Origin: an uncultured Eubacteriales bacterium
GTDB lineage: Bacteria; Bacillota; Clostridia; Oscillospirales; Acutalibacteraceae
Assembly: GCA_900314795.1 (NCBI GenBank)
Contig: OMWP01000036.1
Span: 1-59,044, forward strand
Length of the DNA: 59,044 bases
Reading direction: 5' to 3'
Shown here: piece by piece, positions 1 to 59,044 of the stretch
Numbering within the stretch: position 1 is the stretch's first letter
Layout of the letters: every line of letters starts with the position of its first letter
Position numbers and translations under genes: made by a program
The notes under the pieces: generated by a model
The model's input: the letters and a program-made list of their open reading frames with translations, nothing else
Database searches by the model: none
What the model was told of the DNA's origin: nothing

Positions 1-59
1 ATACGTTTCCTGTTTGATGGCAAACTCGGAGGATTTTGAACGTCACCTCTTGTTTTTTC

Positions 60-180
60 GCATTTCAGCCACACCGAATTGTTGATGAAGCGGAATAGTT
101 GTCCCCTCATCCGACCTTTTCGACTCTTAAAGAGCCGAAAAGCCCACCTTCCCCCCGAGGGGAAGGCAAATCACTGAGCT
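60..180. repeat. Palindrome-rich dispersed repeat, no gene
   Basis: No credible gene lies in the first 199 bases. The stretch holds short inverted repeats: CCTTCCCC followed by GGGGAAGG around 148-166, and TCGACTCTTAAAGAGCCGA around 119-137. Sequences of this kind recur between genes in Oscillospiraceae. I saw no second full copy in this window, so the repeat call rests on family knowledge and on the palindromes. Confidence 0.4.
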
Positions 181-199
181 ACATCTTTTTTAAATTATT

Positions 200-235
200 G
201 GGGCTATCGCACGCTTAATGCGACAGCCCCTTTTT
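200..235. terminator. Rho-independent terminator
   Basis: A near-perfect 12-bp stem, GGGGCTATCGCA pairing with TGCGACAGCCCC, is followed on the plus strand by five T. It lies directly downstream of the minus-strand cstA stop and may serve both directions. The T-run is better for plus-strand transcription. Confidence 0.7.
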
Positions 236-236
236 G

Positions 237-1688
237 TTATGTGGTAAGTTGTTGATTTACTTTGAGGCGTTTGATCAGGAACACCAGATAGATGACAAAG
301 AGGATCGCCGCGAATGCCGCGCCCACAGGATAGGCGATCGCGGTGGAGAGGCGAAAGCCCTCCTGTGCTGCGAGAATGTAGGTCACGCTCACCGCGGACA
401 TAAAGGTCGCGGGCAACGCCGTGATCAGCGAGCCAAAGCGATACTTGCCCTTTTTCAAGAGATACGCGGTCGATACCCATAACGCGATCATGGCGAGGGT
501 CTGGTTGCTCCACGAGAAGTAGCGCCAGATCGTCTGGAAGCCGTTGTCATCGACAATGGCGTACCATGTCAGCAGACCGCCGATCACCAGCAGCGGGATC
601 GTGATGATCAGGCGGTTTTTGATCTTCGTCTGATCGGAATGGAAGGTCTCCGCCAAGATCAGTCGCGCGCTGCGGAACGCCGTATCCCCCGAGGTGATGG
701 GGCAAACGACGACGCCCGCCACCGCGAGGATGCCGCCGAATACGCCGAGTACGCCTGTCGAGATCTCGTAGACAACATTAGACGCGCCGCCCTTGAGCGC
801 CTCATTGAGCAGCTCGGTCGCGCCGTAGAAGGAGACGCCTGCCGCCGCCCATACCAGCGCGATCACCGACTCGGCGATCATCGCGCCGTAAAAGATCGGT
901 CTGCCCTGTTTTTCGGAGGTGATGCACTTGGCGACCATCGGGGACTGGGTCGCGTGAAAGCCCGATATCGCGCCGCAGGCGACCGTGATGAACATATACG
1001 GCCAGACAGGGACGTCGTCGGGATACATATTTTGCAGTGATATCTCGGGGATCGTGTATTCTCCGCCCGAGAACAGGATGCCGCCGATGACGGTCACCGC
1101 CATCAAAATCAGCAGTACGCCGAAAACGGGATAGAGCTTGCCGATCACCTTGTCGATCGGCAGCAGCGTTGCCAAGAGATAGTAGACGAGGATGACGATC
1201 GCCCAGAAGGTGCCGTTCATCCAGTCGGGGGTCAGCTCATCAAGCAGTGCCGCGGGTGAGGTGACGAACACCACGCCGCACAGGATCAGCAGTACCACGG
1301 AGAACACGCGCATGATCCATTTAGCCGCCTTGCCAAGATACGTGCCCGACAGCTCCGCGATGGAAGCGCCGTTGTGTCGGGAGCTGATCATGCCCGACAT
1401 ATAGTCATGCACCGCGCCGCCGAGGATGGAGCCGAATACGATCCAAAGGAACACGACGGGTCCGAACACCGCGCCCATCAGCGCGCCGAAGATCGGCCCC
1501 GTGCCCGCGATGTTGAGCAGCTGGATCAAAAACGACTTCCAGGGCTTCATCGGCACACAATCGACGCCGTCGTTGATCGCGATCGCCGGCGTCTGTCTGT
1601 CGTCGGGAGCAAATACTTTTTCTGTTATTTTGCCGTACACCAGATAGCCGATGATCAGCACGGCAAGAGAGATGAGCAGTGAAATCAT
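237..1688 (-). CDS. cstA: CstA-family carbon starvation/peptide permease
   Basis: A polytopic membrane protein of 483 residues with more than ten hydrophobic segments. It matches the short CstA form of Firmicutes: an early segment with LNIAGTGPIFGALMGA, then HDYMSGMISSRHNG, and later GFHATQSPMVAKC. CstA proteins take up pyruvate or peptides under carbon limitation; the substrate here is not determined. The ATG at 1688 is chosen because AGGAG sits just upstream, while the longer reading frame has no ribosome site. It is monocistronic, with its own promoter at 1719-1748 and a terminator at 200-235. Confidence 0.88.
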   Translation of the reverse strand: MISLLISLAVLIIGYLVYGKITEKVFAPDDRQTPAIAINDGVDCVPMKPWKSFLIQLLNIAGTGPIFGALMGAVFGPVVFLWIVFGSILGGAVHDYMSGMISSRHNGASIAELSGTYLGKAAKWIMRVFSVVLLILCGVVFVTSPAALLDELTPDWMNGTFWAIVILVYYLLATLLPIDKVIGKLYPVFGVLLILMAVTVIGGILFSGGEYTIPEISLQNMYPDDVPVWPYMFITVACGAISGFHATQSPMVAKCITSEKQGRPIFYGAMIAESVIALVWAAAGVSFYGATELLNEALKGGASNVVYEISTGVLGVFGGILAVAGVVVCPITSGDTAFRSARLILAETFHSDQTKIKNRLIITIPLLVIGGLLTWYAIVDDNGFQTIWRYFSWSNQTLAMIALWVSTAYLLKKGKYRFGSLITALPATFMSAVSVTYILAAQEGFRLSTAIAYPVGAAFAAILFVIYLVFLIKRLKVNQQLTT

Positions 1689-1718
1689 AAAATCACTCCT
1701 GTGATAAGAGATAAGTGT

Positions 1719-1748
1719 ATTATACGCCTCGTGAGCGTATGATGTCAA
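1719..1748 (-). promoter_or_regulatory. Sigma-A promoter of cstA
   Basis: Reading the minus strand, TTGACA (1743-1748) and TATAAT (1719-1724) are separated by 18 bases. Both hexamers are perfect. Transcription would start about 20 bases before the cstA ribosome site. Confidence 0.75.
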
Positions 1749-1759
1749 ATTACAATATC

Positions 1760-1798
1760 AAAAAACGGGATGCCGCTCCATCGAGTGACATCCCGTTT
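1760..1798 (-). terminator. Rho-independent terminator of zinc-ribbon gene
   Basis: On the minus strand AAACGGGATG and CATCCCGTTT pair around a 14-base loop and are followed by a run of T. It sits immediately after the stop of the 1801-3819 gene. Confidence 0.8.
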
Positions 1799-1800
1799 AT

Positions 1801-3819
1801 TCAGTCGAGTTTTTGGTGATCGATATGATAGAAATAGAAGTTCTCATCGGAAGGGTTGATGTAGAACGCCGTTTGATCCTTGACAGCCAAGACGGATTGC
1901 GCGTACACACTGCCGATGTTGTTTGCAGAGGTCGCATCATCGTCGATGGCATAGATGGTGTATTTGGTATCGTTGACCGCCATGGCATAGGTTGTGTTTT
2001 TGTCGCGGATGGCGGAGGAATACTTGCCGCCGTATCCCGGCAGAGGGATATGCTCAGTTTTTCCCGATGCAAGGTCGCTCCGCTCGATATCCTGCTTATT
2101 TGCGCCGATGGCATATTTGTCATCAAAATCCTTTATGTTCGTAAGCTCGGACAGTACGGTCGTCTCTTCTGTCGCGATATCATAGCAGCACAGCTTGTAA
2201 TGGACAGAATTCATCACACCCGATGCAAAGTCGGTGTTGATCGTGTAATACAGCTTATCGCCGATCACTTTGAGATTCATGACATTATCTTCGCTGACAT
2301 CCTTGGAGCTTTGTGTCTTTATATCAAAGCAGTGGATCTGATGAACGCCCATACCGCCGCCTGCCGCCATGATCTCACGATAGAAGATCTTGTCGCCGTA
2401 GGACGCGGTCAGGTGAGCGCCGTCACAGAGATACTTCTTCTCACCCGTAGCGGTATTGTAGGAGCAGATCCCCTGTGCGAGTCCCGCCTTATTGCCGTCA
2501 AAGTCATCCGGATAATCGGTATAATAGACGGTATCGCCGACAGCGCAGATCGGTCTGCCTGCTTCAACAAATGACATGAGCTTTTCGTTGGAGCCTGTGC
2601 TCAGATCATACTTGTACATATCATACTGATAGTTTTTGATGGTGGTTGAATAGTAGTTATAGGTAACGGTTTTGTTGAATACGCCGTAGTAGATGACCTG
2701 TCCGTCGGTCGCAAGGTTGGTCGCGGAGCAGGACACAAGTTTTTCGCTCTCGGAATCGGGTGCTTTCTTCCATAGACCGTCGTCGTCTACATAATAGACA
2801 ACATCGTCATATTCGACCAGATAATGATCATGGACAAAATTCCGATCTTTTTCTTCCGCCTTTTCTTCCTTTGCCTCCTGCGATTGAGAAGCGGCGGAGT
2901 CCGGTGTGGATGAATCGCCTACGGGAACGATATCTTCTTTGAGCCGTTTGATCGTTTCATTCTGCTTTTCGGAAATGTCCTCAGATACGTCGGTGAACAG
3001 CTTGTTGAGGTCGTCATCGGATAAGGTCGTGAGGATGACGGTGATTTTTTGATTGCATACAGAATCGATATAATCGTTGTATTCCTTTTCGCTGACCTCT
3101 TTGAATACATCGGAATCGAGGATCACATAGGTGTATTCGTCCTGCGACTCATCATAGGTGCGCTGTGCGAGAGTCTCTTTTTGCAGGCGCGATTTGCCGC
3201 TTTCGTTCTTGCCCTTTGTCAGTCGGAACAGACTGTCTTTGGTTCGTATATAAATGGCATTGTCACCGGTTTTGAACATCGTGTATTCACTGTCTAGTTC
3301 GCCGCAGATGTCGTCCTGCGCGTCTTCTTCGACATCCGTTTTGTTGTCTGTGACACAGTGCAGGTATGGGGTGTTATTCTCATCCTGTGTGATATACAGC
3401 ACATCGGGAATGCCGGAATCGTTGATGTCCACCAGTGCGATGCTGTTGCTATCGTTTTTATCTTCATATTCCGCAATATCATCCCGATGCTGTTCGATGA
3501 TCCGGACATACTTTTGGTATGCCTTTTTCTGTGACATACCGGAATTCAAACGAAAAACGACGAAAAGCACGGTACCCAAAACGACCAAAACCGTCAGGAT
3601 CGAGAAGATGATCACCGTCCACTTGACGGCGTTGTTGCGCTTGGGTGGCATCGGCGGATGGTTCGGATAATAATCCTCGTTTGCGTACCCGGAGGAGGGT
3701 GTGCGATCGTAGGCGGGATATGCTGATGATGCATGGGGATTACCGCCGACAGGCGCGCCGCACCCGGGACAACGCGTCATTCCGTTTTGAAACTCTGTTC
3801 CGCAGTGATAACATTTCAT
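1801..3819 (-). CDS. Zinc-ribbon membrane-anchored beta-propeller-like protein (DUF5050-like)
   Basis: 672 residues. The N-terminus carries a zinc ribbon (CYHCGTEF...RCPGCGAP), then a Pro-rich linker, one membrane segment at about residues 66-90, an acidic middle part and a C-terminal half of repeated YY.D / I.YYGV / DTVYYTDY / DKIFYRE / DKLYYTI blades. That repeat pattern is typical of DUF5050/LRP1-like beta-propellers. The zinc ribbon would be cytoplasmic and the propeller outside. Function unknown; such proteins are common and often duplicated in Clostridia. It is the last gene of a probable operon with the DUF1858 and PHP genes and ends at the terminator at 1760-1798. Confidence 0.7.
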   Translation of the reverse strand: MKCYHCGTEFQNGMTRCPGCGAPVGGNPHASSAYPAYDRTPSSGYANEDYYPNHPPMPPKRNNAVKWTVIIFSILTVLVVLGTVLFVVFRLNSGMSQKKAYQKYVRIIEQHRDDIAEYEDKNDSNSIALVDINDSGIPDVLYITQDENNTPYLHCVTDNKTDVEEDAQDDICGELDSEYTMFKTGDNAIYIRTKDSLFRLTKGKNESGKSRLQKETLAQRTYDESQDEYTYVILDSDVFKEVSEKEYNDYIDSVCNQKITVILTTLSDDDLNKLFTDVSEDISEKQNETIKRLKEDIVPVGDSSTPDSAASQSQEAKEEKAEEKDRNFVHDHYLVEYDDVVYYVDDDGLWKKAPDSESEKLVSCSATNLATDGQVIYYGVFNKTVTYNYYSTTIKNYQYDMYKYDLSTGSNEKLMSFVEAGRPICAVGDTVYYTDYPDDFDGNKAGLAQGICSYNTATGEKKYLCDGAHLTASYGDKIFYREIMAAGGGMGVHQIHCFDIKTQSSKDVSEDNVMNLKVIGDKLYYTINTDFASGVMNSVHYKLCCYDIATEETTVLSELTNIKDFDDKYAIGANKQDIERSDLASGKTEHIPLPGYGGKYSSAIRDKNTTYAMAVNDTKYTIYAIDDDATSANNIGSVYAQSVLAVKDQTAFYINPSDENFYFYHIDHQKLD

Positions 3820-3864
3820 AAGCTAACTCCGTATGATTTATCAGTTTATCGTCGTTTGTGGGAT

Positions 3865-4092
3865 TTATGCCTTGTTATGTTGATCTACCATCCCTTGCAG
3901 CTTTTGCAGCAGCTCCACTGTTGGGATCCCTGCTTTTTTGCTCAGGTCGGCGACGGTCGCCTTTTTGATCATCATTTTGCCGATCGGCGTGTTCACGATC
4001 TTGAAGCGGCTGTCGAGCTTGATCAGCTCCTCGGGCAGCCACGGATATGCCGCGAGGATCTCGGTCAGCTTTGTTTGTTCGTTATAGTTCAT
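3865..4092 (-). CDS. DUF1858 domain protein
   Basis: A 75-residue protein with the DUF1858 pattern: LTEILAAYPWLPEELIKL, then the ...TIADLSKKAGI-like stretch ATVADLSKKAGIPTVELL. The family is a small helical domain often found with redox proteins. The Cys pair seen in the hybrid-cluster-associated branch is absent, so a thiol redox role is unlikely here. It lies 20 bases after the PHP gene and 45 bases before the zinc-ribbon gene on the same strand, which suggests cotranscription. Confidence 0.65.
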   Translation of the reverse strand: MNYNEQTKLTEILAAYPWLPEELIKLDSRFKIVNTPIGKMMIKKATVADLSKKAGIPTVELLQKLQGMVDQHNKA

Positions 4093-4112
4093 CTTTCTCT
4101 TCCTTTATCTCT

Positions 4113-4901
4113 TTATTTGATGTTACGCAGGTTGATCTCGTCGATGGTCACGGGCGTGATACCGCGCTTTAGGAGATTTTGCTCACATTCGCGGTAGATG
4201 GCGTGGTCAAGCAACAGCTCGGGTGTATGCGCGTCATAGCCGATGACCGTCTTGTTGCCGATCTTTGCGACGATATCCCAGAATATCGGGTTCGGGTAAC
4301 AGCGCTTGTTCAGATAGCCGAGGATGTTGTACTCGAGCGGGATGTCATGCGCCCCCGCAAAGCGGCAGAGTTCTGTCATCTGCTCAATGTAAAAAGCGGG
4401 ATCGCCCTCATACCAGACGGTGTCGGGATGCGCCAGATAGGTGAACGCGCCTGTCGATAAACCCTCCTTGACCTGGGCGACATACTGCGCGAGGTATTCT
4501 TCTTTTTTGCCTCTCTCTGCGACATAGTACGAGCCCTCGTCGTATTCATTTCCGACAAAATGCTGACCCATGATCATGTAGTCGAGGTGGAGAGGTTTGA
4601 CAAATTCGATCAGCCGATCAAAGGTCTTAGGGTAGTACTCTGTTTCAAATCCGAGCAGAATATGGATATCGGACGCGTATTCCTTTTGCAGGGCACGGAT
4701 ACTCTCGGCGTATTCCTGCGCCTGTTCGGGGAACATGCGAAAATGGCTGTAGTAGTCATCGACAGGGAAGAACTGGGGACAATGATCGGCAAATCCGAGT
4801 GTTTTGAGCCCTGCCTTGATCGCCGCCTCAACATACTCTCTGTCCTCGCCGACGGCGTGGTGACAGCGTGTCGTATGCGTATGCAGATTGTAGTCCGCCA
4901 T
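4113..4901 (-). CDS. Histidinol-phosphatase, PHP type (HisK-like)
   Basis: 262 residues of a PHP-domain phosphoesterase. It shows the metal-binding N-terminal HTHTTRCHHAVGE, then FADHCP, GFETEY, MGQHFV, LAHPDTV and a late GYDAHTP, in the order found in HisK-type histidinol-phosphate phosphatases (histidine biosynthesis, EC 3.1.3.15). No other his gene is near, so a different phosphoester substrate is possible. The start at 4901 follows AAAGGGG; the longer frame runs into a repeat. Promoter at 4933-4961. Confidence 0.78.
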   Translation of the reverse strand: MADYNLHTHTTRCHHAVGEDREYVEAAIKAGLKTLGFADHCPQFFPVDDYYSHFRMFPEQAQEYAESIRALQKEYASDIHILLGFETEYYPKTFDRLIEFVKPLHLDYMIMGQHFVGNEYDEGSYYVAERGKKEEYLAQYVAQVKEGLSTGAFTYLAHPDTVWYEGDPAFYIEQMTELCRFAGAHDIPLEYNILGYLNKRCYPNPIFWDIVAKIGNKTVIGYDAHTPELLLDHAIYRECEQNLLKRGITPVTIDEINLRNIK

Positions 4902-4932
4902 TCTTATCCCCCTTTCGTTAAAATCTGATTGT

Positions 4933-4961
4933 ATCATAACAAATACGAGTCGTTTTGTCCA
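4933..4961 (-). promoter_or_regulatory. Promoter of PHP/DUF1858/zinc-ribbon operon
   Basis: On the minus strand TGGACA (4956-4961), 17 bases, TATGAT (4933-4938). Each hexamer has one mismatch to consensus. Confidence 0.6.
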
Positions 4962-4987
4962 GAACAATTGTAGCGCCATGTATAATA

Positions 4988-5037
4988 GTCGTTGCGAAGC
5001 CCCTTGGCACACGGCAAGGGGCTGTGGCAATCTCAAC
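4988..5037. repeat. Palindromic dispersed repeat (GTTGCGAAG...TGGCAATCTCAAC), copy 1
   Basis: Conserved ends GTCGTTGCGAAG and CTGTGGCAATCTCAAC flank a stem, CCCCTTG paired with CAAGGGG. Related copies with other stem sequences lie at 8331-8432, 50376-50424 and 58273-58406. Confidence 0.7.
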
Positions 5038-5041
5038 AAAT

Positions 5042-5074
5042 AAAAAAAGAGACTCCCTTTTCGGGAGCCTCATG
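5042..5074 (-). terminator. Rho-independent terminator of beta-helix lipoprotein gene
   Basis: Reading minus, GGCTCCC GAAAA GGGAGTC is followed by CTCTTTTTTT. It lies 25 bases after the stop at 5101. Confidence 0.8.
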
Positions 5075-5100
5075 AGGATGGAAAATGAAGAAAAAGATGA

Positions 5101-6558
5101 TCAGTTATTAGGTTTTTCGGGAGGTGTGCCGTGATCGGAGCCGCCGGAGCCACCCTCACCGGGCTTATCGGGAGGCGTACTGCCGCCGCCGTGACCGCCG
5201 CCGGTCGATACGACCGCGATCGCTTCTCCTGTCGAAGCTGTGCCTGCTGTGTACGCCTTGCCGTTCACATAGAGGGTGTGACCGTTGAGGTCGATGCTGT
5301 CTGCGTCACAGGTCAGCGAGGTAATGTAGCTATCAGCTGTGAGCGTCCATTTCGCACCGCCGCTGAGGTCGACATAGACCTCGCCCGCTTCACCGGAGCT
5401 GTTGATCGCGCCGCTGAAGACAGAGCTGTCGGAGAGGTAGAGGTTGAGGTGGGATACATCGTCCACGACCATGTCGCCGTTGATGGTCTGCTGTTTGGCG
5501 TTCATGGTGACCTGGCCGCCGTTTTTGCCGTCGCTGCCCCAGCCGGCTGCCGCCGCTCTGAGGAATACGCCTTCCGCGTCATTATTGGTGATGGTCGCGT
5601 TGGTAAGGTTGATGTCGGTCGCGGTGTTGTTGACGAAGAACACATCGCCGTTTGCGTTCGTGAGCGTACCGCCGTTCATCGTGAAGGACGAGGTGCCTTC
5701 TGCCGCGTCGCCGGACATGCTCTGATAGATCATGACCGCCTGATAATAAGAGGATTTGTCGCTGTTTTTCTTGTTATTATCGGCGTTGAGATTGACGTTG
5801 TTCAGCGTGACGCTGTTCTTGCCTTCGACGACTACGCCCTGTGAGGCGGTAGAGGTCATCTCGGCGTTGGATACCGTGATGTCGGCGGTGGAGTAGATGA
5901 CAGGTGAGCCGGTGCCCGAGGTGGTGTAATAGCCGCCGTTCACGTTGACGGTACCGCCGCCGCGGTCGGAGCGGATCGCCGCCGAGGAGTTGCCTGAGGT
6001 ATTGATGGTGAGGTTAGTGGCATTCATCGTGCCGCCGCCGGTCGTCATCAAGCCGCCCGAGCAGTTGCCTGCGGTCTCGATGTAGGAATCCTTGATGTTG
6101 ACGGTCGTGCCCTCGCCGTAGCTGAACACGCCGTTGGCGTGCTTGCCGTCGGACTTGACAACGATCTCGCTTAAATCAAGCGTGCCGCCATTGGTGGCGA
6201 AGATCGCGGCGTTATCGCCGTAGAAGTCGGCTTCATCATTCTCACTGCTGTCGCCGCTCTTGACGACCTTGACATTCTGGTAGCTTGCCTTTTCACCGTC
6301 AGCCGTGATGGCATGCTCGCCGCCGGTCGTATTTTCAATGGTTTGGGTGGTGTTGACATCCGCTTCTGTGAGCTTTTTCGCGGTCGATCCTGCCTGATCC
6401 GCCGTACTCGCAGCGGTGGATTGGATCGCTTCATCTATGGTGGCGATGGTAGCCTGCGTCGCCTCAGTGTTGCCGGTTTGATTGCCGCAAGCCGCCAGCG
6501 GTAATGCCATGAGTGCGGCAAGTATGATCGCGAGTCTTTTTTTCTGTATGTTTTTCAT
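5101..6558 (-). CDS. Secreted beta-helix lipoprotein
   Basis: 485 residues. A type II signal peptide (KKR, hydrophobic core, lipobox LAAC, lipid Cys24) is followed by a low-complexity A/T/Q linker. From about residue 70 to 420 come short repeats such as GGTLDLSEIVVKS, GGTMNATNLTINTSG and GGTVNVNGGYYTTSG, the signature of a right-handed parallel beta-helix. The C-terminus is a Gly/Pro/His-rich tail. It is surface-anchored and probably binds or modifies carbohydrate, or is structural. The start at 6558 has AGGAGG. A MITE ends about 14 bases upstream of the start, so its promoter must read through or lie in that element. Confidence 0.7.
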   Translation of the reverse strand: MKNIQKKRLAIILAALMALPLAACGNQTGNTEATQATIATIDEAIQSTAASTADQAGSTAKKLTEADVNTTQTIENTTGGEHAITADGEKASYQNVKVVKSGDSSENDEADFYGDNAAIFATNGGTLDLSEIVVKSDGKHANGVFSYGEGTTVNIKDSYIETAGNCSGGLMTTGGGTMNATNLTINTSGNSSAAIRSDRGGGTVNVNGGYYTTSGTGSPVIYSTADITVSNAEMTSTASQGVVVEGKNSVTLNNVNLNADNNKKNSDKSSYYQAVMIYQSMSGDAAEGTSSFTMNGGTLTNANGDVFFVNNTATDINLTNATITNNDAEGVFLRAAAAGWGSDGKNGGQVTMNAKQQTINGDMVVDDVSHLNLYLSDSSVFSGAINSSGEAGEVYVDLSGGAKWTLTADSYITSLTCDADSIDLNGHTLYVNGKAYTAGTASTGEAIAVVSTGGGHGGGSTPPDKPGEGGSGGSDHGTPPEKPNN

Positions 6559-6572
6559 AGGATGACCTCCTT

Positions 6573-6733
6573 ATACTAATCCTTAATAAAAACCTTTATC
6601 ATCTATTGCGCTATATTACGTATAGCTTTGTTGGGCTTCTTGACAGGCGCCAGCCTGCCTGCGTCGCCCCCCGCCGCGCTATCCGAAATATATCACTAAT
6701 ATCTGATTAAATCTTTTTATCAAGGATTAGTAT
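6573..6733. mobile_element. MITE, ATACTAAT family, copy 1 (161 bp)
   Basis: Terminal inverted repeats of 20 bp with one mismatch: ATACTAATCCTTAATAAAAA at one end against ATACTAATCCTTGATAAAAA read from the other strand. TTA flanks both sides if the element begins at TACTAAT. It shares the internal stretch TATAGCTTTGTTGGGC plus TTGACAGGCGCCAGC with the copy at 44431-44632. It encodes nothing. It ends just before the ribosome site of the lipoprotein gene. Confidence 0.75.
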
Positions 6734-6819
6734 TACTTTTTGATTGTAAACAAATCATAACATGTGATATTGAAAATCATTTGAACACAATGTGAAAAAC
6801 AGGTGAAAATTATCATACA

Positions 6820-6853
6820 GAAAAGGAGCCCTCGTGAGAGAGCTCCTTTGTCG
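6820..6853 (-). terminator. Terminator of flavin reductase gene
   Basis: On the minus strand AAAGGAGCTCTC and GAGGGCTCCTTTT form a stem with a short T-run, just after the stop at 6869. Confidence 0.6.
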
Positions 6854-6868
6854 GTGTCATGATGGGAA

Positions 6869-7453
6869 TTAATCTGCCTGTGCCGCTGTCATCAGGTCTT
6901 TGCCGGCGTTCCATGCCTTGCCGACCTTATCGCCGACGACATAGTAGCCTGAGCGGAACTGGTCAAAGATCAGGGCGTTCAGCTTTTCGGGGACGATCTT
7001 GCCGTCCTCGGCGATGACTGCCTCGTCCGCGCTGACGTTGACGATCGTGCCGACGACCGCGTGCAGGTTGTCGGTCTGTGTGACCTCGGCAAGCTCGCAC
7101 TCGATCGTCAGGGGGAACTCTGTGATGATCGGCGCGTTGACGTGGGTGCTCTTTTCCGCATGGCAGCCGGATTTGACGAACTTATCGGGCATCTTGTTGC
7201 CGGTCGCGATACCGAAGAAGTCAGCCTCGTCCATATGCTCCTTGTCGGCGATGCTGACGGTGAATGCCTTGGTTTGGCGGATCGCCTTGGTGGTGGCGTG
7301 ATCCTCATTGATGAACAGCGCGATCTTATCCATGCCGCTGATCATGCCCCATGCGGCGTTCATCGCCTGTACGGTGCCGTTCTCGTCATAGGCGGCGACG
7401 ATCAGTACGGGCATCGGATAGACGGCGGGCAGTTTTCCTAAATCTTTTCTCAT
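6869..7453 (-). CDS. Flavin reductase-like / flavoredoxin family protein
   Basis: 194 residues with the FMN-binding split-barrel fold of flavin reductases: LPAVYPMPVLIVAAYDENG at the start, then MNAAWGMISGM, KAFTVSIADKEHMDEADFFG and a C-terminal ALIFDQFRSGYYVVGD. Members bind FMN and reduce flavins or act as flavoredoxins in anaerobes. The start at 7453 is set by AGGAGG; a much longer frame upstream has no ribosome site. It is 35 bases downstream of the cupin gene on the same strand and shares its promoter. Confidence 0.82.
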   Translation of the reverse strand: MRKDLGKLPAVYPMPVLIVAAYDENGTVQAMNAAWGMISGMDKIALFINEDHATTKAIRQTKAFTVSIADKEHMDEADFFGIATGNKMPDKFVKSGCHAEKSTHVNAPIITEFPLTIECELAEVTQTDNLHAVVGTIVNVSADEAVIAEDGKIVPEKLNALIFDQFRSGYYVVGDKVGKAWNAGKDLMTAAQAD

Positions 7454-7488
7454 GATGAAACCTCCTATAGATAATATAATAATGCAGT

Positions 7489-8238
7489 TTACAGACGGGC
7501 GTATTCTTCGTCGGAGACGGGCTCGCACCATTCGGTGGACGCGTTCTCGCCGCTGATCTCCAGCGCTAAGTGGGAGAACCAGCTGTCCTTCGCCGCGCCG
7601 TGCCAGTGCTTGACGTTGGGCGGGATGTTGACGACGGAGCCTTCCTGCAATTCGACGGCTTCCTTGCCCTCTTCCTGATACCAGCCCCTGCCACCGACGC
7701 AGATCAGCATCTGACCGCCGCCCGAGGTGGCATGGTGGATGTGCCAGTTGTTGCGGCACGAGGGCTCAAAGGTGACGTTGAACACGGGCACCTGCTGTGT
7801 GGAGAGAGGCGCAAGATAGCTCTGTCCGATGAAGTAATCGCCGTAGGGATTCGGCTCTCCGATGGGGAAGAAGATCTCGTTTTGGAACTTATCCTTTTCA
7901 CTCAGAGCGGGGGCTTCTTCGTTCCAGACCTCTTTGGCGAGGCGGAACACCGCCCAGCCCTTCGGCCAGCCGACGTACATCGTCGCGTGGGTGATGATCG
8001 CGGCGATCTCTTCCTTGGTCACGCCGTGAGCCTTGGCGTTTTGCAGATGGTAGGAGAGGGAGGAATCGGTGATGCCCGACGCCATCAGCGATACGACCGT
8101 GATGATACATTTGGTCTTGACGTCAATTGCTTCTTCATTCCAGACTTCACCGAACAGTACGTCATCATTCAGATGCGCGAACATCGGCGAGAATTCGCCG
8201 AGCTGATCCCTGCCCGCGGTCTGTGTGATCTTTTTCAT
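7489..8238 (-). CDS. Carboxymuconolactone decarboxylase-like domain + cupin fusion
   Basis: 249 residues in two domains. Residues 1-100 look like an AhpD/carboxymuconolactone decarboxylase helical domain (VKTKCIITVVSLMASG, YHLQNAKAHGVTKEEI, HATMYVGWPKGWAVF) without the CxxC of peroxidase members. Residues 130-240 form a cupin with metal-binding His (NWHIHHATSGGGQ, NIPPNVKHWHGA). Such fusions are usual in Firmicutes redox clusters; the substrate is unknown. The ATG at 8238 is preferred to one 18 bases upstream that lacks a ribosome site. Confidence 0.8.
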   Translation of the reverse strand: MKKITQTAGRDQLGEFSPMFAHLNDDVLFGEVWNEEAIDVKTKCIITVVSLMASGITDSSLSYHLQNAKAHGVTKEEIAAIITHATMYVGWPKGWAVFRLAKEVWNEEAPALSEKDKFQNEIFFPIGEPNPYGDYFIGQSYLAPLSTQQVPVFNVTFEPSCRNNWHIHHATSGGGQMLICVGGRGWYQEEGKEAVELQEGSVVNIPPNVKHWHGAAKDSWFSHLALEISGENASTEWCEPVSDEEYARL

Positions 8239-8265
8239 AGTATCAGTCCTTTGCATTTTTCTTTT

Positions 8266-8294
8266 ATTATACCGAACCGATCCTCATTCTTCAA
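8266..8294 (-). promoter_or_regulatory. Promoter of cupin/flavin reductase operon
   Basis: Minus strand: TTGAAG (8289-8294), 17 bases, perfect TATAAT (8266-8271). Confidence 0.65.
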
Positions 8295-8330
8295 GTGCTT
8301 AATACGATCCGTTGCGTTTTTTATGAAATA

Positions 8331-8432
8331 TTCATTGCGAGGGGCGCAAAGGTTAAGGTTGAGATTGCTACGTCGGAACCATGTTCCTCCTCGCATGACA
8401 ATCTGAAATGCGCCCCGTTGCAATCTCAACCG
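8331..8432. repeat. Nested palindromic dispersed repeat, copy 2
   Basis: The outer element runs from TTCATTGCGAGGGGCGCA to TGCGCCCCGTTGCAATCTCAACC. An inner copy in the opposite orientation starts at GGTTGAGATTGC and ends near CGCATGACAATC. It looks like one repeat inserted in another. No gene lies here. Confidence 0.6.
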
Positions 8433-8486
8433 ATGATAGCCCCGCTCAGCAGCGCATCGCGCACGATTTCTTGTGGACTGAATATA

Positions 8487-8738
8487 TTATATGATAGCGG
8501 GATTCTCGACGATCTCGATATTATGCGTGAGGATATCGACATATTGCAGCGAGTGGGTTCTCGGTATACCGGTGGTGGTTTCTTCGATACAGAAGATGTT
8601 TTTATAGACCCCTTTGATCTCAACAAGATCGTTTTTCAGCTCCAATCGCGGATGAGTCAATCTCACGTTGATATGGATCTTCGGGGAAGTAGCGTACAGG
8701 TATGCGACCTTTTTCTTGATTTTGTCCAGTTGTGTCAT
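8487..8738 (-). CDS. Veg-like protein (DUF1021 family)
   Basis: 83 residues, MTQLDKIKKKVAYLYATSP... with the core GVYKNIFCIEE followed by LQYVDILTHNIEI. That core matches the Veg family of Firmicutes (a small beta-barrel protein implicated in biofilm and spore outgrowth), as in the pattern GVL..YP.IFVV....SYtDVLT..VEI. The N-terminal half is divergent. The ATG at 8738 is preferred over one 27 bases upstream because AGAAGG precedes it. It has a strong promoter and a hairpin leader, as befits a highly expressed small gene. Confidence 0.55.
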   Translation of the reverse strand: MTQLDKIKKKVAYLYATSPKIHINVRLTHPRLELKNDLVEIKGVYKNIFCIEETTTGIPRTHSLQYVDILTHNIEIVENPAII

Positions 8739-8784
8739 GATGAAGCCTTCTTTCTGATGATTCACGTTATTCGTTCTATGACAA

Positions 8785-8830
8785 AACGTGTAGCACCCAA
8801 CCGGACTTACGCAGTTGATCGCTACACGTT
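8785..8830 (-). promoter_or_regulatory. Leader hairpin of veg-like gene
   Basis: A perfect 10-bp inverted repeat, AACGTGTAGC and GCTACACGTT, separated by 26 bases, lies within the first ~50 bases of the predicted transcript. On the minus strand it is followed by TTTTGTC, so it may act as a weak attenuator or a stability hairpin. Confidence 0.55.
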
Positions 8831-8838
8831 GTAGATTT

Positions 8839-8867
8839 ATTATAGCAGAAGATTACTGGTTTTTCAA
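8839..8867 (-). promoter_or_regulatory. Promoter of veg-like gene
   Basis: Minus strand: TTGAAA (8862-8867), 17 bases, perfect TATAAT (8839-8844). It is one of the strongest promoters in the window. Confidence 0.75.
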
Positions 8868-8897
8868 GCGAAAAATGGGAGATGATCAAGGATAGGA

Positions 8898-9167
8898 TCA
8901 GGAGCTTTTGTTGGAGATGAGGTCGATTTTTTGCTGTCTTGTCAGCTGTTTGATGCGGTACTCACGGCTCATCGCCTCCTGCTTGGTTTTGAACCGCTCC
9001 GTGTAGATCAGCTCGACCGGTCGGCGCGGTGAGGTGTATTTTGACGCCGTACCCGCGTTATGGGCGGCAAGGCGTTTCTCGAGGTTGTTGGTCCAGCCGC
9101 AGTAAAAGGTGCCGTCGGCACATTTTAAGATATAAGTGTAATTGGTTTTCTCGTTTTGGCTGCTCAT
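8898..9167 (-). CDS. GIY-YIG nuclease family protein (UPF0213-like)
   Basis: 89 residues consisting of the single GIY-YIG domain: YTYILKCADGTFYCGWTNNLEKRLAAHNAG carries the two Tyr, the Gly and the Arg of the active site, and REYRIKQLTRQQK closes the domain. It belongs to the short YazA/YhbQ type, whose cellular role in DNA processing is poorly known. The start follows GAGGG. Own promoter at 9202-9230. Confidence 0.88.
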   Translation of the reverse strand: MSSQNEKTNYTYILKCADGTFYCGWTNNLEKRLAAHNAGTASKYTSPRRPVELIYTERFKTKQEAMSREYRIKQLTRQQKIDLISNKSS

Positions 9168-9201
9168 AGTGCCCTCGCTATATTCAATCGTATTTATCGA
9201 T

Positions 9202-9230
9202 ATGATACACCAAAAGATGGGATTTGTCCA
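9202..9230 (-). promoter_or_regulatory. Promoter of GIY-YIG gene
   Basis: Minus strand: TGGACA (9225-9230), 17 bases, TATCAT (9202-9207); one mismatch in each box. Between 9231 and 9527 I see no convincing gene. Confidence 0.5.
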
Positions 9231-9527
9231 TCGGCTACGGGCAACGGTATCTGCTAAACCCTGTACGATTCGCCATCATCATCGACAGCGGCCGGGGCCG
9301 ATAACCTCTGCTTCAGCTGTAAAAGCTCGGTCACTTATTCGTTTCATAACGATCTCCTGTGAAAAACCTTTGATCAACATCGCGATCCGTCCTCTCTCAA
9401 GTAATTGATCAAGCGGAGCAGGTTGAAAGGTTAGGACGATTATTAGAATCTATATAGAATTTTCGGCTGTTTTTCTGAGGTTTTATACAAAACGCTGTAA
9501 AAGTTTTAAATTTTCGAGAAAAAGGTA

Positions 9528-9556
9528 TTGCATTTAGAAATAATATATGCTAAAAT
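9528..9556 (+). promoter_or_regulatory. Promoter of c-di-GMP riboswitch transcript
   Basis: TTGCAT (9528-9533), 17 bases, TAAAAT (9551-9556). The transcript would begin near 9563, right at the 5' edge of the riboswitch. Confidence 0.7.
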
Positions 9557-9562
9557 AAAAAA

Positions 9563-9648
9563 ACAATATAGGGCAAACCCGCTGAAAGGCGGCGACGCAA
9601 AGCTCTGGTGTCTAAATAGTGATTCTATATGACCGACCGGCTGCATAG
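9563..9648 (+). ncRNA. Class I cyclic-di-GMP riboswitch (GEMM-I)
   Basis: The aptamer shows the invariant GEMM-I blocks in order: GGGCAAACC (9571-9579), the GAAA tetraloop in GCTGAAAGGC, GACGCAAAGC (9594-9603), then CTAA (9612-9615) and the closing GACCGACCGGCTGC (9631-9644). GEMM-I RNAs bind c-di-GMP with nanomolar or better affinity and control motility, matrix and surface genes. The 3' half of the aptamer is shared with the terminator stem just downstream, so ligand binding should prevent termination (an ON switch; inference). Confidence 0.92.
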
Positions 9649-9678
9649 TTTTTTACGAGTGTAAGAAACTGGCAGGCG
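9629..9678 (+). terminator. Riboswitch expression-platform terminator
   Basis: A long stem, ATGACCG...GGCTGC...TAGTTT pairing with AAACT...CAG..CGGTCAT, is followed by TTTTT at 9673-9677. Its 5' arm is the 3' part of the riboswitch aptamer, making the two folds mutually exclusive. Confidence 0.8.
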
Positions 9679-9744
9679 GTCATTTTTATTATCGGTCAAA
9701 ATCCCGAGTCCGCGCCATGCGGCTGAAGGTTTATTGATATAATC

Positions 9745-9764
9745 ATACTAATACAAATTAGTAT
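9745..9764. repeat. Short palindrome with MITE-like ends
   Basis: ATACTAAT ACAA ATTAGTAT, a perfect 8-4-8 palindrome whose arms equal the outermost bases of the MITEs at 6573 and 44431. It sits between the riboswitch terminator and the next gene. It may be an excision remnant, or simply a hairpin or operator. Confidence 0.45.
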
Positions 9765-9809
9765 ACGCTTTAATCACCCAGGCAAAAGGTAAATTAAGAA
9801 AGGATGATT

Positions 9810-11858
9810 ATGATGAAAAAGATTTTATCCGTATTGCTGGCAGTTTTTCTGCTGGTATCCGTGATCCCGCTGGCTGCAAACGCGGCTGAGGGGGATTCCA
9901 AAACCATCACCATCAACGAGAACGGCGACTACGTTCTGGATGAAAACGATTACACCGCGGTCGATATCGACGGCGTTACCGGCAAGATCACCCTTGCCGA
10001 CGCAGGCGTTTTCTCCACCGGCCGTTCCGCGATCAAGGTCATGAACAATTCCGACGTCACCTTTGTGCTGGAGGGCTTCAGCACCATCGAGGGCGACTCC
10101 AACGCGTATTCCTGCGGTATCGAAGTCGAGTACGGCTCCAAGGTCACCTTTGAGGGCCAGGGTACACTGAATGTCACCGGCGGTCTTTGGGGCGCGGCGA
10201 TCGGTTCCTACGGCACCGACCGCAACATCCCGGCTGACGAGAGAGTCAAGGTCGGCGAGATCACCATCAACAGCGGTTACATCAACGCTTTTGCCGGCAG
10301 AAGAGGCTCCGGCATCGGCTCCGGCTATCATGTTGACGCCAACACCATCACCATCAACGGCGGTGTGATCCACGCTTACGGCAACGAGTGCGGCGCCGGT
10401 ATCGGCACCGGCTACGGCACCAGCGGCGGCGCGATCGGCATTGCGGCAGTCGGCGATTACAGCGCGGGCCGTATCGTCATCAACGGCGGTGAGGTCTATG
10501 CGGCTACCGCTTGGAACCAGGGCTTTGATTACAGCGATCTGGCTGCGCTCAACGCGAACGATCCCGGCACCTTTGCGGCGGGTATCGGCGGCGGCTATGG
10601 TTCCGCAGCACCCGATATCGAGATCAACGGCGGTAAGGTCGTAGCGATCGGTTCCTGCGGCGGCGCAGGCATCGGCGGCGGCCGCGGCACCAGCAAAACC
10701 GCTCAGTATAATCAGGATACCTATACAGTAAATGTCAAGATCGGCGGCAACGCTGACGTTACCGCGATCACCGCGGACAACAGAGCAAAAGAGCTCAACT
10801 CCGGCGGTGCCGCGATCGGCTCCGGCAGAGGTACACATACCGGCGGCACCATCGAGATCACCGGCAACGCCAAGGTGACCGCGATCAGCGCCACCCAGGC
10901 TCCCGCGATCGGCGCGAGCAAGCAGAAGTCTCCCGTAGACGGCGCTACTCCCGTAGCTGACAGCATCGTGATCGGCGATAACGTCGACCTCTTTGCGGCG
11001 TCAGCCGGCGATTATGCTGTCGATAAGGACGCGGCATCCCTCTCCATCAACGACAATTACTTCGGCTCCTCCGACAGATGGTTCTTCAACGAGAACGCTG
11101 TCGCGATCAGCGACGTTGCTAACGTAAAGGTCGAGAGCACCAAGGGCGATATGACCTATTCCGCTCCCGCAGGCACCGTCTCCGTATGGTCCCGTATCAA
11201 GGCGCAGGAGACTAAGCCCGATACTCCCGATAAGCCCGACGAAGAGAGCAAGGTCGGTCTGAGAATCGATGTTCCGCTGAAGATGGCTGTCGTATTTGAT
11301 GACGGCACCGTATACTACGGCGGTGAGATGAAGGACGTCACCGTCGGCAAGGAATACACCTTCCAGATGTGCGCTGTCAACTGGGACAACGGCACCTTCG
11401 ACGATGACGGCAACGGCATCCGCGGTACGGTCGTCTACAGAATGGAAGTCGTTCATCAGAACGAGTTCAACGAGCTGGCGAAGGCCGCTAAGGAAGATCC
11501 CGACAGATACACCGTCAAGGGTATTGATATCATCGATAATGTAGGCAAGAAGATCATCATCAACATCGACGCCAAGGATACGCACCTCGAGACCGACGTC
11601 AACAACTTCTTCATGGCGTACAGATTCCATTTTGAGGGCGAGGATTACAACAAGCAGACCGGCATCAAGCAGGTCATCAACACGCCTCTCGAGAGCCTGT
11701 CCGTCAACCTTCCGCTCGGTTCAACGATCACTTGCGACGCGTATCACAACTATGAGAAGGTCAACAGCGCCGATATCCTTATCGTCAACAACTCCGGTGA
11801 AGGCGTCTACGAGGATGAGTTCCTCACCAGCGTCAACGACTATATCTGGAAGAAGTAA
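9810..11858 (+). CDS. Secreted beta-helix surface/matrix protein under c-di-GMP riboswitch
   Basis: 682 residues. A Sec signal peptide (KK, hydrophobic core, ANAAEG cleavage region) precedes a beta-helix of about 400 residues built of repeats such as GAGIGTGYGTSGGAIG, EINGGKVVAIGSCGGAGIGGG and TGGTIEITGNAKVTAIS. A Thr/Pro/Lys/Asp linker (TKPDTPDKPDEES) joins a C-terminal globular domain of about 200 residues that I do not recognise. No LPXTG motif or second membrane segment is seen, so it is secreted or held non-covalently. The c-di-GMP riboswitch 160 bases upstream suggests a matrix or adhesion role. Of several ATG codons near 9804-9813, 9810 has the best spacing to AAAGG. Confidence 0.75.
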   Translation: MMKKILSVLLAVFLLVSVIPLAANAAEGDSKTITINENGDYVLDENDYTAVDIDGVTGKITLADAGVFSTGRSAIKVMNNSDVTFVLEGFSTIEGDSNAYSCGIEVEYGSKVTFEGQGTLNVTGGLWGAAIGSYGTDRNIPADERVKVGEITINSGYINAFAGRRGSGIGSGYHVDANTITINGGVIHAYGNECGAGIGTGYGTSGGAIGIAAVGDYSAGRIVINGGEVYAATAWNQGFDYSDLAALNANDPGTFAAGIGGGYGSAAPDIEINGGKVVAIGSCGGAGIGGGRGTSKTAQYNQDTYTVNVKIGGNADVTAITADNRAKELNSGGAAIGSGRGTHTGGTIEITGNAKVTAISATQAPAIGASKQKSPVDGATPVADSIVIGDNVDLFAASAGDYAVDKDAASLSINDNYFGSSDRWFFNENAVAISDVANVKVESTKGDMTYSAPAGTVSVWSRIKAQETKPDTPDKPDEESKVGLRIDVPLKMAVVFDDGTVYYGGEMKDVTVGKEYTFQMCAVNWDNGTFDDDGNGIRGTVVYRMEVVHQNEFNELAKAAKEDPDRYTVKGIDIIDNVGKKIIINIDAKDTHLETDVNNFFMAYRFHFEGEDYNKQTGIKQVINTPLESLSVNLPLGSTITCDAYHNYEKVNSADILIVNNSGEGVYEDEFLTSVNDYIWKK

Positions 11859-11978
11859 CTTTCAGCACCTTGAAATCCTGCTGACAGAACGGCGATTGGG
11901 CGCCTTACAAAAGCATAGTAAAATAGACAGTCACGATGATTTCGACGACTGATTTATTAGTGAACTATCCAAAAGACT

Positions 11979-12012
11979 ATTCCTTGACTTGATTTTTCAC
12001 GAGTCAGGGAAT
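11979..12012 (+). promoter_or_regulatory. Intergenic hairpin upstream of lipoprotein gene
   Basis: ATTCCTTGACT and AGTCAGGGAAT pair with one G-T across a 12-base loop. No T-run follows, so it is more likely a processing or attenuation hairpin than a full terminator. I see no clear promoter between 11859 and 11978, so the downstream genes may be read through from the riboswitch promoter. Confidence 0.45.
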
Positions 12013-12035
12013 ATTCTTATAAAGGGGCGATTTAT

Positions 12036-12725
12036 ATGAAGAATCACATGATAAAACTACTGGCATTTCTCGCCGCTGTTGTCCTTGCGGCATCGGCTTT
12101 ATCCGCCTGCGGCGTAGACCCCAAGGTGAAGCAGGAGGATCAAGCGACATCGGACTACAAAGTCAAGATCGACGATGAAGATCAGGAGACCGAACGCGAG
12201 GGCTTTTATGCCTACGGAAAAGGCAAGGTCGATCCGATCAAGATCGGTGATGTTACGGTCAACGTCAAGGATTTTGCCGTACGCTCCTATGAGTTGGGCT
12301 TCAACATGGCGCAAAAGAAGTTTGACAAGCCGAAGGATATCCCGCTCGAGGCTGCCGTTCAGTATGCGTTTATCCATGTTTTCTTCGATGATTTTTATGC
12401 GATCAATAATAAGACGGTACAATACCGCAGTACGGAAGAAGCAAAGATCAAAGAAGTTCTCAAGACGCAATTCGGCACAGATGACTTTGATGTGACTTCC
12501 TCCATGCTGTATAATCGTGATAAAAAGATTTTTGAGATGTGGATCCCTTCCTACGGCACCAATATCTATTACAACATCGACGCGGTCAATGTCAACTCCG
12601 ATCAAGCGGAGATCATCACCACCTTCTATAATGAGCTGGATCGAAAAACGCTTTTCGGCAGGGCGACGATCACCGTCAAGATCCAAGACGGCAAACCCGT
12701 GATCTATTCACTCAAAGCAGAGTAA
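12036..12725 (+). CDS. Lipoprotein of the exopolysaccharide cluster, unknown function
   Basis: 229 residues. A lipoprotein signal peptide (lipobox LSAC, Cys25) is followed by a mixed alpha/beta domain without a motif I recognise; it contains YAFIHVFFDDFYAINNKTVQYRS and ends TVKIQDGKPVIYSLKAE. AAAGGGG precedes the start. It is followed after 10 bases by a small coiled-coil gene and then the HD-GYP gene, so it is probably the extracytoplasmic partner of this group. Confidence 0.7.
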   Translation: MKNHMIKLLAFLAAVVLAASALSACGVDPKVKQEDQATSDYKVKIDDEDQETEREGFYAYGKGKVDPIKIGDVTVNVKDFAVRSYELGFNMAQKKFDKPKDIPLEAAVQYAFIHVFFDDFYAINNKTVQYRSTEEAKIKEVLKTQFGTDDFDVTSSMLYNRDKKIFEMWIPSYGTNIYYNIDAVNVNSDQAEIITTFYNELDRKTLFGRATITVKIQDGKPVIYSLKAE

Positions 12726-12735
12726 AGGATTCGAT

Positions 12736-12936
12736 ATGGAAGATAACAAAGCCTTGGCGAGTGAGAACGCTCGCCTGCTCGGTGCTCTGAGAAAGATCAA
12801 GGAGCACAACGACGAGATACAAAAAATACTGGACGAGGTAAGCGATCTGCTCGTCACAAACGAACAGACAGAAGCTGCTCCGGTGACGGATGAAGACGTC
12901 AAGCAGCTTTTGAAAAAATACTCGCGTCTTAATTGA
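12736..12936 (+). CDS. Small coiled-coil protein
   Basis: 66 residues, acidic and helical: ALASENARLLGALRKIKEHNDEIQKILDEVSDLL has heptad spacing of Leu/Ile. There is no signal peptide or membrane segment. AAAGG lies upstream, and it sits 10 bases after the lipoprotein and 42 bases before the HD-GYP start. A role as a coupling or regulatory subunit is a guess. Confidence 0.6.
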   Translation: MEDNKALASENARLLGALRKIKEHNDEIQKILDEVSDLLVTNEQTEAAPVTDEDVKQLLKKYSRLN

Positions 12937-12977
12937 CGCTGAATAATCGGAACATTCGATTCGACGGGGCACGGAAG

Positions 12978-15185
12978 ATGAAAAAAATCGGCATCAACAA
13001 ACTGAATGATAAAGTTAAGAAAGGGGGAGTGCTCCCCCTTTTAGGTGTATCGCTGATCATCCTCTTGCTGACAGTGGCGGTCTACTTTGTCGCGCACTAT
13101 GTCGCCAACAGCTATACGGTTGAGAACCGTATATCCAACTGGGACTACCTGTATACCGAGAAGGAGGGCTCCGTGCCCGACGGCGAGCTGCGTATCTATA
13201 ACGCACAGAACCCCATCGTAGCGGACGGTAACAAAAGCAATATCTATTTTACAAAGACGCTCGAACCTTCCGATAAGGCGAGCAACTTTGTGCTTATCAC
13301 CGACTTTGCGCCTGTCAAGATCAGACTCAACGGCAAAGAGATCTATAACAATCAGTTCGATAAGGCGGAGTATGTCGGCAACTGCTACAACGCCGTGACG
13401 CTGGAGCCTTCCACACAGGAAAGACAGCTCGAGGTCATGCTCAAGCTGCCCTTTTCGGTGAGGTTCGAAACCTATCTGAATCCTCCGGGCGACCCGGCGC
13501 TCACCCTTATTCCCGGATTTACGATCGGCGTGATACTGATGGGGATCGGTCTGTTGGCGGCGATCGTCTTCGGGATCCTCTCGGCTGTCAAAAAGAGGCT
13601 GTTTCGTTCGATTTTTGTAGCGGGACTCCTGTGCTATGCCGGACTTGGACTGGCGCTGTACATGCTGCCCGAGGTCACCTATACCTTTAATACACCGAGG
13701 TGGCTGAGCATCACTGCTGTTCCCGTGCACCTTACCTTTATGGCGGTGTTGTTGTGTCTGAACGGCTTATTCAAGGAATCACGCAAAACGCTGATCGCGA
13801 TCTTATTTGCTTCCGGAATATCGGCGATCGCGTCGATCGTCGCGTTCAATCCGCTGACAGTCAAGATGTCTGTTGTGCTGATGTGTCTGCTCACTACAGC
13901 CGCGGCGGTGTATGTATCGCGAACTGCCATGATCCAGCTTGACAGACGGATCCAGTATGCGGCGCCCATCTTTGTGATGTGTGTTTTCTGCACGATGATC
14001 ATGGTGCTCGCCGCGATCTTTATGATCACGCGCCAGCGGATCCTGTATATCTATAACGTGACGATATCCTCCTTTGTTATCATGGGCGTGATCGAATACA
14101 TCTATATCAGCGAATATCGCTTTGAACAGAAGAACCGCGTGGTTCGCGGTCAAAGCATCAAATACAGCAAATCCGTAGAGGGCATCTCACGGTTTATCCG
14201 CCATATGCTGGATTGCCGTGATAAGTCGAAGTTCTATGAAACGGCTGTCCGCGAGATCCTTGACTTGATCGAAAAGTATAATCCCGACAATAACGATATC
14301 CGTTATTGCGTTGCCGTCAAAGAGGGTGACGCCTATCGGGAGATCATCAACAACGGGATAGCGTCCTGCAACTATCGGCTGATCGAAGAGAACGGTCAGA
14401 AAAACGAAAAGGATTGTCTGTTTGCAGAGACCTACTTTGAATACATCCTCAAGGATAACGGCAATGTCGGCGCTGTGCTTCATTTTGAGAACATCAAAGA
14501 CGGCTTGGATGTTTTCTTTATCAGTATGATCGAAGCGACCTACTGCGGCCTGGAAACCACCTATGAGGACGCGTTCACCGATGGTTCTCACCGCGATATC
14601 AACGTGATTTTTGCAGAGCTTGCCGAAAACACGGAGCTCGACAACGGCTGCAGCGTCGATCACCTGATCAACATCAGGAACAACAGCCGCGAGCTGTGTC
14701 TGAGGATCGGCATCGACGAGGAGCGAGCCGAGCATATCGCGATCGCCTCGGAGCTGCATGATATTGGCAAGATCGCCGTGCCCAAGGATATCATCCACAA
14801 AGAGGGCAGATTGACCGAAGAAGAGCGTGTGATCATCAACAGCCACACAGAATTCGGCTACATGATCCTCTCGGCGTATGACGACGATCCGATGCTGGCG
14901 ACTGCCGCTGTGATCGCTCGTTATCACCATGAGCGATACGACGGCAACGGCAACAACGGCTTAAAGGGTGAGGAGATCCCCGTAGAGGCGCGTGTGGTCA
15001 CGGTATGTGACGTCTATGACGCGCTGGTATCGGAGAGAGCCTATAAAAAAGCATGGAGCAAAGAGGAAGCGATGCGCTATCTCAAGGATAACGAGGGCAA
15101 GATATTTGACCCCGATATCTGTGAAAAGTTCCTTGCGTTCCTCAGTGAAGAAGAAAACGAAACCAAAGCTGTGCCCGCGCAATAA
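12978..15185 (+). CDS. Membrane HD-GYP-type phosphodiesterase with altered GYP motif
   Basis: 735 residues. Layout: short cytoplasmic N-terminus, membrane segment at about 20-45, an extracytoplasmic beta domain (45-160), then about seven membrane helices (165-380) as in 7TM-DISM receptors, a GAF-like region (400-540) and a C-terminal HD-GYP domain. The metal-binding HDIGK is present (His594-Asp595), as is HHERYDG (from His650), but the canonical GYP is GNN (residues 658-660). HD-GYP domains hydrolyse c-di-GMP; the change may alter specificity or activity. The ATG at 12978 is chosen over an upstream TTG without a ribosome site. Confidence 0.82.
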   Translation: MKKIGINKLNDKVKKGGVLPLLGVSLIILLLTVAVYFVAHYVANSYTVENRISNWDYLYTEKEGSVPDGELRIYNAQNPIVADGNKSNIYFTKTLEPSDKASNFVLITDFAPVKIRLNGKEIYNNQFDKAEYVGNCYNAVTLEPSTQERQLEVMLKLPFSVRFETYLNPPGDPALTLIPGFTIGVILMGIGLLAAIVFGILSAVKKRLFRSIFVAGLLCYAGLGLALYMLPEVTYTFNTPRWLSITAVPVHLTFMAVLLCLNGLFKESRKTLIAILFASGISAIASIVAFNPLTVKMSVVLMCLLTTAAAVYVSRTAMIQLDRRIQYAAPIFVMCVFCTMIMVLAAIFMITRQRILYIYNVTISSFVIMGVIEYIYISEYRFEQKNRVVRGQSIKYSKSVEGISRFIRHMLDCRDKSKFYETAVREILDLIEKYNPDNNDIRYCVAVKEGDAYREIINNGIASCNYRLIEENGQKNEKDCLFAETYFEYILKDNGNVGAVLHFENIKDGLDVFFISMIEATYCGLETTYEDAFTDGSHRDINVIFAELAENTELDNGCSVDHLINIRNNSRELCLRIGIDEERAEHIAIASELHDIGKIAVPKDIIHKEGRLTEEERVIINSHTEFGYMILSAYDDDPMLATAAVIARYHHERYDGNGNNGLKGEEIPVEARVVTVCDVYDALVSERAYKKAWSKEEAMRYLKDNEGKIFDPDICEKFLAFLSEEENETKAVPAQ

Positions 15186-15207
15186 CCGACAGTAAGGCGG
15201 TGTGTTC

Positions 15208-18200
15208 ATGTCAAAAGAAAAAAAGAATAAGCAGAATGACTTTGTCCCGACCACACCTGAGGAAAAAGCTTTTGAGGAGCAGCAGGAAACACGTCAGCGC
15301 AAGGTCAGACCATTTGTCAAACGACTGAAATGGTACCACATCGTGGCTGCCGTTATCGTTATATTCCTTGTCCTGTTGTTCGGGATATGGCATCTGATCC
15401 CCAAAAAAACGATGAATGTCGCGGTTCTGGACAAGACCGTGCTTGCCTATGCCGATGATGAAAATATCGTCAAGCATACCGTGTATCGTAAGCACCAGGG
15501 CTTTTATTGGATCCTGCACCAGCAACGGTACGTCAAGCCCGACGGAAAATATTACGACTATAAGAAAGATTATTTCGGCCCGATGCTCGACGGTGAAGGC
15601 AACTTTGACCATAACGTCGAGCTCAAGGACGCGGATTCCACGCCCGACCTGCTGTATCTGTCCGACGCCTACGGTCTGGGCAACGATACCTTCGGGCATT
15701 ATAACGGCGGCTCGCCGCTGAACGGTGGTATCACCGACGACGATATGTCATATATCTCCTTTGCGCATGAAAGCGGCGCTCCGATCATTGCGGAAAGCAC
15801 CTTTTTCAGCTCGCCGCTGTCCGACTCGGTACGCGCTCAGCTGATCGCGCTCACCGGCGTCAATCCGACCAAGTGGATCGGCAGATATATTGTCGACCTG
15901 GAGGACTTCACCGACGTTCCCGACTGGGCGCCGCCGATGTATGAACAGCAGGAGGGTGTCGAATGGCGCTTTACCGGCCCCGGCATCCTGTTGGTATCGT
16001 CCGACGGCAAGATCATTATCTTGGAACAGAACACGGATTTCTTATCAAAGAATCTGCTGCGGATCTATATCAATGAAGAATACCGCAAGGAGTTCTCCGG
16101 TTGCGGCAAATGCAACTTCTATAACTGGTTCGAGCTTGTCGAGCCGAACTACGGCGTTGAAACGCTGGCGACCTTTGATTTTGACCTCAATGCTACCGGC
16201 ATGGAAAAGATCAGTGAGATCAGCAAGACGCCGCGCTTCTGTGCTATTTCGCGCAATCAGGAGGAGGGCTACGCGCCCGTCTACTACTTTGCGGGAGATT
16301 GTAACGACTATGTCAACGGAGACCGTTACGGCGATTTCCTGTTTTCCAACCAGTTTTTCAAATTCCTGTCCTATGACAGACAGGGCGATATCTCCAACTT
16401 CTATTGGCGATTCTATAATCCGCTGATCCGTCATATCCTGTCCGATACCAAAAGCAAAAAATATGTGGAGGATAAGGAAGAGCACGCGGAGGTCTCACGC
16501 ATCAATAACGGCAGCTTCCAGGTGCTTGTGGATGAAAAGTGGCGCGGCATGACGCTCAAAGCCGCCGCCTTGAACGCGCAGGAGCCCGGTAAAGCGACCT
16601 ATTCGCGTGACTTTACCTATTATGAGGATCTGATCAAATCTGCCGGCGAGATGGGAGTGAATTGCCTTGTGGCAAAGGATCTTCTGCCGCCCGAGTTCTA
16701 TGCGGCTGTCAGCCGATATAACAAGAATCCCGAGAACGGCAAGATCTATATCCTGCAGCGCACCGGTGTACCCGATGGTTTGAGCGCCGCGGATTATCTT
16801 ACCTCCGACGGTCTCGATCAATGGAAGAACGCCGTTACGACAACGATTAACGCGCTCCACGGAAACGGTCATGCACAGAGCGAAAAGCTCGGCGCGGCAA
16901 CCTATTTCATCGATGTGTCGGAGTATGTGCTGGGCGTATGTATCGATCCCGCGCTGAACGCAAAGAACACCGCGGCAATGAGCGGGCTTAGCTCCTATTC
17001 TTACAGCGGTGATTACGTCAAGGATAATAAGGGTATCGCGGGATTTGCGGCGTATTTGTACGATACCGCTCAGAAGGTCTCCTACGAAAACTACGACTAC
17101 TATACGCCGATCGCTGTCAGCAGCTCATATGATATGATCAAGGGCATGACAGGCGTCAAGGATAAAAACGCGTATGTCCTGAAGGACATCGCCTCTGCCG
17201 ACTGTGAAGAATATTATTTCAATGATGTTCCCCTCGACAATGAACAGATCGCCGGCGGCAAGAAATCCGACAGTGTCGAAGCAAAATACCGCAGTGCTTG
17301 CAATGAACTCCAAAAGCTGACCTCACCCGTACTGGCGTCGGGCGTATCGTTCTCCGATGTGAACGCCGTTTACGATCAGAATGCTGTCAGTGAGGCGCAG
17401 CAGGGTGAGTGGCTCACCTCGGCGCTCAAGGCAGCAAAGGAAAGCGGCGTCTTAGGCGCCACCGTTTACGATCTGAACGACACTTGGGCGGATGTTGATG
17501 ATGACATGAGATTCTTCACATCCTCGGCATCCAACAGCTACCTGTGGCACAACACCTGTGACCGCAAGCAGATGACGGGTCTGATCGCTTTGGACAGCGT
17601 GATGCCCGAAACACCCGGTCTTGTCCTCTCCGACGATGATCTTGCGCAGGCGGTCTCGATGTACAGCGACGCGGGCTATCTGTATATTACCCTGCAGCTG
17701 CTCGAAGAGATCGATTACAAGGAGAACGCGATGTTCATCGGTCTGGATACCTTCCAGCGCAACGACGGTGAATACTACTACGCAGATGATTTCACGGCGA
17801 ACTCCCTCTCCGGTATGGAGTATTCTCTCCGCTTTGAGGGCAAGCAGAACGCCGCGCTGTATGTCATCGAAACCTATGACCGCAGCAAGGGCTCGGCATA
17901 TACCAAAGAAAGCTATACCGGCGATTACAATAAGGTAGCGGATCTGAGCTACGGCGGTTTTACCTCGGGTGATACCCAGTTCTATCAGACCGGCTCCACG
18001 ATCTATATCCGTCTGCCGTGGACGTGGCTCAACGTATCCGACCCGTCCAAAAAGCTCGTGATCAACGACACCTCCTTCAAGGAGAATACCGCCAAGACCG
18101 TTACCACCAACGGCGTGCTGGTGTCGGTCATGATCGGCGAGCGCAAGGAGGGCGACGTGATGTATGCCTTCCCCGTCGATAAACATGATCCCGGATACAA

Positions 18201-18294
18201 GGTTTTCCAGTGGGATAAATGGGAGACCGTCAAGTATACCTCCCGCCGCAAGGAGAGCTTTGATTTACTCAAACAATTCTATATAAGACAATAA
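15208..18294 (+). CDS. Membrane-anchored pseudo-glycoside-hydrolase of the exopolysaccharide cluster
   Basis: 1028 residues. A charged cytoplasmic tail (1-45), one membrane helix (about 46-68) and a very large extracytoplasmic part. Residues 140-300 resemble a glutamine-amidotransferase-like alpha/beta domain (LLYLSDAYG, ESGAPIIAEST, GPGILLVSSDGKIIILE). Residues 440-780 align by eye with the TIM-barrel of the two hydrolase-like proteins encoded at 20932 and 23169, and residues 790-1028 with their C-terminal sandwich domain (YIRLPWTWLNVSDPSKK against [17 protein letters not shown]). The two presumed catalytic Glu are replaced (Cys578 and Ser711), so it is probably non-catalytic and may bind the growing glycan. 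AAGGCGGT precedes the ATG. Confidence 0.72.
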   Translation: MSKEKKNKQNDFVPTTPEEKAFEEQQETRQRKVRPFVKRLKWYHIVAAVIVIFLVLLFGIWHLIPKKTMNVAVLDKTVLAYADDENIVKHTVYRKHQGFYWILHQQRYVKPDGKYYDYKKDYFGPMLDGEGNFDHNVELKDADSTPDLLYLSDAYGLGNDTFGHYNGGSPLNGGITDDDMSYISFAHESGAPIIAESTFFSSPLSDSVRAQLIALTGVNPTKWIGRYIVDLEDFTDVPDWAPPMYEQQEGVEWRFTGPGILLVSSDGKIIILEQNTDFLSKNLLRIYINEEYRKEFSGCGKCNFYNWFELVEPNYGVETLATFDFDLNATGMEKISEISKTPRFCAISRNQEEGYAPVYYFAGDCNDYVNGDRYGDFLFSNQFFKFLSYDRQGDISNFYWRFYNPLIRHILSDTKSKKYVEDKEEHAEVSRINNGSFQVLVDEKWRGMTLKAAALNAQEPGKATYSRDFTYYEDLIKSAGEMGVNCLVAKDLLPPEFYAAVSRYNKNPENGKIYILQRTGVPDGLSAADYLTSDGLDQWKNAVTTTINALHGNGHAQSEKLGAATYFIDVSEYVLGVCIDPALNAKNTAAMSGLSSYSYSGDYVKDNKGIAGFAAYLYDTAQKVSYENYDYYTPIAVSSSYDMIKGMTGVKDKNAYVLKDIASADCEEYYFNDVPLDNEQIAGGKKSDSVEAKYRSACNELQKLTSPVLASGVSFSDVNAVYDQNAVSEAQQGEWLTSALKAAKESGVLGATVYDLNDTWADVDDDMRFFTSSASNSYLWHNTCDRKQMTGLIALDSVMPETPGLVLSDDDLAQAVSMYSDAGYLYITLQLLEEIDYKENAMFIGLDTFQRNDGEYYYADDFTANSLSGMEYSLRFEGKQNAALYVIETYDRSKGSAYTKESYTGDYNKVADLSYGGFTSGDTQFYQTGSTIYIRLPWTWLNVSDPSKKLVINDTSFKENTAKTVTTNGVLVSVMIGERKEGDVMYAFPVDKHDPGYKVFQWDKWETVKYTSRRKESFDLLKQFYIRQ

Positions 18295-18356
18295 ACACGG
18301 GCTGATCAAAAAAGCCCATACCTCCCCCGGGAGGCCGACAAACAGGAGATAACCGC

Positions 18357-19427
18357 TTGAAGATTGAACTGATAGCCGTTATCGGTTTACTGCTGTGCCT
18401 GCTGATCATAGGCATAGAGTACATTCTTCTTTATCGTATGGCTGAGCTGCAGGATGAGCACACAGCCCGCAACGATAACATCAGGCGCAGGCTTGATATC
18501 CATGTGGAAGGGGTGCTCTATGCACCCACACAGGGCAGCCGTGACGCCGAGATCACGGCATTGGCAAATGAAATAAACGGCGAATTCGCTGTTTACGAAA
18601 TGGCCGTCAAGGAAATAAAAGAACATAAAGGCTCCGGCTTTGATGAAGAAGCCAAGGAGAAGCTGATCGAGCGCATCAACACACAGGTCGATCCCGTCGC
18701 GATGTATGCCAAGATGCTCGACGAGGGCGATGTATACCACAAGGGCTACGCCTGCAGAAGGCTTGCCGGCCTGGGCGCCATGGAGTATCGCGATAAGATC
18801 AAGGAATGTGTCGACAGCAAGGACAGAGATCTGTCCTATAACGCCGCGATGGCGCTGTGTCAGATGGGCGACGTCTATGAGGTCGCCGCCTATCTGCTGA
18901 GCATCGAGAACGATACACAGTACTCGGGCAGGATCGTCAACGAGTTCTTTGCTCAGTTTACCGGAGATCGGGAAGAGCTCGCCATGAAGATCTTTGAAAA
19001 ATGCAACAAGTACATGAAATGTACCGTCATCAAGACGATCGCTCAGTATAAGATCGACGGGTTCAGAAATATGTATCTCGAGGGCGCGTCGGGCAACGAT
19101 ACCCAGCTCAAGATCGCGTGCGTCAAGGCGCTCGCTGCCTTTGGTTATCCCGAGGATGAACAGATCCTGCAGATCGCCGCGGCTGACAAGGACTGGGTGA
19201 TCCGTTCTTCGGCAGTCAGAGGACTGTCGCTCTTAAAGACGCAGACCGCGCTCAATACCGTCAAGCATGCTTTGGGCGACAAGGAATGGTGGGTGCGCCA
19301 GACCGCGGCACAGTCGATCACCCGCATGGACATCTCGCCCAAGGATCTGGAAGAGATCCTCGGCGGCTACGACCGTTTTGCCGCCGACGCGATGAAGAAC
19401 GTGCTGTATAAAACGGTCGACACTTGA
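18357..19427 (+). CDS. Membrane-anchored HEAT-repeat protein
   Basis: 356 residues. One N-terminal membrane helix (IAVIGLLLCLLIIGIEYILLY) then about 100 charged residues and, from about 110 on, HEAT/PBS-lyase-like helical repeats: YACRRLAGLGAMEYRDKI, YNAAMALCQMGDVYEVAAYL, KIACVKALAAFGYPEDEQIL, IRSSAVRGLSLLKTQTALN and WVRQTAAQSITRMD. These are protein-interaction solenoids. Its place directly before the synthase gene suggests a scaffold for it. The start is TTG at 18357, six bases after AGGAGAT. Confidence 0.75.
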   Translation: MKIELIAVIGLLLCLLIIGIEYILLYRMAELQDEHTARNDNIRRRLDIHVEGVLYAPTQGSRDAEITALANEINGEFAVYEMAVKEIKEHKGSGFDEEAKEKLIERINTQVDPVAMYAKMLDEGDVYHKGYACRRLAGLGAMEYRDKIKECVDSKDRDLSYNAAMALCQMGDVYEVAAYLLSIENDTQYSGRIVNEFFAQFTGDREELAMKIFEKCNKYMKCTVIKTIAQYKIDGFRNMYLEGASGNDTQLKIACVKALAAFGYPEDEQILQIAAADKDWVIRSSAVRGLSLLKTQTALNTVKHALGDKEWWVRQTAAQSITRMDISPKDLEEILGGYDRFAADAMKNVLYKTVDT

Positions 19428-19522
19428 TCCGTCATCTTTAACCGGATCTCATGATCGGCTGTGTGAGCTGACAAATCCGGCTCATTATTGATAAGTATGT
19501 ATCAGATTAGGAGGAACAGACT

Positions 19523-20935
19523 GTGGGATTTTTGAATGCGATACGCAGCTTTATTGTTGTATTCAATTACTTCTGCATGGCTTTTACGCTGTTGCTCAAC
19601 TTTATATACATCGTCCAGCTCTTTGTGTCCTTGTTCCGCGTACACCGCAATTATAACAAGACCTTTTCCGATGATTATCTCAGCTATGAGGACAGTGAAA
19701 ACCTCCTGCCCATCTCGCTGATCATCCCCGCATATAACGAGCAGGAGCATATCGTGCAGAATGTCCGCTCGCTGATGAAGCTCAACTACCCGCATTTTGA
19801 GATCATCGTTGTCAACGACGGCTCAACGGATAAGACGGGCGAGCGGGTGATCAACGCCTTTCATATGCACAAGATCGAGACCTCGATCCGCTACCAGATC
19901 CCGACACAGAAGATCGAGGCGGTCTATTACAGCAAGACCTACCCCAACCTTTTGTATGTACAGAAGGCTAACGGCGGTAAGTCCGACGCGCTGAACGCGG
20001 GCATCAACATCTCGAAATATCCGCTGTTCACCTGTCTGGACGCTGACTCCCGTATCGAGAAGGACGCGCTGCTGCGCCTTTCGCTGGAGTTCATCAAGGA
20101 TTCCCGCACCGTCGTCGCGGGCGGTATCGTGCGTATCGCGAACGGCTCCAAGATCGTCGACGGCGAGCTCAAGGGCTTTACCATGCCCAAAAAGCTCATC
20201 GAGCGTTTCCAGATCGTCGAATACTACCGTTCATTTTTGATGGGACGTGTATTCTGGAGCGCGTCCAACTCCCTGCTCATCGTCTCGGGCGCTTTCGGAC
20301 TGTTCCGCAAGCAGACCGTCATCGAGGTGGGCGGCTATAAGAAGAACACCATCGGTGAGGATATGGAGATCGTTGTCCGTATCCATCACTATATGCGCAA
20401 GCATCGCAGAAAATACAAGGTCATATTCAACGAATTCTCGGTATGCTGGACACAGGGCCCGATGTCGCTCAACGATATCCGCAGCCAGCGCCGCCGCTGG
20501 CAGATCGGTTTGATGGATACACTGATCTCGCACGCGAGCATGACCTTTAACCCCCGATACGGCTTTGTCGGTATGGTATCGATGCCATACAACTGGATCT
20601 TTGAACTGTTTGGCGCAGCGGTCGAAACGATCGGTTACTTCCTGATACCGTTCACGCTGATCATGGGCGAGTTGAATATGTTCTTCTTCGTCATCTATTT
20701 CCTGCTGTCGGTATCCTTGGGTGTTATCCTGTCCGAGGGCAGTCTGGTGCTGGAGCAGTACACCCACCGCGCCGCGATGACCGCCAAGCAGAGCATCGCG
20801 ATCTCCGTATACGCGATCCTTGAGAACTTCGGCTATCGACAGATCATCACCATCTTCCGTATGGAGGGTATCATCAAATACCGTAAGCTCCGCAAAACGT
20901 GGGGCAAGATCAAGCGTAAGGAGTTTGAGCAATGA
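19523..20935 (+). CDS. Processive family 2 glycosyltransferase (exopolysaccharide synthase)
   Basis: 470 residues, GTG start after AGGAGG. One or two N-terminal membrane helices, a GT2 catalytic domain and about three C-terminal helices, the layout of PgaC/HasA-type synthases. Catalytic motifs are all present: VVNDGSTDKT (Asp99), LDADS (Asp173, Asp175), IGEDME (Glu279-Asp280) and QRRRW (Gln322-Trp326), the last marking processive beta-glycan synthases. There is no PilZ domain, so c-di-GMP control would be transcriptional or through a partner. The substrate sugar cannot be told from sequence. Confidence 0.88.
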   Translation: MGFLNAIRSFIVVFNYFCMAFTLLLNFIYIVQLFVSLFRVHRNYNKTFSDDYLSYEDSENLLPISLIIPAYNEQEHIVQNVRSLMKLNYPHFEIIVVNDGSTDKTGERVINAFHMHKIETSIRYQIPTQKIEAVYYSKTYPNLLYVQKANGGKSDALNAGINISKYPLFTCLDADSRIEKDALLRLSLEFIKDSRTVVAGGIVRIANGSKIVDGELKGFTMPKKLIERFQIVEYYRSFLMGRVFWSASNSLLIVSGAFGLFRKQTVIEVGGYKKNTIGEDMEIVVRIHHYMRKHRRKYKVIFNEFSVCWTQGPMSLNDIRSQRRRWQIGLMDTLISHASMTFNPRYGFVGMVSMPYNWIFELFGAAVETIGYFLIPFTLIMGELNMFFFVIYFLLSVSLGVILSEGSLVLEQYTHRAAMTAKQSIAISVYAILENFGYRQIITIFRMEGIIKYRKLRKTWGKIKRKEFEQ

Positions 20936-23172
20936 AGAAGATCGTCATCTCTGTTGTCGCTACTATCGTTGTGCTCTTTTTTCTGGCGCAAACCGGACTT
21001 CTCGCTCCCTTCGGCATCAAACAGCTCTCTGTTTTCGGACGTGAGAACAAGAAAAGCTCCGATGTCGATACCTCGAGCGAAGAGTATATGGATACATCCG
21101 CTAACCTGAGCTACCGCTTTAAGGCGGATGGCGATTATTTCAGCGTTTATCGCAACGGCGGTTGGAGCGAGACGTTCATGACCGGCGTTAACATCGGTGC
21201 GTCGGAGCCTGCTCTTTTCCCGGGCGATCTCACCATCAGCTATGAGACCTATCTGAGATGGTTCAAGTATATCAGCGAGATGAACTGTAACTGCATCCGT
21301 GTCTATACCACTATGCGACCGCAGTTTTATCTGGCGCTCAACGATTTTAATAAAGAAGCAGATAATCCGATCTACCTTTTCCAGGGCGTGTGGGTCAACG
21401 AGGATGATATTGAGCGTCTGAGTGACGTTTACGCCGAGAACGGGAAGATCCTCACGGACTTCAAAAAGGATGTGTTGACCACCGTCGACGTCATTCACGG
21501 CAATGCGGTCATCCCCGAAAGCCCCGGTAAAGCCTCCGGTACCTACCGCACGGATGTGTCGCGCTGGATGGCGGGCTGGATCGTCGGTATCGAGTGGGAT
21601 CCCAACCTCGTTATCAACACCGATGAACAGCATCCCGATATGCGCGACTATGACGGCAACTACCTGTATACACAGAGTGCTACTCCGTTTGAAGCCTTCC
21701 TGTGCAGGGTCGGCGACGCGCTGATCGATCACGAGACCGATCAATATAACTTCCAGGTGCCGCTCGCGTTCACCAACTGGATCACCACCGATCCGCTGAG
21801 CCATCCCAACGAGCCGCACTTTGACGAGGATAAGGCGACCGTGAACACCGAGAACATCAAGTTCCGCAACTTCGGTCCCGGTATGTTCGTATCCTACCAT
21901 ATCTACCCCTACTACCCCGACAGCCTCAATTATCAGGAGGACTATCTGAACAACAAAAACAGCGAGGGTAAGGTCGACACCTATTCGGCATACCTCAAGG
22001 ATCTGAAGCTGGTGCACACCCTGCCGATGCTCGTCGCCGAGTTCGGTATCCCGACCTCACGCGGTATGGGACATGAGAGCGTGATGGGCTATAACCAGGG
22101 TCACGTCGATGAAAACGCCCAGGGCGCTATGCTCACGGATATGTTCGACTCCATCTACGACACAGGCTATGCCGGCGGACTGATGTTCACATGGCAGGAC
22201 GAGTGGTTCAAGCGTACATGGAACAACGTCATGTTCGATATCGCCGACCGCCGTCCGTTCTGGTCCAATATCCAGACCACCGAGCAGTGCTTCGGTATCC
22301 TGTCCTTTGACCCCGGTGAGAAATACACCGTCTGCTACCCTGACGGCGATCTGTCCGAGTGGGATAACACCGATGCGACCGTGACGACCGATCAGGGTGA
22401 TCTGTACGTCCGCAGTGATGAGCGTTATCTGTATCTTATGGTCAAGGCAAAGGACTATGACTTTAACAACGACACCCTCTATATCCCGATCAACACGATT
22501 GCGGGTCAGGGCAATACCAAGGCGCCGGACTATGATCTGACCTTCGACGACGGCGCGGATTTTCTGATCAAGCTGCACGGCGCGAGCGACTCCCACATCT
22601 ATGTGGATCGTTATTATGACGCGTTCAATTACCATTTTGTCGAATCCCGTATTTTGTCGGATTTCCCTGTGTTGAAGGACTCGAACAAAAAGGACAGCGG
22701 TAACTTTGACGAGATGATGATGTGCTACGGCTACCATCTCAAGGTGGGCGGTACCGGCGTTGAGGTGCCGGATAAGGCGTATGAAACGGGTAAGTTCCAG
22801 TACGGCAACGGCAATCCCGACACCGAGGGCTATGCCTCTCTCTCCGATTTCTGTTACGGTAACGGCGGCGTAGAGCTGCGCATCCCGTGGCAGCTGCTCA
22901 ACGTCATGGATCCCTCTTCCAAACAGCAGATGGGCGATTTTCAGGAGGAGCAGGTATTTACGCCGCAGGATTTTGACGCGTTCGACTTTGGCTTCGGCTA
23001 TGTAACCGGTAACGAAAAGCTGAGCATCACATTCTCCGGCAGTTACAGCTTTAACGAATGGACGACTCCCACCTGGCACGAGCGCCTCAAGCCCTCTTAC
23101 TATGAATTGCAGAAATACCTGCAAACCTATCGCGATAACGAAAAAAGCAATAAAAAAGGAGTGACAAAATGA
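20932..23172 (+). CDS. Exported glycoside-hydrolase-like protein A
   Basis: 746 residues; its ATG overlaps the synthase stop (ATGA). An N-terminal hydrophobic segment (about 4-24) without a lipobox acts as signal or anchor. Residues 60-430 have a clan-A-like TIM-barrel pattern: [36 protein letters not shown] (Glu221), [12 protein letters not shown] (Glu370) and [14 protein letters not shown]. Residues 450-720 form a beta-rich, probably carbohydrate-binding domain. Two Glu at the ends of strands 4 and 7 would be acid/base and nucleophile. It likely trims or modifies the polymer made by the neighbour. Confidence 0.75.
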
Positions 23173-25289
23173 AAAGGATAACAGCGCTGCTTTTGGCGTT
23201 GATGACGCTTTTTCTTGTCGCCTGCTCAAAGGATAAAGAAGATAAAAACGCCGGTGTTCCCGGGCAGATCACTCTGCCCGATACACAGGGCGTTTTTATG
23301 CCTTTTTATGCCGCCGATGACGGCTATCTCTATCGCAATGCCGGAGATAAAAAGGGTGAGCTGTTCTATGTCAACGGCGTCAACATGGGCTTGACGGAGC
23401 CGCAGACCGATCTTGCGTCTCCCGATACCACCTACGACACCTATATGGATTGGTTCAAAAAGATCGCCGCCATGAACGCCAACACCATCCGCGTGTTCAC
23501 CATCATGAATCCCGATTTCTACCGCGCGTTCTCCGATTATAATCAAAACAACAGCGATCCGCTGTATCTGATACAGGGCATCTGGTTCTCCGAGGATCTG
23601 ATGGTTGAGCTCACGGACGCGCTCGAAAGCGACAAGATCCTGATCTCGGCATTCAAGCGCTCCGTTACCGAGACGATCGACGCCATCCACGGCTCCAGCG
23701 ACTATACCACCTACGGAAAGTTCAGCCCCGCGATCTATGACCGCGATATCTCCGATTATGTGGTCGGGTATATCCTCGGACTGGAATACCCCGCCTCGTT
23801 TGTGGAGGAGACCAACGCTTCTCATCCCAACATGGCGGATTATAAGGGAAAGTATCTTTCGACCGCGGAAGGCTCAGCGCCGTTCGAGGCGTTTTTGTGC
23901 GAGGTCGGCGACACGCTGATCACCTACGAGAGCGACGCCTATTCCTGTCAGATCCCTGTCGCATTCCTGAACTGGCAGACCCTCGATACCTTAAAGCACA
24001 GTGCCGAACCCTTCGCGGAGGAAGAGGACGCACAGAGCGTCAATACCGAGAAGATCAAAGCGTCAGACAACTACTACGCCGGACTCTTTGCCGCGGTGGA
24101 TGTGTACCCCTACTATCCCGAATTTATGAATCATCAAAAGGAGTATACACAGACGGAGGATAACTATCTCGCTTATCTCAACGATCTGAAAGCGACCTAT
24201 ACCGTTCCGTTGCTTATCGCCGAATACGGTCTGAGCACCTCGCGCGGGATCGCGCACACAGGGATCAACGGCTATCAGCAGGGCGGCTTGACAGAACAGC
24301 AGCAGGGCGAGCTGGACGCGAGGATGGCGCGGGATATTTGCAGCGCGGGCTGCTGCGGAGGACTGCTCTTCTCATGGCAGGACGAATGGTTCAAGCGCAC
24401 CTGGAATATGGAGATGTATTATCCGGATAAGGCGGCTGACCGCACGCATGACCTGTCCTCTGCGGAACAAAGCTACGGCGTGATGGCGTTCGATGTCTCC
24501 GCCGCTTATCCCGACGGAGAACCCTCGGAGTGGAACGCGACCACCGGTATCGGCGACAGCAGAGTATGCGCGCGGTATGACGCGGAGTATCTGCATTTGC
24601 TCATATCCCTGCCGGAGGGCTTCAACTTTGACAAAGATACCTATTATATCCCCGTACAGGTGACGGGTGAGGGCAGTACCGCTAAAAAGGATAGCTCCCT
24701 GACCTTTTCGGAACCGGTCGATTATCTGATCGAGATCAATGGCAAAGACAACACGCGTGTGCTGTGCGACGCTTACCGCGACGCCTTCTATTTCCGCCAG
24801 AATGTGCGCCGCAAGATCTTCGGCAAGGATAAGGCTGAGCCCGCCGTGAAAAACAGCGGCGAGTATCATCCGACCTATATGCTGACGGCGAATGAGATGT
24901 ATTTGCCCGATGAGGACGTCACGCTCGAGCCGCAGTATTACGAAACAGGCAAGCTGCTCTATGGCAACGCCAATCCCGACAGCAGCGACTTTAACTCGCA
25001 GGCTGATTTTTGCCTTTCGGGCAACAAACTCGAGATCCGCATCGCATGGTATCTGCTCGGTATCAAGAACCCCCGCACCAAGGCGTGTATCGGTGAGCTG
25101 AGCGGCAAGGATATCACCTTCACTACCTTTGATACCATCAAGCTCGGCGCGGGAACTCAGGGAGAGATCACGCTGTATGATACGGAATTCTCCGGACTGA
25201 AGATCACCTCGTATGACCAAAGGCTGAAAAAATCATACGCTATCATGGCAGAGACCTTCAAGGAGCTGCCGTCCTTTACCACTAAATAA
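23169..25289 (+). CDS. Exported glycoside-hydrolase-like lipoprotein B
   Basis: 706 residues; the start overlaps the preceding stop by four bases, indicating translational coupling. A lipoprotein signal (LVAC, Cys19) is followed by the same two domains as the upstream paralogue: [37 protein letters not shown] (Glu206), [12 protein letters not shown] (Glu352) and [14 protein letters not shown], then a C-terminal sandwich with [14 protein letters not shown]. The pair are clear duplicates with both presumed catalytic Glu kept. Last gene of the operon. Confidence 0.75.
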
Positions 25290-25307
25290 AGAGTAAACCG
25301 CCACAGC

Positions 25308-25337
25308 AAGCAGACGTTCCCCGCGGAACGCCTGCTC
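25308..25337 (+). terminator. Hairpin after the exopolysaccharide operon
   Basis: AGCAG.CGTTCC pairs with GGAACG.CTGCT around CCGC. It is followed by CAGTTTGT, a weak T-run, so termination strength is uncertain. Confidence 0.45.
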
Positions 25338-25377
25338 AGTTTGTCGAAAAAGTATCGATATAATATGAGCAGACGTT

Positions 25378-25720
25378 TTCTAAGGCTCCTTTTGGTAAAA
25401 GGCACCCCCGTTGGGGGAATGTCCAAAGGACAAGGGGGGAGCCGCTTCCGGCGAGGAGCTGTCGCCTGTTGGCGACTGAGGAATTGCATAAATTGATCGA
25501 CCAAAGGGAGAAACCTATTAATTATCAAGGCTTGATCAACACTATTCTTATGGTAACTCGCTTTGCTCAAACAATTGATACAATTCATCCGCCTCCTTGC
25601 TCAGGCACCTTCTGAGGAGTTGTCCAAATCTCTGATTTGGTGAACAACTCCCATGCAACAGCGCTCCAAGAGCGGTTTATCCGCGATTGGCTTAGCGCCA
25701 CTTTGAAAAAAATCAAAATT
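25378..25720. repeat. Repeat-rich intergenic region
   Basis: No gene is seen between 25290 and 25902. At 25383-25490 several nested palindromes occur (CCCCCGTTGGGGG, GTCCAAAGGAC, GTCGCCTGTTGGCGAC). At 25618-25705 a block (GTTGTCCAAATCTCTGATTTGG, then CATGCAAC, CTCCAAGAGCG and GATTGGCTTAG) matches, in inverted orientation, the inner part of the MITE at 44431-44632. Confidence 0.6.
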
Positions 25721-25830
25721 TGTGTTGTTTTGTTGTAATGTTGTTGTATTGCGCCTGCTAAACTTTATACTAAGTATCCATTAAACAGAATGAAATAACC
25801 GATAAAACCAATTGACAAACCAACATAAGC

Positions 25831-25862
25831 GAACCCCCTGTTCCTCGGAACAGGGGGTTTAT
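25831..25862. terminator. Bidirectional terminator-like hairpin
   Basis: AACCCCCTGTTCC and GGAACAGGGGGTT form a perfect 13-bp stem with a two-base loop, between the convergent exopolysaccharide operon and the GGDEF-EAL gene. T-runs are short on both strands. Confidence 0.65.
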
Positions 25863-25902
25863 CTTGTGATTGACGCGGTGAATCTATCGATGCAGGTTAC
25901 GG

Positions 25903-28443
25903 TTATTCTTTCGATATGCTGCTCAGGATGATGATATAATTCATCGTGTTCGTCTCGTCGGGCATATAGTTACCGATCGCATTCAGCTCTACCGATTCTC
26001 CGTTCGCGTTTTTCATGCTCAGCTTCTCTGAGAACGGTTCGGAGCTTTCGATTTTTTTCAGGATGTCGCGATAAGAGGAGAGCCTGTTCTCGGAGCCGAT
26101 TCTGTTGAAGAAGTCCTCGCGGTTCAGCTCGACCTCCAGTTCACGGGCACTGATGCCGAGGATATTCTCCAGACCGTTGAACAGCACGGTGAAACGGAGA
26201 TCATCATCGGAGGTATGGGACAGGAAAAGTACCGTGTCCCTCGAGATATGCGACAACCACGACATCTGCTTTTCCAGATTGCTCAGCTTGGTGATGTTCC
26301 GCACGGAGCCGTAGAAGATCTTTTCCTCTCCCTCGCTGTGCAGATAATAAAAATGCATATCGAAGGTGGTCAGCGTGCCGTCGGTCTTGTAAAAATGCAA
26401 GATCCCCTTGGAGCCGTTGAGTCGGTCACGCTGTGCCAGACGCAGCAGCTCGGCGATCCGCGGGATATCCGCCTTGGGCAAAAACCGCTGGATGCAGGTC
26501 AGACGATCTTTGAAATCAGGTACGTCGACCGCCTCATAGAACTGTTCGTTATAGCGCACGATATCCACATCGTCACCGTGCCAAGAGTACAGCGCGCACG
26601 GACCGAGGATGTTGTTGAGCATGGTATCGCTGTAGATGTTGCCGTCGAGCAGCTCGCGCAGTTGGAACTGCTGGTTCGCCTTAAAGGCGATACCTGAGGT
26701 ATCGATTCTCTCGGGGTCATCGATCAGGCTCTCAAAGTCCGCGGTCGGCATGGGACGGAAGAAGTAGTAGCCTTGAATGTAGCGGCACCCCATATCGACC
26801 AGAAAATCCCTTTGCTCCTTGGTTTCAACGCCCTCGACAATGATCGGCACGCCGATCGTCTTAGTCATATTGGTGACGGATTCCAGGATATGGATGCTTT
26901 TCTCCTCATTGCTTTCATCCATATTCAAAAACTGCGCGTCGAGCTTGATGACGTCGATGTTTAGATTTTTGAGCATATTCAGGGTGGAACTGCCGCTTCC
27001 GAAATCGTCCATCAGCACCGTAAAGCCTTTTTCTCTTAACGACCGAACGGTGTCCATCACGAGCGCCGTGTTGGTGATGTAGGAGGATTCGGTGATCTCG
27101 ATCTTGAGCAGCTTGCGCTCCAATTCATATTTATTGATCAGGTTTTCAAAGATAGCGGGAAGGTCGGTATGCAGGATGTCGGCGACCGACACGTTTACCG
27201 AAACAGGCAGCGGTGTGTGACCGCTCTCGATCCAGTCATGGATCCAGCGGCAGACGTTGTCCCAAATATACAGATCCAAGTCAGAGATCAGCCCGCGCTT
27301 TTCGAGTACGGGGATGAACGAATCGGGCGGAATGATCGTTCCGTCGGGCTTGACCCAACGCGCCAGCGCCTCGGCGCCGACGATCTTGCCCGATGACGCG
27401 CGGCATTGCGGCTGCAGATAAAAGACGATCTCATGCTGTTTGAGCGCCCGTGAAAAATCAGTGAGCACGCGGTACTCTTCGTTCGTACGCGAATACATTC
27501 CTTTTTCAAACACGCGGATACGGCTGTGGTAGCCCTCTTTCGCGACTTGACCCGCCAGAAGCGCACGGTCGAGCATATCCATCAATTCGTGCTCTTCCGT
27601 AACGATACAAACGCCGAACGCAGGCAAAAAGCTCGAGCTGCTGCCGCGTGAGCCGATCAGAGAGGCAATATCCTCATAGATGTGGCCGATCAGCTCCATA
27701 TCGTAGGGGATCAGCAGGCAGAAATCATCCTGTCCGAAATAACCCGCCGTACCGCCGGTGCGCTCACCCGCTTCGAGGAGCGTTGCGCCGATCTGTATCA
27801 TCAGAAGATCGCCTTCGCTGTGGCCGTACCACTCGTTGAAGAGCTTGAAATTATCGATATCGATACTGACCAGGCACCACTCAATGTCATTGTTCTTGAT
27901 GCGCTGCTGCACCTCTTTGATGAAGGCGCGCTTTTTCAACAATCCTGTCATTTCATTGCGGTTGTTGTCAGTGTATACCGCGGTGTCGGTCAGACCCAGC
28001 TCGCGGATCTTGCGGCTCTGGCAGTCAAAAACATACATGCGGATGACATTGGGCTGCAGCCCGAAATCCTCTCCCGTGATCAGCACCAGCTCTACCCAGT
28101 GCCAGTTTCCGACGATCAGCCGAAAGCGGTATTCTTCGCAATGCAGCCCGGGGATCTCGGAGTCGGACAGACGGTAGAGGATCGTTTCCGGATTCATCAA
28201 CTCAACAAATCTGTCGCGTTCACCGGGGTGGATCAACTCCTCGGACATGCCGATGAATACTTCCTTGTAGGTGCCCTGTGACAGCGGCATTGCATACTTT
28301 TTGGAAACATGGAATAAACTTTTGAAAGTCTGTTGATTCAGATCGATTTCAAGCAGCTCATCATAGGATGAATTCTCGAGAAATTGAACGATTGTTTCGG
28401 GCTGTCTGACATTCTTCAGCAGATCGAAAAAATCTGTGTCCAT
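25903..28443 (-). CDS. GGDEF(degenerate)-EAL c-di-GMP phosphodiesterase with PAS-like domains
   Basis: 846 residues, no membrane helix. A PAS-like N-terminal domain (1-150) precedes a GGDEF domain whose signature is GQDDF (in GYFGQDDFCLL), so it is unlikely to make c-di-GMP. The EAL domain (about 330-580) keeps the catalytic set: AEALARW, SVNVS, ITESS, MDDFGSGSS, VIKLD, VEGVET and IQGYYF. Two more PAS-like regions (about 610-730 and 740-840) follow. It should be an active phosphodiesterase tuned by unknown signals. It is convergent to the exopolysaccharide operon. Promoter at 28491-28519. Confidence 0.87.
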   Translation of the reverse strand: MDTDFFDLLKNVRQPETIVQFLENSSYDELLEIDLNQQTFKSLFHVSKKYAMPLSQGTYKEVFIGMSEELIHPGERDRFVELMNPETILYRLSDSEIPGLHCEEYRFRLIVGNWHWVELVLITGEDFGLQPNVIRMYVFDCQSRKIRELGLTDTAVYTDNNRNEMTGLLKKRAFIKEVQQRIKNNDIEWCLVSIDIDNFKLFNEWYGHSEGDLLMIQIGATLLEAGERTGGTAGYFGQDDFCLLIPYDMELIGHIYEDIASLIGSRGSSSSFLPAFGVCIVTEEHELMDMLDRALLAGQVAKEGYHSRIRVFEKGMYSRTNEEYRVLTDFSRALKQHEIVFYLQPQCRASSGKIVGAEALARWVKPDGTIIPPDSFIPVLEKRGLISDLDLYIWDNVCRWIHDWIESGHTPLPVSVNVSVADILHTDLPAIFENLINKYELERKLLKIEITESSYITNTALVMDTVRSLREKGFTVLMDDFGSGSSTLNMLKNLNIDVIKLDAQFLNMDESNEEKSIHILESVTNMTKTIGVPIIVEGVETKEQRDFLVDMGCRYIQGYYFFRPMPTADFESLIDDPERIDTSGIAFKANQQFQLRELLDGNIYSDTMLNNILGPCALYSWHGDDVDIVRYNEQFYEAVDVPDFKDRLTCIQRFLPKADIPRIAELLRLAQRDRLNGSKGILHFYKTDGTLTTFDMHFYYLHSEGEEKIFYGSVRNITKLSNLEKQMSWLSHISRDTVLFLSHTSDDDLRFTVLFNGLENILGISARELEVELNREDFFNRIGSENRLSSYRDILKKIESSEPFSEKLSMKNANGESVELNAIGNYMPDETNTMNYIIILSSISKE

Positions 28444-28490
28444 GACCGTTACCTTTCCTTTGAAAATAATACGCCGGGGAACTCAAAACA

Positions 28491-28519
28491 ATCATAGTAT
28501 TTTTCGGCAAATTTTTCAA
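28491..28519 (-). promoter_or_regulatory. Promoter of GGDEF-EAL gene
   Basis: Minus strand: TTGAAA (28514-28519), 17 bases, TATGAT (28491-28496). The rest of the divergent region to 28708 holds a GCAGCGC/GCGCTGC hairpin at about 28613-28642 of unknown meaning. Confidence 0.65.
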
Positions 28520-28708
28520 TACAGCGGGGCTAAAATCGTAATTTGTTATATAATTATATGGTAGTTTTTATGAAATCTACACAAGAAGAAATCCGACTTT
28601 TCCAATTCGGAGCAGCGCCCGATCACGATAGCGCGCTGCCCGGCCGCAACAGGGGTCAAAGCCCTTGAATCGTTCATTGTATAAAATGCCTATTTTTCGG
28701 AATTTTAT

Positions 28709-28737
28709 TGTTTTTTTTACGGCAATAGTTTATAATA
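28709..28737 (+). promoter_or_regulatory. Promoter of permease-kinase operon
   Basis: TTGTTT, 17 bases, TATAAT, ending about 70 bases before the first plausible start codon. The leader contains a GCCG/CGGC hairpin around 28755-28775. Confidence 0.55.
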
Positions 28738-28843
28738 AATCAGTTAAAGCAAAAGCCGCGAAACAGATAATCCACGGCGACTTTGCACCCATAACAAGGA
28801 TGGTTGATTGCCATCCGCTATCATAGAGGATATAGAGCATATT

Positions 28844-31762
28844 ATGATTCGTATTCAAAGCACAAATCAGAATAATAACGGACTGACCAAGTATCTCTCC
28901 CCGGTCGCGGTATGGGCACTCGCCTTCGGCAGCGCCGTCGGATGGGGCGCCTTTGTCATGCCCGGCACCACCTTCCTGCCCATCGCGGGGCCGTGGGGCT
29001 CAGTGATCGGGCTGCTGATCGGCGCGGTCATCATGCTGATCATCGGACTGAGCTACCGCGTGCTGATGGAGCGCTATCCTGACGCGGGCGGCTCGTATAC
29101 CTTTGCTGCCAAGGTGCTCGGAAGCGACCACGGCTTTTTGTGCGCGTGGATGCTGCTGCTGACCTACGCGGCGATCATCTGGGCGAACAGCACGGCGCTG
29201 TCCCTGATCGTCCGCTTCCTGTTCGGCGATGTGTTCTGCTTCGGCTTTTCGTACCAGATCGCGGGCTACACCGTCTATATGGGCGAGGTGCTCCTGTCTG
29301 TCGCGATCCTTGCCGCCGCGAGCCTGATCTGTACCGCGGGCAAACGTCTTGCGGCATGGGTGCAGACGATCGGCGCGTTCCTGCTTTTCGCGGGGATCGC
29401 AGTGTGCTTTGTCACCGTTATGATCCGTCGCGGCGGATTCGGCGATATCACGCCTGCCTTCTCCGCGCAGGGCGATCCCTTCTCCCAGATCCTGACGATC
29501 GTGATCCTTGCGCCGTGGGCGTTTATCGGTTTTGAGTCGATCTCCCATTCGGCGGAGGAATTTCGCTTTAAGCCGAAAAGGATCCTGCCGATCCTGATCG
29601 CGGCGCTTGCTGCCGGCGCGCTCGCGTATACGATGCTCACGCTGTGCGCTTCTGTAGCGGTGCCCGACGGCTTCCGCAGCTGGAGCGATTACATCGGCGT
29701 GTTATCCGACATCGACGGCATCCGCGGTCTGCCGACCTTTTACGCCGCGCAGAGCACGATGGGAACGCCCGGTCTTGTCATTTTGGGTATCGCGTCATTC
29801 TGCGGCATCTTCACCGGCTTGATCGGTAACATGATCGCACTGAGCCGCCTGATCTATCGCATGTCCGCCGACAATATGCTCCCAAAGCCGGTCGGACAGC
29901 TCGACAAAAAGGGGATCCCCTCACGCGCGCTTTGGTGTGTCGCGATCATCTCCATGATCATCCCGTTCTTCGGCAGAACGGCGATCGGCTGGATCGTCGA
30001 CGTCACCACCATCGGCGCGACGATCGTATATATCTATGTATCCATTTGTGCCGCAATCATCGGTAAACGAGAAAAAAAGCTCTCTGCGTTCCTGTTCGGC
30101 ATGATCGGCGGTGTCATTGCCGTCATCTTCGCGCTGTTCTATCTGTTGCCGCATATCCGCTCGCAGAGTGAGCTGGCGGCAGAATCCTATATGATTCTGA
30201 TCCTGTGGAGCTTGATCGGCATGATCGTGTTCCGCTCGCTGATGCAGCGTGACAAAACGCGGCTGATCGGCAAGAGCACCGTCGTGTGGATCATCCTGTT
30301 TTGCTTGATCCTCTTGGTTTCCGTATCATGGGTGAACCGCACCACCGTGGATCATGCAAAGGAAGTGACGCAGGAGGTACAGGAGGTTCACACAAAGCTT
30401 GCCGGACAGGCGGGACTGGAAGCCCATCACGACAGCGTCACACAAACAAATCGGTATCTGGACGATCGCTTCAACGGCTTTGCCGAAACCGTCAGAAAAA
30501 ACATCCTGATACTCGGCGGTCTGCTGCTCGGCGCGCTCCTGCTGATATTCAGCATTTTTTCCATTATCAAGAAACGAGAGCAACTGATCGAGGCGGAGCG
30601 GCTGCTTGCGGAAGAAAACAGCCGTGCAAAAAGCACCTTCCTCTCCAACATGAGCCATGATATCCGCACGCCGATGAACGCGATCACCGGCTATACGGCG
30701 CTGGCGCTCAAGGAGGACGGCGTGCCCGACTCGACCCGCGCCTATCTCGAGAAGATCGACACCTCGGGAAAACAACTGCTCTCGCTGATCAACGATATCC
30801 TCGATATGAGCCATATCGAATCGGGCAAGATGGAGCTCGACCCCGCTCCCGCCGATTTGATCGAGACCTTTGACGAAACGTGTCATATTTTTGATCTGCA
30901 AATGCAGGCAAAGCCGCTGACCTATACGGTGGATCACAGCGGCGTCAAGGATCGCTATGTCGTCTGTGACAAAAGCCGTCTCAACCGCATCCTGCTCAAC
31001 CTGATCTCCAACGCTTATAAATATACGCCCTCCGGCGGCAGCGTCAGCGTCCGGCTGAAGGAATATGAGATCTCGGGAAGCGAGAGAACCTATGAAATCA
31101 GCGTCAGCGATACGGGTATCGGTATGAGCAAGGAATTTGCCGAGCGTATCTTTGACTCGTTCGAGCGCGAACGAAGCCGTACCGTTGATGCGATCCAGGG
31201 AACGGGTCTGGGGATGGCGATCACCAAAAAGTTTGTCGAGATGATGAACGGCACGATCCTGATCGAAACCGAACAGGGCAAGGGCTCTACCTTCACCGTT
31301 CGTCTGAGCTTTCCGCTCGCGAAAGAGGATGAGGTACATACCGCATCCGATCAGAGTGAGAACGAGAAAATCGATTTCAGCGGCGTGCGGCTCCTGCTGG
31401 CGGATGATAACCCGATCAACATCGAGATCGCCTCGATGATCCTCACGCAGGAGGGCTTCACCGTGGACGTCGCCGAAAACGGTCAGATCGCCGCCGATAT
31501 GGTCGGACAGTCCGACGAGGGCTATTACAGCGCGATCCTGATGGATATCCAGATGCCCGTGATGAACGGCTATGACGCGACGCGCAGGATCCGCGCGATG
31601 TCGGGTAAGAACGCCCGTATCCCCATCATCGCCATCACGGCAAACACCTTTGAAACCGACCGACAAGAGGCTTTTGAGGCAGGGATGAACGCCCATGTCG
31701 CGAAGCCCTTCAACCCCGACGAGCTGCTCAAAACGCTCGCCGCATGTATCAAGGAAAAATGA
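28844..31762 (+). CDS. APC-superfamily permease fused to hybrid histidine kinase
   Basis: About 972 residues. Residues 1-450 are an amino acid-polyamine-organocation permease of about 12 helices (GSAVGWGAFVMPG, GFESISHSAEEF, SRLIYRMSADNMLP). A further helix pair encloses a short extracytoplasmic loop, then a kinase core: SNMSHDIRTP (His605), NLISNAYKY, DTGIGM, GTGLGMAI. A receiver follows with LLADDNP, LMDIQMP (Asp901), ITA and AKPF. Transport-kinase fusions such as CbrA join a sodium-solute symporter to a kinase; here the permease type differs. It probably senses an amino acid or its flux. A TTG start 36 bases upstream, after AAGGATGG, is also possible. Confidence 0.85.
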   Translation: MIRIQSTNQNNNGLTKYLSPVAVWALAFGSAVGWGAFVMPGTTFLPIAGPWGSVIGLLIGAVIMLIIGLSYRVLMERYPDAGGSYTFAAKVLGSDHGFLCAWMLLLTYAAIIWANSTALSLIVRFLFGDVFCFGFSYQIAGYTVYMGEVLLSVAILAAASLICTAGKRLAAWVQTIGAFLLFAGIAVCFVTVMIRRGGFGDITPAFSAQGDPFSQILTIVILAPWAFIGFESISHSAEEFRFKPKRILPILIAALAAGALAYTMLTLCASVAVPDGFRSWSDYIGVLSDIDGIRGLPTFYAAQSTMGTPGLVILGIASFCGIFTGLIGNMIALSRLIYRMSADNMLPKPVGQLDKKGIPSRALWCVAIISMIIPFFGRTAIGWIVDVTTIGATIVYIYVSICAAIIGKREKKLSAFLFGMIGGVIAVIFALFYLLPHIRSQSELAAESYMILILWSLIGMIVFRSLMQRDKTRLIGKSTVVWIILFCLILLVSVSWVNRTTVDHAKEVTQEVQEVHTKLAGQAGLEAHHDSVTQTNRYLDDRFNGFAETVRKNILILGGLLLGALLLIFSIFSIIKKREQLIEAERLLAEENSRAKSTFLSNMSHDIRTPMNAITGYTALALKEDGVPDSTRAYLEKIDTSGKQLLSLINDILDMSHIESGKMELDPAPADLIETFDETCHIFDLQMQAKPLTYTVDHSGVKDRYVVCDKSRLNRILLNLISNAYKYTPSGGSVSVRLKEYEISGSERTYEISVSDTGIGMSKEFAERIFDSFERERSRTVDAIQGTGLGMAITKKFVEMMNGTILIETEQGKGSTFTVRLSFPLAKEDEVHTASDQSENEKIDFSGVRLLLADDNPINIEIASMILTQEGFTVDVAENGQIAADMVGQSDEGYYSAILMDIQMPVMNGYDATRRIRAMSGKNARIPIIAITANTFETDRQEAFEAGMNAHVAKPFNPDELLKTLAACIKEK

Positions 31763-31775
31763 TACGGAGATAGTT

Positions 31776-33482
31776 ATGAAGAATTATATGACGGCAAGCG
31801 GCATCAAACGCCGCGTGCTGATAGTCGATGATGAACTGATCAATCGGGAACTGCTCAGCGCGATGCTTTCACAGACCTTTGAGATCGAAACGGCGTCAAA
31901 CGGTCAGGAAGCCATGATGATGCTGACACAGCCCGACGCAACTTTCTCGCTGATCCTGCTCGATCTGATGATGCCCGTGATGGACGGCTTTGAGGTGATC
32001 GAGCGCTGTCAAAAGGATGAGGCGCTCAAACGCATCCCCATCATCGTCATGACGTCCGAAAAATCCGCCGAGGTGCGCAGCATCCGTATGGGCGCCGCGG
32101 ATTTCATCACCAAGCCCTACGACATGCCCGAGGTCATTCTTGCGCGGTGCGAGAGGATCATCGAGCTGAGCGAGGACAAGAGTATCATCCGTTCCACCGA
32201 GCGCGATAAGGTCTCGGGGCTGTATACACGCAGTTATTTTTTCGCCTATCTGCAGCAGATGGTGCAGCGACTCGAAAAACCGATGGACGCGCTGGTGCTC
32301 AACCTTGACCGCTTCCATCTGATCAACGAGCTGTTCGGGCGCGATGAGGGCGACCGTGTGCTCGCCTATATCGGTGAGCTGATCTCTGAAAAGCTTTCTG
32401 AATTACGCGGCATCGCCTGCCGCAGTGAAAGCGATACCTTCTTCCTCTTCTGCGAACGGCAGGAGGAATATGAATCGCTGATGGAAGAGATGCAAAGCAA
32501 GCTCGCGGCGTTTGCCAAATCGCGCAGTCTGCGCCTGAGGGCGGGTATCTACTCCTGTGAAGAACACGAGAGCGACCCCGAGGCATGGTTCAGCCGTGCC
32601 AAGTCGGCATGCGACCGCATCCGCGGTCAGTATGGCTCCTTGGCGACCCGCTACAATAATGAATTGTATGAACGCACGGTCTTTCACGAACGGTTGATCG
32701 GCGACATCGACGACGCGATCAATCGCCGTGACTTTGTCGTTTATTTTCAACCGAAATACAGAATACAGGGTGAGTGTCCCGTGCTCACCAGCGCGGAAGC
32801 GCTGATCCGCTGGATCCATCCCGAGCTGGGCTTTATCAGCCCCGGTGAGTTCATCCCGCTCTTTGAGCAAAACGGCTTGATCCGTCGGGTGGATCACTAT
32901 GTCTGGCGCAGTGCCGCTGAGCAGATCAAGTGCTGGCGCGAGCAATACGGCATGAGCATCCCGATCTCGGTGAACGTGTCGCGCGTCGACATCTTTGACC
33001 CTGAGCTGGAGAAAAAGCTCTGTGATATCCTCGACGAGTTCTCCCTCGCCCCCGATGATTTGATGCTCGAGATCACCGAATCCGCCTATGCTGACAGCGC
33101 GGATCGGCTGATCGAGGTGGTCAACAGCCTGAGGGACAAGGGCTTCAAGATCGAGATGGACGACTTCGGCTCGGGCTATTCTTCGCTGAATATGCTGACC
33201 GAGATCCCGATCGATGTGCTGAAGATCGATATGCAGTTCATCCGCCGTATGCTGCTGGATGACAAAAACCTCAAGCTCGTCCGGCTGGTGATGGACATCG
33301 CGGAATTTCTCGATGTCCCCGTTGTAGCGGAGGGTGTAGAGGAAGAAGAACAGCTCAACGTGCTCCGGCAAATGGGCTGTGATATTGTACAGGGATATTA
33401 TTTTTCGCCGCCGCTGCCCGCGGAGCGCTTCGGCGAATTGATCCGACAGGAATGTCAGAGAAGGGGAGAAGCATCATGTTAA
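31776..33482 (+). CDS. Response regulator: receiver - degenerate GGDEF - EAL
   Basis: 568 residues. The receiver (1-125) has VLIVDDE, LLDLMMP (Asp63), MTS and TKPYD. The central GGDEF-type domain has SESDT in place of GGDEF and so should be inactive. The EAL domain (about 310-560) keeps SAEALIRW, SVNVS, ITESAY, MDDFGSGYSS, LKIDM, AEGVE and QGYYF. It is the likely output of the upstream kinase: phosphorylation of Asp63 would change c-di-GMP hydrolysis. The gap to the kinase gene is 13 bases and the 3' end overlaps the HPt gene. Confidence 0.9.
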   Translation: MKNYMTASGIKRRVLIVDDELINRELLSAMLSQTFEIETASNGQEAMMMLTQPDATFSLILLDLMMPVMDGFEVIERCQKDEALKRIPIIVMTSEKSAEVRSIRMGAADFITKPYDMPEVILARCERIIELSEDKSIIRSTERDKVSGLYTRSYFFAYLQQMVQRLEKPMDALVLNLDRFHLINELFGRDEGDRVLAYIGELISEKLSELRGIACRSESDTFFLFCERQEEYESLMEEMQSKLAAFAKSRSLRLRAGIYSCEEHESDPEAWFSRAKSACDRIRGQYGSLATRYNNELYERTVFHERLIGDIDDAINRRDFVVYFQPKYRIQGECPVLTSAEALIRWIHPELGFISPGEFIPLFEQNGLIRRVDHYVWRSAAEQIKCWREQYGMSIPISVNVSRVDIFDPELEKKLCDILDEFSLAPDDLMLEITESAYADSADRLIEVVNSLRDKGFKIEMDDFGSGYSSLNMLTEIPIDVLKIDMQFIRRMLLDDKNLKLVRLVMDIAEFLDVPVVAEGVEEEEQLNVLRQMGCDIVQGYYFSPPLPAERFGELIRQECQRRGEASC

Positions 33483-33820
33483 CGATCGAAAAGCTGAACG
33501 ATTTCGGCGCCGATACCGCTGAGGGTCTCGGTCGCTGCTACGGCAACGAGGCGCTGTATCTGCGCTTGGTGGGGATGATCCCCGCGGAAGCGAATTTTGA
33601 CAAGCTGCAAGGCGCCTTGCAGTCGGGTGATCTCGACGGCGCGTTTGAGGCGGCTCACGCGCTCAAGGGCGTGCTGGGCAATCTGTCGCTCACGCCGATG
33701 TATCAGGTGTGCAGTGAGATGACAGAGCTGCTGCGCGCGCGTACCGAGATGGATTACACCCTGCTTCTCAGGGAGCTTTTGACAAAGAGAGAGTCGCTAG
33801 CCGCACTGTGTGCCGACTGA
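33476..33820 (+). CDS. HPt phosphotransfer protein
   Basis: 114 residues, all-helical, with the HPt signature AAHALKGVLGNLSL; His61 is the phosphorylated residue. The ATG lies inside the end of the EAL gene, so the two are translationally coupled. It supplies the step between the hybrid kinase's receiver and the receiver of the EAL protein. Confidence 0.88.
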   Translation: MLTIEKLNDFGADTAEGLGRCYGNEALYLRLVGMIPAEANFDKLQGALQSGDLDGAFEAAHALKGVLGNLSLTPMYQVCSEMTELLRARTEMDYTLLLRELLTKRESLAALCAD

Positions 33821-33833
33821 TCGGAGGAGTATC

Positions 33834-35957
33834 ATGTCACCGAACCTGAGATCAAAATCATCATGGAAAAGCATCGCGTCGCTGATCGGCGTCATCGTCG
33901 TCTGCATATTGCTGAACATCCTCGGCACTAAGCTCAACGGCGTGCTGGGGCTGCCTCTGTTCATTGACAACATCGGTACGATCCTCTCGGCGATGCTGGG
34001 CGGATACATCCCGTGTATCACGGTCGGCTTCTTTACCAATATCATCGACAGCTTTGCCGATTCCTTCACGATCTATTACTGTATCATCAGCGTATTGATC
34101 GCGGTGGCGGCAGTATCCTTTGCCGAGAAAATGCGCCGCCTGAAGATCCCGTATATCCTGCTCGGGATCGTGACCTTTGCCTTTTTGGGCGGCGTTGTCG
34201 GCGGACTGCTGACCTGGTTCATCAACGGACTGAACTTCGGTGAGGGCTACGCTGTCGACATGGCGGCGCGCATCAACAGCGTGGTGCCGATGGGCTATTT
34301 TCTGTCCAATCTGTTGTCCGTCTTTTTGATCGACCTTGTCGATAAGGCGATAGTGACTGTGATCGCGCTGGTCATCTATAAGCTGCTGCCTTCCCCGCTG
34401 CTGGACTTTCTCCACACACGCGACTGGTACTATTTGACTGTGTTCGAGCAGTCCAATAAGCATAACCGTAAGCGGCTTTCCCTGCGCTGGAAAACCACGT
34501 TGGTGGTCGCGATCTCTACCACCCTGGTTGCATCGGCGGCGATCGGTATCAGCATTTTACAGTACCATAATTCGACGATCGCCGAATTTGAGGAGGACGG
34601 ACACCACGCCATCCACGTCATTGCGGAGAAGCTGAACGCCGACCGGATCGATGAATATACGGAGAAGGGCAGAACCGCCGAGGGCTACGACGATATTGAG
34701 GAGCTCCTCACCACGATCGTCAAGGCGTCACCCGACATCAAGTTCGCCTATATCTACAGCGTCAAAGAGGACGGCACCCACGTTGTCTTTGACGTTGATT
34801 CCGCAGGCGTAAAAGCGGACGAGCCCGGCGAGGTCATCCGCTATGATAAATCGATCGAAAAATACAAGGATCGGTTCTTAGCGGGTGAGTCGATCCCTAC
34901 TGACATCACAGATGACGAGTACGGCTGGCTGCTGTCGGTCTATGAGCCTGTCAAAAACAGTGCGGGACAGGTGAAATGCTATATCGGCATCGATATGGAG
35001 ATGAGCCGTCTGCGCTCCGATGAGATCGCCTTTCTCGCCAAGATCATCTCGCTGTTCCTGGGCTTCTTGATCCTGATCCGCACCTACGCGGTGTGGCTGG
35101 CGGAGCGGCATATCGTCAAGCCGATCAACGCCATCGCCCATGTCTCGCGCCACTCGAGCTATGATACGCCCGAGGCGAGAGAGAAATGGATCAGCATGCT
35201 CGACGCGCTGGATATTCGCACCGGCGACGAGATCGAAACGCTCTATGAGGATTATAAAAGAGCGGCGCATCATACCGTTCTCTACATCGAAGAGATCCAG
35301 CATAAGAGCGAACAGCTCACTAAGCTGCAAAACGGTCTGATCATGGTGCTCGCCGATATGGTCGAGAGCCGTGACCAGTGCACCGGCGATCATGTTTTCA
35401 AAACTGCCGCATATACTGAAATCATACTCTGTCAGATGCTCAAGGAGGGTATCTACAGCGATCAGCTGACGGAGGAATACATCGCGGAGGTCGTCAACTC
35501 CGCACCGCTCCACGATGTGGGCAAGGTCACCGTCTCCGACGTGATCCTCAACAAACCCGGCAGACTCACCGACGAGGAGTTCCGTATCATGCAGAGCCAT
35601 ACCGTCGAGGGCGGCAAGATCATCGACAAGGCGATGGCGATCGTTGATGAGGATTCAGACTATTTGACCGAGGCAAAGAACCTTGCTTTGTACCATCACG
35701 AAAAGTGGAACGGCAAGGGCTATCCCACCGGGCTCAAGGGGGAGGAGATCCCGCTTTCGGCGCGCGTGATGGCAGTAGCGGATGTGTTCGACGCGCTGGT
35801 GTCCCGCCGCAGCTACAAGGAGCCGTTCACCATCGAAAAGGCGCTCTCCATCATTCGTGAGGATGCGGGAACGCACTTTGATCCGCTTGTCGCACAGGCG
35901 TTCCTTGACGCGGAGGATGAGGTTCGCCGCGTCGCAAAACTGAATCTGGAGCCGTGA
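33834..35957 (+). CDS. HD-GYP phosphodiesterase with ECF-transporter-like membrane sensor
   Basis: 707 residues. Residues 10-190 contain about six helices resembling the substrate-binding component of ECF vitamin transporters (LGGYIPCITVGFFTNIIDS). Residues 210-400 are two helices flanking a Cache-like extracytoplasmic domain (FAYIYSVKEDGTHVVFDVD, GWLLSVYEPVKNSAGQ), then a linker and a canonical HD-GYP domain: HDVGK (His560-Asp561), HHEKWNGKGYPTGLKGEEIP, VFDAL. It should hydrolyse c-di-GMP. It starts 13 bases after the HPt gene with GGAGGAG and ends this operon. Confidence 0.87.
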   Translation: MSPNLRSKSSWKSIASLIGVIVVCILLNILGTKLNGVLGLPLFIDNIGTILSAMLGGYIPCITVGFFTNIIDSFADSFTIYYCIISVLIAVAAVSFAEKMRRLKIPYILLGIVTFAFLGGVVGGLLTWFINGLNFGEGYAVDMAARINSVVPMGYFLSNLLSVFLIDLVDKAIVTVIALVIYKLLPSPLLDFLHTRDWYYLTVFEQSNKHNRKRLSLRWKTTLVVAISTTLVASAAIGISILQYHNSTIAEFEEDGHHAIHVIAEKLNADRIDEYTEKGRTAEGYDDIEELLTTIVKASPDIKFAYIYSVKEDGTHVVFDVDSAGVKADEPGEVIRYDKSIEKYKDRFLAGESIPTDITDDEYGWLLSVYEPVKNSAGQVKCYIGIDMEMSRLRSDEIAFLAKIISLFLGFLILIRTYAVWLAERHIVKPINAIAHVSRHSSYDTPEAREKWISMLDALDIRTGDEIETLYEDYKRAAHHTVLYIEEIQHKSEQLTKLQNGLIMVLADMVESRDQCTGDHVFKTAAYTEIILCQMLKEGIYSDQLTEEYIAEVVNSAPLHDVGKVTVSDVILNKPGRLTDEEFRIMQSHTVEGGKIIDKAMAIVDEDSDYLTEAKNLALYHHEKWNGKGYPTGLKGEEIPLSARVMAVADVFDALVSRRSYKEPFTIEKALSIIREDAGTHFDPLVAQAFLDAEDEVRRVAKLNLEP

Positions 35958-36007
35958 TCTACTGCACGTTTTAGCTGTTTTTCCTTGATTTTTGGGCACA
36001 TTTACCA

Positions 36008-36036
36008 TTGATTTTTTGCTCAAACACAGTTAAAAT
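36008..36036 (+). promoter_or_regulatory. Promoter of diguanylate cyclase gene with structured leader
   Basis: TTGATT (36008-36013), 17 bases, TAAAAT (36031-36036). Transcription would start about 36043, just before the structured leader. Confidence 0.6.
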
Positions 36037-36043
36037 GCTTTAT

Positions 36044-36186
36044 TATATAACAGGATGAAGAGTGCTGACATCCAATTGGTTGCCGGCGGCAGATTCCTGC
36101 CGGATCTTCTTCAAAATCCTCGTACATAATATCAATTTACCGATGAGGTTGATTTACCCATTGCATTTCTAATCAGAGGTGATTGA
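36044..36186 (+). ncRNA. Candidate structured leader RNA, copy 1
   Basis: The leader starts with AGGATGAAGA (36052-36061), has CCAATTGG (36072-36079), a GGCAG/CTGCC hairpin, TCTTC (36105-36109) and CAAAATCCTCGT (36112-36123). AGGAT pairs with ATCCT and GAAGA with TCTTC, closing a compact fold. The same blocks in the same order begin the leader of the RsbW-like gene on the other strand (40579-40802). I cannot assign it to a known RNA class. Confidence 0.55.
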
Positions 36187-37295
36187 ATGACAAAACCTTC
36201 GGAGTGGCTCAAAAGTTGGTTTTTTCCAACCACGAGCAAGGAGACAGAAAGTGAGATCGACTCGCTGAATGTCAAGAATATCCACTACGTTTCCCTAGTG
36301 ATCGGGATCGTGCAGACTATCTCACTGGTCGTATTCCTGATCATGAATCACAATAGAATTAATGAAAGCGAAGTTTTATACGCTGTTATCAGAGTCGGCT
36401 TGAGCATCGTGCTGTGCGTGCTGGGCTATTTGATCGCGGGAAGCTTGATGAAAAAACCGGATACTGTCAAACAGCACCCGAGATCCGTCAGACTCTTTAT
36501 CGGTAGTTTTCTTATCCTACTGGTTGTTTGGAGCATGGTTGTATCGGTGTGGAACTACATCAACCATCAACAGCTCCTGACCTTCTACACGGTAGGGCTG
36601 ATCGCGGCATTGTTCGTCAAGCTCCATCCCGTGTTTACAACGACGGTCATCTTCGGTTCCTATATCGTCAATTATCTGATCCTGAATTTCGGCTTTGAGC
36701 GCGGTGTGATCAACCCGTATAACTATATGATGCTCGGGGCGCTGTCGGTGATAGGCGCTATCATGAACTATCGCCTGACCGTGGGCTATATCTCGGAGAA
36801 GAATAAGGCGAATATGCTCAATAACTCTTTAGAGATCATCGCCAACCACGACAGCATCACCCGCTTGCAGAACCGCTATGCGCTGAACCAGCATGTCCCC
36901 GATTTATCGAAAAAGATATCTGCATCGCGATCGGCGATATCAACAGCTTCAAGGCTGTCAACGACACCTACGGTCACCGTGTGGGCGATGATGTGCTCAA
37001 GGGCTTTGCCGATATTCTGGTACAGGTTTTTCCCGCTGAGAGCGTGTTCCGCTTTGGCGGTGATGAATTCCTGGTCATCGAGAAGAACAGTGACCTTGAC
37101 GGCTTAAAGGAAAAGCTCGGGCAGGTCAATGCCATGTTTTCCGCACTGAAAATCTCGGGTATCAACTCACAGTTAGGTTGCAGCTTTGGATGCGTTACGG
37201 CGTGTCCGAAGGATCCTTCGGAGTTCTTTGATTATCTGACACAGGCGGATCAGCTGCTCTATCAGGAAAAGGTACGGGTCAATGCAAACCGTTGA
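36187..37295 (+). pseudogene. Membrane GGDEF diguanylate cyclase, frameshifted
   Basis: About 369 residues if joined. About six membrane helices (32-210) are followed by a GGDEF domain (NHDSITRLQNRYALN, then IAIGDINSFKAVNDTYGH, then RFGGDEFLVIE). The reading frame shifts at an A5 tract at 36910-36914; one extra A would restore VPDLSKKDICIAIGD. The active-site motif GGDEF is intact in the second part. Possible causes are a real mutation, slippage at the A-tract or a sequencing error. It is one of only two proteins here with a canonical GGDEF motif. Confidence 0.82.
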
Positions 37296-37315
37296 TCGAA
37301 AAATTGAATATCACA

Positions 37316-37355
37316 ATGAAAAAATTACATTCGACTGAAAACGCCGAATGTGCTT
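37316..37355 (-). terminator. Terminator of the convergent diguanylate cyclase gene
   Basis: On the minus strand GCACATTCG and CGAATGT pair and are followed by AATTTTTTC. It lies between the two convergent GGDEF genes. Confidence 0.65.
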
Positions 37356-37368
37356 ATGATTTGTTCTG

Positions 37369-38469
37369 TTAATTGGTTGACGGAGCAGGTTCCGATTTCA
37401 GCTGTGAGCAGACGGTGCAGTTCTTTCCCTGATCCTTTGCGAGATACAGGTTGACGTCCGCTTGATGGAGCAGTGCTCTCACATCGGTTGTTCCGCCGTT
37501 TGGCGCGATCACCAGCCCGACGGTCACCGTGGTGTTCAGCCGTTCGCCGTTGAATTCAAACTCCTGTGCACGGATCACGTCGACGATCCTCTTACAGACC
37601 GTTTCCGCATCGATGTCGGTGTGGAACAGGATCAGGAACTCATCGCCGCCCCAGCGGCATAATTCACCGCTGCTGCCGAGCGTATCGAGGATCGCCTGTC
37701 CGAAACCGCGGATCACGATATCGCCGTTGAGATGTCCGAAGTTGTCGTTGATAAACTTGAAGTTGTCAATATCCAGAACAGCAACCGCGGCGGGCTTGAG
37801 CTCTCTCACAGGATCCCCGACGAGTGATTGCAGCCAAAAGCGGTTATAAAGCCCTGTCAGTGCGTCGTGATAGCACAAAAACTCATATTTCAGCCGTGAT
37901 TCCCTGAGCGCGGAGTACGCCATCTCACGCATTTGTTCCAACAACATCGTAACCACAAAGAACGCGAGATACAGCAGCGGGAACCGCGTCATAAACGTGT
38001 TCTCATACGGATACTGTAACAGCCCGCGTCCGAACGGCGTCCAGAAGAAAAAGACAAGTGCCGCAAACATGACCGCCGATAACAGTGAACCGTTGCGCAC
38101 ACCGAACATCAGCAATCCGAACGACGGCAGCATCGCTGTCCAAAGCACGCTGAAGCCGTCGGGGATACCGGACACGATGAAGAAGAGGAAGGTGACCGTT
38201 ATCTATATCGCGAACAGGATGATTGCCACCTTCGCGTATGTTCCCTTTTTCATCAACAGCAGCAAGTCGATCAAGCAGGCAAGCGCAAAGCCCATCGTCA
38301 TCCATGTGAACAATCCTTGCTTCGTAAACAGATTGACAACGGACATGATCAGCGAGATCAATCCGAACAGCACAAAGACGCTGGCGTTCTGAAAGAGCTT
38401 CCATTTCTCCTCGTTTTCAACGAACGCCTTCATTTTTTGACGGTAGAATTCTTTGGACAGGATTTTCAT
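37369..38469 (-). pseudogene. Membrane GGDEF diguanylate cyclase, interrupted by in-frame TAG
   Basis: About 366 codons. The first ~88 residues (MKILSKEFYRQ... with two to three helices) end at a TAG at 38203-38205. The frame then continues unbroken with more helices (GIPDGFSVLWTAMLPSFGLLMFG...) and a GGDEF domain (YHDALTGLYNRFWLQ, VLDIDNFKFINDNFGH, RWGGDEFLILF). A single base change in the TAG would restore the gene. The domain itself looks catalytically complete. GTAGGTGAT precedes the start at 38469. A downstream GTG at 38175 might allow a shortened product. Confidence 0.82.
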
Positions 38470-38511
38470 ATGATCACCTACGGATTCTCTTACGGTGGCA
38501 TTTGAAATCAT

Positions 38512-38714
38512 CGAATAATGTTCCGCACAAGAAAGGGAAGTGGTTGCGGATTAAACAGGACAGATGCTTCCAACGAATCGAATTTATATTATTTTACCAT
38601 AAATCTTCGCTGACAGACATTGATAGAATAGCTAAAATTTTTTGAGTTTTTTGTGCGCATTGACGTTCAAAGACCTTTTTAGGGCTTTTCACCCACCGCT
38701 GACGATGGATCATA
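38512..38714. other. Intergenic region, upstream of the broken cyclase
   Basis: It holds an AT-rich block with a possible minus-strand -10 (TAAAATAATATAAAT, about 38587-38601) for the gene ending at 37369, and no gene. I see no clear terminator for the SpoIIE gene. Confidence 0.3.
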
Positions 38715-40163
38715 CTATTCACCGTTATATTGCAAGCACAGCATGGTCAGATCATCGAACTGGATCGCGTCGCCGACAAACTGATTGACCGCGTCTTTGA
38801 CGTTAGAGAGGATCGCTTCCGGCGCGCCGTTGGGGTCAATATTCAGCGCCGAGACCATCCTGTCGGTACCGAACTGCTCCTGAGAGATATTGTTTGCCTC
38901 GGGGATACCGTCGGTATAGAGGAAGAGGGCGTCGCCCTTGTTCAACGTGAATGTATAATCCTTGTATCGGACGCCTTCCATACCGCCGACAACAAAGCCG
39001 TGTTTATCCTTGAGCAGCTCAAACTGTCCGCCGCTCTTGCGGATCGCGGGATACTCATGACCCGCGTTGGCGGCGATCACGTTGCCCGTTTCGATATCGA
39101 GGATGCCCAGCCATACGGTGACGAACATCTCCGCCTTGTTATTGCTGCAAATACGGTCGTTCACAAACGCGAGGATCTCGGCGGGCGTGCCGCCCATGAG
39201 CGCTCTGTCATTGATCAGGATCTTTGACGCCATCATGAACAGCGCCGCGGGGACGCCCTTGCCCGAAACGTCCGCCATCACCATGGCGAGGTGCTTTTCG
39301 TCGATCAGAAAAAAGTCGTAGAAGTCGCCGCCGACCTCCTTGGCGGTATACATGCCGGCGTGGATGTCAAATTCCTTTCTTTCCGGAAAGGCAGGGAAGA
39401 TGTTGGGCACCATGCCGTTCTGGATCTGGGTGGCGGTATTCAGCTCCGCCTTGACGTTGGCGGAGGCGCGGGCGATCTCATCCTGTCTGAGTACCATGTC
39501 ATGGCCGTTCTTTGCGATATACACCGCGATGAAGCCGATGATGGTGAACACCAGCAGCCGCGGCAAAAAGCCGTTGACCAGCATGCTGACCACCGCTTTT
39601 GACGGATCGATACCCAACGCCATGATCGCGTCACGCAGTTTCTTTTCGATCACGATGACGGTACCGCTTGCGGGAGAGGGATAGAAGTTCAAATCGATGA
39701 TGCCGAACAGCACGCTCAGGATACTGCCTGCCACCGCGCAAAGCGTCGTCAAAGTCGAGATCATCACGGTAAAGCCCTTGGAAAAATAACGGCTCGACAG
39801 CAGCACGGGCAGGGTCATGATCAGGATGACGTTGTGATTGAGGATACTGAACAGCTGGGTACAGACGAACAACAGGGAGATGACCATCACATATTTGAGC
39901 CAGCGCCGTTGTCCTTTGAACTTGAGATACAGACCGATCGGAACGGCGAATTCGATCAAGCCGGATATTGCGAGGACATTCATCCTGAGTTTCGCGACGG
40001 TGAAGATCCCTGCCATGTTCAACGCCCATGATATGAGCAGGATCACCGCGCAGGAGAGTATGACATAAAAGGACAGGCGGTTTCCGTCATAATCGTTCTG
40101 TTCAAACACATCCTTGGTTTCTTCCGATTCATAGATCTTGAAATAATCTTTGATTTTTCCCAT
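38715..40163 (-). CDS. SpoIIE/RsbU-type PP2C serine phosphatase, membrane-bound
   Basis: 482 residues. About six membrane helices (30-215), a short coiled linker (RQDEIARASANVKAELNTATQIQNGMVPNIFP) and a PP2C-type SpoIIE domain with metal-binding Asp: KEVGGDFYDFF, VMADVSGKGVPAALFMM, GHEYPAI, LFLYTDGIPEA and FDDLTMLCL. Such phosphatases dephosphorylate anti-anti-sigma factors. It is four bases downstream of the RsbW-like kinase, its natural opponent. No STAS-domain substrate or sigma factor is encoded nearby. Confidence 0.87.
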   Translation of the reverse strand: MGKIKDYFKIYESEETKDVFEQNDYDGNRLSFYVILSCAVILLISWALNMAGIFTVAKLRMNVLAISGLIEFAVPIGLYLKFKGQRRWLKYVMVISLLFVCTQLFSILNHNVILIMTLPVLLSSRYFSKGFTVMISTLTTLCAVAGSILSVLFGIIDLNFYPSPASGTVIVIEKKLRDAIMALGIDPSKAVVSMLVNGFLPRLLVFTIIGFIAVYIAKNGHDMVLRQDEIARASANVKAELNTATQIQNGMVPNIFPAFPERKEFDIHAGMYTAKEVGGDFYDFFLIDEKHLAMVMADVSGKGVPAALFMMASKILINDRALMGGTPAEILAFVNDRICSNNKAEMFVTVWLGILDIETGNVIAANAGHEYPAIRKSGGQFELLKDKHGFVVGGMEGVRYKDYTFTLNKGDALFLYTDGIPEANNISQEQFGTDRMVSALNIDPNGAPEAILSNVKDAVNQFVGDAIQFDDLTMLCLQYNGE

Positions 40164-40167
40164 TTTA

Positions 40168-40578
40168 TCACCTCAGTTTTTTCATGATCGAGAGTATATT
40201 GTGACCGTCCTCGTAGCGGTATTCCATATGATCCATCGTCTTTTTGACGAGGAAGATGCCCAGTCCGCCGATGCTGCGCTCCTTTGCCGAGAGCGTGGTG
40301 TCGGGATCCGCCTTTTGGAGCGGATCAAAGGGCGTTCCGCTGTCAATGAAGGTCAGCGTCACGGTGTGCGAATCCTCGTCAAAAGCGATCCGTACCGTCG
40401 CTGTGCCCCGATCATGCCCATAGGCATAGTGCGCGATATTGCCGAACAGTTCATCGATCGCGACGTCGATCTGGATCTGTATTTTCATCGGACAGCCTAT
40501 GGCTTCCAGCTCCGCGTTGACGAACGCGGTGACAGTTTCGATGTTCTCTATTACAGCGTCGACGGTCAGTTCTTTCAT
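40168..40578 (-). CDS. RsbW-like anti-sigma factor serine kinase
   Basis: 136 residues of the GHKL ATPase fold: IDVAIDELFGNIAHYAYGHD is the N-box, FIDSGTPFDP the G1 box, and IGGLGIFLVKKTMDHMEYRYEDGHNIL the G2 region. RsbW-type proteins bind a sigma factor or phosphorylate an anti-anti-sigma. The ATG at 40578 follows AAAGGAG; an ATG 24 bases upstream lacks one. The leader (40579-40802) is long and structured. Confidence 0.87.
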   Translation of the reverse strand: MKELTVDAVIENIETVTAFVNAELEAIGCPMKIQIQIDVAIDELFGNIAHYAYGHDRGTATVRIAFDEDSHTVTLTFIDSGTPFDPLQKADPDTTLSAKERSIGGLGIFLVKKTMDHMEYRYEDGHNILSIMKKLR

Positions 40579-40802
40579 CCCGATCACTCCTTTTCCGATC
40601 ATAGGATGAAGAGAGTTGAACTCAATTGCCGATAATGAGTCATTTTCAGTCTTTATCGGCTTATCGTCGATCGCAACCCGTCAAGGGTTACTCCTCCTCT
40701 AAACCGGAGTGAATACTGTCGTATTCACGAGGATTTTGCCGAAGAGCAGGCGGAAATATACCGCTATAAACCAATTGGGGTTCAACTCCCTTCATCCTAT
40801 GA
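40579..40802 (-). ncRNA. Candidate structured leader RNA, copy 2
   Basis: Reading minus from about 40802: AGGATGAAG, CCAATTGG (40771-40778), a GCGG/CCGC hairpin (40750-40764), CTTC and CAAAATCCTCGT, the same order as copy 1, with AGGAT closing on ATCCT (40730-40734). Next come a perfect 8-bp hairpin, GTGAATAC/GTATTCAC (40709-40728), and near the ribosome site a 28-base segment (40601-40628) complementary to the leader's own 5' end (40772-40800). The two pairings exclude each other, the usual layout of a switch. Confidence 0.55.
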
Positions 40803-40806
40803 TATG

Positions 40807-40835
40807 AGTATAGCATATGTTGATTTTAATGACAA
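40807..40835 (-). promoter_or_regulatory. Promoter of rsbW/spoIIE operon
   Basis: Minus strand: TTGTCA (40830-40835), 17 bases, TATACT (40807-40812). The expected start falls at the first bases of the structured leader. Confidence 0.7.
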
Positions 40836-40879
40836 GTATTTCCCTCTGCCTTTCACGGATCAAAGGATAAAAACATGAT

Positions 40880-41303
40880 GTTGCAGGTGTTGCAGCAAAA
40901 AAAGTCGTTTTCAGATTTTCTCTTTTTTAAGGAACTTTACTTTTTACCTGCAACATCTGCAACAAGCTATCGTGTAGGTCAAAAAACACACTTGTCGCAG
41001 GTGTCGCAGCAAAATAAGTCGTTTTCAGATTTCCTCTTTTTTAAGAGAGTTTAGTTTTTACCTGCGACATCTGCGACATTGTGCGGATCAGAGAAACCCT
41101 TGGAGCAGGTGGAGCAGCAAGAAACGGTTATTTTCAGAAAAGCCTCTTTTTAAGAGAGTACTGTTTTTACCTGCTCCGGCTGCTCCACCAAAAGGAAGGC
41201 ACCAAAAAACACCCTTGGGGCAGATGTGGCAGCAAAAATTGGTTGTTTTTAGAAAAGCTCTTTTTTTAGAGAGTTTAGTTTTTATCTGCCACACCTGCCC
41301 CAA
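40880..41303. repeat. Tandem array of four hairpin units with unit-specific arm words
   Basis: Units at 40880-40963, 40993-41078, 41101-41187 and 41215-41303 (period 108-114). Each has a left arm with two 7-base words, an AT-rich core (GTTTTCAGA, CTCTTTTTTAAGAGAGTTTA), and a right arm with the two words inverted. Words: GTTGCAG, GTCGCAG, GGAGCAG, and in unit 4 GGGGCAG outer plus GTGGCAG inner. All four occurrences within a unit agree, or in unit 4 pair outer with outer and inner with inner. There are no convincing genes in it. Confidence 0.9.
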
Positions 41304-41372
41304 AGACAGAGCGTGTCATAGCAAGCGGTCATATTCTCGGCAAATGGTTTGTAAAATTTTCTATTTTATGGG

Positions 41373-41401
41373 TTTTCAAGCCGCTGTTTTTATGCTATAA
41401 T
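41373..41401 (+). promoter_or_regulatory. Promoter of cation:proton antiporter gene
   Basis: TTTTCA (41373-41378), 17 bases, perfect TATAAT (41396-41401). Confidence 0.6.
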
Positions 41402-41480
41402 GTATAAAAATCGGCGAGGATGGAGCCTGTTCTGTCATTGCCGTCAAAATATGAGGGTTAAAAAGGAGGAAAAGTTATAC

Positions 41481-42749
41481 ATGGAAACTATGTATATTTT
41501 TGTCGCGATCATCGCCCTGGTCTGTCTGCTTGGGTTCTTTAACGAAAAGGTCACCAAGATGACCTATGAGATCGGACTCATGCTGTACTCGACCATCCTC
41601 GGTATCGTTCTGCTGATCGGCATCGCCATCTTCAACGATACCAGCGTCGGAGAGGTACTCAAACAAATACAGGGCTTCGATATCCACGACTTTTTGATGC
41701 ACGGCGTGCTGTGCTTCATGCTGTTCGCCGGCTCCTGCCATATGAAGCTATCCGACTTCAAACGTATGGCACGACAGATCACCGTGCTCTCGCTGGTATG
41801 CACCTTGCTCGGCGCGATCTTCTACGCACTGCTCATCTACGGCGCAAGCCTCGCCTTCGGGCTGAATCTCTCGCTGCCCGTATGCCTGATGTTCGGCAGT
41901 ATCATCGCCCCCACCGATCCGATCGCCGCGACCGGTATTCTCAGCAAGTTCGGTCTGCCGAAGGACACCTCCTTCCTGATCCAGGGTGAATCCCTGTTCA
42001 ACGACGGTATCGGCGTAGCGCTGTTCGTCTGCTTCTCCGGCATGGTAAAGGCAAGCGGCGGTTCTTCCGATCAGGGCTTCCTGTCCGTCATGCTCCGTGA
42101 GGTACTCGGCGCAGTTGCTATCGGCATCATCGTTACGCTGGTATGCTTCCTGATGTACCGCTTCTCCAAGCATCCGCAGCTCAAGATCTTCATCAGCCTG
42201 CTGACCGTATCTCTGGCGTATTCGCTGTGCGAGGTATTCCACTGCTCCGGCGCGATCGCATCCGTTATCTGCGGTATCCTGTTCTCTCACCTGCGCTCCA
42301 AGTATGCAGAGTCCGAGAAAAAGGAACACGCGGAGCTGTTCGACTCCTTCTGGGAGACGCTCGATGTTTTCTTCAACTCGCTGTTGTATGTCCTCTTAGG
42401 TCTGTCGTTCGTCAGCGTTCTCAAGATGGAGAGCGTCCTGCTGCTCTCGCTCACCGCGATCGCCGCAAACCTGATCGCGCGCGTCGGCAGTCTGTCGATC
42501 TCTTCACTGTTCATGGGTGAGATCCCCGACGGTTTCTCCAAATCGGGCTTTGTTACCCTGTTCACATGGGGCGGACTGCGAGGCGGCTTATCCGTTGCCC
42601 TTGCGATGAGCACCAAGGATATGGTGCCTGAAAAGGTCTACTACATCATCCTCGGCTGTACCTACGCCGTCGTATTCTTCACCACGGTCATCCAAGGTCT
42701 GACGATGAAGCCTGTTTACAAGGCGATCACCAAAAAGAAACCGGCATGA
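41481..42749 (+). CDS. CPA1-type cation:proton antiporter (NhaP/NhaK-like)
   Basis: 422 residues, about 12-13 helices. Family signatures: IIAPTDPIAATGIL (the DP transport motif), QGESLFNDGIGVALF (ESLFND), and TWGGLRGGLSVALA near the C-terminus. It exchanges Na+ or K+ for protons across the membrane. The ATG at 41481 has AAAGGAGGA upstream; the 81-base upstream extension of the frame is not supported. Monocistronic, with promoter and terminator. Confidence 0.9.
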   Translation: METMYIFVAIIALVCLLGFFNEKVTKMTYEIGLMLYSTILGIVLLIGIAIFNDTSVGEVLKQIQGFDIHDFLMHGVLCFMLFAGSCHMKLSDFKRMARQITVLSLVCTLLGAIFYALLIYGASLAFGLNLSLPVCLMFGSIIAPTDPIAATGILSKFGLPKDTSFLIQGESLFNDGIGVALFVCFSGMVKASGGSSDQGFLSVMLREVLGAVAIGIIVTLVCFLMYRFSKHPQLKIFISLLTVSLAYSLCEVFHCSGAIASVICGILFSHLRSKYAESEKKEHAELFDSFWETLDVFFNSLLYVLLGLSFVSVLKMESVLLLSLTAIAANLIARVGSLSISSLFMGEIPDGFSKSGFVTLFTWGGLRGGLSVALAMSTKDMVPEKVYYIILGCTYAVVFFTTVIQGLTMKPVYKAITKKKPA

Positions 42750-42792
42750 TCGCTCGGTCGCACTGTAGTATCTAAAATATCATAAAGCATTG

Positions 42793-42830
42793 AATCGGTA
42801 ATCGGCACCATGTCGGTTACCGATTTTTTA
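42793..42830 (+). terminator. Terminator of CPA1 antiporter gene
   Basis: ATCGGTAA...TTACCGAT stem followed by TTTTTT. Confidence 0.85.
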
Positions 42831-42859
42831 TGACCGCTGTCATGAGAATTCCACATAAA

Positions 42860-42895
42860 ACGAGCCACCCGTTTATCAGCAAACGGGTGGCTATA
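42860..42895 (-). terminator. Terminator of NhaC-family antiporter gene
   Basis: On the minus strand AGCCACCCGTTT and AAACGGGTGGCT pair around a 6-base loop, then CGTTTTA. Confidence 0.8.
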
Positions 42896-42917
42896 TCTGT
42901 TGTATTGACTATTTGAT

Positions 42918-44411
42918 TTACGCTTCCTTGGGCTTGGACTTATGCAGGATCAGCATTGCACCGATCAACAGCACTGCGCTCACGGCAAGACCGATCCACG
43001 GCATGTTGGTGAAGCCGATGATCAGGTAGCCGACCGCGCACACGACAGCCGTCAGGGTCGCATAGGGGATCTGGGTCTCCACATGGCGGATATGCTCACA
43101 CTGTGCTCCCGTAGAGGCGAGGATCGTGGTGTCGGAGATCGGGGAGCAGTGATCGCCGTAGACAGAGCCTGCCAAGGTCGCGCCGAGGGTGGGAACCAGC
43201 AGCTCCGCGCCGGCAGTTGCCGAACAGATCATGGTCACGATGGGGATCAGCAAGCCGAAGGTGCCCCAGGACGTACCCATCGAGAAGGACATCAGCGCCG
43301 CGATCACGAATACCACGAAGGGCAACAGCTGTAACGGCACGTTCGATGACGCGATGAAGCCGGAGATGAACTCGCCGGTGCCGATCAGTTCACGGCATAC
43401 GCCGCCGAGCGTCCATGAGAGGATCAGGATCAGCATGGGCGGTACGATACTGCCGATACCGCTGACGATATTGCCCGCAAATGCCTTGGGCTTCATGATC
43501 TTGCGGGGGATGTAGAGGAGGAAGGCGGTCACCAGACCTGCAAAAGCGCCGAGGGATAGTCCCGCGGTGGGGTTGGTGCCGATCGCCTCGGAGAAGGGTG
43601 TACCGCTGAAAAAGCCGCCGACATACGCCATGCCTAAGATGGCGCAGACGATGAGCACGAGGATAGGCAGTACCAAATCAATGACGTGCCCCTTGCTTTC
43701 CTTTTCGTCATCCATTTCCTCGGTCAAAGTGTCGCTGTAGCCCTCGCGCTGTGTTCTTTCCTCCGCCTTGCGCATCTTGCCGAAGTCGAGCCCTGTGATG
43801 CACACGAACGCGACCATCAGGATGGTGAGAAGCGCGTACAAGTTATAGGGTACGGTGGATAAGAACGTCTGGAAGCCATTGGTATCGCTGACCTCCGACG
43901 CTACCGCTACCGCCCATGAGGACACAGGCGCGATAATGCAGATCGGCGCCGCAGTTGCGTCGATGATGTAGGCGAGCTTTTCACGCGAGATACGCTGACG
44001 GTCATAGATGGGTCGCATGACCGTGCCGATCGTCAGACAGTTGAAGCCGTCGTCGATGAAGATCAAAACGCCCAATAAGGCGGTCGTGAGCAGTGTCGCG
44101 CGCTTATTCTTGAGCCGTTTTTCTGCCCATCGCCCGTATGCCGCCGTTCCGCCGGACTTGCCGACCAGCGTGATCACCGCCCATAAGAGTGCCAAAAAGA
44201 TGATCATATACGCATTGTCCGCGATCTTCTGCGCCATCATGTCGAACATGCGCGAGAACACCGCCATGAACGGCTCCTGCGCCGATACGACATAGATCAC
44301 CATTCCGGACAGCACGCCCAAAAACAGTGACGAGTACACCTCTTTGGTCACCAGCGCGAGCACGATGGCGATCAAGGGCGGCAGGATCGATACCCAACCT
44401 GTTTCTATCAT
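42918..44411 (-). CDS. NhaC-family Na+/H+ antiporter
   Basis: 497 residues, about 12 helices. Family features: LGVLIFIDDGFNCLTIGTVMRPI, IIDATAAPICIIAPVSSWA, a central charged loop (about 213-245), a second-half SMGTSWGTFGLLIPI and YGDHCSPISDTTILASTGA. It is typical of NhaC/YheL carriers in Firmicutes, some of which exchange amino or organic acids for Na+/H+. AAGGAGG precedes the start. A MITE abuts its upstream region, so it shares that arrangement with the lipoprotein gene at 5101. Confidence 0.87.
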   Translation of the reverse strand: MIETGWVSILPPLIAIVLALVTKEVYSSLFLGVLSGMVIYVVSAQEPFMAVFSRMFDMMAQKIADNAYMIIFLALLWAVITLVGKSGGTAAYGRWAEKRLKNKRATLLTTALLGVLIFIDDGFNCLTIGTVMRPIYDRQRISREKLAYIIDATAAPICIIAPVSSWAVAVASEVSDTNGFQTFLSTVPYNLYALLTILMVAFVCITGLDFGKMRKAEERTQREGYSDTLTEEMDDEKESKGHVIDLVLPILVLIVCAILGMAYVGGFFSGTPFSEAIGTNPTAGLSLGAFAGLVTAFLLYIPRKIMKPKAFAGNIVSGIGSIVPPMLILILSWTLGGVCRELIGTGEFISGFIASSNVPLQLLPFVVFVIAALMSFSMGTSWGTFGLLIPIVTMICSATAGAELLVPTLGATLAGSVYGDHCSPISDTTILASTGAQCEHIRHVETQIPYATLTAVVCAVGYLIIGFTNMPWIGLAVSAVLLIGAMLILHKSKPKEA

Positions 44412-44430
44412 ATGTTTTCCTCCTTATTAG

Positions 44431-44632
44431 ATACTAATTTCTAATGAAACCCTTTAACATCTAATGCGAGAATTTCCGTATAGCTTTGTTGGGCTCCTTG
44501 ACAGGCGCCAGCAGTGACACTAAGCCAATCGCTTCGCTCTTGGAGTGTTGTTGCATGGGTGTTGTTAGCCAAATCAAAGATTTGGACAACACCTCAATTA
44601 TCTTTTTAAAGCGTTTTATCAGAAATTAGTAT
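44431..44632. mobile_element. MITE, ATACTAAT family, copy 2 (202 bp)
   Basis: Ends ATACTAATTTCTAATGAAAC and the inverted ATACTAATTTCTGATAAAAC. It shares TATAGCTTTGTTGGGC and TTGACAGGCGCCAGC with copy 1, and its other part (about 44511-44600) with 25618-25705, suggesting a second repeat inserted in it. One end provides the stop codon of the acetyltransferase gene. No coding capacity. Confidence 0.75.
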
Positions 44633-45074
44633 GAAAGTTTTTTCCACATTCTTGTTTCATCATCCGACGTCGGCTCCATGCCGAAGCGCAGATATAGTCC
44701 GTCTGCCGTACTGTCACAGCAGAGATAGTCCGCGCCGAACGCCTCAGCGTCCGACTCTATCGCCGTCAACAGCTCGGTCGCATAATGCCTGTGCCGATGA
44801 TCAGGCAAGGTATACGCGCCGCTGATATGCGCGATCCGCCGCTCGGCGAATCCTCACACGGAAACACCACGCAAAAGGTGGCGGTCATCACGCTGACGAG
44901 CTTGTCATCTTCAAAAACGCCGTAGGTCTGCACGCCGGGGGCGGTTGCATCCCTGCCCTGACAATAGATCCGCGCGACATCCTCCGTAATCGGATACGGG
45001 AATCCCTCCGCTTCCGAGATCGCCATAAGGTCTTTTATATGATGATTGTCCAGTTTTTGACAAGTCTTTTTCAT
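44626..45074 (-). pseudogene. GNAT N-acetyltransferase, frameshifted
   Basis: The first frame (MKKTCQKLDNHHIKDLMAISEAEG...GVFEDDKLVSVMTATFCVVFPC) and the second (ISGAYTLPDHRHRHYATELLTAIESDAEAFGADYLCC...YLRFGMEPTSDDETRMW) together give one complete GNAT fold, including the acetyl-CoA loop region HRHRHYATELL. The frame changes around 44840-44865. GGGGAGG precedes the start at 45074. The TAA stop lies inside the terminal repeat of the adjacent MITE. A sequencing error is possible. Confidence 0.75.
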
Positions 45075-45260
45075 GGATCCTCCCCGGTCACTACGGATTG
45101 AGCGAGTGAAATGCTCTATTGCCAATGTTATGAGGGGTCGTTCCCCCATTTTAGATAGCTCAATTTTATATGATTCCGCCTTCAAAGTCAATAAATATGA
45201 ATAACCTAAGCAACCGAGTTCGGAACTATTCTTGATTGCTCATAGAATAGTTTGATACAC

Positions 45261-45298
45261 AAAAACCGGTAACCGATCGGGTCAGTTACCGGTTTTAT
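45261..45298 (-). terminator. Terminator of peroxidase/flavodoxin operon
   Basis: AACCGGTAAC and GTTACCGGTTTTT pair on the minus strand with a T5 run. Confidence 0.85.
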
Positions 45299-45314
45299 CT
45301 CTTTAAGTGTCGAA

Positions 45315-45728
45315 TTAAGCCTTGACGATCTTCCGTGCGAATGATGCGGCTTTCTTCAAATCATCCTCGTTGGGTCTGCCCTTGTGGAGCCCCTTGAACT
45401 CACCCTTACAGTGGAATTCACGGTCATCCATCTTGATGCCGACCCGATCCGCCTCCGCCTTTACCTTTTTCCATGTGGAGTTGAGCATGGCGGCGGAGCC
45501 GAAGTTGACGATGCGCTTCACCTTACTGCTGTCCAGCGAGCGGACAAAATTCCGCACCTCGGGATCGATGCTGAACGCATAGTAAGAGTTGCCGAGGAAA
45601 AGAAGATCAACAGGCTCATCGATCGGTTCACTGATCGGCAACGCTTCGGCACCGACTGCGTCGGCGACCGCTTTCGCGAGCTTTTCGGTGTTACCCGTTT
45701 TGGTATAATATCTGACTGCGACTTTCAT
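45315..45728 (-). CDS. Short flavodoxin
   Basis: 137 residues with the FMN phosphate loop YYTKTGNTEKLAKAVAD at the N-terminus, FLGNSYYAF in the 60s loop, and a 90s loop NFGSAAMLNST. It carries electrons on FMN. It lies 11 bases downstream of the glutathione peroxidase gene, so it may donate electrons in peroxide detoxification. Confidence 0.85.
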   Translation of the reverse strand: MKVAVRYYTKTGNTEKLAKAVADAVGAEALPISEPIDEPVDLLFLGNSYYAFSIDPEVRNFVRSLDSSKVKRIVNFGSAAMLNSTWKKVKAEADRVGIKMDDREFHCKGEFKGLHKGRPNEDDLKKAASFARKIVKA

Positions 45729-45739
45729 ATGCTATCACC

Positions 45740-46285
45740 TCAGAGCGCTTCTTCGACCGCTTTTCTGACGTCCTTCATGTCGACGGTCGGTTCAAAACGA
45801 GCAATGACGCTGCCCTCGCGGTCAACGAGGAACTTGGTGAAGTTCCATTTGATATACGCCTTGTCGCCGAACGCCTTGTTGTTCATGTCGGCAAACTTGT
45901 TCAGCGCCTTGTTTTTGAGCCCCTTGCCAAAGCCCTCAAACGGCTTTTCTGTCGCGAGGAACGCGAACAGCGGATCGGCATTGTCGCCGTTGACGTCGAT
46001 CTTCTTGAACTGCGGGAAGTCGGCGCCGAATTTCAGCGTGCAGAAGTTGTGGATCTCCTCCTCATCTCCGGGCGCCTGATTCGCAAACTGGTTGCACGGG
46101 AAGTCGAGGATCTCAAAGCCCTTGTCGCGCAGGTCGCGGTACATCTCCTCGAGCGGCTCATAGTGCGGGGTGAAGCCGCAGCCGGTTGCCGTATTGACGA
46201 TCAACAGCAGCTTGCCCTTGTAATCAGCAAGGCTGACGTCGTTACCTTTTCTGTCTTTTACCGTAAAATCATATACTGTTTTCAT
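45740..46285 (-). CDS. Glutathione peroxidase family peroxidase
   Basis: 181 residues. Catalytic residues: Cys36 in NTATGCGFTPHYEPL (a Cys enzyme, not selenocysteine), Gln in FPCNQFANQAPG, and Trp-Asn in IKWNFTKFLVDREG. Bacterial members usually use thioredoxin or similar donors to reduce hydroperoxides. It lies directly after the ohrR-like gene on the same strand. Confidence 0.9.
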   Translation of the reverse strand: MKTVYDFTVKDRKGNDVSLADYKGKLLLIVNTATGCGFTPHYEPLEEMYRDLRDKGFEILDFPCNQFANQAPGDEEEIHNFCTLKFGADFPQFKKIDVNGDNADPLFAFLATEKPFEGFGKGLKNKALNKFADMNNKAFGDKAYIKWNFTKFLVDREGSVIARFEPTVDMKDVRKAVEEAL

Positions 46286-46310
46286 CGTGATTCTCCTTTC
46301 GGTTCATTAG

Positions 46311-46751
46311 TTATGATGGTTCGTTTCCCAAAAGCTCATACAAGAGTTGATATAATTGCGCGGCTTTTTCGGGGGTGAGCGCGATACAGCCGCCGACCTT
46401 GCGCGGGATCTCACGCGCCTGTTCCTGCAGCGCCCTGCCCTTGTCGGTCAGGAAGATCAGGAAGGATCGCTCATCCTTCGCGCTCTGGCGCTTTTCAATG
46501 TAGCCCGCCTGCCGCATCTTTTTGAGAAGCGGTGAGAGCGTGCCGCTGTCGAGCATCAGCCGTTTGCCCAGTTCGCCCACGGGGATGCCGTCCTTTTCCC
46601 ACAGTACCAAAAAGACGATGTACTGGGTGTAGGTCAGCCCGAGCGGTTTGAGGTACGGCGTATACAGTGCCGTCACACTCCGCGCCGCCGCGTACAGCGG
46701 AAAGCAAAGCTGATTCTCGAGCTTCATTTCTTCTTTATAGCTCATTTCCAT
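46311..46751 (-). CDS. MarR-family peroxide sensor, OhrR type
   Basis: 146 residues with a winged helix (GELGKRLMLDSGTLSPLLKKMRQAGYIEKRQSAKDERSF). The N-terminus LENQLCFPLYAAARSVTALYTPYL matches OhrR, with Cys16 as the single peroxide-sensing residue. OhrR represses its own operon until oxidised by organic peroxides. The target here is the adjacent peroxidase and flavodoxin. The start follows GAGGTG. Confidence 0.88.
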   Translation of the reverse strand: MEMSYKEEMKLENQLCFPLYAAARSVTALYTPYLKPLGLTYTQYIVFLVLWEKDGIPVGELGKRLMLDSGTLSPLLKKMRQAGYIEKRQSAKDERSFLIFLTDKGRALQEQAREIPRKVGGCIALTPEKAAQLYQLLYELLGNEPS

Positions 46752-46754
46752 TCT

Positions 46755-46781
46755 GTTGCACCTCTTTATCTGTTGTGCAAC
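46755..46781. promoter_or_regulatory. Candidate OhrR operator
   Basis: Inverted repeat GTTGCAC (46755-46761) and GTGCAAC (46775-46781) between the promoter and the start of the ohrR-like gene. It is not the classical TACAATT/AATTGTA sequence, so the assignment is by position. Confidence 0.45.
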
Positions 46782-46784
46782 TAT

Positions 46785-46813
46785 ATTGTATCAAACATAA
46801 ATGAGCTTGTCAA
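46785..46813 (-). promoter_or_regulatory. Promoter of ohrR/peroxidase operon
   Basis: Minus strand: perfect TTGACA (46808-46813), 17 bases, TACAAT (46785-46790). Confidence 0.75.
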
Positions 46814-46867
46814 GGGGAATTTATGCGCTTTTTCAATATTTTTTCATTGTTTATCAAATGGAACCGG

Positions 46868-47125
46868 TCTTTCCGTAGGGTACGGCGCTTGCTCCCGCCG
46901 AATCCTTTCCGATACATGTCACCCAAACGCGAAGCACATCAATCTTTCCGTAGGGTACGGCATTTGAACACGCGTGTTTGACGTACCGAGTATGACGGGC
47001 GTTTCCGATATCGGGAGCATCGGATAGGGGTACCACGTTTCTGTCATTCGGTACGTCGCAAGCGCCGTACCCTACAGCTCTCTGTGACGTTGCGCTTTCG
47101 GGACGAGCATGTCCCTCCCCTAGGG
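46868..47125. repeat. CCGTAGGGTACGG repeats
   Basis: CTTTCCGTAGGGTACGGC occurs twice in direct orientation (about 46869 and 46945) and once inverted (GCCGTACCCTACAG, 47064-47077), with a further ACGAGCATGT palindrome near 47102. No gene is seen between 46814 and 47160. Confidence 0.6.
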
Positions 47126-47157
47126 GTGAAATTTGCTTCTCAAACAATGTCATTTAA

Positions 47158-47192
47158 CAAAAAGTACCGAGCGCTTTGGGCACTCGGTACTC
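47158..47192 (-). terminator. Terminator of feo operon
   Basis: AGTACCGAG and CTCGGTACT pair and are followed on the minus strand by TTTTTG. Confidence 0.75.
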
Positions 47193-47201
47193 AGAGGAAA
47201 A

Positions 47202-47378
47202 CTATTGCTTATGACAGGAGCCGGACATCGCGCAGTGCTTGCAGTTGCCGCAGTTGCATACCACCGACTTGCCCTGTTTTTTCTTTTTGATCATGCTGAA
47301 TATGATCGCCGCGACGATCGCAATCAGCACCGCACAGATGATGATCGTGCCGATGTTATTCGATATCCATGTGAACAT
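47202..47378 (-). CDS. FeoB-associated Cys-rich membrane protein
   Basis: 58 residues: one membrane helix (IGTIIICAVLIAIVAAIIFSMI), a lysine stretch and a Cys-rich tail CNCGNCKHCAMSGSCHKQ. This is the small partner of FeoB in Firmicutes, thought to help iron transfer. The ATG at 47378 is chosen over an in-frame GTG 9 bases upstream because it is 8 bases from GGAG. It is 54 bases after feoB. Confidence 0.88.
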   Translation of the reverse strand: MFTWISNNIGTIIICAVLIAIVAAIIFSMIKKKKQGKSVVCNCGNCKHCAMSGSCHKQ

Positions 47379-47432
47379 ACATTTCACTCCTTCTTATCCA
47401 AGGGTTTTGCGAGGGCAAAAGCGCTCAACCGC

Positions 47433-49910
47433 TTACTTGATCTTGACGTCCTTGGTCAGCTTATTCGCTTCCTTATAAGGTCTGAAGAGCATATACAGCA
47501 TGAACGCGATCAGCAGGATCGCAACGATCAGTCCGAATACATTCAGGTTGCCGGTGAAGGCGCCGCCAATCTGGTTGATGCACAGCGCGATCACATACGC
47601 AAAGATGCACTGATAGGCGATCGCGAACGCTGTCCACTTGCCGGAGTTCATCTCACGTCTGATCGCGCCCATCGCCGCAAAGCACGGCGCGCACAGCAGG
47701 TTGAACACGAGGAACGAGAAGCCTGTCACACCGGTGAATACGCTCGCCAGCATCGCCCATGTGGACATTTCTCCGCCGCCGTAGAGTACGCCCATCGTAC
47801 CGACGATGTTCTCCTTGGCGATCAGGCCGGTGATGGAGGCGACAGCCGCCTGCCAGTTGCCCCAGCCGAGCGGGGCAAAGATCCACGCGATACCGTTGCC
47901 GATCACGGCGAGGATGCTGTTGCCGATCTCCTCCTCACCCAGCATGGTAAAGCTGCCGTCGACCCAGCCAAAGCGGCTCAGGAACCACAGAACGATGGTG
48001 GAGAGCAAGATGATAGTACCCGCCTTTTTGATGAACGACCAGCCGCGCTCCCACATGGAACGGAGCACGTTGCCGAGGGTCGGCCAGTGGTAAGCGGGAA
48101 GCTCCATGACGAACGGAGCAGGCTCGCCCGCAAAGGGCTTGGTCTTTTTGAGCATGATACCGGAGATGATGATCGCCGCCATGCCGATGAAATACGCGCT
48201 TGTCGCGACCCACGGAGAGCCGCCGAAGATCGCGCCCGCGATCATCGCGATGAAGGGCACCTTTGCGCCGCAGGGGATGAAGGTGGTGGTCATGATGGTC
48301 ATGCGGCGATCGCGCTCATTCTCAATGGTACGCGACGCCATGATGCCGGGGATGCCGCATCCCGTACCGATCAGGATCGGGATAAAGCTCTTACCCGACA
48401 GACCGAAGCGGCGGAAGATACGGTCGAGGACAAAGGCGATACGCGCCATGTAGCCGCAGGACTCGAGGAACGCGAGCAGGAAGAACAGCACGAGCATCTG
48501 CGGGACAAAGCCGAGCACCGCGCCCACACCGGCGATGATACCGTCGAGGATCAGGCTCGAGAGCCATTCGGGCGCCTTGGCTGCCTCCAGCCAGTTGCCG
48601 ACAACGACGGGGATACCGGGTACCCATACGCCGAACTCGGCGGGATCGTCGGGCTTACCCTCGTTCTTAACGAAGATCTCCGCTGCGTCCTTGACGTCCT
48701 TACCGGTGATGGTCTCTTTCTTCACCTCGAGGGTCTCTTCATCCTCGACGTCAAAGGTGAATTCATCATTATCCTTGACGCTTGCCGCAAAGCTCTTGAC
48801 GGAGGCCACCGCGGCATTGGCGTCATACTTTTCCGATTCAAAGTCGAGCGCCGCGAGCAGATCCTCATTGCCTGCCGATTCCGCAGCGCCGGTCAGCTTG
48901 CCGATCGCGTCGGCGTGCTCCTCATACTGCGCGGTACCGATACCGAACAGATGGAAGCCGTCGCCGAACAGACCGTCATTCGCCCAGTCTGTCGCCGCGG
49001 AACCGACCGTGACCATCGAGATATAGTACACGAGGAACATGACGACCATGAAGATCGGCAGCCCCAGCCAGCGGTTGGTGACGATCTTGTCGATCTTGTC
49101 GGAGGTCGAGAGCTGACCTTTCTGTTTATTCTTATAGACGCTGTTGATGATCTTGCCGATATAGACATAACGCTCGTTGGTGATGATCGACTCCGCGTCA
49201 TCGTCATATTCGTCCTCAACAGCCTTGATATCCTTTTCGATATGGTCGAGGGTCTCTTTGTTCAGGTTGAGCTTCTCCACAACCTTATCGTCGCGCTCAA
49301 AGATCTTGACCGCGTACCATCTCTGCTCCTCCTCGGGCATATCATGGACGCAGGCTTCTTCGATGTGCGCGATCGCGTGCTCGACCGATCCGTCAAACGG
49401 ATGCTTGGGGACGGGCTTCTTCTCCTCCGCCGCCTTGATGGCTTCTTCGGCGGCGTCCATCACGCCCTTGCCCTTTAAGGCGGAGATCGAAACGACCTTG
49501 CAGCCCAGCTGGCGGCTGAGCTCCTCGATGTTGATCTTGACGCCGGTTTTTTCGACAACGTCCATCATGTTGATGGCGATGACGACCGGGATGCCGAGCT
49601 CACAGAGCTGGGTGGTCAAATACAGGTTGCGCTCTAAGTTGGTACCGTCGACGATGTTGAGGATCGCGTCGGGGCGTTCATCGATCAGATAATTACGCGC
49701 CACGACCTCTTCCAGCGTGTAGGGAGAGAGCGAGTAGATACCGGGCAGGTCGGTGATGGTCACGTCGCTGTGCTTTTTGAGCTTACCTTCTTTTTTCTCG
49801 ACCGTTACGCCGGGCCAGTTGCCGACGAACTGATTTGCGCCTGTCAGGGCATTGAACAGGGTGGTCTTACCGCTGTTCGGGTTACCCGCCAAGGCAATCT
49901 TGATGTTCAT
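47433..49910 (-). CDS. feoB: Ferrous iron transport protein B
   Basis: 825 residues. The N-terminal G domain has GNPNSGKTTLFNAL, WPGVTVEKKEG, DLPGIYSL and NMMD; then a helical GDI domain and a membrane part with Gate motifs (FVPQMLVLFFLLAFLESCGYMAR, IGTGCGIPGIMASR, PCGAKVPFI). An acidic insertion of about 100 residues (roughly 320-430) separates early membrane helices, longer than in most FeoB. It drives Fe2+ uptake. The second of two close ATG codons is taken as start because GAGG is at proper spacing only there. Confidence 0.95.
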   Translation of the reverse strand: MNIKIALAGNPNSGKTTLFNALTGANQFVGNWPGVTVEKKEGKLKKHSDVTITDLPGIYSLSPYTLEEVVARNYLIDERPDAILNIVDGTNLERNLYLTTQLCELGIPVVIAINMMDVVEKTGVKINIEELSRQLGCKVVSISALKGKGVMDAAEEAIKAAEEKKPVPKHPFDGSVEHAIAHIEEACVHDMPEEEQRWYAVKIFERDDKVVEKLNLNKETLDHIEKDIKAVEDEYDDDAESIITNERYVYIGKIINSVYKNKQKGQLSTSDKIDKIVTNRWLGLPIFMVVMFLVYYISMVTVGSAATDWANDGLFGDGFHLFGIGTAQYEEHADAIGKLTGAAESAGNEDLLAALDFESEKYDANAAVASVKSFAASVKDNDEFTFDVEDEETLEVKKETITGKDVKDAAEIFVKNEGKPDDPAEFGVWVPGIPVVVGNWLEAAKAPEWLSSLILDGIIAGVGAVLGFVPQMLVLFFLLAFLESCGYMARIAFVLDRIFRRFGLSGKSFIPILIGTGCGIPGIMASRTIENERDRRMTIMTTTFIPCGAKVPFIAMIAGAIFGGSPWVATSAYFIGMAAIIISGIMLKKTKPFAGEPAPFVMELPAYHWPTLGNVLRSMWERGWSFIKKAGTIILLSTIVLWFLSRFGWVDGSFTMLGEEEIGNSILAVIGNGIAWIFAPLGWGNWQAAVASITGLIAKENIVGTMGVLYGGGEMSTWAMLASVFTGVTGFSFLVFNLLCAPCFAAMGAIRREMNSGKWTAFAIAYQCIFAYVIALCINQIGGAFTGNLNVFGLIVAILLIAFMLYMLFRPYKEANKLTKDVKIK

Positions 49911-49916
49911 ATCCAT

Positions 49917-50072
49917 ACCTCATTTCTTGGTTGTCTTAAGCTAACTAATGGTGAAAAAATATAGCGCGCCAAAAGCTACGCTAATGATCCGCTTTTCATC
50001 GGGAGCTACGTGATATCAAGCGGAAAATGCTTATCATTGATGATCCGATACTGCCTGCATTAAATAGAGACA
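49917..50072 (-). promoter_or_regulatory. feoA-feoB intergenic region with partial metal-operator motifs
   Basis: After the feoA terminator the 150 bases before feoB contain GTTAGCTTAAG near 49931-49941 and ATGATAAGCATTTTCC near 50025-50040, similar to half-sites in the main feo promoter. A second promoter for feoB is possible but I cannot place its boxes firmly. Confidence 0.35.
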
Positions 50073-50103
50073 GAAAAAGACGCACGCGTCCGCGTCCGCG
50101 TCA
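50073..50103 (-). terminator. Hairpin between feoA and feoB
   Basis: GACGC...GCGTC stem overlapping the feoA stop codon, followed on the minus strand by TTTTTC. It could reduce read-through into feoB. Confidence 0.6.
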
Positions 50104-50322
50104 TTCTACCTCGACCATCTCGGCGTCCGCCTTGCGGATCGAAAGCTGATAGCCGCGCACGGTGACCTCCATCGGATCGCCCAAGGGAGCGACCTTCTGC
50201 ACCTTGATCTCGACGCCCTTGGTGATGCCCATATCCATGATACGGCGCTTGACCGCGCCCTCACCATGGAGCTTCTTGACCTTGCAGGTGCTGCCGATAG
50301 CAACCTCTTTCAATGTTCTCAT
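50101..50322 (-). CDS. feoA: Ferrous iron transport protein A
   Basis: 73 residues with the SH3-like FeoA fold: TLKEVAIGSTCKVKKLHGEGAVKRRIMDMGITKGVEIKVQKVAPLGDPMEVTVRGYQLSIRKADAEMV. It binds and modulates FeoB. AAGGAGGA precedes the start at 50322. Confidence 0.92.
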   Translation of the reverse strand: MRTLKEVAIGSTCKVKKLHGEGAVKRRIMDMGITKGVEIKVQKVAPLGDPMEVTVRGYQLSIRKADAEMVEVE

Positions 50323-50375
50323 ACTCTTCCTCCTTATTGTTCTGTCATGACAGGCAATCATCAAAACATCAAATC

Positions 50376-50424
50376 GGTTGAGATTGCCACACCCCGCCCC
50401 AATGTGCGGGGGTTCGCAATGACA
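50376..50424. repeat. Palindromic dispersed repeat, copy 3
   Basis: GGTTGAGATTGCCACA...TTCGCAATGACA, the inverted orientation of copy 1, with stem CCCCGC paired with GCGGGG. It lies between the two feoA genes. Confidence 0.7.
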
Positions 50425-50425
50425 A

Positions 50426-50635
50426 TTATATCAATATCTTCTGCGCCATCTCTTTGCTGATGGCGATGCGTGTGCCTTTGACATTTACGATCAGATTGCC
50501 GCCCATCGAGCTGACAACCGTGACGGTCGCGCCGGATACAAAGCCCAGATTTTGCAGATGGGTCCTGACATCCGCGTTTCCGCCGATTCTTTTGATCATG
50601 TTTTCTTCGCCGATAACGGCTAAAGTGAGCGGCAT
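50426..50635 (-). CDS. FeoA-domain protein, second copy
   Basis: 69 residues: MPLTLAVIGEENMIKRIGGNADVRTHLQNLGFVSGATVTVVSSMGGNLIVNVKGTRIAISKEMAQKILI, a complete FeoA domain distinct from its neighbour. Two FeoA proteins ahead of FeoB are common in Clostridia. First gene after the feo promoters. Confidence 0.92.
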   Translation of the reverse strand: MPLTLAVIGEENMIKRIGGNADVRTHLQNLGFVSGATVTVVSSMGGNLIVNVKGTRIAISKEMAQKILI

Positions 50636-50677
50636 GGCGATCTCCTTTTGTAATGGGGTTATGATTTGCTAACTTGA

Positions 50678-50691
50678 TTAGCTAAAGCTAA
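50678..50691. promoter_or_regulatory. Candidate metalloregulator operator
   Basis: TTAGC TAAA GCTAA, a 5-4-5 palindrome in the feo leader, sharing TTAGC with the two palindromes near the promoters. It resembles DtxR/IdeR-type sites. Confidence 0.5.
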
Positions 50692-50706
50692 CCTTTGGGG
50701 CTAAAT

Positions 50707-50936
50707 AAAAGGTCAAGCGGTTAGCTTAGCCTTACTCAAGTATTATATCAGCCGATCTATTGTTTGTCAAGTTAGAATCATTTCTAATGAATCAAAAACA
50801 TAATTGATGTCATTTCTGTGTAAAAGGTTAGGCAGTTAGCCTACCCTTACTCGTGTATTATATCAGTTGATCTATTGTTTGTCAAGTTAGAATCATTTCT
50901 AATGAATCAAAACATCTAATTGATGTCAATTCTGTA
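50707..50936 (-). promoter_or_regulatory. Tandemly duplicated feo promoter region
   Basis: Two copies of a ~115-base segment (from 50707 and 50822). Each has a perfect minus-strand TTGACA-N17-TATAAT (boxes 50765-50770/50742-50747 and 50880-50885/50857-50862), a 16-base palindrome TTAGAATCATTTCTAA upstream (50772-50787, 50887-50902) and a DtxR-like palindrome downstream: AAGC GGTTA GCTT in one, TAGGC AGTTA GCCTA in the other. Iron-dependent repression by a DtxR- or Fur-family protein is inferred. Confidence 0.8.
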
Positions 50937-51047
50937 TTCCGGTCTGATGGAAGCTTTTTTTGTGTGGCTGAGCTGACAGGTCTGTCTGTTACGGATTTGT
51001 TTTGCATGAATATTCAACCATTCTCAAAGGCGACCCCGGTTGGCAAC

Positions 51048-51080
51048 AAAAAAAAGACAGTCCAAAAACTGTCTTTTTGT
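51048..51080 (-). terminator. Terminator of aldo/keto reductase operon
   Basis: AAAGACAGT and ACTGTCTTT pair and are followed by a long T-run on the minus strand. Confidence 0.85.
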
Positions 51081-51097
51081 TGCGTTTGAACGGTTGC

Positions 51098-51940
51098 TTA
51101 TTGCTTTTCAAATTCGGGACGCCATGCGGCAAAGCCCTGCAGCTGCTCATCGGTGCGGTGATAGTAGCGCCTGCCTTTATCGAGCTTTGCGATCGACTTC
51201 ATCTCGTCATCGGTCAAGGTAAAGTCGAGGATATCGAGATTATCCTTGATGTGATCGACGTTCTTGCTGCCGGGGATGACGACAAAGCCCATCTGCGTAT
51301 GCCAGCGCAGGATGACCTGAGCGGGTGTTTTGCCGTATTTTTTGCCGAGCTGAGCAAAGACGGGCTCTTCCAACAGGCTCTTGTCACCGTGACCGAGCGG
51401 ATACCAGCTCATCAGCTTAATGCCATACTGATCAAGCGTTTTACGCAGTTCCTTCTGCGTAAAATACGGATGCGCTTCCACCTGGATGAACTGCGGCGCG
51501 ATCTCCCATTGATGCTGTAATTCATCGATATACTCGCCCTCAAAGTTCGAGATGCCGATCGACTTTGCCTTACCCTCTTTATATGCCTTTTCGAGCTGTC
51601 GGTAGCCGGCGAGCCAGTTGCCGGCAGGTTGGTGGATGTAAAGCAGATCAACATAGTCCACGCCGAGGCGCTCGAGGGTCTCATCCACCGCGTTCTCGTT
51701 CTCATATTCACTGGGCCAGAGCTTGGTGGAGAGGAAGATATCCTCTCTATCAATACCGCTCTCCTTGATCCCTCTGCCGACGGCACGCTCATTGACATAA
51801 GCATTCGCCGTATCGATGAGAGAATAGCCCATCTTGAGCGCCTCACGCACGCTGTTTTCTGCGTCAGCGGGGCTGAGCATAAAAGTACCGATGCCGATCA
51901 CGGGGCATTTGAGTCCGTTGTTCAATGTGATAGTTTCCAT
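51098..51940 (-). CDS. Aldo/keto reductase (AKR5-like)
   Basis: 280 residues. NADPH-dependent aldo/keto reductase: LIDTANAYVNERAVGRGI (catalytic Asp and Tyr), FLSTKLWPSEY (Lys), LLYIHQPAGNW (His), SIGISNF and a C-terminal VIPGSKNVDHIKDNLDILDF for cofactor binding. Similar to 2,5-diketo-gluconate reductase-type enzymes. AAGGAGG precedes the start. Last gene of a four-gene operon with flavodoxin, acetyltransferase and NTF2-like genes. Confidence 0.9.
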   Translation of the reverse strand: METITLNNGLKCPVIGIGTFMLSPADAENSVREALKMGYSLIDTANAYVNERAVGRGIKESGIDREDIFLSTKLWPSEYENENAVDETLERLGVDYVDLLYIHQPAGNWLAGYRQLEKAYKEGKAKSIGISNFEGEYIDELQHQWEIAPQFIQVEAHPYFTQKELRKTLDQYGIKLMSWYPLGHGDKSLLEEPVFAQLGKKYGKTPAQVILRWHTQMGFVVIPGSKNVDHIKDNLDILDFTLTDDEMKSIAKLDKGRRYYHRTDEQLQGFAAWRPEFEKQ

Positions 51941-51950
51941 GTTGACCTCC

Positions 51951-52319
51951 TTAATACGTCGATGCACGCGAGGAAGTGAGCTTCCATGCACCGTTTTCTT
52001 TTTGTAATGTAAAATCGCCGCGCAGTCGCCAGCTGCGTTTACTGCCGCCGTATACCGCGGCTGTGACACGACTCTTGCCGATCATCCGTGCGGTATCGCC
52101 GCTGAGCATGACCTCGATGCTGTCGTGCTCGGCGGAATAGTAGTTGAAGGTGCCGTCGCGCAGACCGCTGAGGAATTCTTCCCTTGACTGCCTGACGCCT
52201 GTCATGTGCATCAGCACATAATCCTCCGCCATCAAAGAGCGCAGGCCGTCGGCGTTTTTATCGATCATATACTGCCAGTAGCGGCGGTACAGGTCACGGA
52301 TCCATTCTCTTTCGTCCAT
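51951..52319 (-). CDS. NTF2-like/SnoaL family protein
   Basis: 122 residues with the cone-shaped NTF2-like pattern: WIRDLYRRYWQYMIDKNADGLRSLMAEDYVLMHMTG, REEFLSGLRDG, and a C-terminal WRLRGDFTLQKENGAWKLTSSRAS. Members are small hydrolases, isomerases or binding proteins; no catalytic assignment is possible. The ATG at 52319 has GAGGGA at good spacing and lies next to the upstream gene's stop. Confidence 0.75.
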   Translation of the reverse strand: MDEREWIRDLYRRYWQYMIDKNADGLRSLMAEDYVLMHMTGVRQSREEFLSGLRDGTFNYYSAEHDSIEVMLSGDTARMIGKSRVTAAVYGGSKRSWRLRGDFTLQKENGAWKLTSSRASTY

Positions 52320-52321
52320 GA

Positions 52322-52906
52322 TCATTCCCTCTGCTCGTTCGGATCGAGGTAGCGGATCACCTTGGCGGGGACGCCGCCGACGATCGCATGATCAGGCACG
52401 TCCTTGGTCACAACAGCACCCGCGGCGACCACGGCATATTCCCCGATCGTCACACCGGGACAGATGGTCACGTTCATGCCGAGCCACGCGTTCTTCTTGA
52501 TCGTTACCTTACCGTAGGTATAGATCGTGTGGCGGTTGTTCATATCGTGATTGATCGTCGCGATCCGCAGACCGGGCGCGGTCATGACGCCGTCGCCGAA
52601 TTCGATCCCGCCCGAGGCGGAGAGGATCGCGGAATGGTTGATGAAAACACCCTTGCCGAAGGTGACGCGGTTGCCGAAATCGCAGATAAACGGCGTGAGG
52701 ATGCGGACGTCGTCGAGCTCTCTGCCGAACAGCTCCTCTAAGTAAGCGACATAGGTCGGATCGTCGGGCATGGCGGCATTCGCCTTAGCGCAGAGGGTGC
52801 GTGCACGCATCATCTCATCGACTGCTTCTTTAAAATACGGCTCTCGGTTATCGGTAGGGCCGCCCTGATCCATCAGATCATATACATATCCCTTTTCATA
52901 CTCCAT
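52322..52906 (-). CDS. Maltose/galactoside O-acetyltransferase-type sugar acetyltransferase
   Basis: 194 residues. N-terminal mac domain (YFKEAVDEMMRARTLCAKANAA) and left-handed beta-helix hexapeptide repeats (VFINHSAILSASGGIEFGDGVMTAPGLRIATINHDM, ITIG-type ICPGVTIGEYAVVAAGAVVTKDVPDHAIVGGVPAKVI). The catalytic His is in INHDM. It transfers acetyl groups from acetyl-CoA to sugars. Confidence 0.9.
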   Translation of the reverse strand: MEYEKGYVYDLMDQGGPTDNREPYFKEAVDEMMRARTLCAKANAAMPDDPTYVAYLEELFGRELDDVRILTPFICDFGNRVTFGKGVFINHSAILSASGGIEFGDGVMTAPGLRIATINHDMNNRHTIYTYGKVTIKKNAWLGMNVTICPGVTIGEYAVVAAGAVVTKDVPDHAIVGGVPAKVIRYLDPNEQRE

Positions 52907-52916
52907 AGCGCACCTC

Positions 52917-53438
52917 TTACAGTAAACCGTTGGCAGTCAGCCAACGCTGTACGCTGTTCTTGGAATTTGCGGCATTGCCGCCGGTGATGGGAAGTCCGCT
53001 TTTGACGGTCGCACCGGGGCAGGCGCGCTTGATATCGCGCTCGCTGCTGCCCATACCGCTGCCCTCGTTGGTGCACAGCGGCAGGATCGTCTTGCCGGAG
53101 AAATCGAAGGCTTCGAGGAAGGTGAAGACTGCCATCGGCATGGTGCCCCAATAGTTGGGATAGGCGAGCACGACGGTGTCGTATTCGTCGATAGAATCGG
53201 GCATCGACACCAGCGCGGGACGCGCCTTCGCGCGCAGATCTTTTTTTGCTTCATCGATGCAGGTCATGTAAACCGGAGAATACGGGTGCTCCATCTCGAT
53301 CTTGAAGGTATCCGCGGGGATCAGCTCCTTCATGATATCACAAACGATCTCGGTGTTGCCCACCTTGACATAGCGCATGGCGCCGGAAAAATAGTTTTCA
53401 TCCGCGCGGGAGAAAAACGCGATCAATGTTTTAGCCAT
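52917..53438 (-). CDS. Flavodoxin-family protein
   Basis: 173 residues: TLIAFFSRADENYFSG at the FMN loop, YDTVVLAYPNYWGTMPMAVFTFLEAFDFSGKTILPLCTNEGSGMGSS, the pattern of the long flavodoxin_4 group widespread in gut Firmicutes and Bacteroidetes. First gene of the operon and divergent from the lysR gene, which probably controls it. Confidence 0.9.
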   Translation of the reverse strand: MAKTLIAFFSRADENYFSGAMRYVKVGNTEIVCDIMKELIPADTFKIEMEHPYSPVYMTCIDEAKKDLRAKARPALVSMPDSIDEYDTVVLAYPNYWGTMPMAVFTFLEAFDFSGKTILPLCTNEGSGMGSSERDIKRACPGATVKSGLPITGGNAANSKNSVQRWLTANGLL

Positions 53439-53469
53439 AAGAGTTACCTCCTGTTTTGTTTCTGCCTAT

Positions 53470-53516
53470 ATTATACCCGATAACTATTGCAAAGTCCAAT
53501 CGAAATATGTTATAAT
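53470..53516. promoter_or_regulatory. Overlapping divergent promoters, lysR/flavodoxin
   Basis: Plus strand: TTGCAA (53487-53492), 18 bases, TATAAT (53511-53516) for the lysR gene. Minus strand: TTGGAC (53494-53499), 18 bases, TATAAT (53470-53475) for the flavodoxin operon. The -35 boxes interleave, typical of LysR-regulated pairs. Confidence 0.7.
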
Positions 53517-53549
53517 CAATTTAATTATTAAATAACAGAGAGTGAGAAT

Positions 53550-54437
53550 ATGAACACAAAACAGATCGATTATTGCATTGAGCTGGCGCGGACATTGAAT
53601 TTCAGCCGCGCGGCAGAGAATCAATTCGTCAGTCAGCCGACCTTTTCTTATCAAATCAAATTGCTGGAGGAGGAGATCGGCTTCAGGCTCTTTGAGCGCA
53701 GCGGCAAGGGTGCCGCACTGACGCCGGCAGGGGTGCAGTTCGTGAGTTTTCTGAGCGGCATGCGCGAGGACTTGAAACGCGCGATAGAGCAGGGGCAGAA
53801 TTTCAGTGCGAAGTTCAAGGAAGCGGTGTCGATCAATCTGATGGTGCGGCAGGCGATCTGTTTTTTGCCCGAGGCAATGCGGCTGTTTGCGGAACAGATG
53901 CCCGATGTGCAGATCGTGCCGCAGTTCCAGTATGAAAACGGCCTCGACACCTTCATGAAGGGCGACGCGGATATGCTGTTCGCACTCAGGGAGCAGTCAA
54001 AACAGCTGTCGAACACCGCGGTGCACCCGCTGTTTGAGAGCCGTATCTATCTGATCGCACAACGGGATGATCCGCTTGCGCAGAAGAATCGGATCAAGGA
54101 AAGCGATCTGTACGGCAGGACGCTGATGGTCGGCGGCGGATCGCCCGCGGCATTGAAGGCGGTACAGCATAGGCTGATCGCTTCGGGCAGGATCGAGTAT
54201 TTCAACAGCGCCGATCACGACACGACCTTGACAAATGTTGCCGCAGGTCGCGGCGTTTGCTTGGCACCCGGTTTTTTGAACGACCACAGCGGACAGTTCG
54301 CGTGGATCCCCTTTGACTGCGCAGAGAGCTTCTCATGCGTTTTGTGCACGCATAAGTCGGACACAAGGGCGAGTGTTACTGCCTTCATTGAAATTTTGCA
54401 GAAGCTATATAAGGATGCGGTGGCGTTTCCATTATAA
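53550..54437 (+). CDS. LysR-family transcriptional regulator
   Basis: 295 residues. N-terminal winged helix (QIDYCIELARTLNFSRAAENQFVSQPTFSYQIKLLEEEIGFRLFERSGKGAALTPAG) and a periplasmic-binding-like effector domain (SINLMVRQAICFLPEAMRLFAEQMPDVQI...). It probably activates the divergent flavodoxin operon in response to an unknown small molecule or redox cue. Confidence 0.92.
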   Translation: MNTKQIDYCIELARTLNFSRAAENQFVSQPTFSYQIKLLEEEIGFRLFERSGKGAALTPAGVQFVSFLSGMREDLKRAIEQGQNFSAKFKEAVSINLMVRQAICFLPEAMRLFAEQMPDVQIVPQFQYENGLDTFMKGDADMLFALREQSKQLSNTAVHPLFESRIYLIAQRDDPLAQKNRIKESDLYGRTLMVGGGSPAALKAVQHRLIASGRIEYFNSADHDTTLTNVAAGRGVCLAPGFLNDHSGQFAWIPFDCAESFSCVLCTHKSDTRASVTAFIEILQKLYKDAVAFPL

Positions 54438-54439
54438 CA

Positions 54440-54476
54440 AAAGGCGGCAGGTATCGTTGTACCTGCCGTCTTTTAC
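54440..54476. terminator. Bidirectional terminator, lysR/capA
   Basis: GGCAGGTA...TACCTGCC stem with AAAAGG before and CTTTT after, between convergent genes. Confidence 0.8.
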
Positions 54477-54481
54477 TGTCA

Positions 54482-55654
54482 TCATTTTGTTTCATCCAAC
54501 AGATCGCTGATGATACGGTTGCCGACCTCGTTGAACTCCTCGTTGTGCAGGAACATCTGCATGCCGAGCAGTTGATCTCGGGTATAGGATTTTTTGAGGT
54601 ATTCCAAATACTCTGCGGGGTTGAGCTCCTTGCGCTTTTCCGCGTCCAGAGGGTTGGTGCCGCGGAAAAGGAAGAAGAACGCGGTTGCCCACTTGGTGCA
54701 GTCCCTGCCGAACTGCCGCTCGAATTCTTCCCTTGCTTCACTGTCGCCGCCGAGCAATCGGTCATGGATCTTACTGCGCTCATAAAACGCGGATAGCTCC
54801 TGCTCATCGTCATAGATACAGCCCTTTTCGGTGCGGCGGATGCGGTGCGGCGTTGCCGAAAAGCCATTGTCACCGATCACAAGCTCCAGCACCAGACCCT
54901 CCGCCAAGTGCGGGGTGACCTCGGTGCGGAAATGGAAGCAAAAATTGCCCTGACCGTAGAGCAGATAAGCACCGTTGTAATGTTCCTCTTCCCCAATCGC
55001 ATGAGTGTGCTGAGAGATAACGACATCCGCGCCGTTGTCCGCCATGCGGTGGAAGCGAGTGCGCATGATATCGCTGTTATAGTGTGTGCCCTCGATGCCG
55101 CCGTGGTACAAAACGATCAGAAAATCACATCGCTCTTTGAGTGCGCTGATCTCACGGCATACGCGGTATTCGTCATAGAGATTCACCCCGGGGTGATCTT
55201 CACGCGGGGCGTTCTCAAAGCGCTCCGTCGTATTATATAGGATGATTTTTCTCTCGCCGTCGTTGATCTCAACATAGCTTTTGATGGTTGCTGCACTATC
55301 GCCCCAGCCGAAATAGCCGATTCCGTTTTCATCCAGCGTGCGACAGGTGTCAAGATACCCCTGCCTGCCGTAGTCCATGGAATGGGTGTTGCCCAGGGTG
55401 GCGTAATCGATGCCGAGGTCTTTGACCGCGCGGATGGTATTTGTCGGCGCTTTGATGTTCGGGCCGATCTTTTCGATCGGCTGATCGCTGTCGGTAAAAC
55501 AGCCCTCGAGGTTGCAGATGCGGATATCTGCCGAAGCGAAAAGCTCACAGAGCTTGTCTCCGAACAGCGCCCTTATATCACCCGCTGCGAACAAGTCGTA
55601 GTTACAGGACATCGGCATCAGATCGCCTGCGATCATGATCTTTGTATCTTTCAT
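54482..55654 (-). CDS. CapA-family metallophosphatase-like protein
   Basis: 390 residues of the CapA/PgsA family: MIAGDLMPMSCNYDLF, ADIRICNLEGCF, TLGNTHSMDYG, FLIVLYHGGIEGTHYNS, VVISQHTHAIGEEEHYNGAYLLYGQGNFCF. These positions match calcineurin-like metal ligands. CapA proteins are tied to poly-gamma-glutamate capsule export, but this one has no signal peptide or membrane segment and no capBC neighbours, so it may act in the cytoplasm. GAAGGAG sets the start at 55654. Confidence 0.85.
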   Translation of the reverse strand: MKDTKIMIAGDLMPMSCNYDLFAAGDIRALFGDKLCELFASADIRICNLEGCFTDSDQPIEKIGPNIKAPTNTIRAVKDLGIDYATLGNTHSMDYGRQGYLDTCRTLDENGIGYFGWGDSAATIKSYVEINDGERKIILYNTTERFENAPREDHPGVNLYDEYRVCREISALKERCDFLIVLYHGGIEGTHYNSDIMRTRFHRMADNGADVVISQHTHAIGEEEHYNGAYLLYGQGNFCFHFRTEVTPHLAEGLVLELVIGDNGFSATPHRIRRTEKGCIYDDEQELSAFYERSKIHDRLLGGDSEAREEFERQFGRDCTKWATAFFFLFRGTNPLDAEKRKELNPAEYLEYLKKSYTRDQLLGMQMFLHNEEFNEVGNRIISDLLDETK

Positions 55655-55777
55655 AGTAACTCCTTCAAAATATGTTTCTTCATCACAGAGTGGGGGAGAG
55701 GCGTTCATATATATGATACCTCAAAGTTATGTTTTTTTCAATCAATTTGTATTTCTGAAAAAATTTTAAAAAGGATA

Positions 55778-55828
55778 TTGACAATGTGTCAGAATAGAGT
55801 TATGATATAGATACTGACACAGTGTCAG
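55778..55828 (+). promoter_or_regulatory. TetR-regulated promoter and operators
   Basis: TTGACA (55778-55783), 17 bases, TATGAT (55801-55806). A perfect 7-1-7 palindrome, CTGACAC A GTGTCAG (55814-55828), lies at the start site, and TTGACAATGTGTCAG (55778-55792) over the -35 box is a second, imperfect copy. It is almost surely the binding site of the TetR protein just downstream. Confidence 0.8.
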
Positions 55829-55850
55829 AATATAAGATACAGGTGATACT

Positions 55851-56471
55851 ATGCCCAAGGGTTCTCCCGAACTGACCAACGCACGCAAGGAAGAGATCAT
55901 CAATGCGTGTAAGACGCTGTACAAGGATATGAGCTTCAAGGATATCACGATCATGAAGATCGCGGATGCCACCAGCTTCTCCCGCGCGTCGATCTACAAC
56001 TATTTTGAAACGAAGGAAGAGATCTTCCTCGCGATACTGCAACAGGAATATGAGCTGTGGGTCGCAAAACTCAAAACCATCACCGACAGCAACGATCATA
56101 TGACAAAGGATGAGATCGCCAAAGCGCTGGCGACGTCATTGAAAGAGCGCAAGCTCCTGCTCAAGCTGATGAGCATGAACCACTACGATATGGAGGAGAA
56201 CAGCCGTGAGGAACGCCTGTGTGAGTTCAAGGTCGCCTACGGCAGCTCGCTCAAAGCGGTCGACAACCTTCTGCAAAAGTTCTGTCATGATATGGATGAA
56301 ACGGCACGCCGAGAATTCCTCTATTCCTTCTTTCCGTTCATCTACGGCATCTACCCCTACACGGTCGTGACCGATAAGCAGAAAAACGCAATGGAAAAAG
56401 CAGGCGTCGGCTACACCTACTACTCCATCGAGGAGCTCGCCTATACCTGCGCGAAGAAGCTGTTGGGATGA
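55851..56471 (+). CDS. TetR/AcrR-family regulator
   Basis: 206 residues. N-terminal helix-turn-helix (IINACKTLYKDMSFKDITIMKIADATSFSRASIYNYFETKEEIFLAIL) and a helical ligand domain. Operators at its own promoter imply autoregulation and control of the aldo/keto reductase and flavodoxin genes that follow. Confidence 0.92.
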   Translation: MPKGSPELTNARKEEIINACKTLYKDMSFKDITIMKIADATSFSRASIYNYFETKEEIFLAILQQEYELWVAKLKTITDSNDHMTKDEIAKALATSLKERKLLLKLMSMNHYDMEENSREERLCEFKVAYGSSLKAVDNLLQKFCHDMDETARREFLYSFFPFIYGIYPYTVVTDKQKNAMEKAGVGYTYYSIEELAYTCAKKLLG

Positions 56472-56508
56472 TTACGATCACCACAGCAAATCATAAAGGA
56501 GCAAACAC

Positions 56509-57561
56509 ATGAAATATACAAAACTCGGCAATTCCAAGCTGAACGTATCCCGCACCTGCATGGGATGTATGGGCTTCGGCGATCCCGCGCGCGGTCAGCA
56601 CAGCTGGACGATCGACGAGGAACACACAAGAGAGATCATTAAACGCGGTCTGGAGCTGGGCGTGAACTTCTATGATACCGCCATCGCCTACCAGAGCGGC
56701 ACCAGCGAGCAGTATGTCGGCAGGGCGCTGAGGGATTTTGCAAGGCGCGAGGATGTGGTCGTCGCGACCAAATTCCTGCCCCGTACCCCGCAGGAGATCG
56801 CGGACGGCATCAGCGGACAACAGCACATCGAGAACATGATCAACACCAGTCTTATGAACCTCGGCATGGATTATGTCGATCTGTATATCTATCATATGTG
56901 GGACTGGAACACGCCGATCGAGGAGATCCTCGACGGGCTGAACCGTGTGGTCAAAGCAGGTAAAGCGCGCTATATCGGTATTTCCAACTGCTTTGCGTGG
57001 CAGCTCGCCAAGGCGAACGCAATCGCCGAGAAAGAGGGATTTGCCAAATTTGTATCCGTGCAGGGGCACTATAACCTGATCTTCCGTGAGGAGGAGCGCG
57101 AGATGGCGCCGTACTGCTTTGAGGAAAACATCGCCATGACGCCCTACAGCGCGCTGGCAAGCGGCAGACTGTCCCGCAAATCAGGCGAGAACAGTACAAA
57201 GCGCGCCGCAGAGGACGCCTACGCGAAGTTCAAATATGACGCGACCGCTCAGCAGGACAGCGTGATCATCGACCGCGTCGCCGAGATCGCCGAAAAACAC
57301 GGTGTGACCATGACGGAGATCTCTCTGGCGTGGCTGCTCACCAAGGCAGCGTCCCCTGTGGTCGGCGCGACAAAGCTGCACCACATCGAGGGCGCGGCAA
57401 AGGCGGTCGAGCTCACCTTGACCGATGACGAGATCGCGTATCTGGAAGAACCGTATGTACCGCATCCGCTCGCGGGCGTGATGGCACAGAACAAACGTGA
57501 AAACGCAACAGAAAAACACGTCTGGACAACAGGCGATCAAACAATCAAACAGGAGGTATGA
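56509..57561 (+). CDS. Aldo/keto reductase (YhdN/AKR11-13-like)
   Basis: 350 residues. LGNSKLNVSRTCMGCMGFG at the N-terminus, NFYDTAIAYQSGTSEQYVGRAL (Asp, Tyr), VVVATKF (Lys), LYIYHMWDWNTP (His), YIGISNC and SPVVGATKLHHIEGA. An oxidoreductase using NADPH and reducing carbonyl compounds. It starts 37 bases after tetR and its stop overlaps the next gene. Confidence 0.9.
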   Translation: MKYTKLGNSKLNVSRTCMGCMGFGDPARGQHSWTIDEEHTREIIKRGLELGVNFYDTAIAYQSGTSEQYVGRALRDFARREDVVVATKFLPRTPQEIADGISGQQHIENMINTSLMNLGMDYVDLYIYHMWDWNTPIEEILDGLNRVVKAGKARYIGISNCFAWQLAKANAIAEKEGFAKFVSVQGHYNLIFREEEREMAPYCFEENIAMTPYSALASGRLSRKSGENSTKRAAEDAYAKFKYDATAQQDSVIIDRVAEIAEKHGVTMTEISLAWLLTKAASPVVGATKLHHIEGAAKAVELTLTDDEIAYLEEPYVPHPLAGVMAQNKRENATEKHVWTTGDQTIKQEV

Positions 57562-57563
57562 TG

Positions 57564-58256
57564 ATGACAAAAACAAACAGAGTAATGAGAGTAACAGCGC
57601 TGCTGATGTTGGTGGTTTTCCTGTTCACCTTTGCCGCATGCGGCAGTAAATCCGCAAGTGAAACACAGGCGGCAACAGAAGCGACGGCGACACAGGCAGC
57701 TGCTACCGAGGCAAAGACCGCCGATGCGCAGCAGGGTGAGACGAAAGCGACCGATACCGCTGACGCGACAGGAACGGCATCCAACAGCAATACGCTGGTC
57801 GTCTTTTTCTCCGCGACCGGTACGACAAAAGGCGTGGCGCAGAACATCGCCAACGCGACCGGTGCGGACACCTATGAGATCCTCGCGGCACAGCCCTACA
57901 CCGAGGCGGATCTGAACTGGAACGACAAGAGCAGCCGCAGTACGACCGAACAAAACGATAAATCCGTCCGTCCCGAGATCGGCAGCGATAAACTCAACCT
58001 CGACGGCTACAGCACGATCTACGTCGGCTATCCCATCTGGTGGGGCGAGGAGCCGCGCATCATGGATACCTTCGCGCAGAGCTATGACTTCACCGGCAAG
58101 ACGATGATCCCGTTCTGCACCTCCGGCGGCTCCGGCATCGGATCGAGCGGCAAGAATCTCGCTGAGATCGCCGGCACCGGCAACTGGCTGGAGGGCGATC
58201 GCCTGAGCGCTGATTCCGACATCGCGGCATGGATCAAAGGGCTGAACCTGTCATAA
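57564..58256 (+). CDS. Flavodoxin lipoprotein
   Basis: 230 residues. Lipoprotein signal peptide (FAAC, Cys26), an Ala/Thr/Glu/Lys-rich linker of about 45 residues, then a flavodoxin domain: TLVVFFSATGTTKGVAQNIANATGADTYEI and YSTIYVGYPIWWGEEPRIMDTFAQSYDFTGKTMIPFCTSGGSGIG. An FMN protein tethered outside the membrane, suggesting extracytoplasmic electron transfer. Three ATG codons in a row follow AGGAGG; the third has the usual spacing. Confidence 0.9.
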   Translation: MTKTNRVMRVTALLMLVVFLFTFAACGSKSASETQAATEATATQAAATEAKTADAQQGETKATDTADATGTASNSNTLVVFFSATGTTKGVAQNIANATGADTYEILAAQPYTEADLNWNDKSSRSTTEQNDKSVRPEIGSDKLNLDGYSTIYVGYPIWWGEEPRIMDTFAQSYDFTGKTMIPFCTSGGSGIGSSGKNLAEIAGTGNWLEGDRLSADSDIAAWIKGLNLS

Positions 58257-58272
58257 GTCACCCTATCCAATG

Positions 58273-58406
58273 GCATGGCGAAGCACGCTGGTGCTGTAGC
58301 AATTTCAATCGATCAATCGTCATTGCGAAGCTCACAAGAGCTGTGGCAATCTCAACCGATCAATCGTCATTGCGAAGCTCACAAGAGCTGTGGCAATCTC
58401 AACCGA
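58273..58406. repeat. Palindromic dispersed repeat, three tandem copies
   Basis: TCATTGCGAAGCTC ACAA GAGCTGTGGCAATCTC repeated with a 47-base period at 58320 and 58367, identical over 39 bases, plus a diverged copy from about 58273 whose stem is AGCAC/GTGCT. They are joined by CGATCAATCG. Too short and too palindromic for CRISPR. Confidence 0.75.
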
Positions 58407-58429
58407 ATATAGAATAAGGAGAGATATAT

Positions 58430-58903
58430 ATGAGTAAACAATTAGTCGCCTATTTTTCGGCAAGCGGCACCACCGCACGCGTTGCGAAAGATTTAGCGAA
58501 GGCGGCAGGCGCTGATCTGTATGAGATCAAACCCGCCGTACCCTATACGAGAGCCGACCTCAACTGGCAGGATAAAAACTCCCGCAGTTCACAGGAGATG
58601 AGGGACAAGAGTTCCCGACCCGCACTGGCGGATACCGGGGCGAATATCGCTGACTACGACACCATCTTTGTCGGCTTCCCGATCTGGTGGTACGTCGCGC
58701 CGACGATCATCAACAGCTTTTTGGAAGCATATGATTTCAGCGGCAAGAAGATCGTGTTGTTCGCCACCTCGGGCGGTTCGGGCTTCGGCAAGGCTGTCGC
58801 GGGATTACAGCCCGGCGCACCGCATGCAACCATCGTGGAGGGCGCACTCCTCAACGGCAGACCGAGTGAAGCAAAGCTCAAAGCCTTCGCTGACCAATAC
58901 TAA
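58430..58903 (+). CDS. Flavodoxin
   Basis: 157 residues: [53 protein letters not shown] and [45 protein letters not shown], close to the domain of the preceding lipoprotein but without signal peptide. The two arose by duplication and give a cytoplasmic and an exported form. AAGGAGAG precedes the start. Confidence 0.93.
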
Positions 58904-59044
58904 AACATAATACTAAGGCATACAAAAACACCGCGGAAAGCGCTATTGAACCGCACCCCGTCAAGAGGACAGAGAAATAATTAAAAGATAATTTACAATG
59001 TAATAATATAGAAGTGCCGCAAATTAAGGCTGGACAAAGGATTT
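58904..59044. other. Window end, no gene seen
   Basis: 141 AT-rich bases with ATGTAATAATATAG near 58998-59011 that might be a -10 region. No complete start or domain is visible before the window ends. Confidence 0.3.

Follow-up and report, generated by a model that had tools for sequence, protein, structure and literature searches.

The replication origins of SaPIs and other PICIs consist of two iteron sets that flank an AT-rich region and lie immediately 3′ of pri-rep (PMC6092414). The C-terminal domain of the SaPI Rep protein is reported to recognise these downstream iterons, and Cch2, the D5_N-type initiator helicase of SCCmec, binds direct repeats that follow its operon (PMC7581432). A phage origin present on its own can also block replication of the cognate phage: an ectopic λ ori arrests λ (PMC4488673) and cloned phage origins give a phage-encoded resistance (PER) phenotype (PMC8965321).

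The 59,044-nt stretch analysed here (the window) contains four tandem units with the layout of a SaPI/PICI origin. Each unit is 86–87 bp long and carries a 9-nt-phased word twice in its left arm and twice inverted in its right arm, around an AT-rich core; the array spans 40879–41302 with a spacing of 108–115. The left arm follows the pattern TGNNGCAGR (TGNNGCAG) and the right arm is its inverse, with NN being TT, TC and GA in units 1–3 and GG (outer) plus TG (inner) in unit 4. Direct reading and a repeat search confirmed the four tandem units of the earlier note and their arm words, namely GTTGCAG, GTCGCAG and GGAGCAG four times each and, in unit 4, outer GGGGCAG and inner GTGGCAG; its outer coordinates agree with ours within 1 bp. 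The note knew of no named element with such a design, but SaPI/PICI-type origins have it (PMC6092414). The features of the locus are as follows.

40168..40602, minus strand: flanking gene HATPase_c_2 (PF13581), from a domain match
40807..40835, minus strand: promoter-like site pointing off the array to the HATPase (anti-sigma-like) gene, a consensus match only
40879..40964, plus strand: putative orphan origin unit 1, iterons TGTTGCAGG TGTTGCAG / core / CTGCAACAT CTGCAACA, word TT
40896..40947, no strand assigned: AT-rich core of unit 1, putative melting region from sequence and alignment, with homologous cores in units 2–4
40993..41078, plus strand: putative orphan origin unit 2, word TC (TGTCGCA ×4), core end AGAGAGTTTAGTTTTTACCTGC
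41101..41187, plus strand: putative orphan origin unit 3, word GA (TGGAGCA ×4)
41216..41302, plus strand: putative orphan origin unit 4, outer word GG and inner word TG, a combination seen again in primase-linked units
41373..41401, plus strand: promoter-like site pointing off the array to the Na+/H+ exchanger gene, a consensus match only
41481..42746, plus strand: flanking gene Na_H_Exchanger (PF00999), with units upstream of the exchanger in seven species

Compared with SaPI/PICI origins, the array shares the layout, and homologous units elsewhere lie just 3′ of D5-type primase-helicase genes; it differs in that no initiator was found next to it or anywhere in the genome, and in that it comprises four tandem units with a different word each. 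The Cch2 origin resembles it in its D5_N-type initiator and downstream repeats but has 5-nt iterons and a linked initiator. PER and ectopic λ experiments used cloned origins, one kind at a time, whereas the array is natural, chromosomal and multi-word. The origin layout is already known, but chromosomal tandem arrays of origins that lack an initiator and have diversified iterons are apparently new: we know of no report, and titles and abstract openings in the open literature mention none.

An unbiased detector, which scores a 9-nt period within arms together with inversion between arms, found all four units in the 59 kb, with one weak match (score 14) elsewhere and a mean of 0.0 matches in 20 whole-window mononucleotide shuffles. 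Folded as single-stranded DNA, each unit was more stable than its shuffles (z −5.7 to −7.2; 0/200 shuffles each). In an alignment of 16 units, four of them from the window, pairing holds for 92.3% of arm cells, and covariation scores 0.235, compared with 0.098 when shuffled and at most 0.079 when slid. A fifth unit, with the word TGTAGCA (NN = TA), was found on a different contig of this genome, which therefore holds five units, each with its own word (TT, TC, GA, GG/TG and TA); five orphan units drawn at random would all differ with a probability of 0.14, so this genome alone proves little about diversity. Around the array, an insertion of about 200 bp at 40601–40800, with terminal inverted repeats ATAGGATGAAG...CTTCATCCTAT, separates the HATPase gene from the units; it is missing from the corresponding site in G012 and, read by eye, looks MITE-like. 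A gene for a SpoIIE-type phosphatase (38715–40163) adjoins the HATPase_c_2 gene, a possible partner-switching pair. Elsewhere in the window, a c-di-GMP-I riboswitch aptamer scores above its gathering score at 9562–9648, and ORFs at 36187–38175 look GGDEF-like by eye.

With BLAST, four of 59 related genomes (G012, G014, G017 and G023) showed strong matches (E < 1e-4). A pattern search of 394 genomes of the order gave matches in five; of the four outside the window genome (G000), L043 and L044 look like chance matches in coding sequence. A right-arm pattern matched ten viral stretches, in four of which the unit was visible on reading (L049, L051, L052 and L053), and broader patterns yielded further viral unit matches. 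The element is recurrent and non-random and is found in other genomes. The earlier note had proposed a search for a dedicated binding protein near other copies, and a D5 primase-helicase does adjoin homologous units in other genomes. A protein of 760–834 aa lies beside the unit at five of the 16 viral unit loci inspected (L049, L051, L053, L057 and L120); four of these proteins are D5_N + Pox_D5 primase-helicases and one has PriCT_2 + DUF5906. In G017, the unit begins 7 bp past the stop codon of a D5 primase.

For a census from the protein side, 160 D5-type primase loci were gathered (80 viral contigs, L053 included, and 80 genome contigs), and 132 were kept after dropping those with no ORF bearing the NGK motif, with less than 150 nt after the stop, or with a duplicate around the stop. 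At a score of at least 26 (maximum 28), an inverted two-iteron unit was present 3′ of the primase in 71 of these 132 distinct regions, compared with 0/132 shuffles and 4/2857 windows elsewhere in these loci; L053, L260, L269 and L283, which are among the 71, were known beforehand, their contigs having first been found by their unit. Lowering the score to at least 24 gave 94/132 primase 3′ regions and 13/2857 other windows. No unit appeared in 21 of the 132 even at a score of at least 22, where the background amounts to 92/2857 windows, and the distant D5 relatives L289–L301 mostly scored 22–24 or had none. These counts come from a flexible detector; a strict 9-nt detector, positive at only seven primase loci because many linked origins use 10-nt phasing, was replaced by it. 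The linked unit often starts 4–10 bp after the primase stop, and elsewhere up to about 200 bp after it. Words differ between primase-linked loci, the outer-GG/inner-TG mix of unit 4 recurs among them (L234, L335 and others), and the linked unit of L226 has the 22-nt core end AGAGAGTTTAGTTTTTACCTGC in common with unit 2. Judged from this sequence record, the units of the array are very probably orphan D5-type origins.

The word of a linked unit tracks its initiator. We analysed 72 loci with a score of at least 24 and at least three readable TGNNGCA words, 52 after removal of near-copies, and aligned the last 330 residues of the initiators where they were long enough. Two adjacent columns near the C-terminus, the XX of RKRPxxGG-XX-TTxxxGY, stood far above the others in information on the inner-right word. 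They were the top two of 321 columns at redundancy cuts of 95, 80 and 70% (29 sequences at 80%, 19 at 70%); in a pairwise control at 60–90% identity, one ranked first and the other sixth. Among 61 initiators with a readable motif and word, near-copies kept in, EK goes with TG or GG in 22/22, SE with TC in 9/9, and GM, GA, GL, AL, SA, SP, NP, NM or NE with TA in 25/26, the single cases being AP with GA, EQ with TG, HK with TG and GE with TC. The second residue shows a trend, K occurring with G, E mostly with C, and small or hydrophobic residues with A; NE occurs with TA, so the code involves more than the second residue. A 125-residue C-terminus modelled with AlphaFold2 (mean pLDDT 82.6, pTM 0.63) ends in two helices, a strand, a wing loop and a final strand, and XX (107–108) lies where the wing joins that strand; the initiator C-terminal domain thus models as a winged helix with XX at the wing. 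Its best PDB match, and the only one with a Foldseek E below 0.001, is the RFX DNA-binding domain on X-box DNA (1dp7; E 3.7e-4). RFX is a eukaryotic transcription factor, and the likeness concerns the fold and possibly the binding mode only. RFX recognises DNA through its wing, and its target is an inverted repeat resembling GTTGCY. On statistical support, two wing residues may predict the iteron word of an initiator. Such a wing code would make the origin specificity of these D5-type initiators readable from sequence, whatever the decoy status of the array discussed below, and would allow a direct test of the origins open to a given phage or satellite. All inner-left words begin with T or G, both in 53/53 orphan units and in 83/83 readable linked units, linked units without four NNGC words being left out of this comparison. 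The TT word of unit 1 is the inner-left word in 0/83 readable linked units; one linked unit (L351) has TT as its inner-right word.

In the window genome, which is 99.75% complete, neither the full D5 initiator nor D5_N nor Pox_D5 had a match, and a profile of the initiator C-terminus had none at E ≤ 1, in a search run without its own positive control. Near the array, no initiator was found and, among PICI/SaPI island features, no pri-rep; the two flanking genes are HATPase_c_2 and Na_H_Exchanger. With no initiator adjoining or detected, the units are termed orphan origins and not a working replicon. Across the genus, a covariance model built mostly from orphan units, applied with strict Infernal filters that may miss weak copies, detected units in 31/161 genomes. 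Most of these units had no initiator alongside and recurred at shared intergenic sites. We examined 48 genus regions with up to 3 kb on each side: a primase ORF is present in three (L428, L455 and L458), and no primase ORF (E ≤ 1e-3) was found in the flanks of 45, several of which are cut by contig ends. Four readable words could be assigned in 53 orphan units from 39 loci and 27 genomes, a set that omits unparsed units (L420, L436, L455 and L457) and chance hits. Of 300 genomes drawn from the family, six have units (G000, G032, G595, G700, G740 and G374). Outside the genus, G595 and G700 have a unit beside a primase ORF, G740 has one unit beside a primase and one pair without, and the two matches in G374 are weak, one of them lying about 600 bp from a primase ORF that looks interrupted and the other having none in the 1.5-kb flanks examined. 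Orphan units were hence seen mainly, not only, in the genus of the window genome.

Units lie upstream of the Na+/H+ exchanger gene in seven species: four in G000, three in G012, two in G535, one each in G461, G491 and G493, and a single damaged one in G432. None was found in the 281 nt upstream of the exchanger in G435 or the 558 nt in G531. At this locus, words and copy number change between close species. Cores group by host lineage and not by word. G017 has seven orphans and a linked origin that share a core, at 80–96% identity in all listed comparisons, which cover every pair but L413–L458, under the words GG, TG, TT, GA and TA; its linked-unit core is 80–94% identical to the six orphan cores, of seven, that this listing covers. 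Likewise, the four units of G514 have different words and a core shared at 75–91%. For the window units, the best linked core is only 72–76% identical. Within arrays, 23 of the 24 pairs of units have different words (shuffle mean 18.7, P 0.023), a diversity that is only modestly significant and in which the orthologous arrays of G000 and G012 are not independent. Conservation against flanks was compared for several pairs. The units of G515 and G020, at an intergenic site between an oxidoreductase (glutamate synthase-like) gene and a CTP synthase gene, differ at 1/87 positions, whereas their 100-bp flanks have 21 and 15 mismatches along with 6 gap columns. Among five other pairs, the unit is more conserved than its flanks in L416/L418 and in L423/L424, both copies of which belong to a single genome; L420/L436 and L439/L450 differ too little for a verdict, and L418/L429 show the opposite, with 13 core mismatches against 8 in the flanks. 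Between G000 and G012, units 3 and 4 changed at 0/68 arm positions, 5/106 core positions plus a gap and 0/50 spacer positions, counts that are uninformative on arm versus core conservation. Nine flanking proteins from five orphan loci were scanned: seven belong to ordinary cellular families and two have no Pfam match, and no common cargo or phage-type domain was found among them.

We lean, on balance, towards reading the array as four orphan origins of SaPI/PICI layout that act as multi-specificity decoys trapping incoming initiators. In a functional replicon, the initiator encoded just upstream would bind the iterons through the wing of its C-terminal winged helix and melt the AT-rich core. 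On entry of a phage or satellite whose initiator matches, the units in the chromosome would bind that initiator, which would be titrated or would start abortive initiation at the wrong place, reducing replication of the invader; several words per array would cover several initiator specificities. We infer initiator binding, titration and host benefit from the origin layout in working elements together with the ectopic λ and PER precedents, and by this analogy a decoy function of the array itself is conceivable, a little short of an even case. More tentatively still, the genus may keep natural, diversifying arrays of false origins as a protein-free, DNA-only defence that covers the main circulating D5-type phage and satellite specificities, each word being predictable from two wing residues. 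If the units are decoys, such a defence, made of DNA alone, is invisible to standard searches for defence genes. In favour of selection we count the word diversity of arrays, the lineage-grouped cores, the T/G-first words and the unit in G515/G020 that is more conserved than its flanks. Several observations count against decoys. Orphan units and D5_N genes do not exclude each other (27/161 and 22/161 genomes, overlap 3, odds ratio 0.76, p = 1), and G017 holds a linked GG/TG origin together with orphans bearing the same words. The covariance model behind the census was built largely on orphan units, and several regions stop at contig edges. The inner-left TT word is absent from the 83 readable linked units, units decay or are absent (damaged in G432, none in the examined stretches of G435 and G531), and the L418/L429 core is more divergent than its flanks. 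Single chromosomal copies may also be too few to titrate an initiator, the λ experiment having used a multicopy plasmid.

The earlier note had read the units as an RNA or single-stranded DNA hairpin, REP/MITE-like or a small RNA, kept for base pairing. Strong folding and arm covariation speak for it, and arms do tend to change together. Base pairing as the conserved feature is nevertheless unsupported: of the 53 readable orphan units in the genus, 50 have matching inner words and 42 matching outer words, while direct repeats are equal on the left in 42 and on the right in 45, and all four words are equal in 37. Direct repeats thus match about as often as the paired words that the note had taken for conserved nested pairing, and a hairpin would not need them, whereas iterons do. 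Transitional units with only some words changed persist (TA,TA/TC,TC and TT,GA/GA,GA), and their arms do not covary, the finding that the note itself had named as contradicting it. The array is flanked by two outward-pointing promoter-like sites (three such consensus matches in the array kilobase, 1.6 expected), so nothing suggests its transcription, and it probably lies outside both neighbouring transcripts. A search of Rfam 15 found no family at gathering threshold on the array, the best match reaching 34.8 bits against 150 for MIR8670. The word also correlates with residues of a predicted DNA-binding wing, which would place it in double-stranded DNA; taken together, the evidence points to initiator-binding iterons and not a pairing code. 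We dropped hairpin RNA as the main reading on the missing Rfam fit, the outward promoter-like sites and the direct-repeat conservation, and regard any hairpin kept for pairing as very improbable. Integron attC sites and REP/RAYT elements were set aside because the units vary in the arm word instead of the loop, and on account of their link to primases. In the flanks of detected units, no shared target duplication of a MITE was seen by eye, and G435 and G531 give no clean empty site for such a comparison. The same promoter-like sites, at a recurrent locus, would suit operators that derive from phage origins, now regulate the two neighbouring genes and answer to a putative host regulator sharing the winged-helix specificity. 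The genome search for the C-terminal domain, run without its own positive control, found no such protein at E ≤ 1, other orphan loci flank unrelated genes, and at one and the same locus close species differ in words and copy number; we therefore hold operators scarcely probable at all.

The main and serious rival to decoys, which we judge rather unlikely, is that the units are neutral relics of decayed phages or satellites, tandemly duplicated, whose words are homogenised without selection by template switching between arms and slippage of the 9-nt repeats. Template switching at quasi-palindromes is a known process. Decayed and missing copies, intermediate units with only some words changed, the absence of exclusion between orphan units and D5 genes, and one orthologous pair more divergent in its core than in its flanks all fit such an origin. 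It sits less well with the 45/48 regions, several cut by contig ends, whose flanks have no primase ORF (E ≤ 1e-3), with inner-left words that stay within the T/G-first set of functional origins (53/53), with one unit far better conserved than its flanks, and with units upstream of the same gene in seven species. Alternatively, incoming initiators might fire the chromosomal units in trans, amplifying or mobilising nearby host DNA to the gain of phage, satellite or host. The units keep the full origin layout and core, and PICIs use such origins (PMC6092414), but the nine scanned flanking proteins of five loci have no common cargo or phage-type domain, and we consider trans-activation improbable. 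Decoys remain the reading towards which we lean.

Variants of the design occur beyond the units described above. In the viral contigs L061, L062 and L071, units have three right-hand iterons and spans of up to 118 nt. Inverted 9-nt iteron units with longer cores and TGTTGCA or TGTAACA words are present in viral L058 (4582–4703), L077 (882–1013), L082 (7231–7362), L124 (3998–4200) and L156 (2384–2491); none of these lies beside a recognised primase, and several neighbouring ORFs are terminase-like by eye. D5 initiators of another subfamily, with the C-terminus RSGGNTYY (L220/L517 in G015 and L519 in G502), have TGTAGCAG-type iterons after them in both orientations, so two initiator lineages may share one word family. 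A second orphan type, whose iterons are GCGTGTC and whose examined surroundings contain no primase ORF, is present at L457 (3003–3102; G498:C76), and the same genome has a D5 initiator of another subfamily (L504) with GCGTGTC iterons at its 3′ end.
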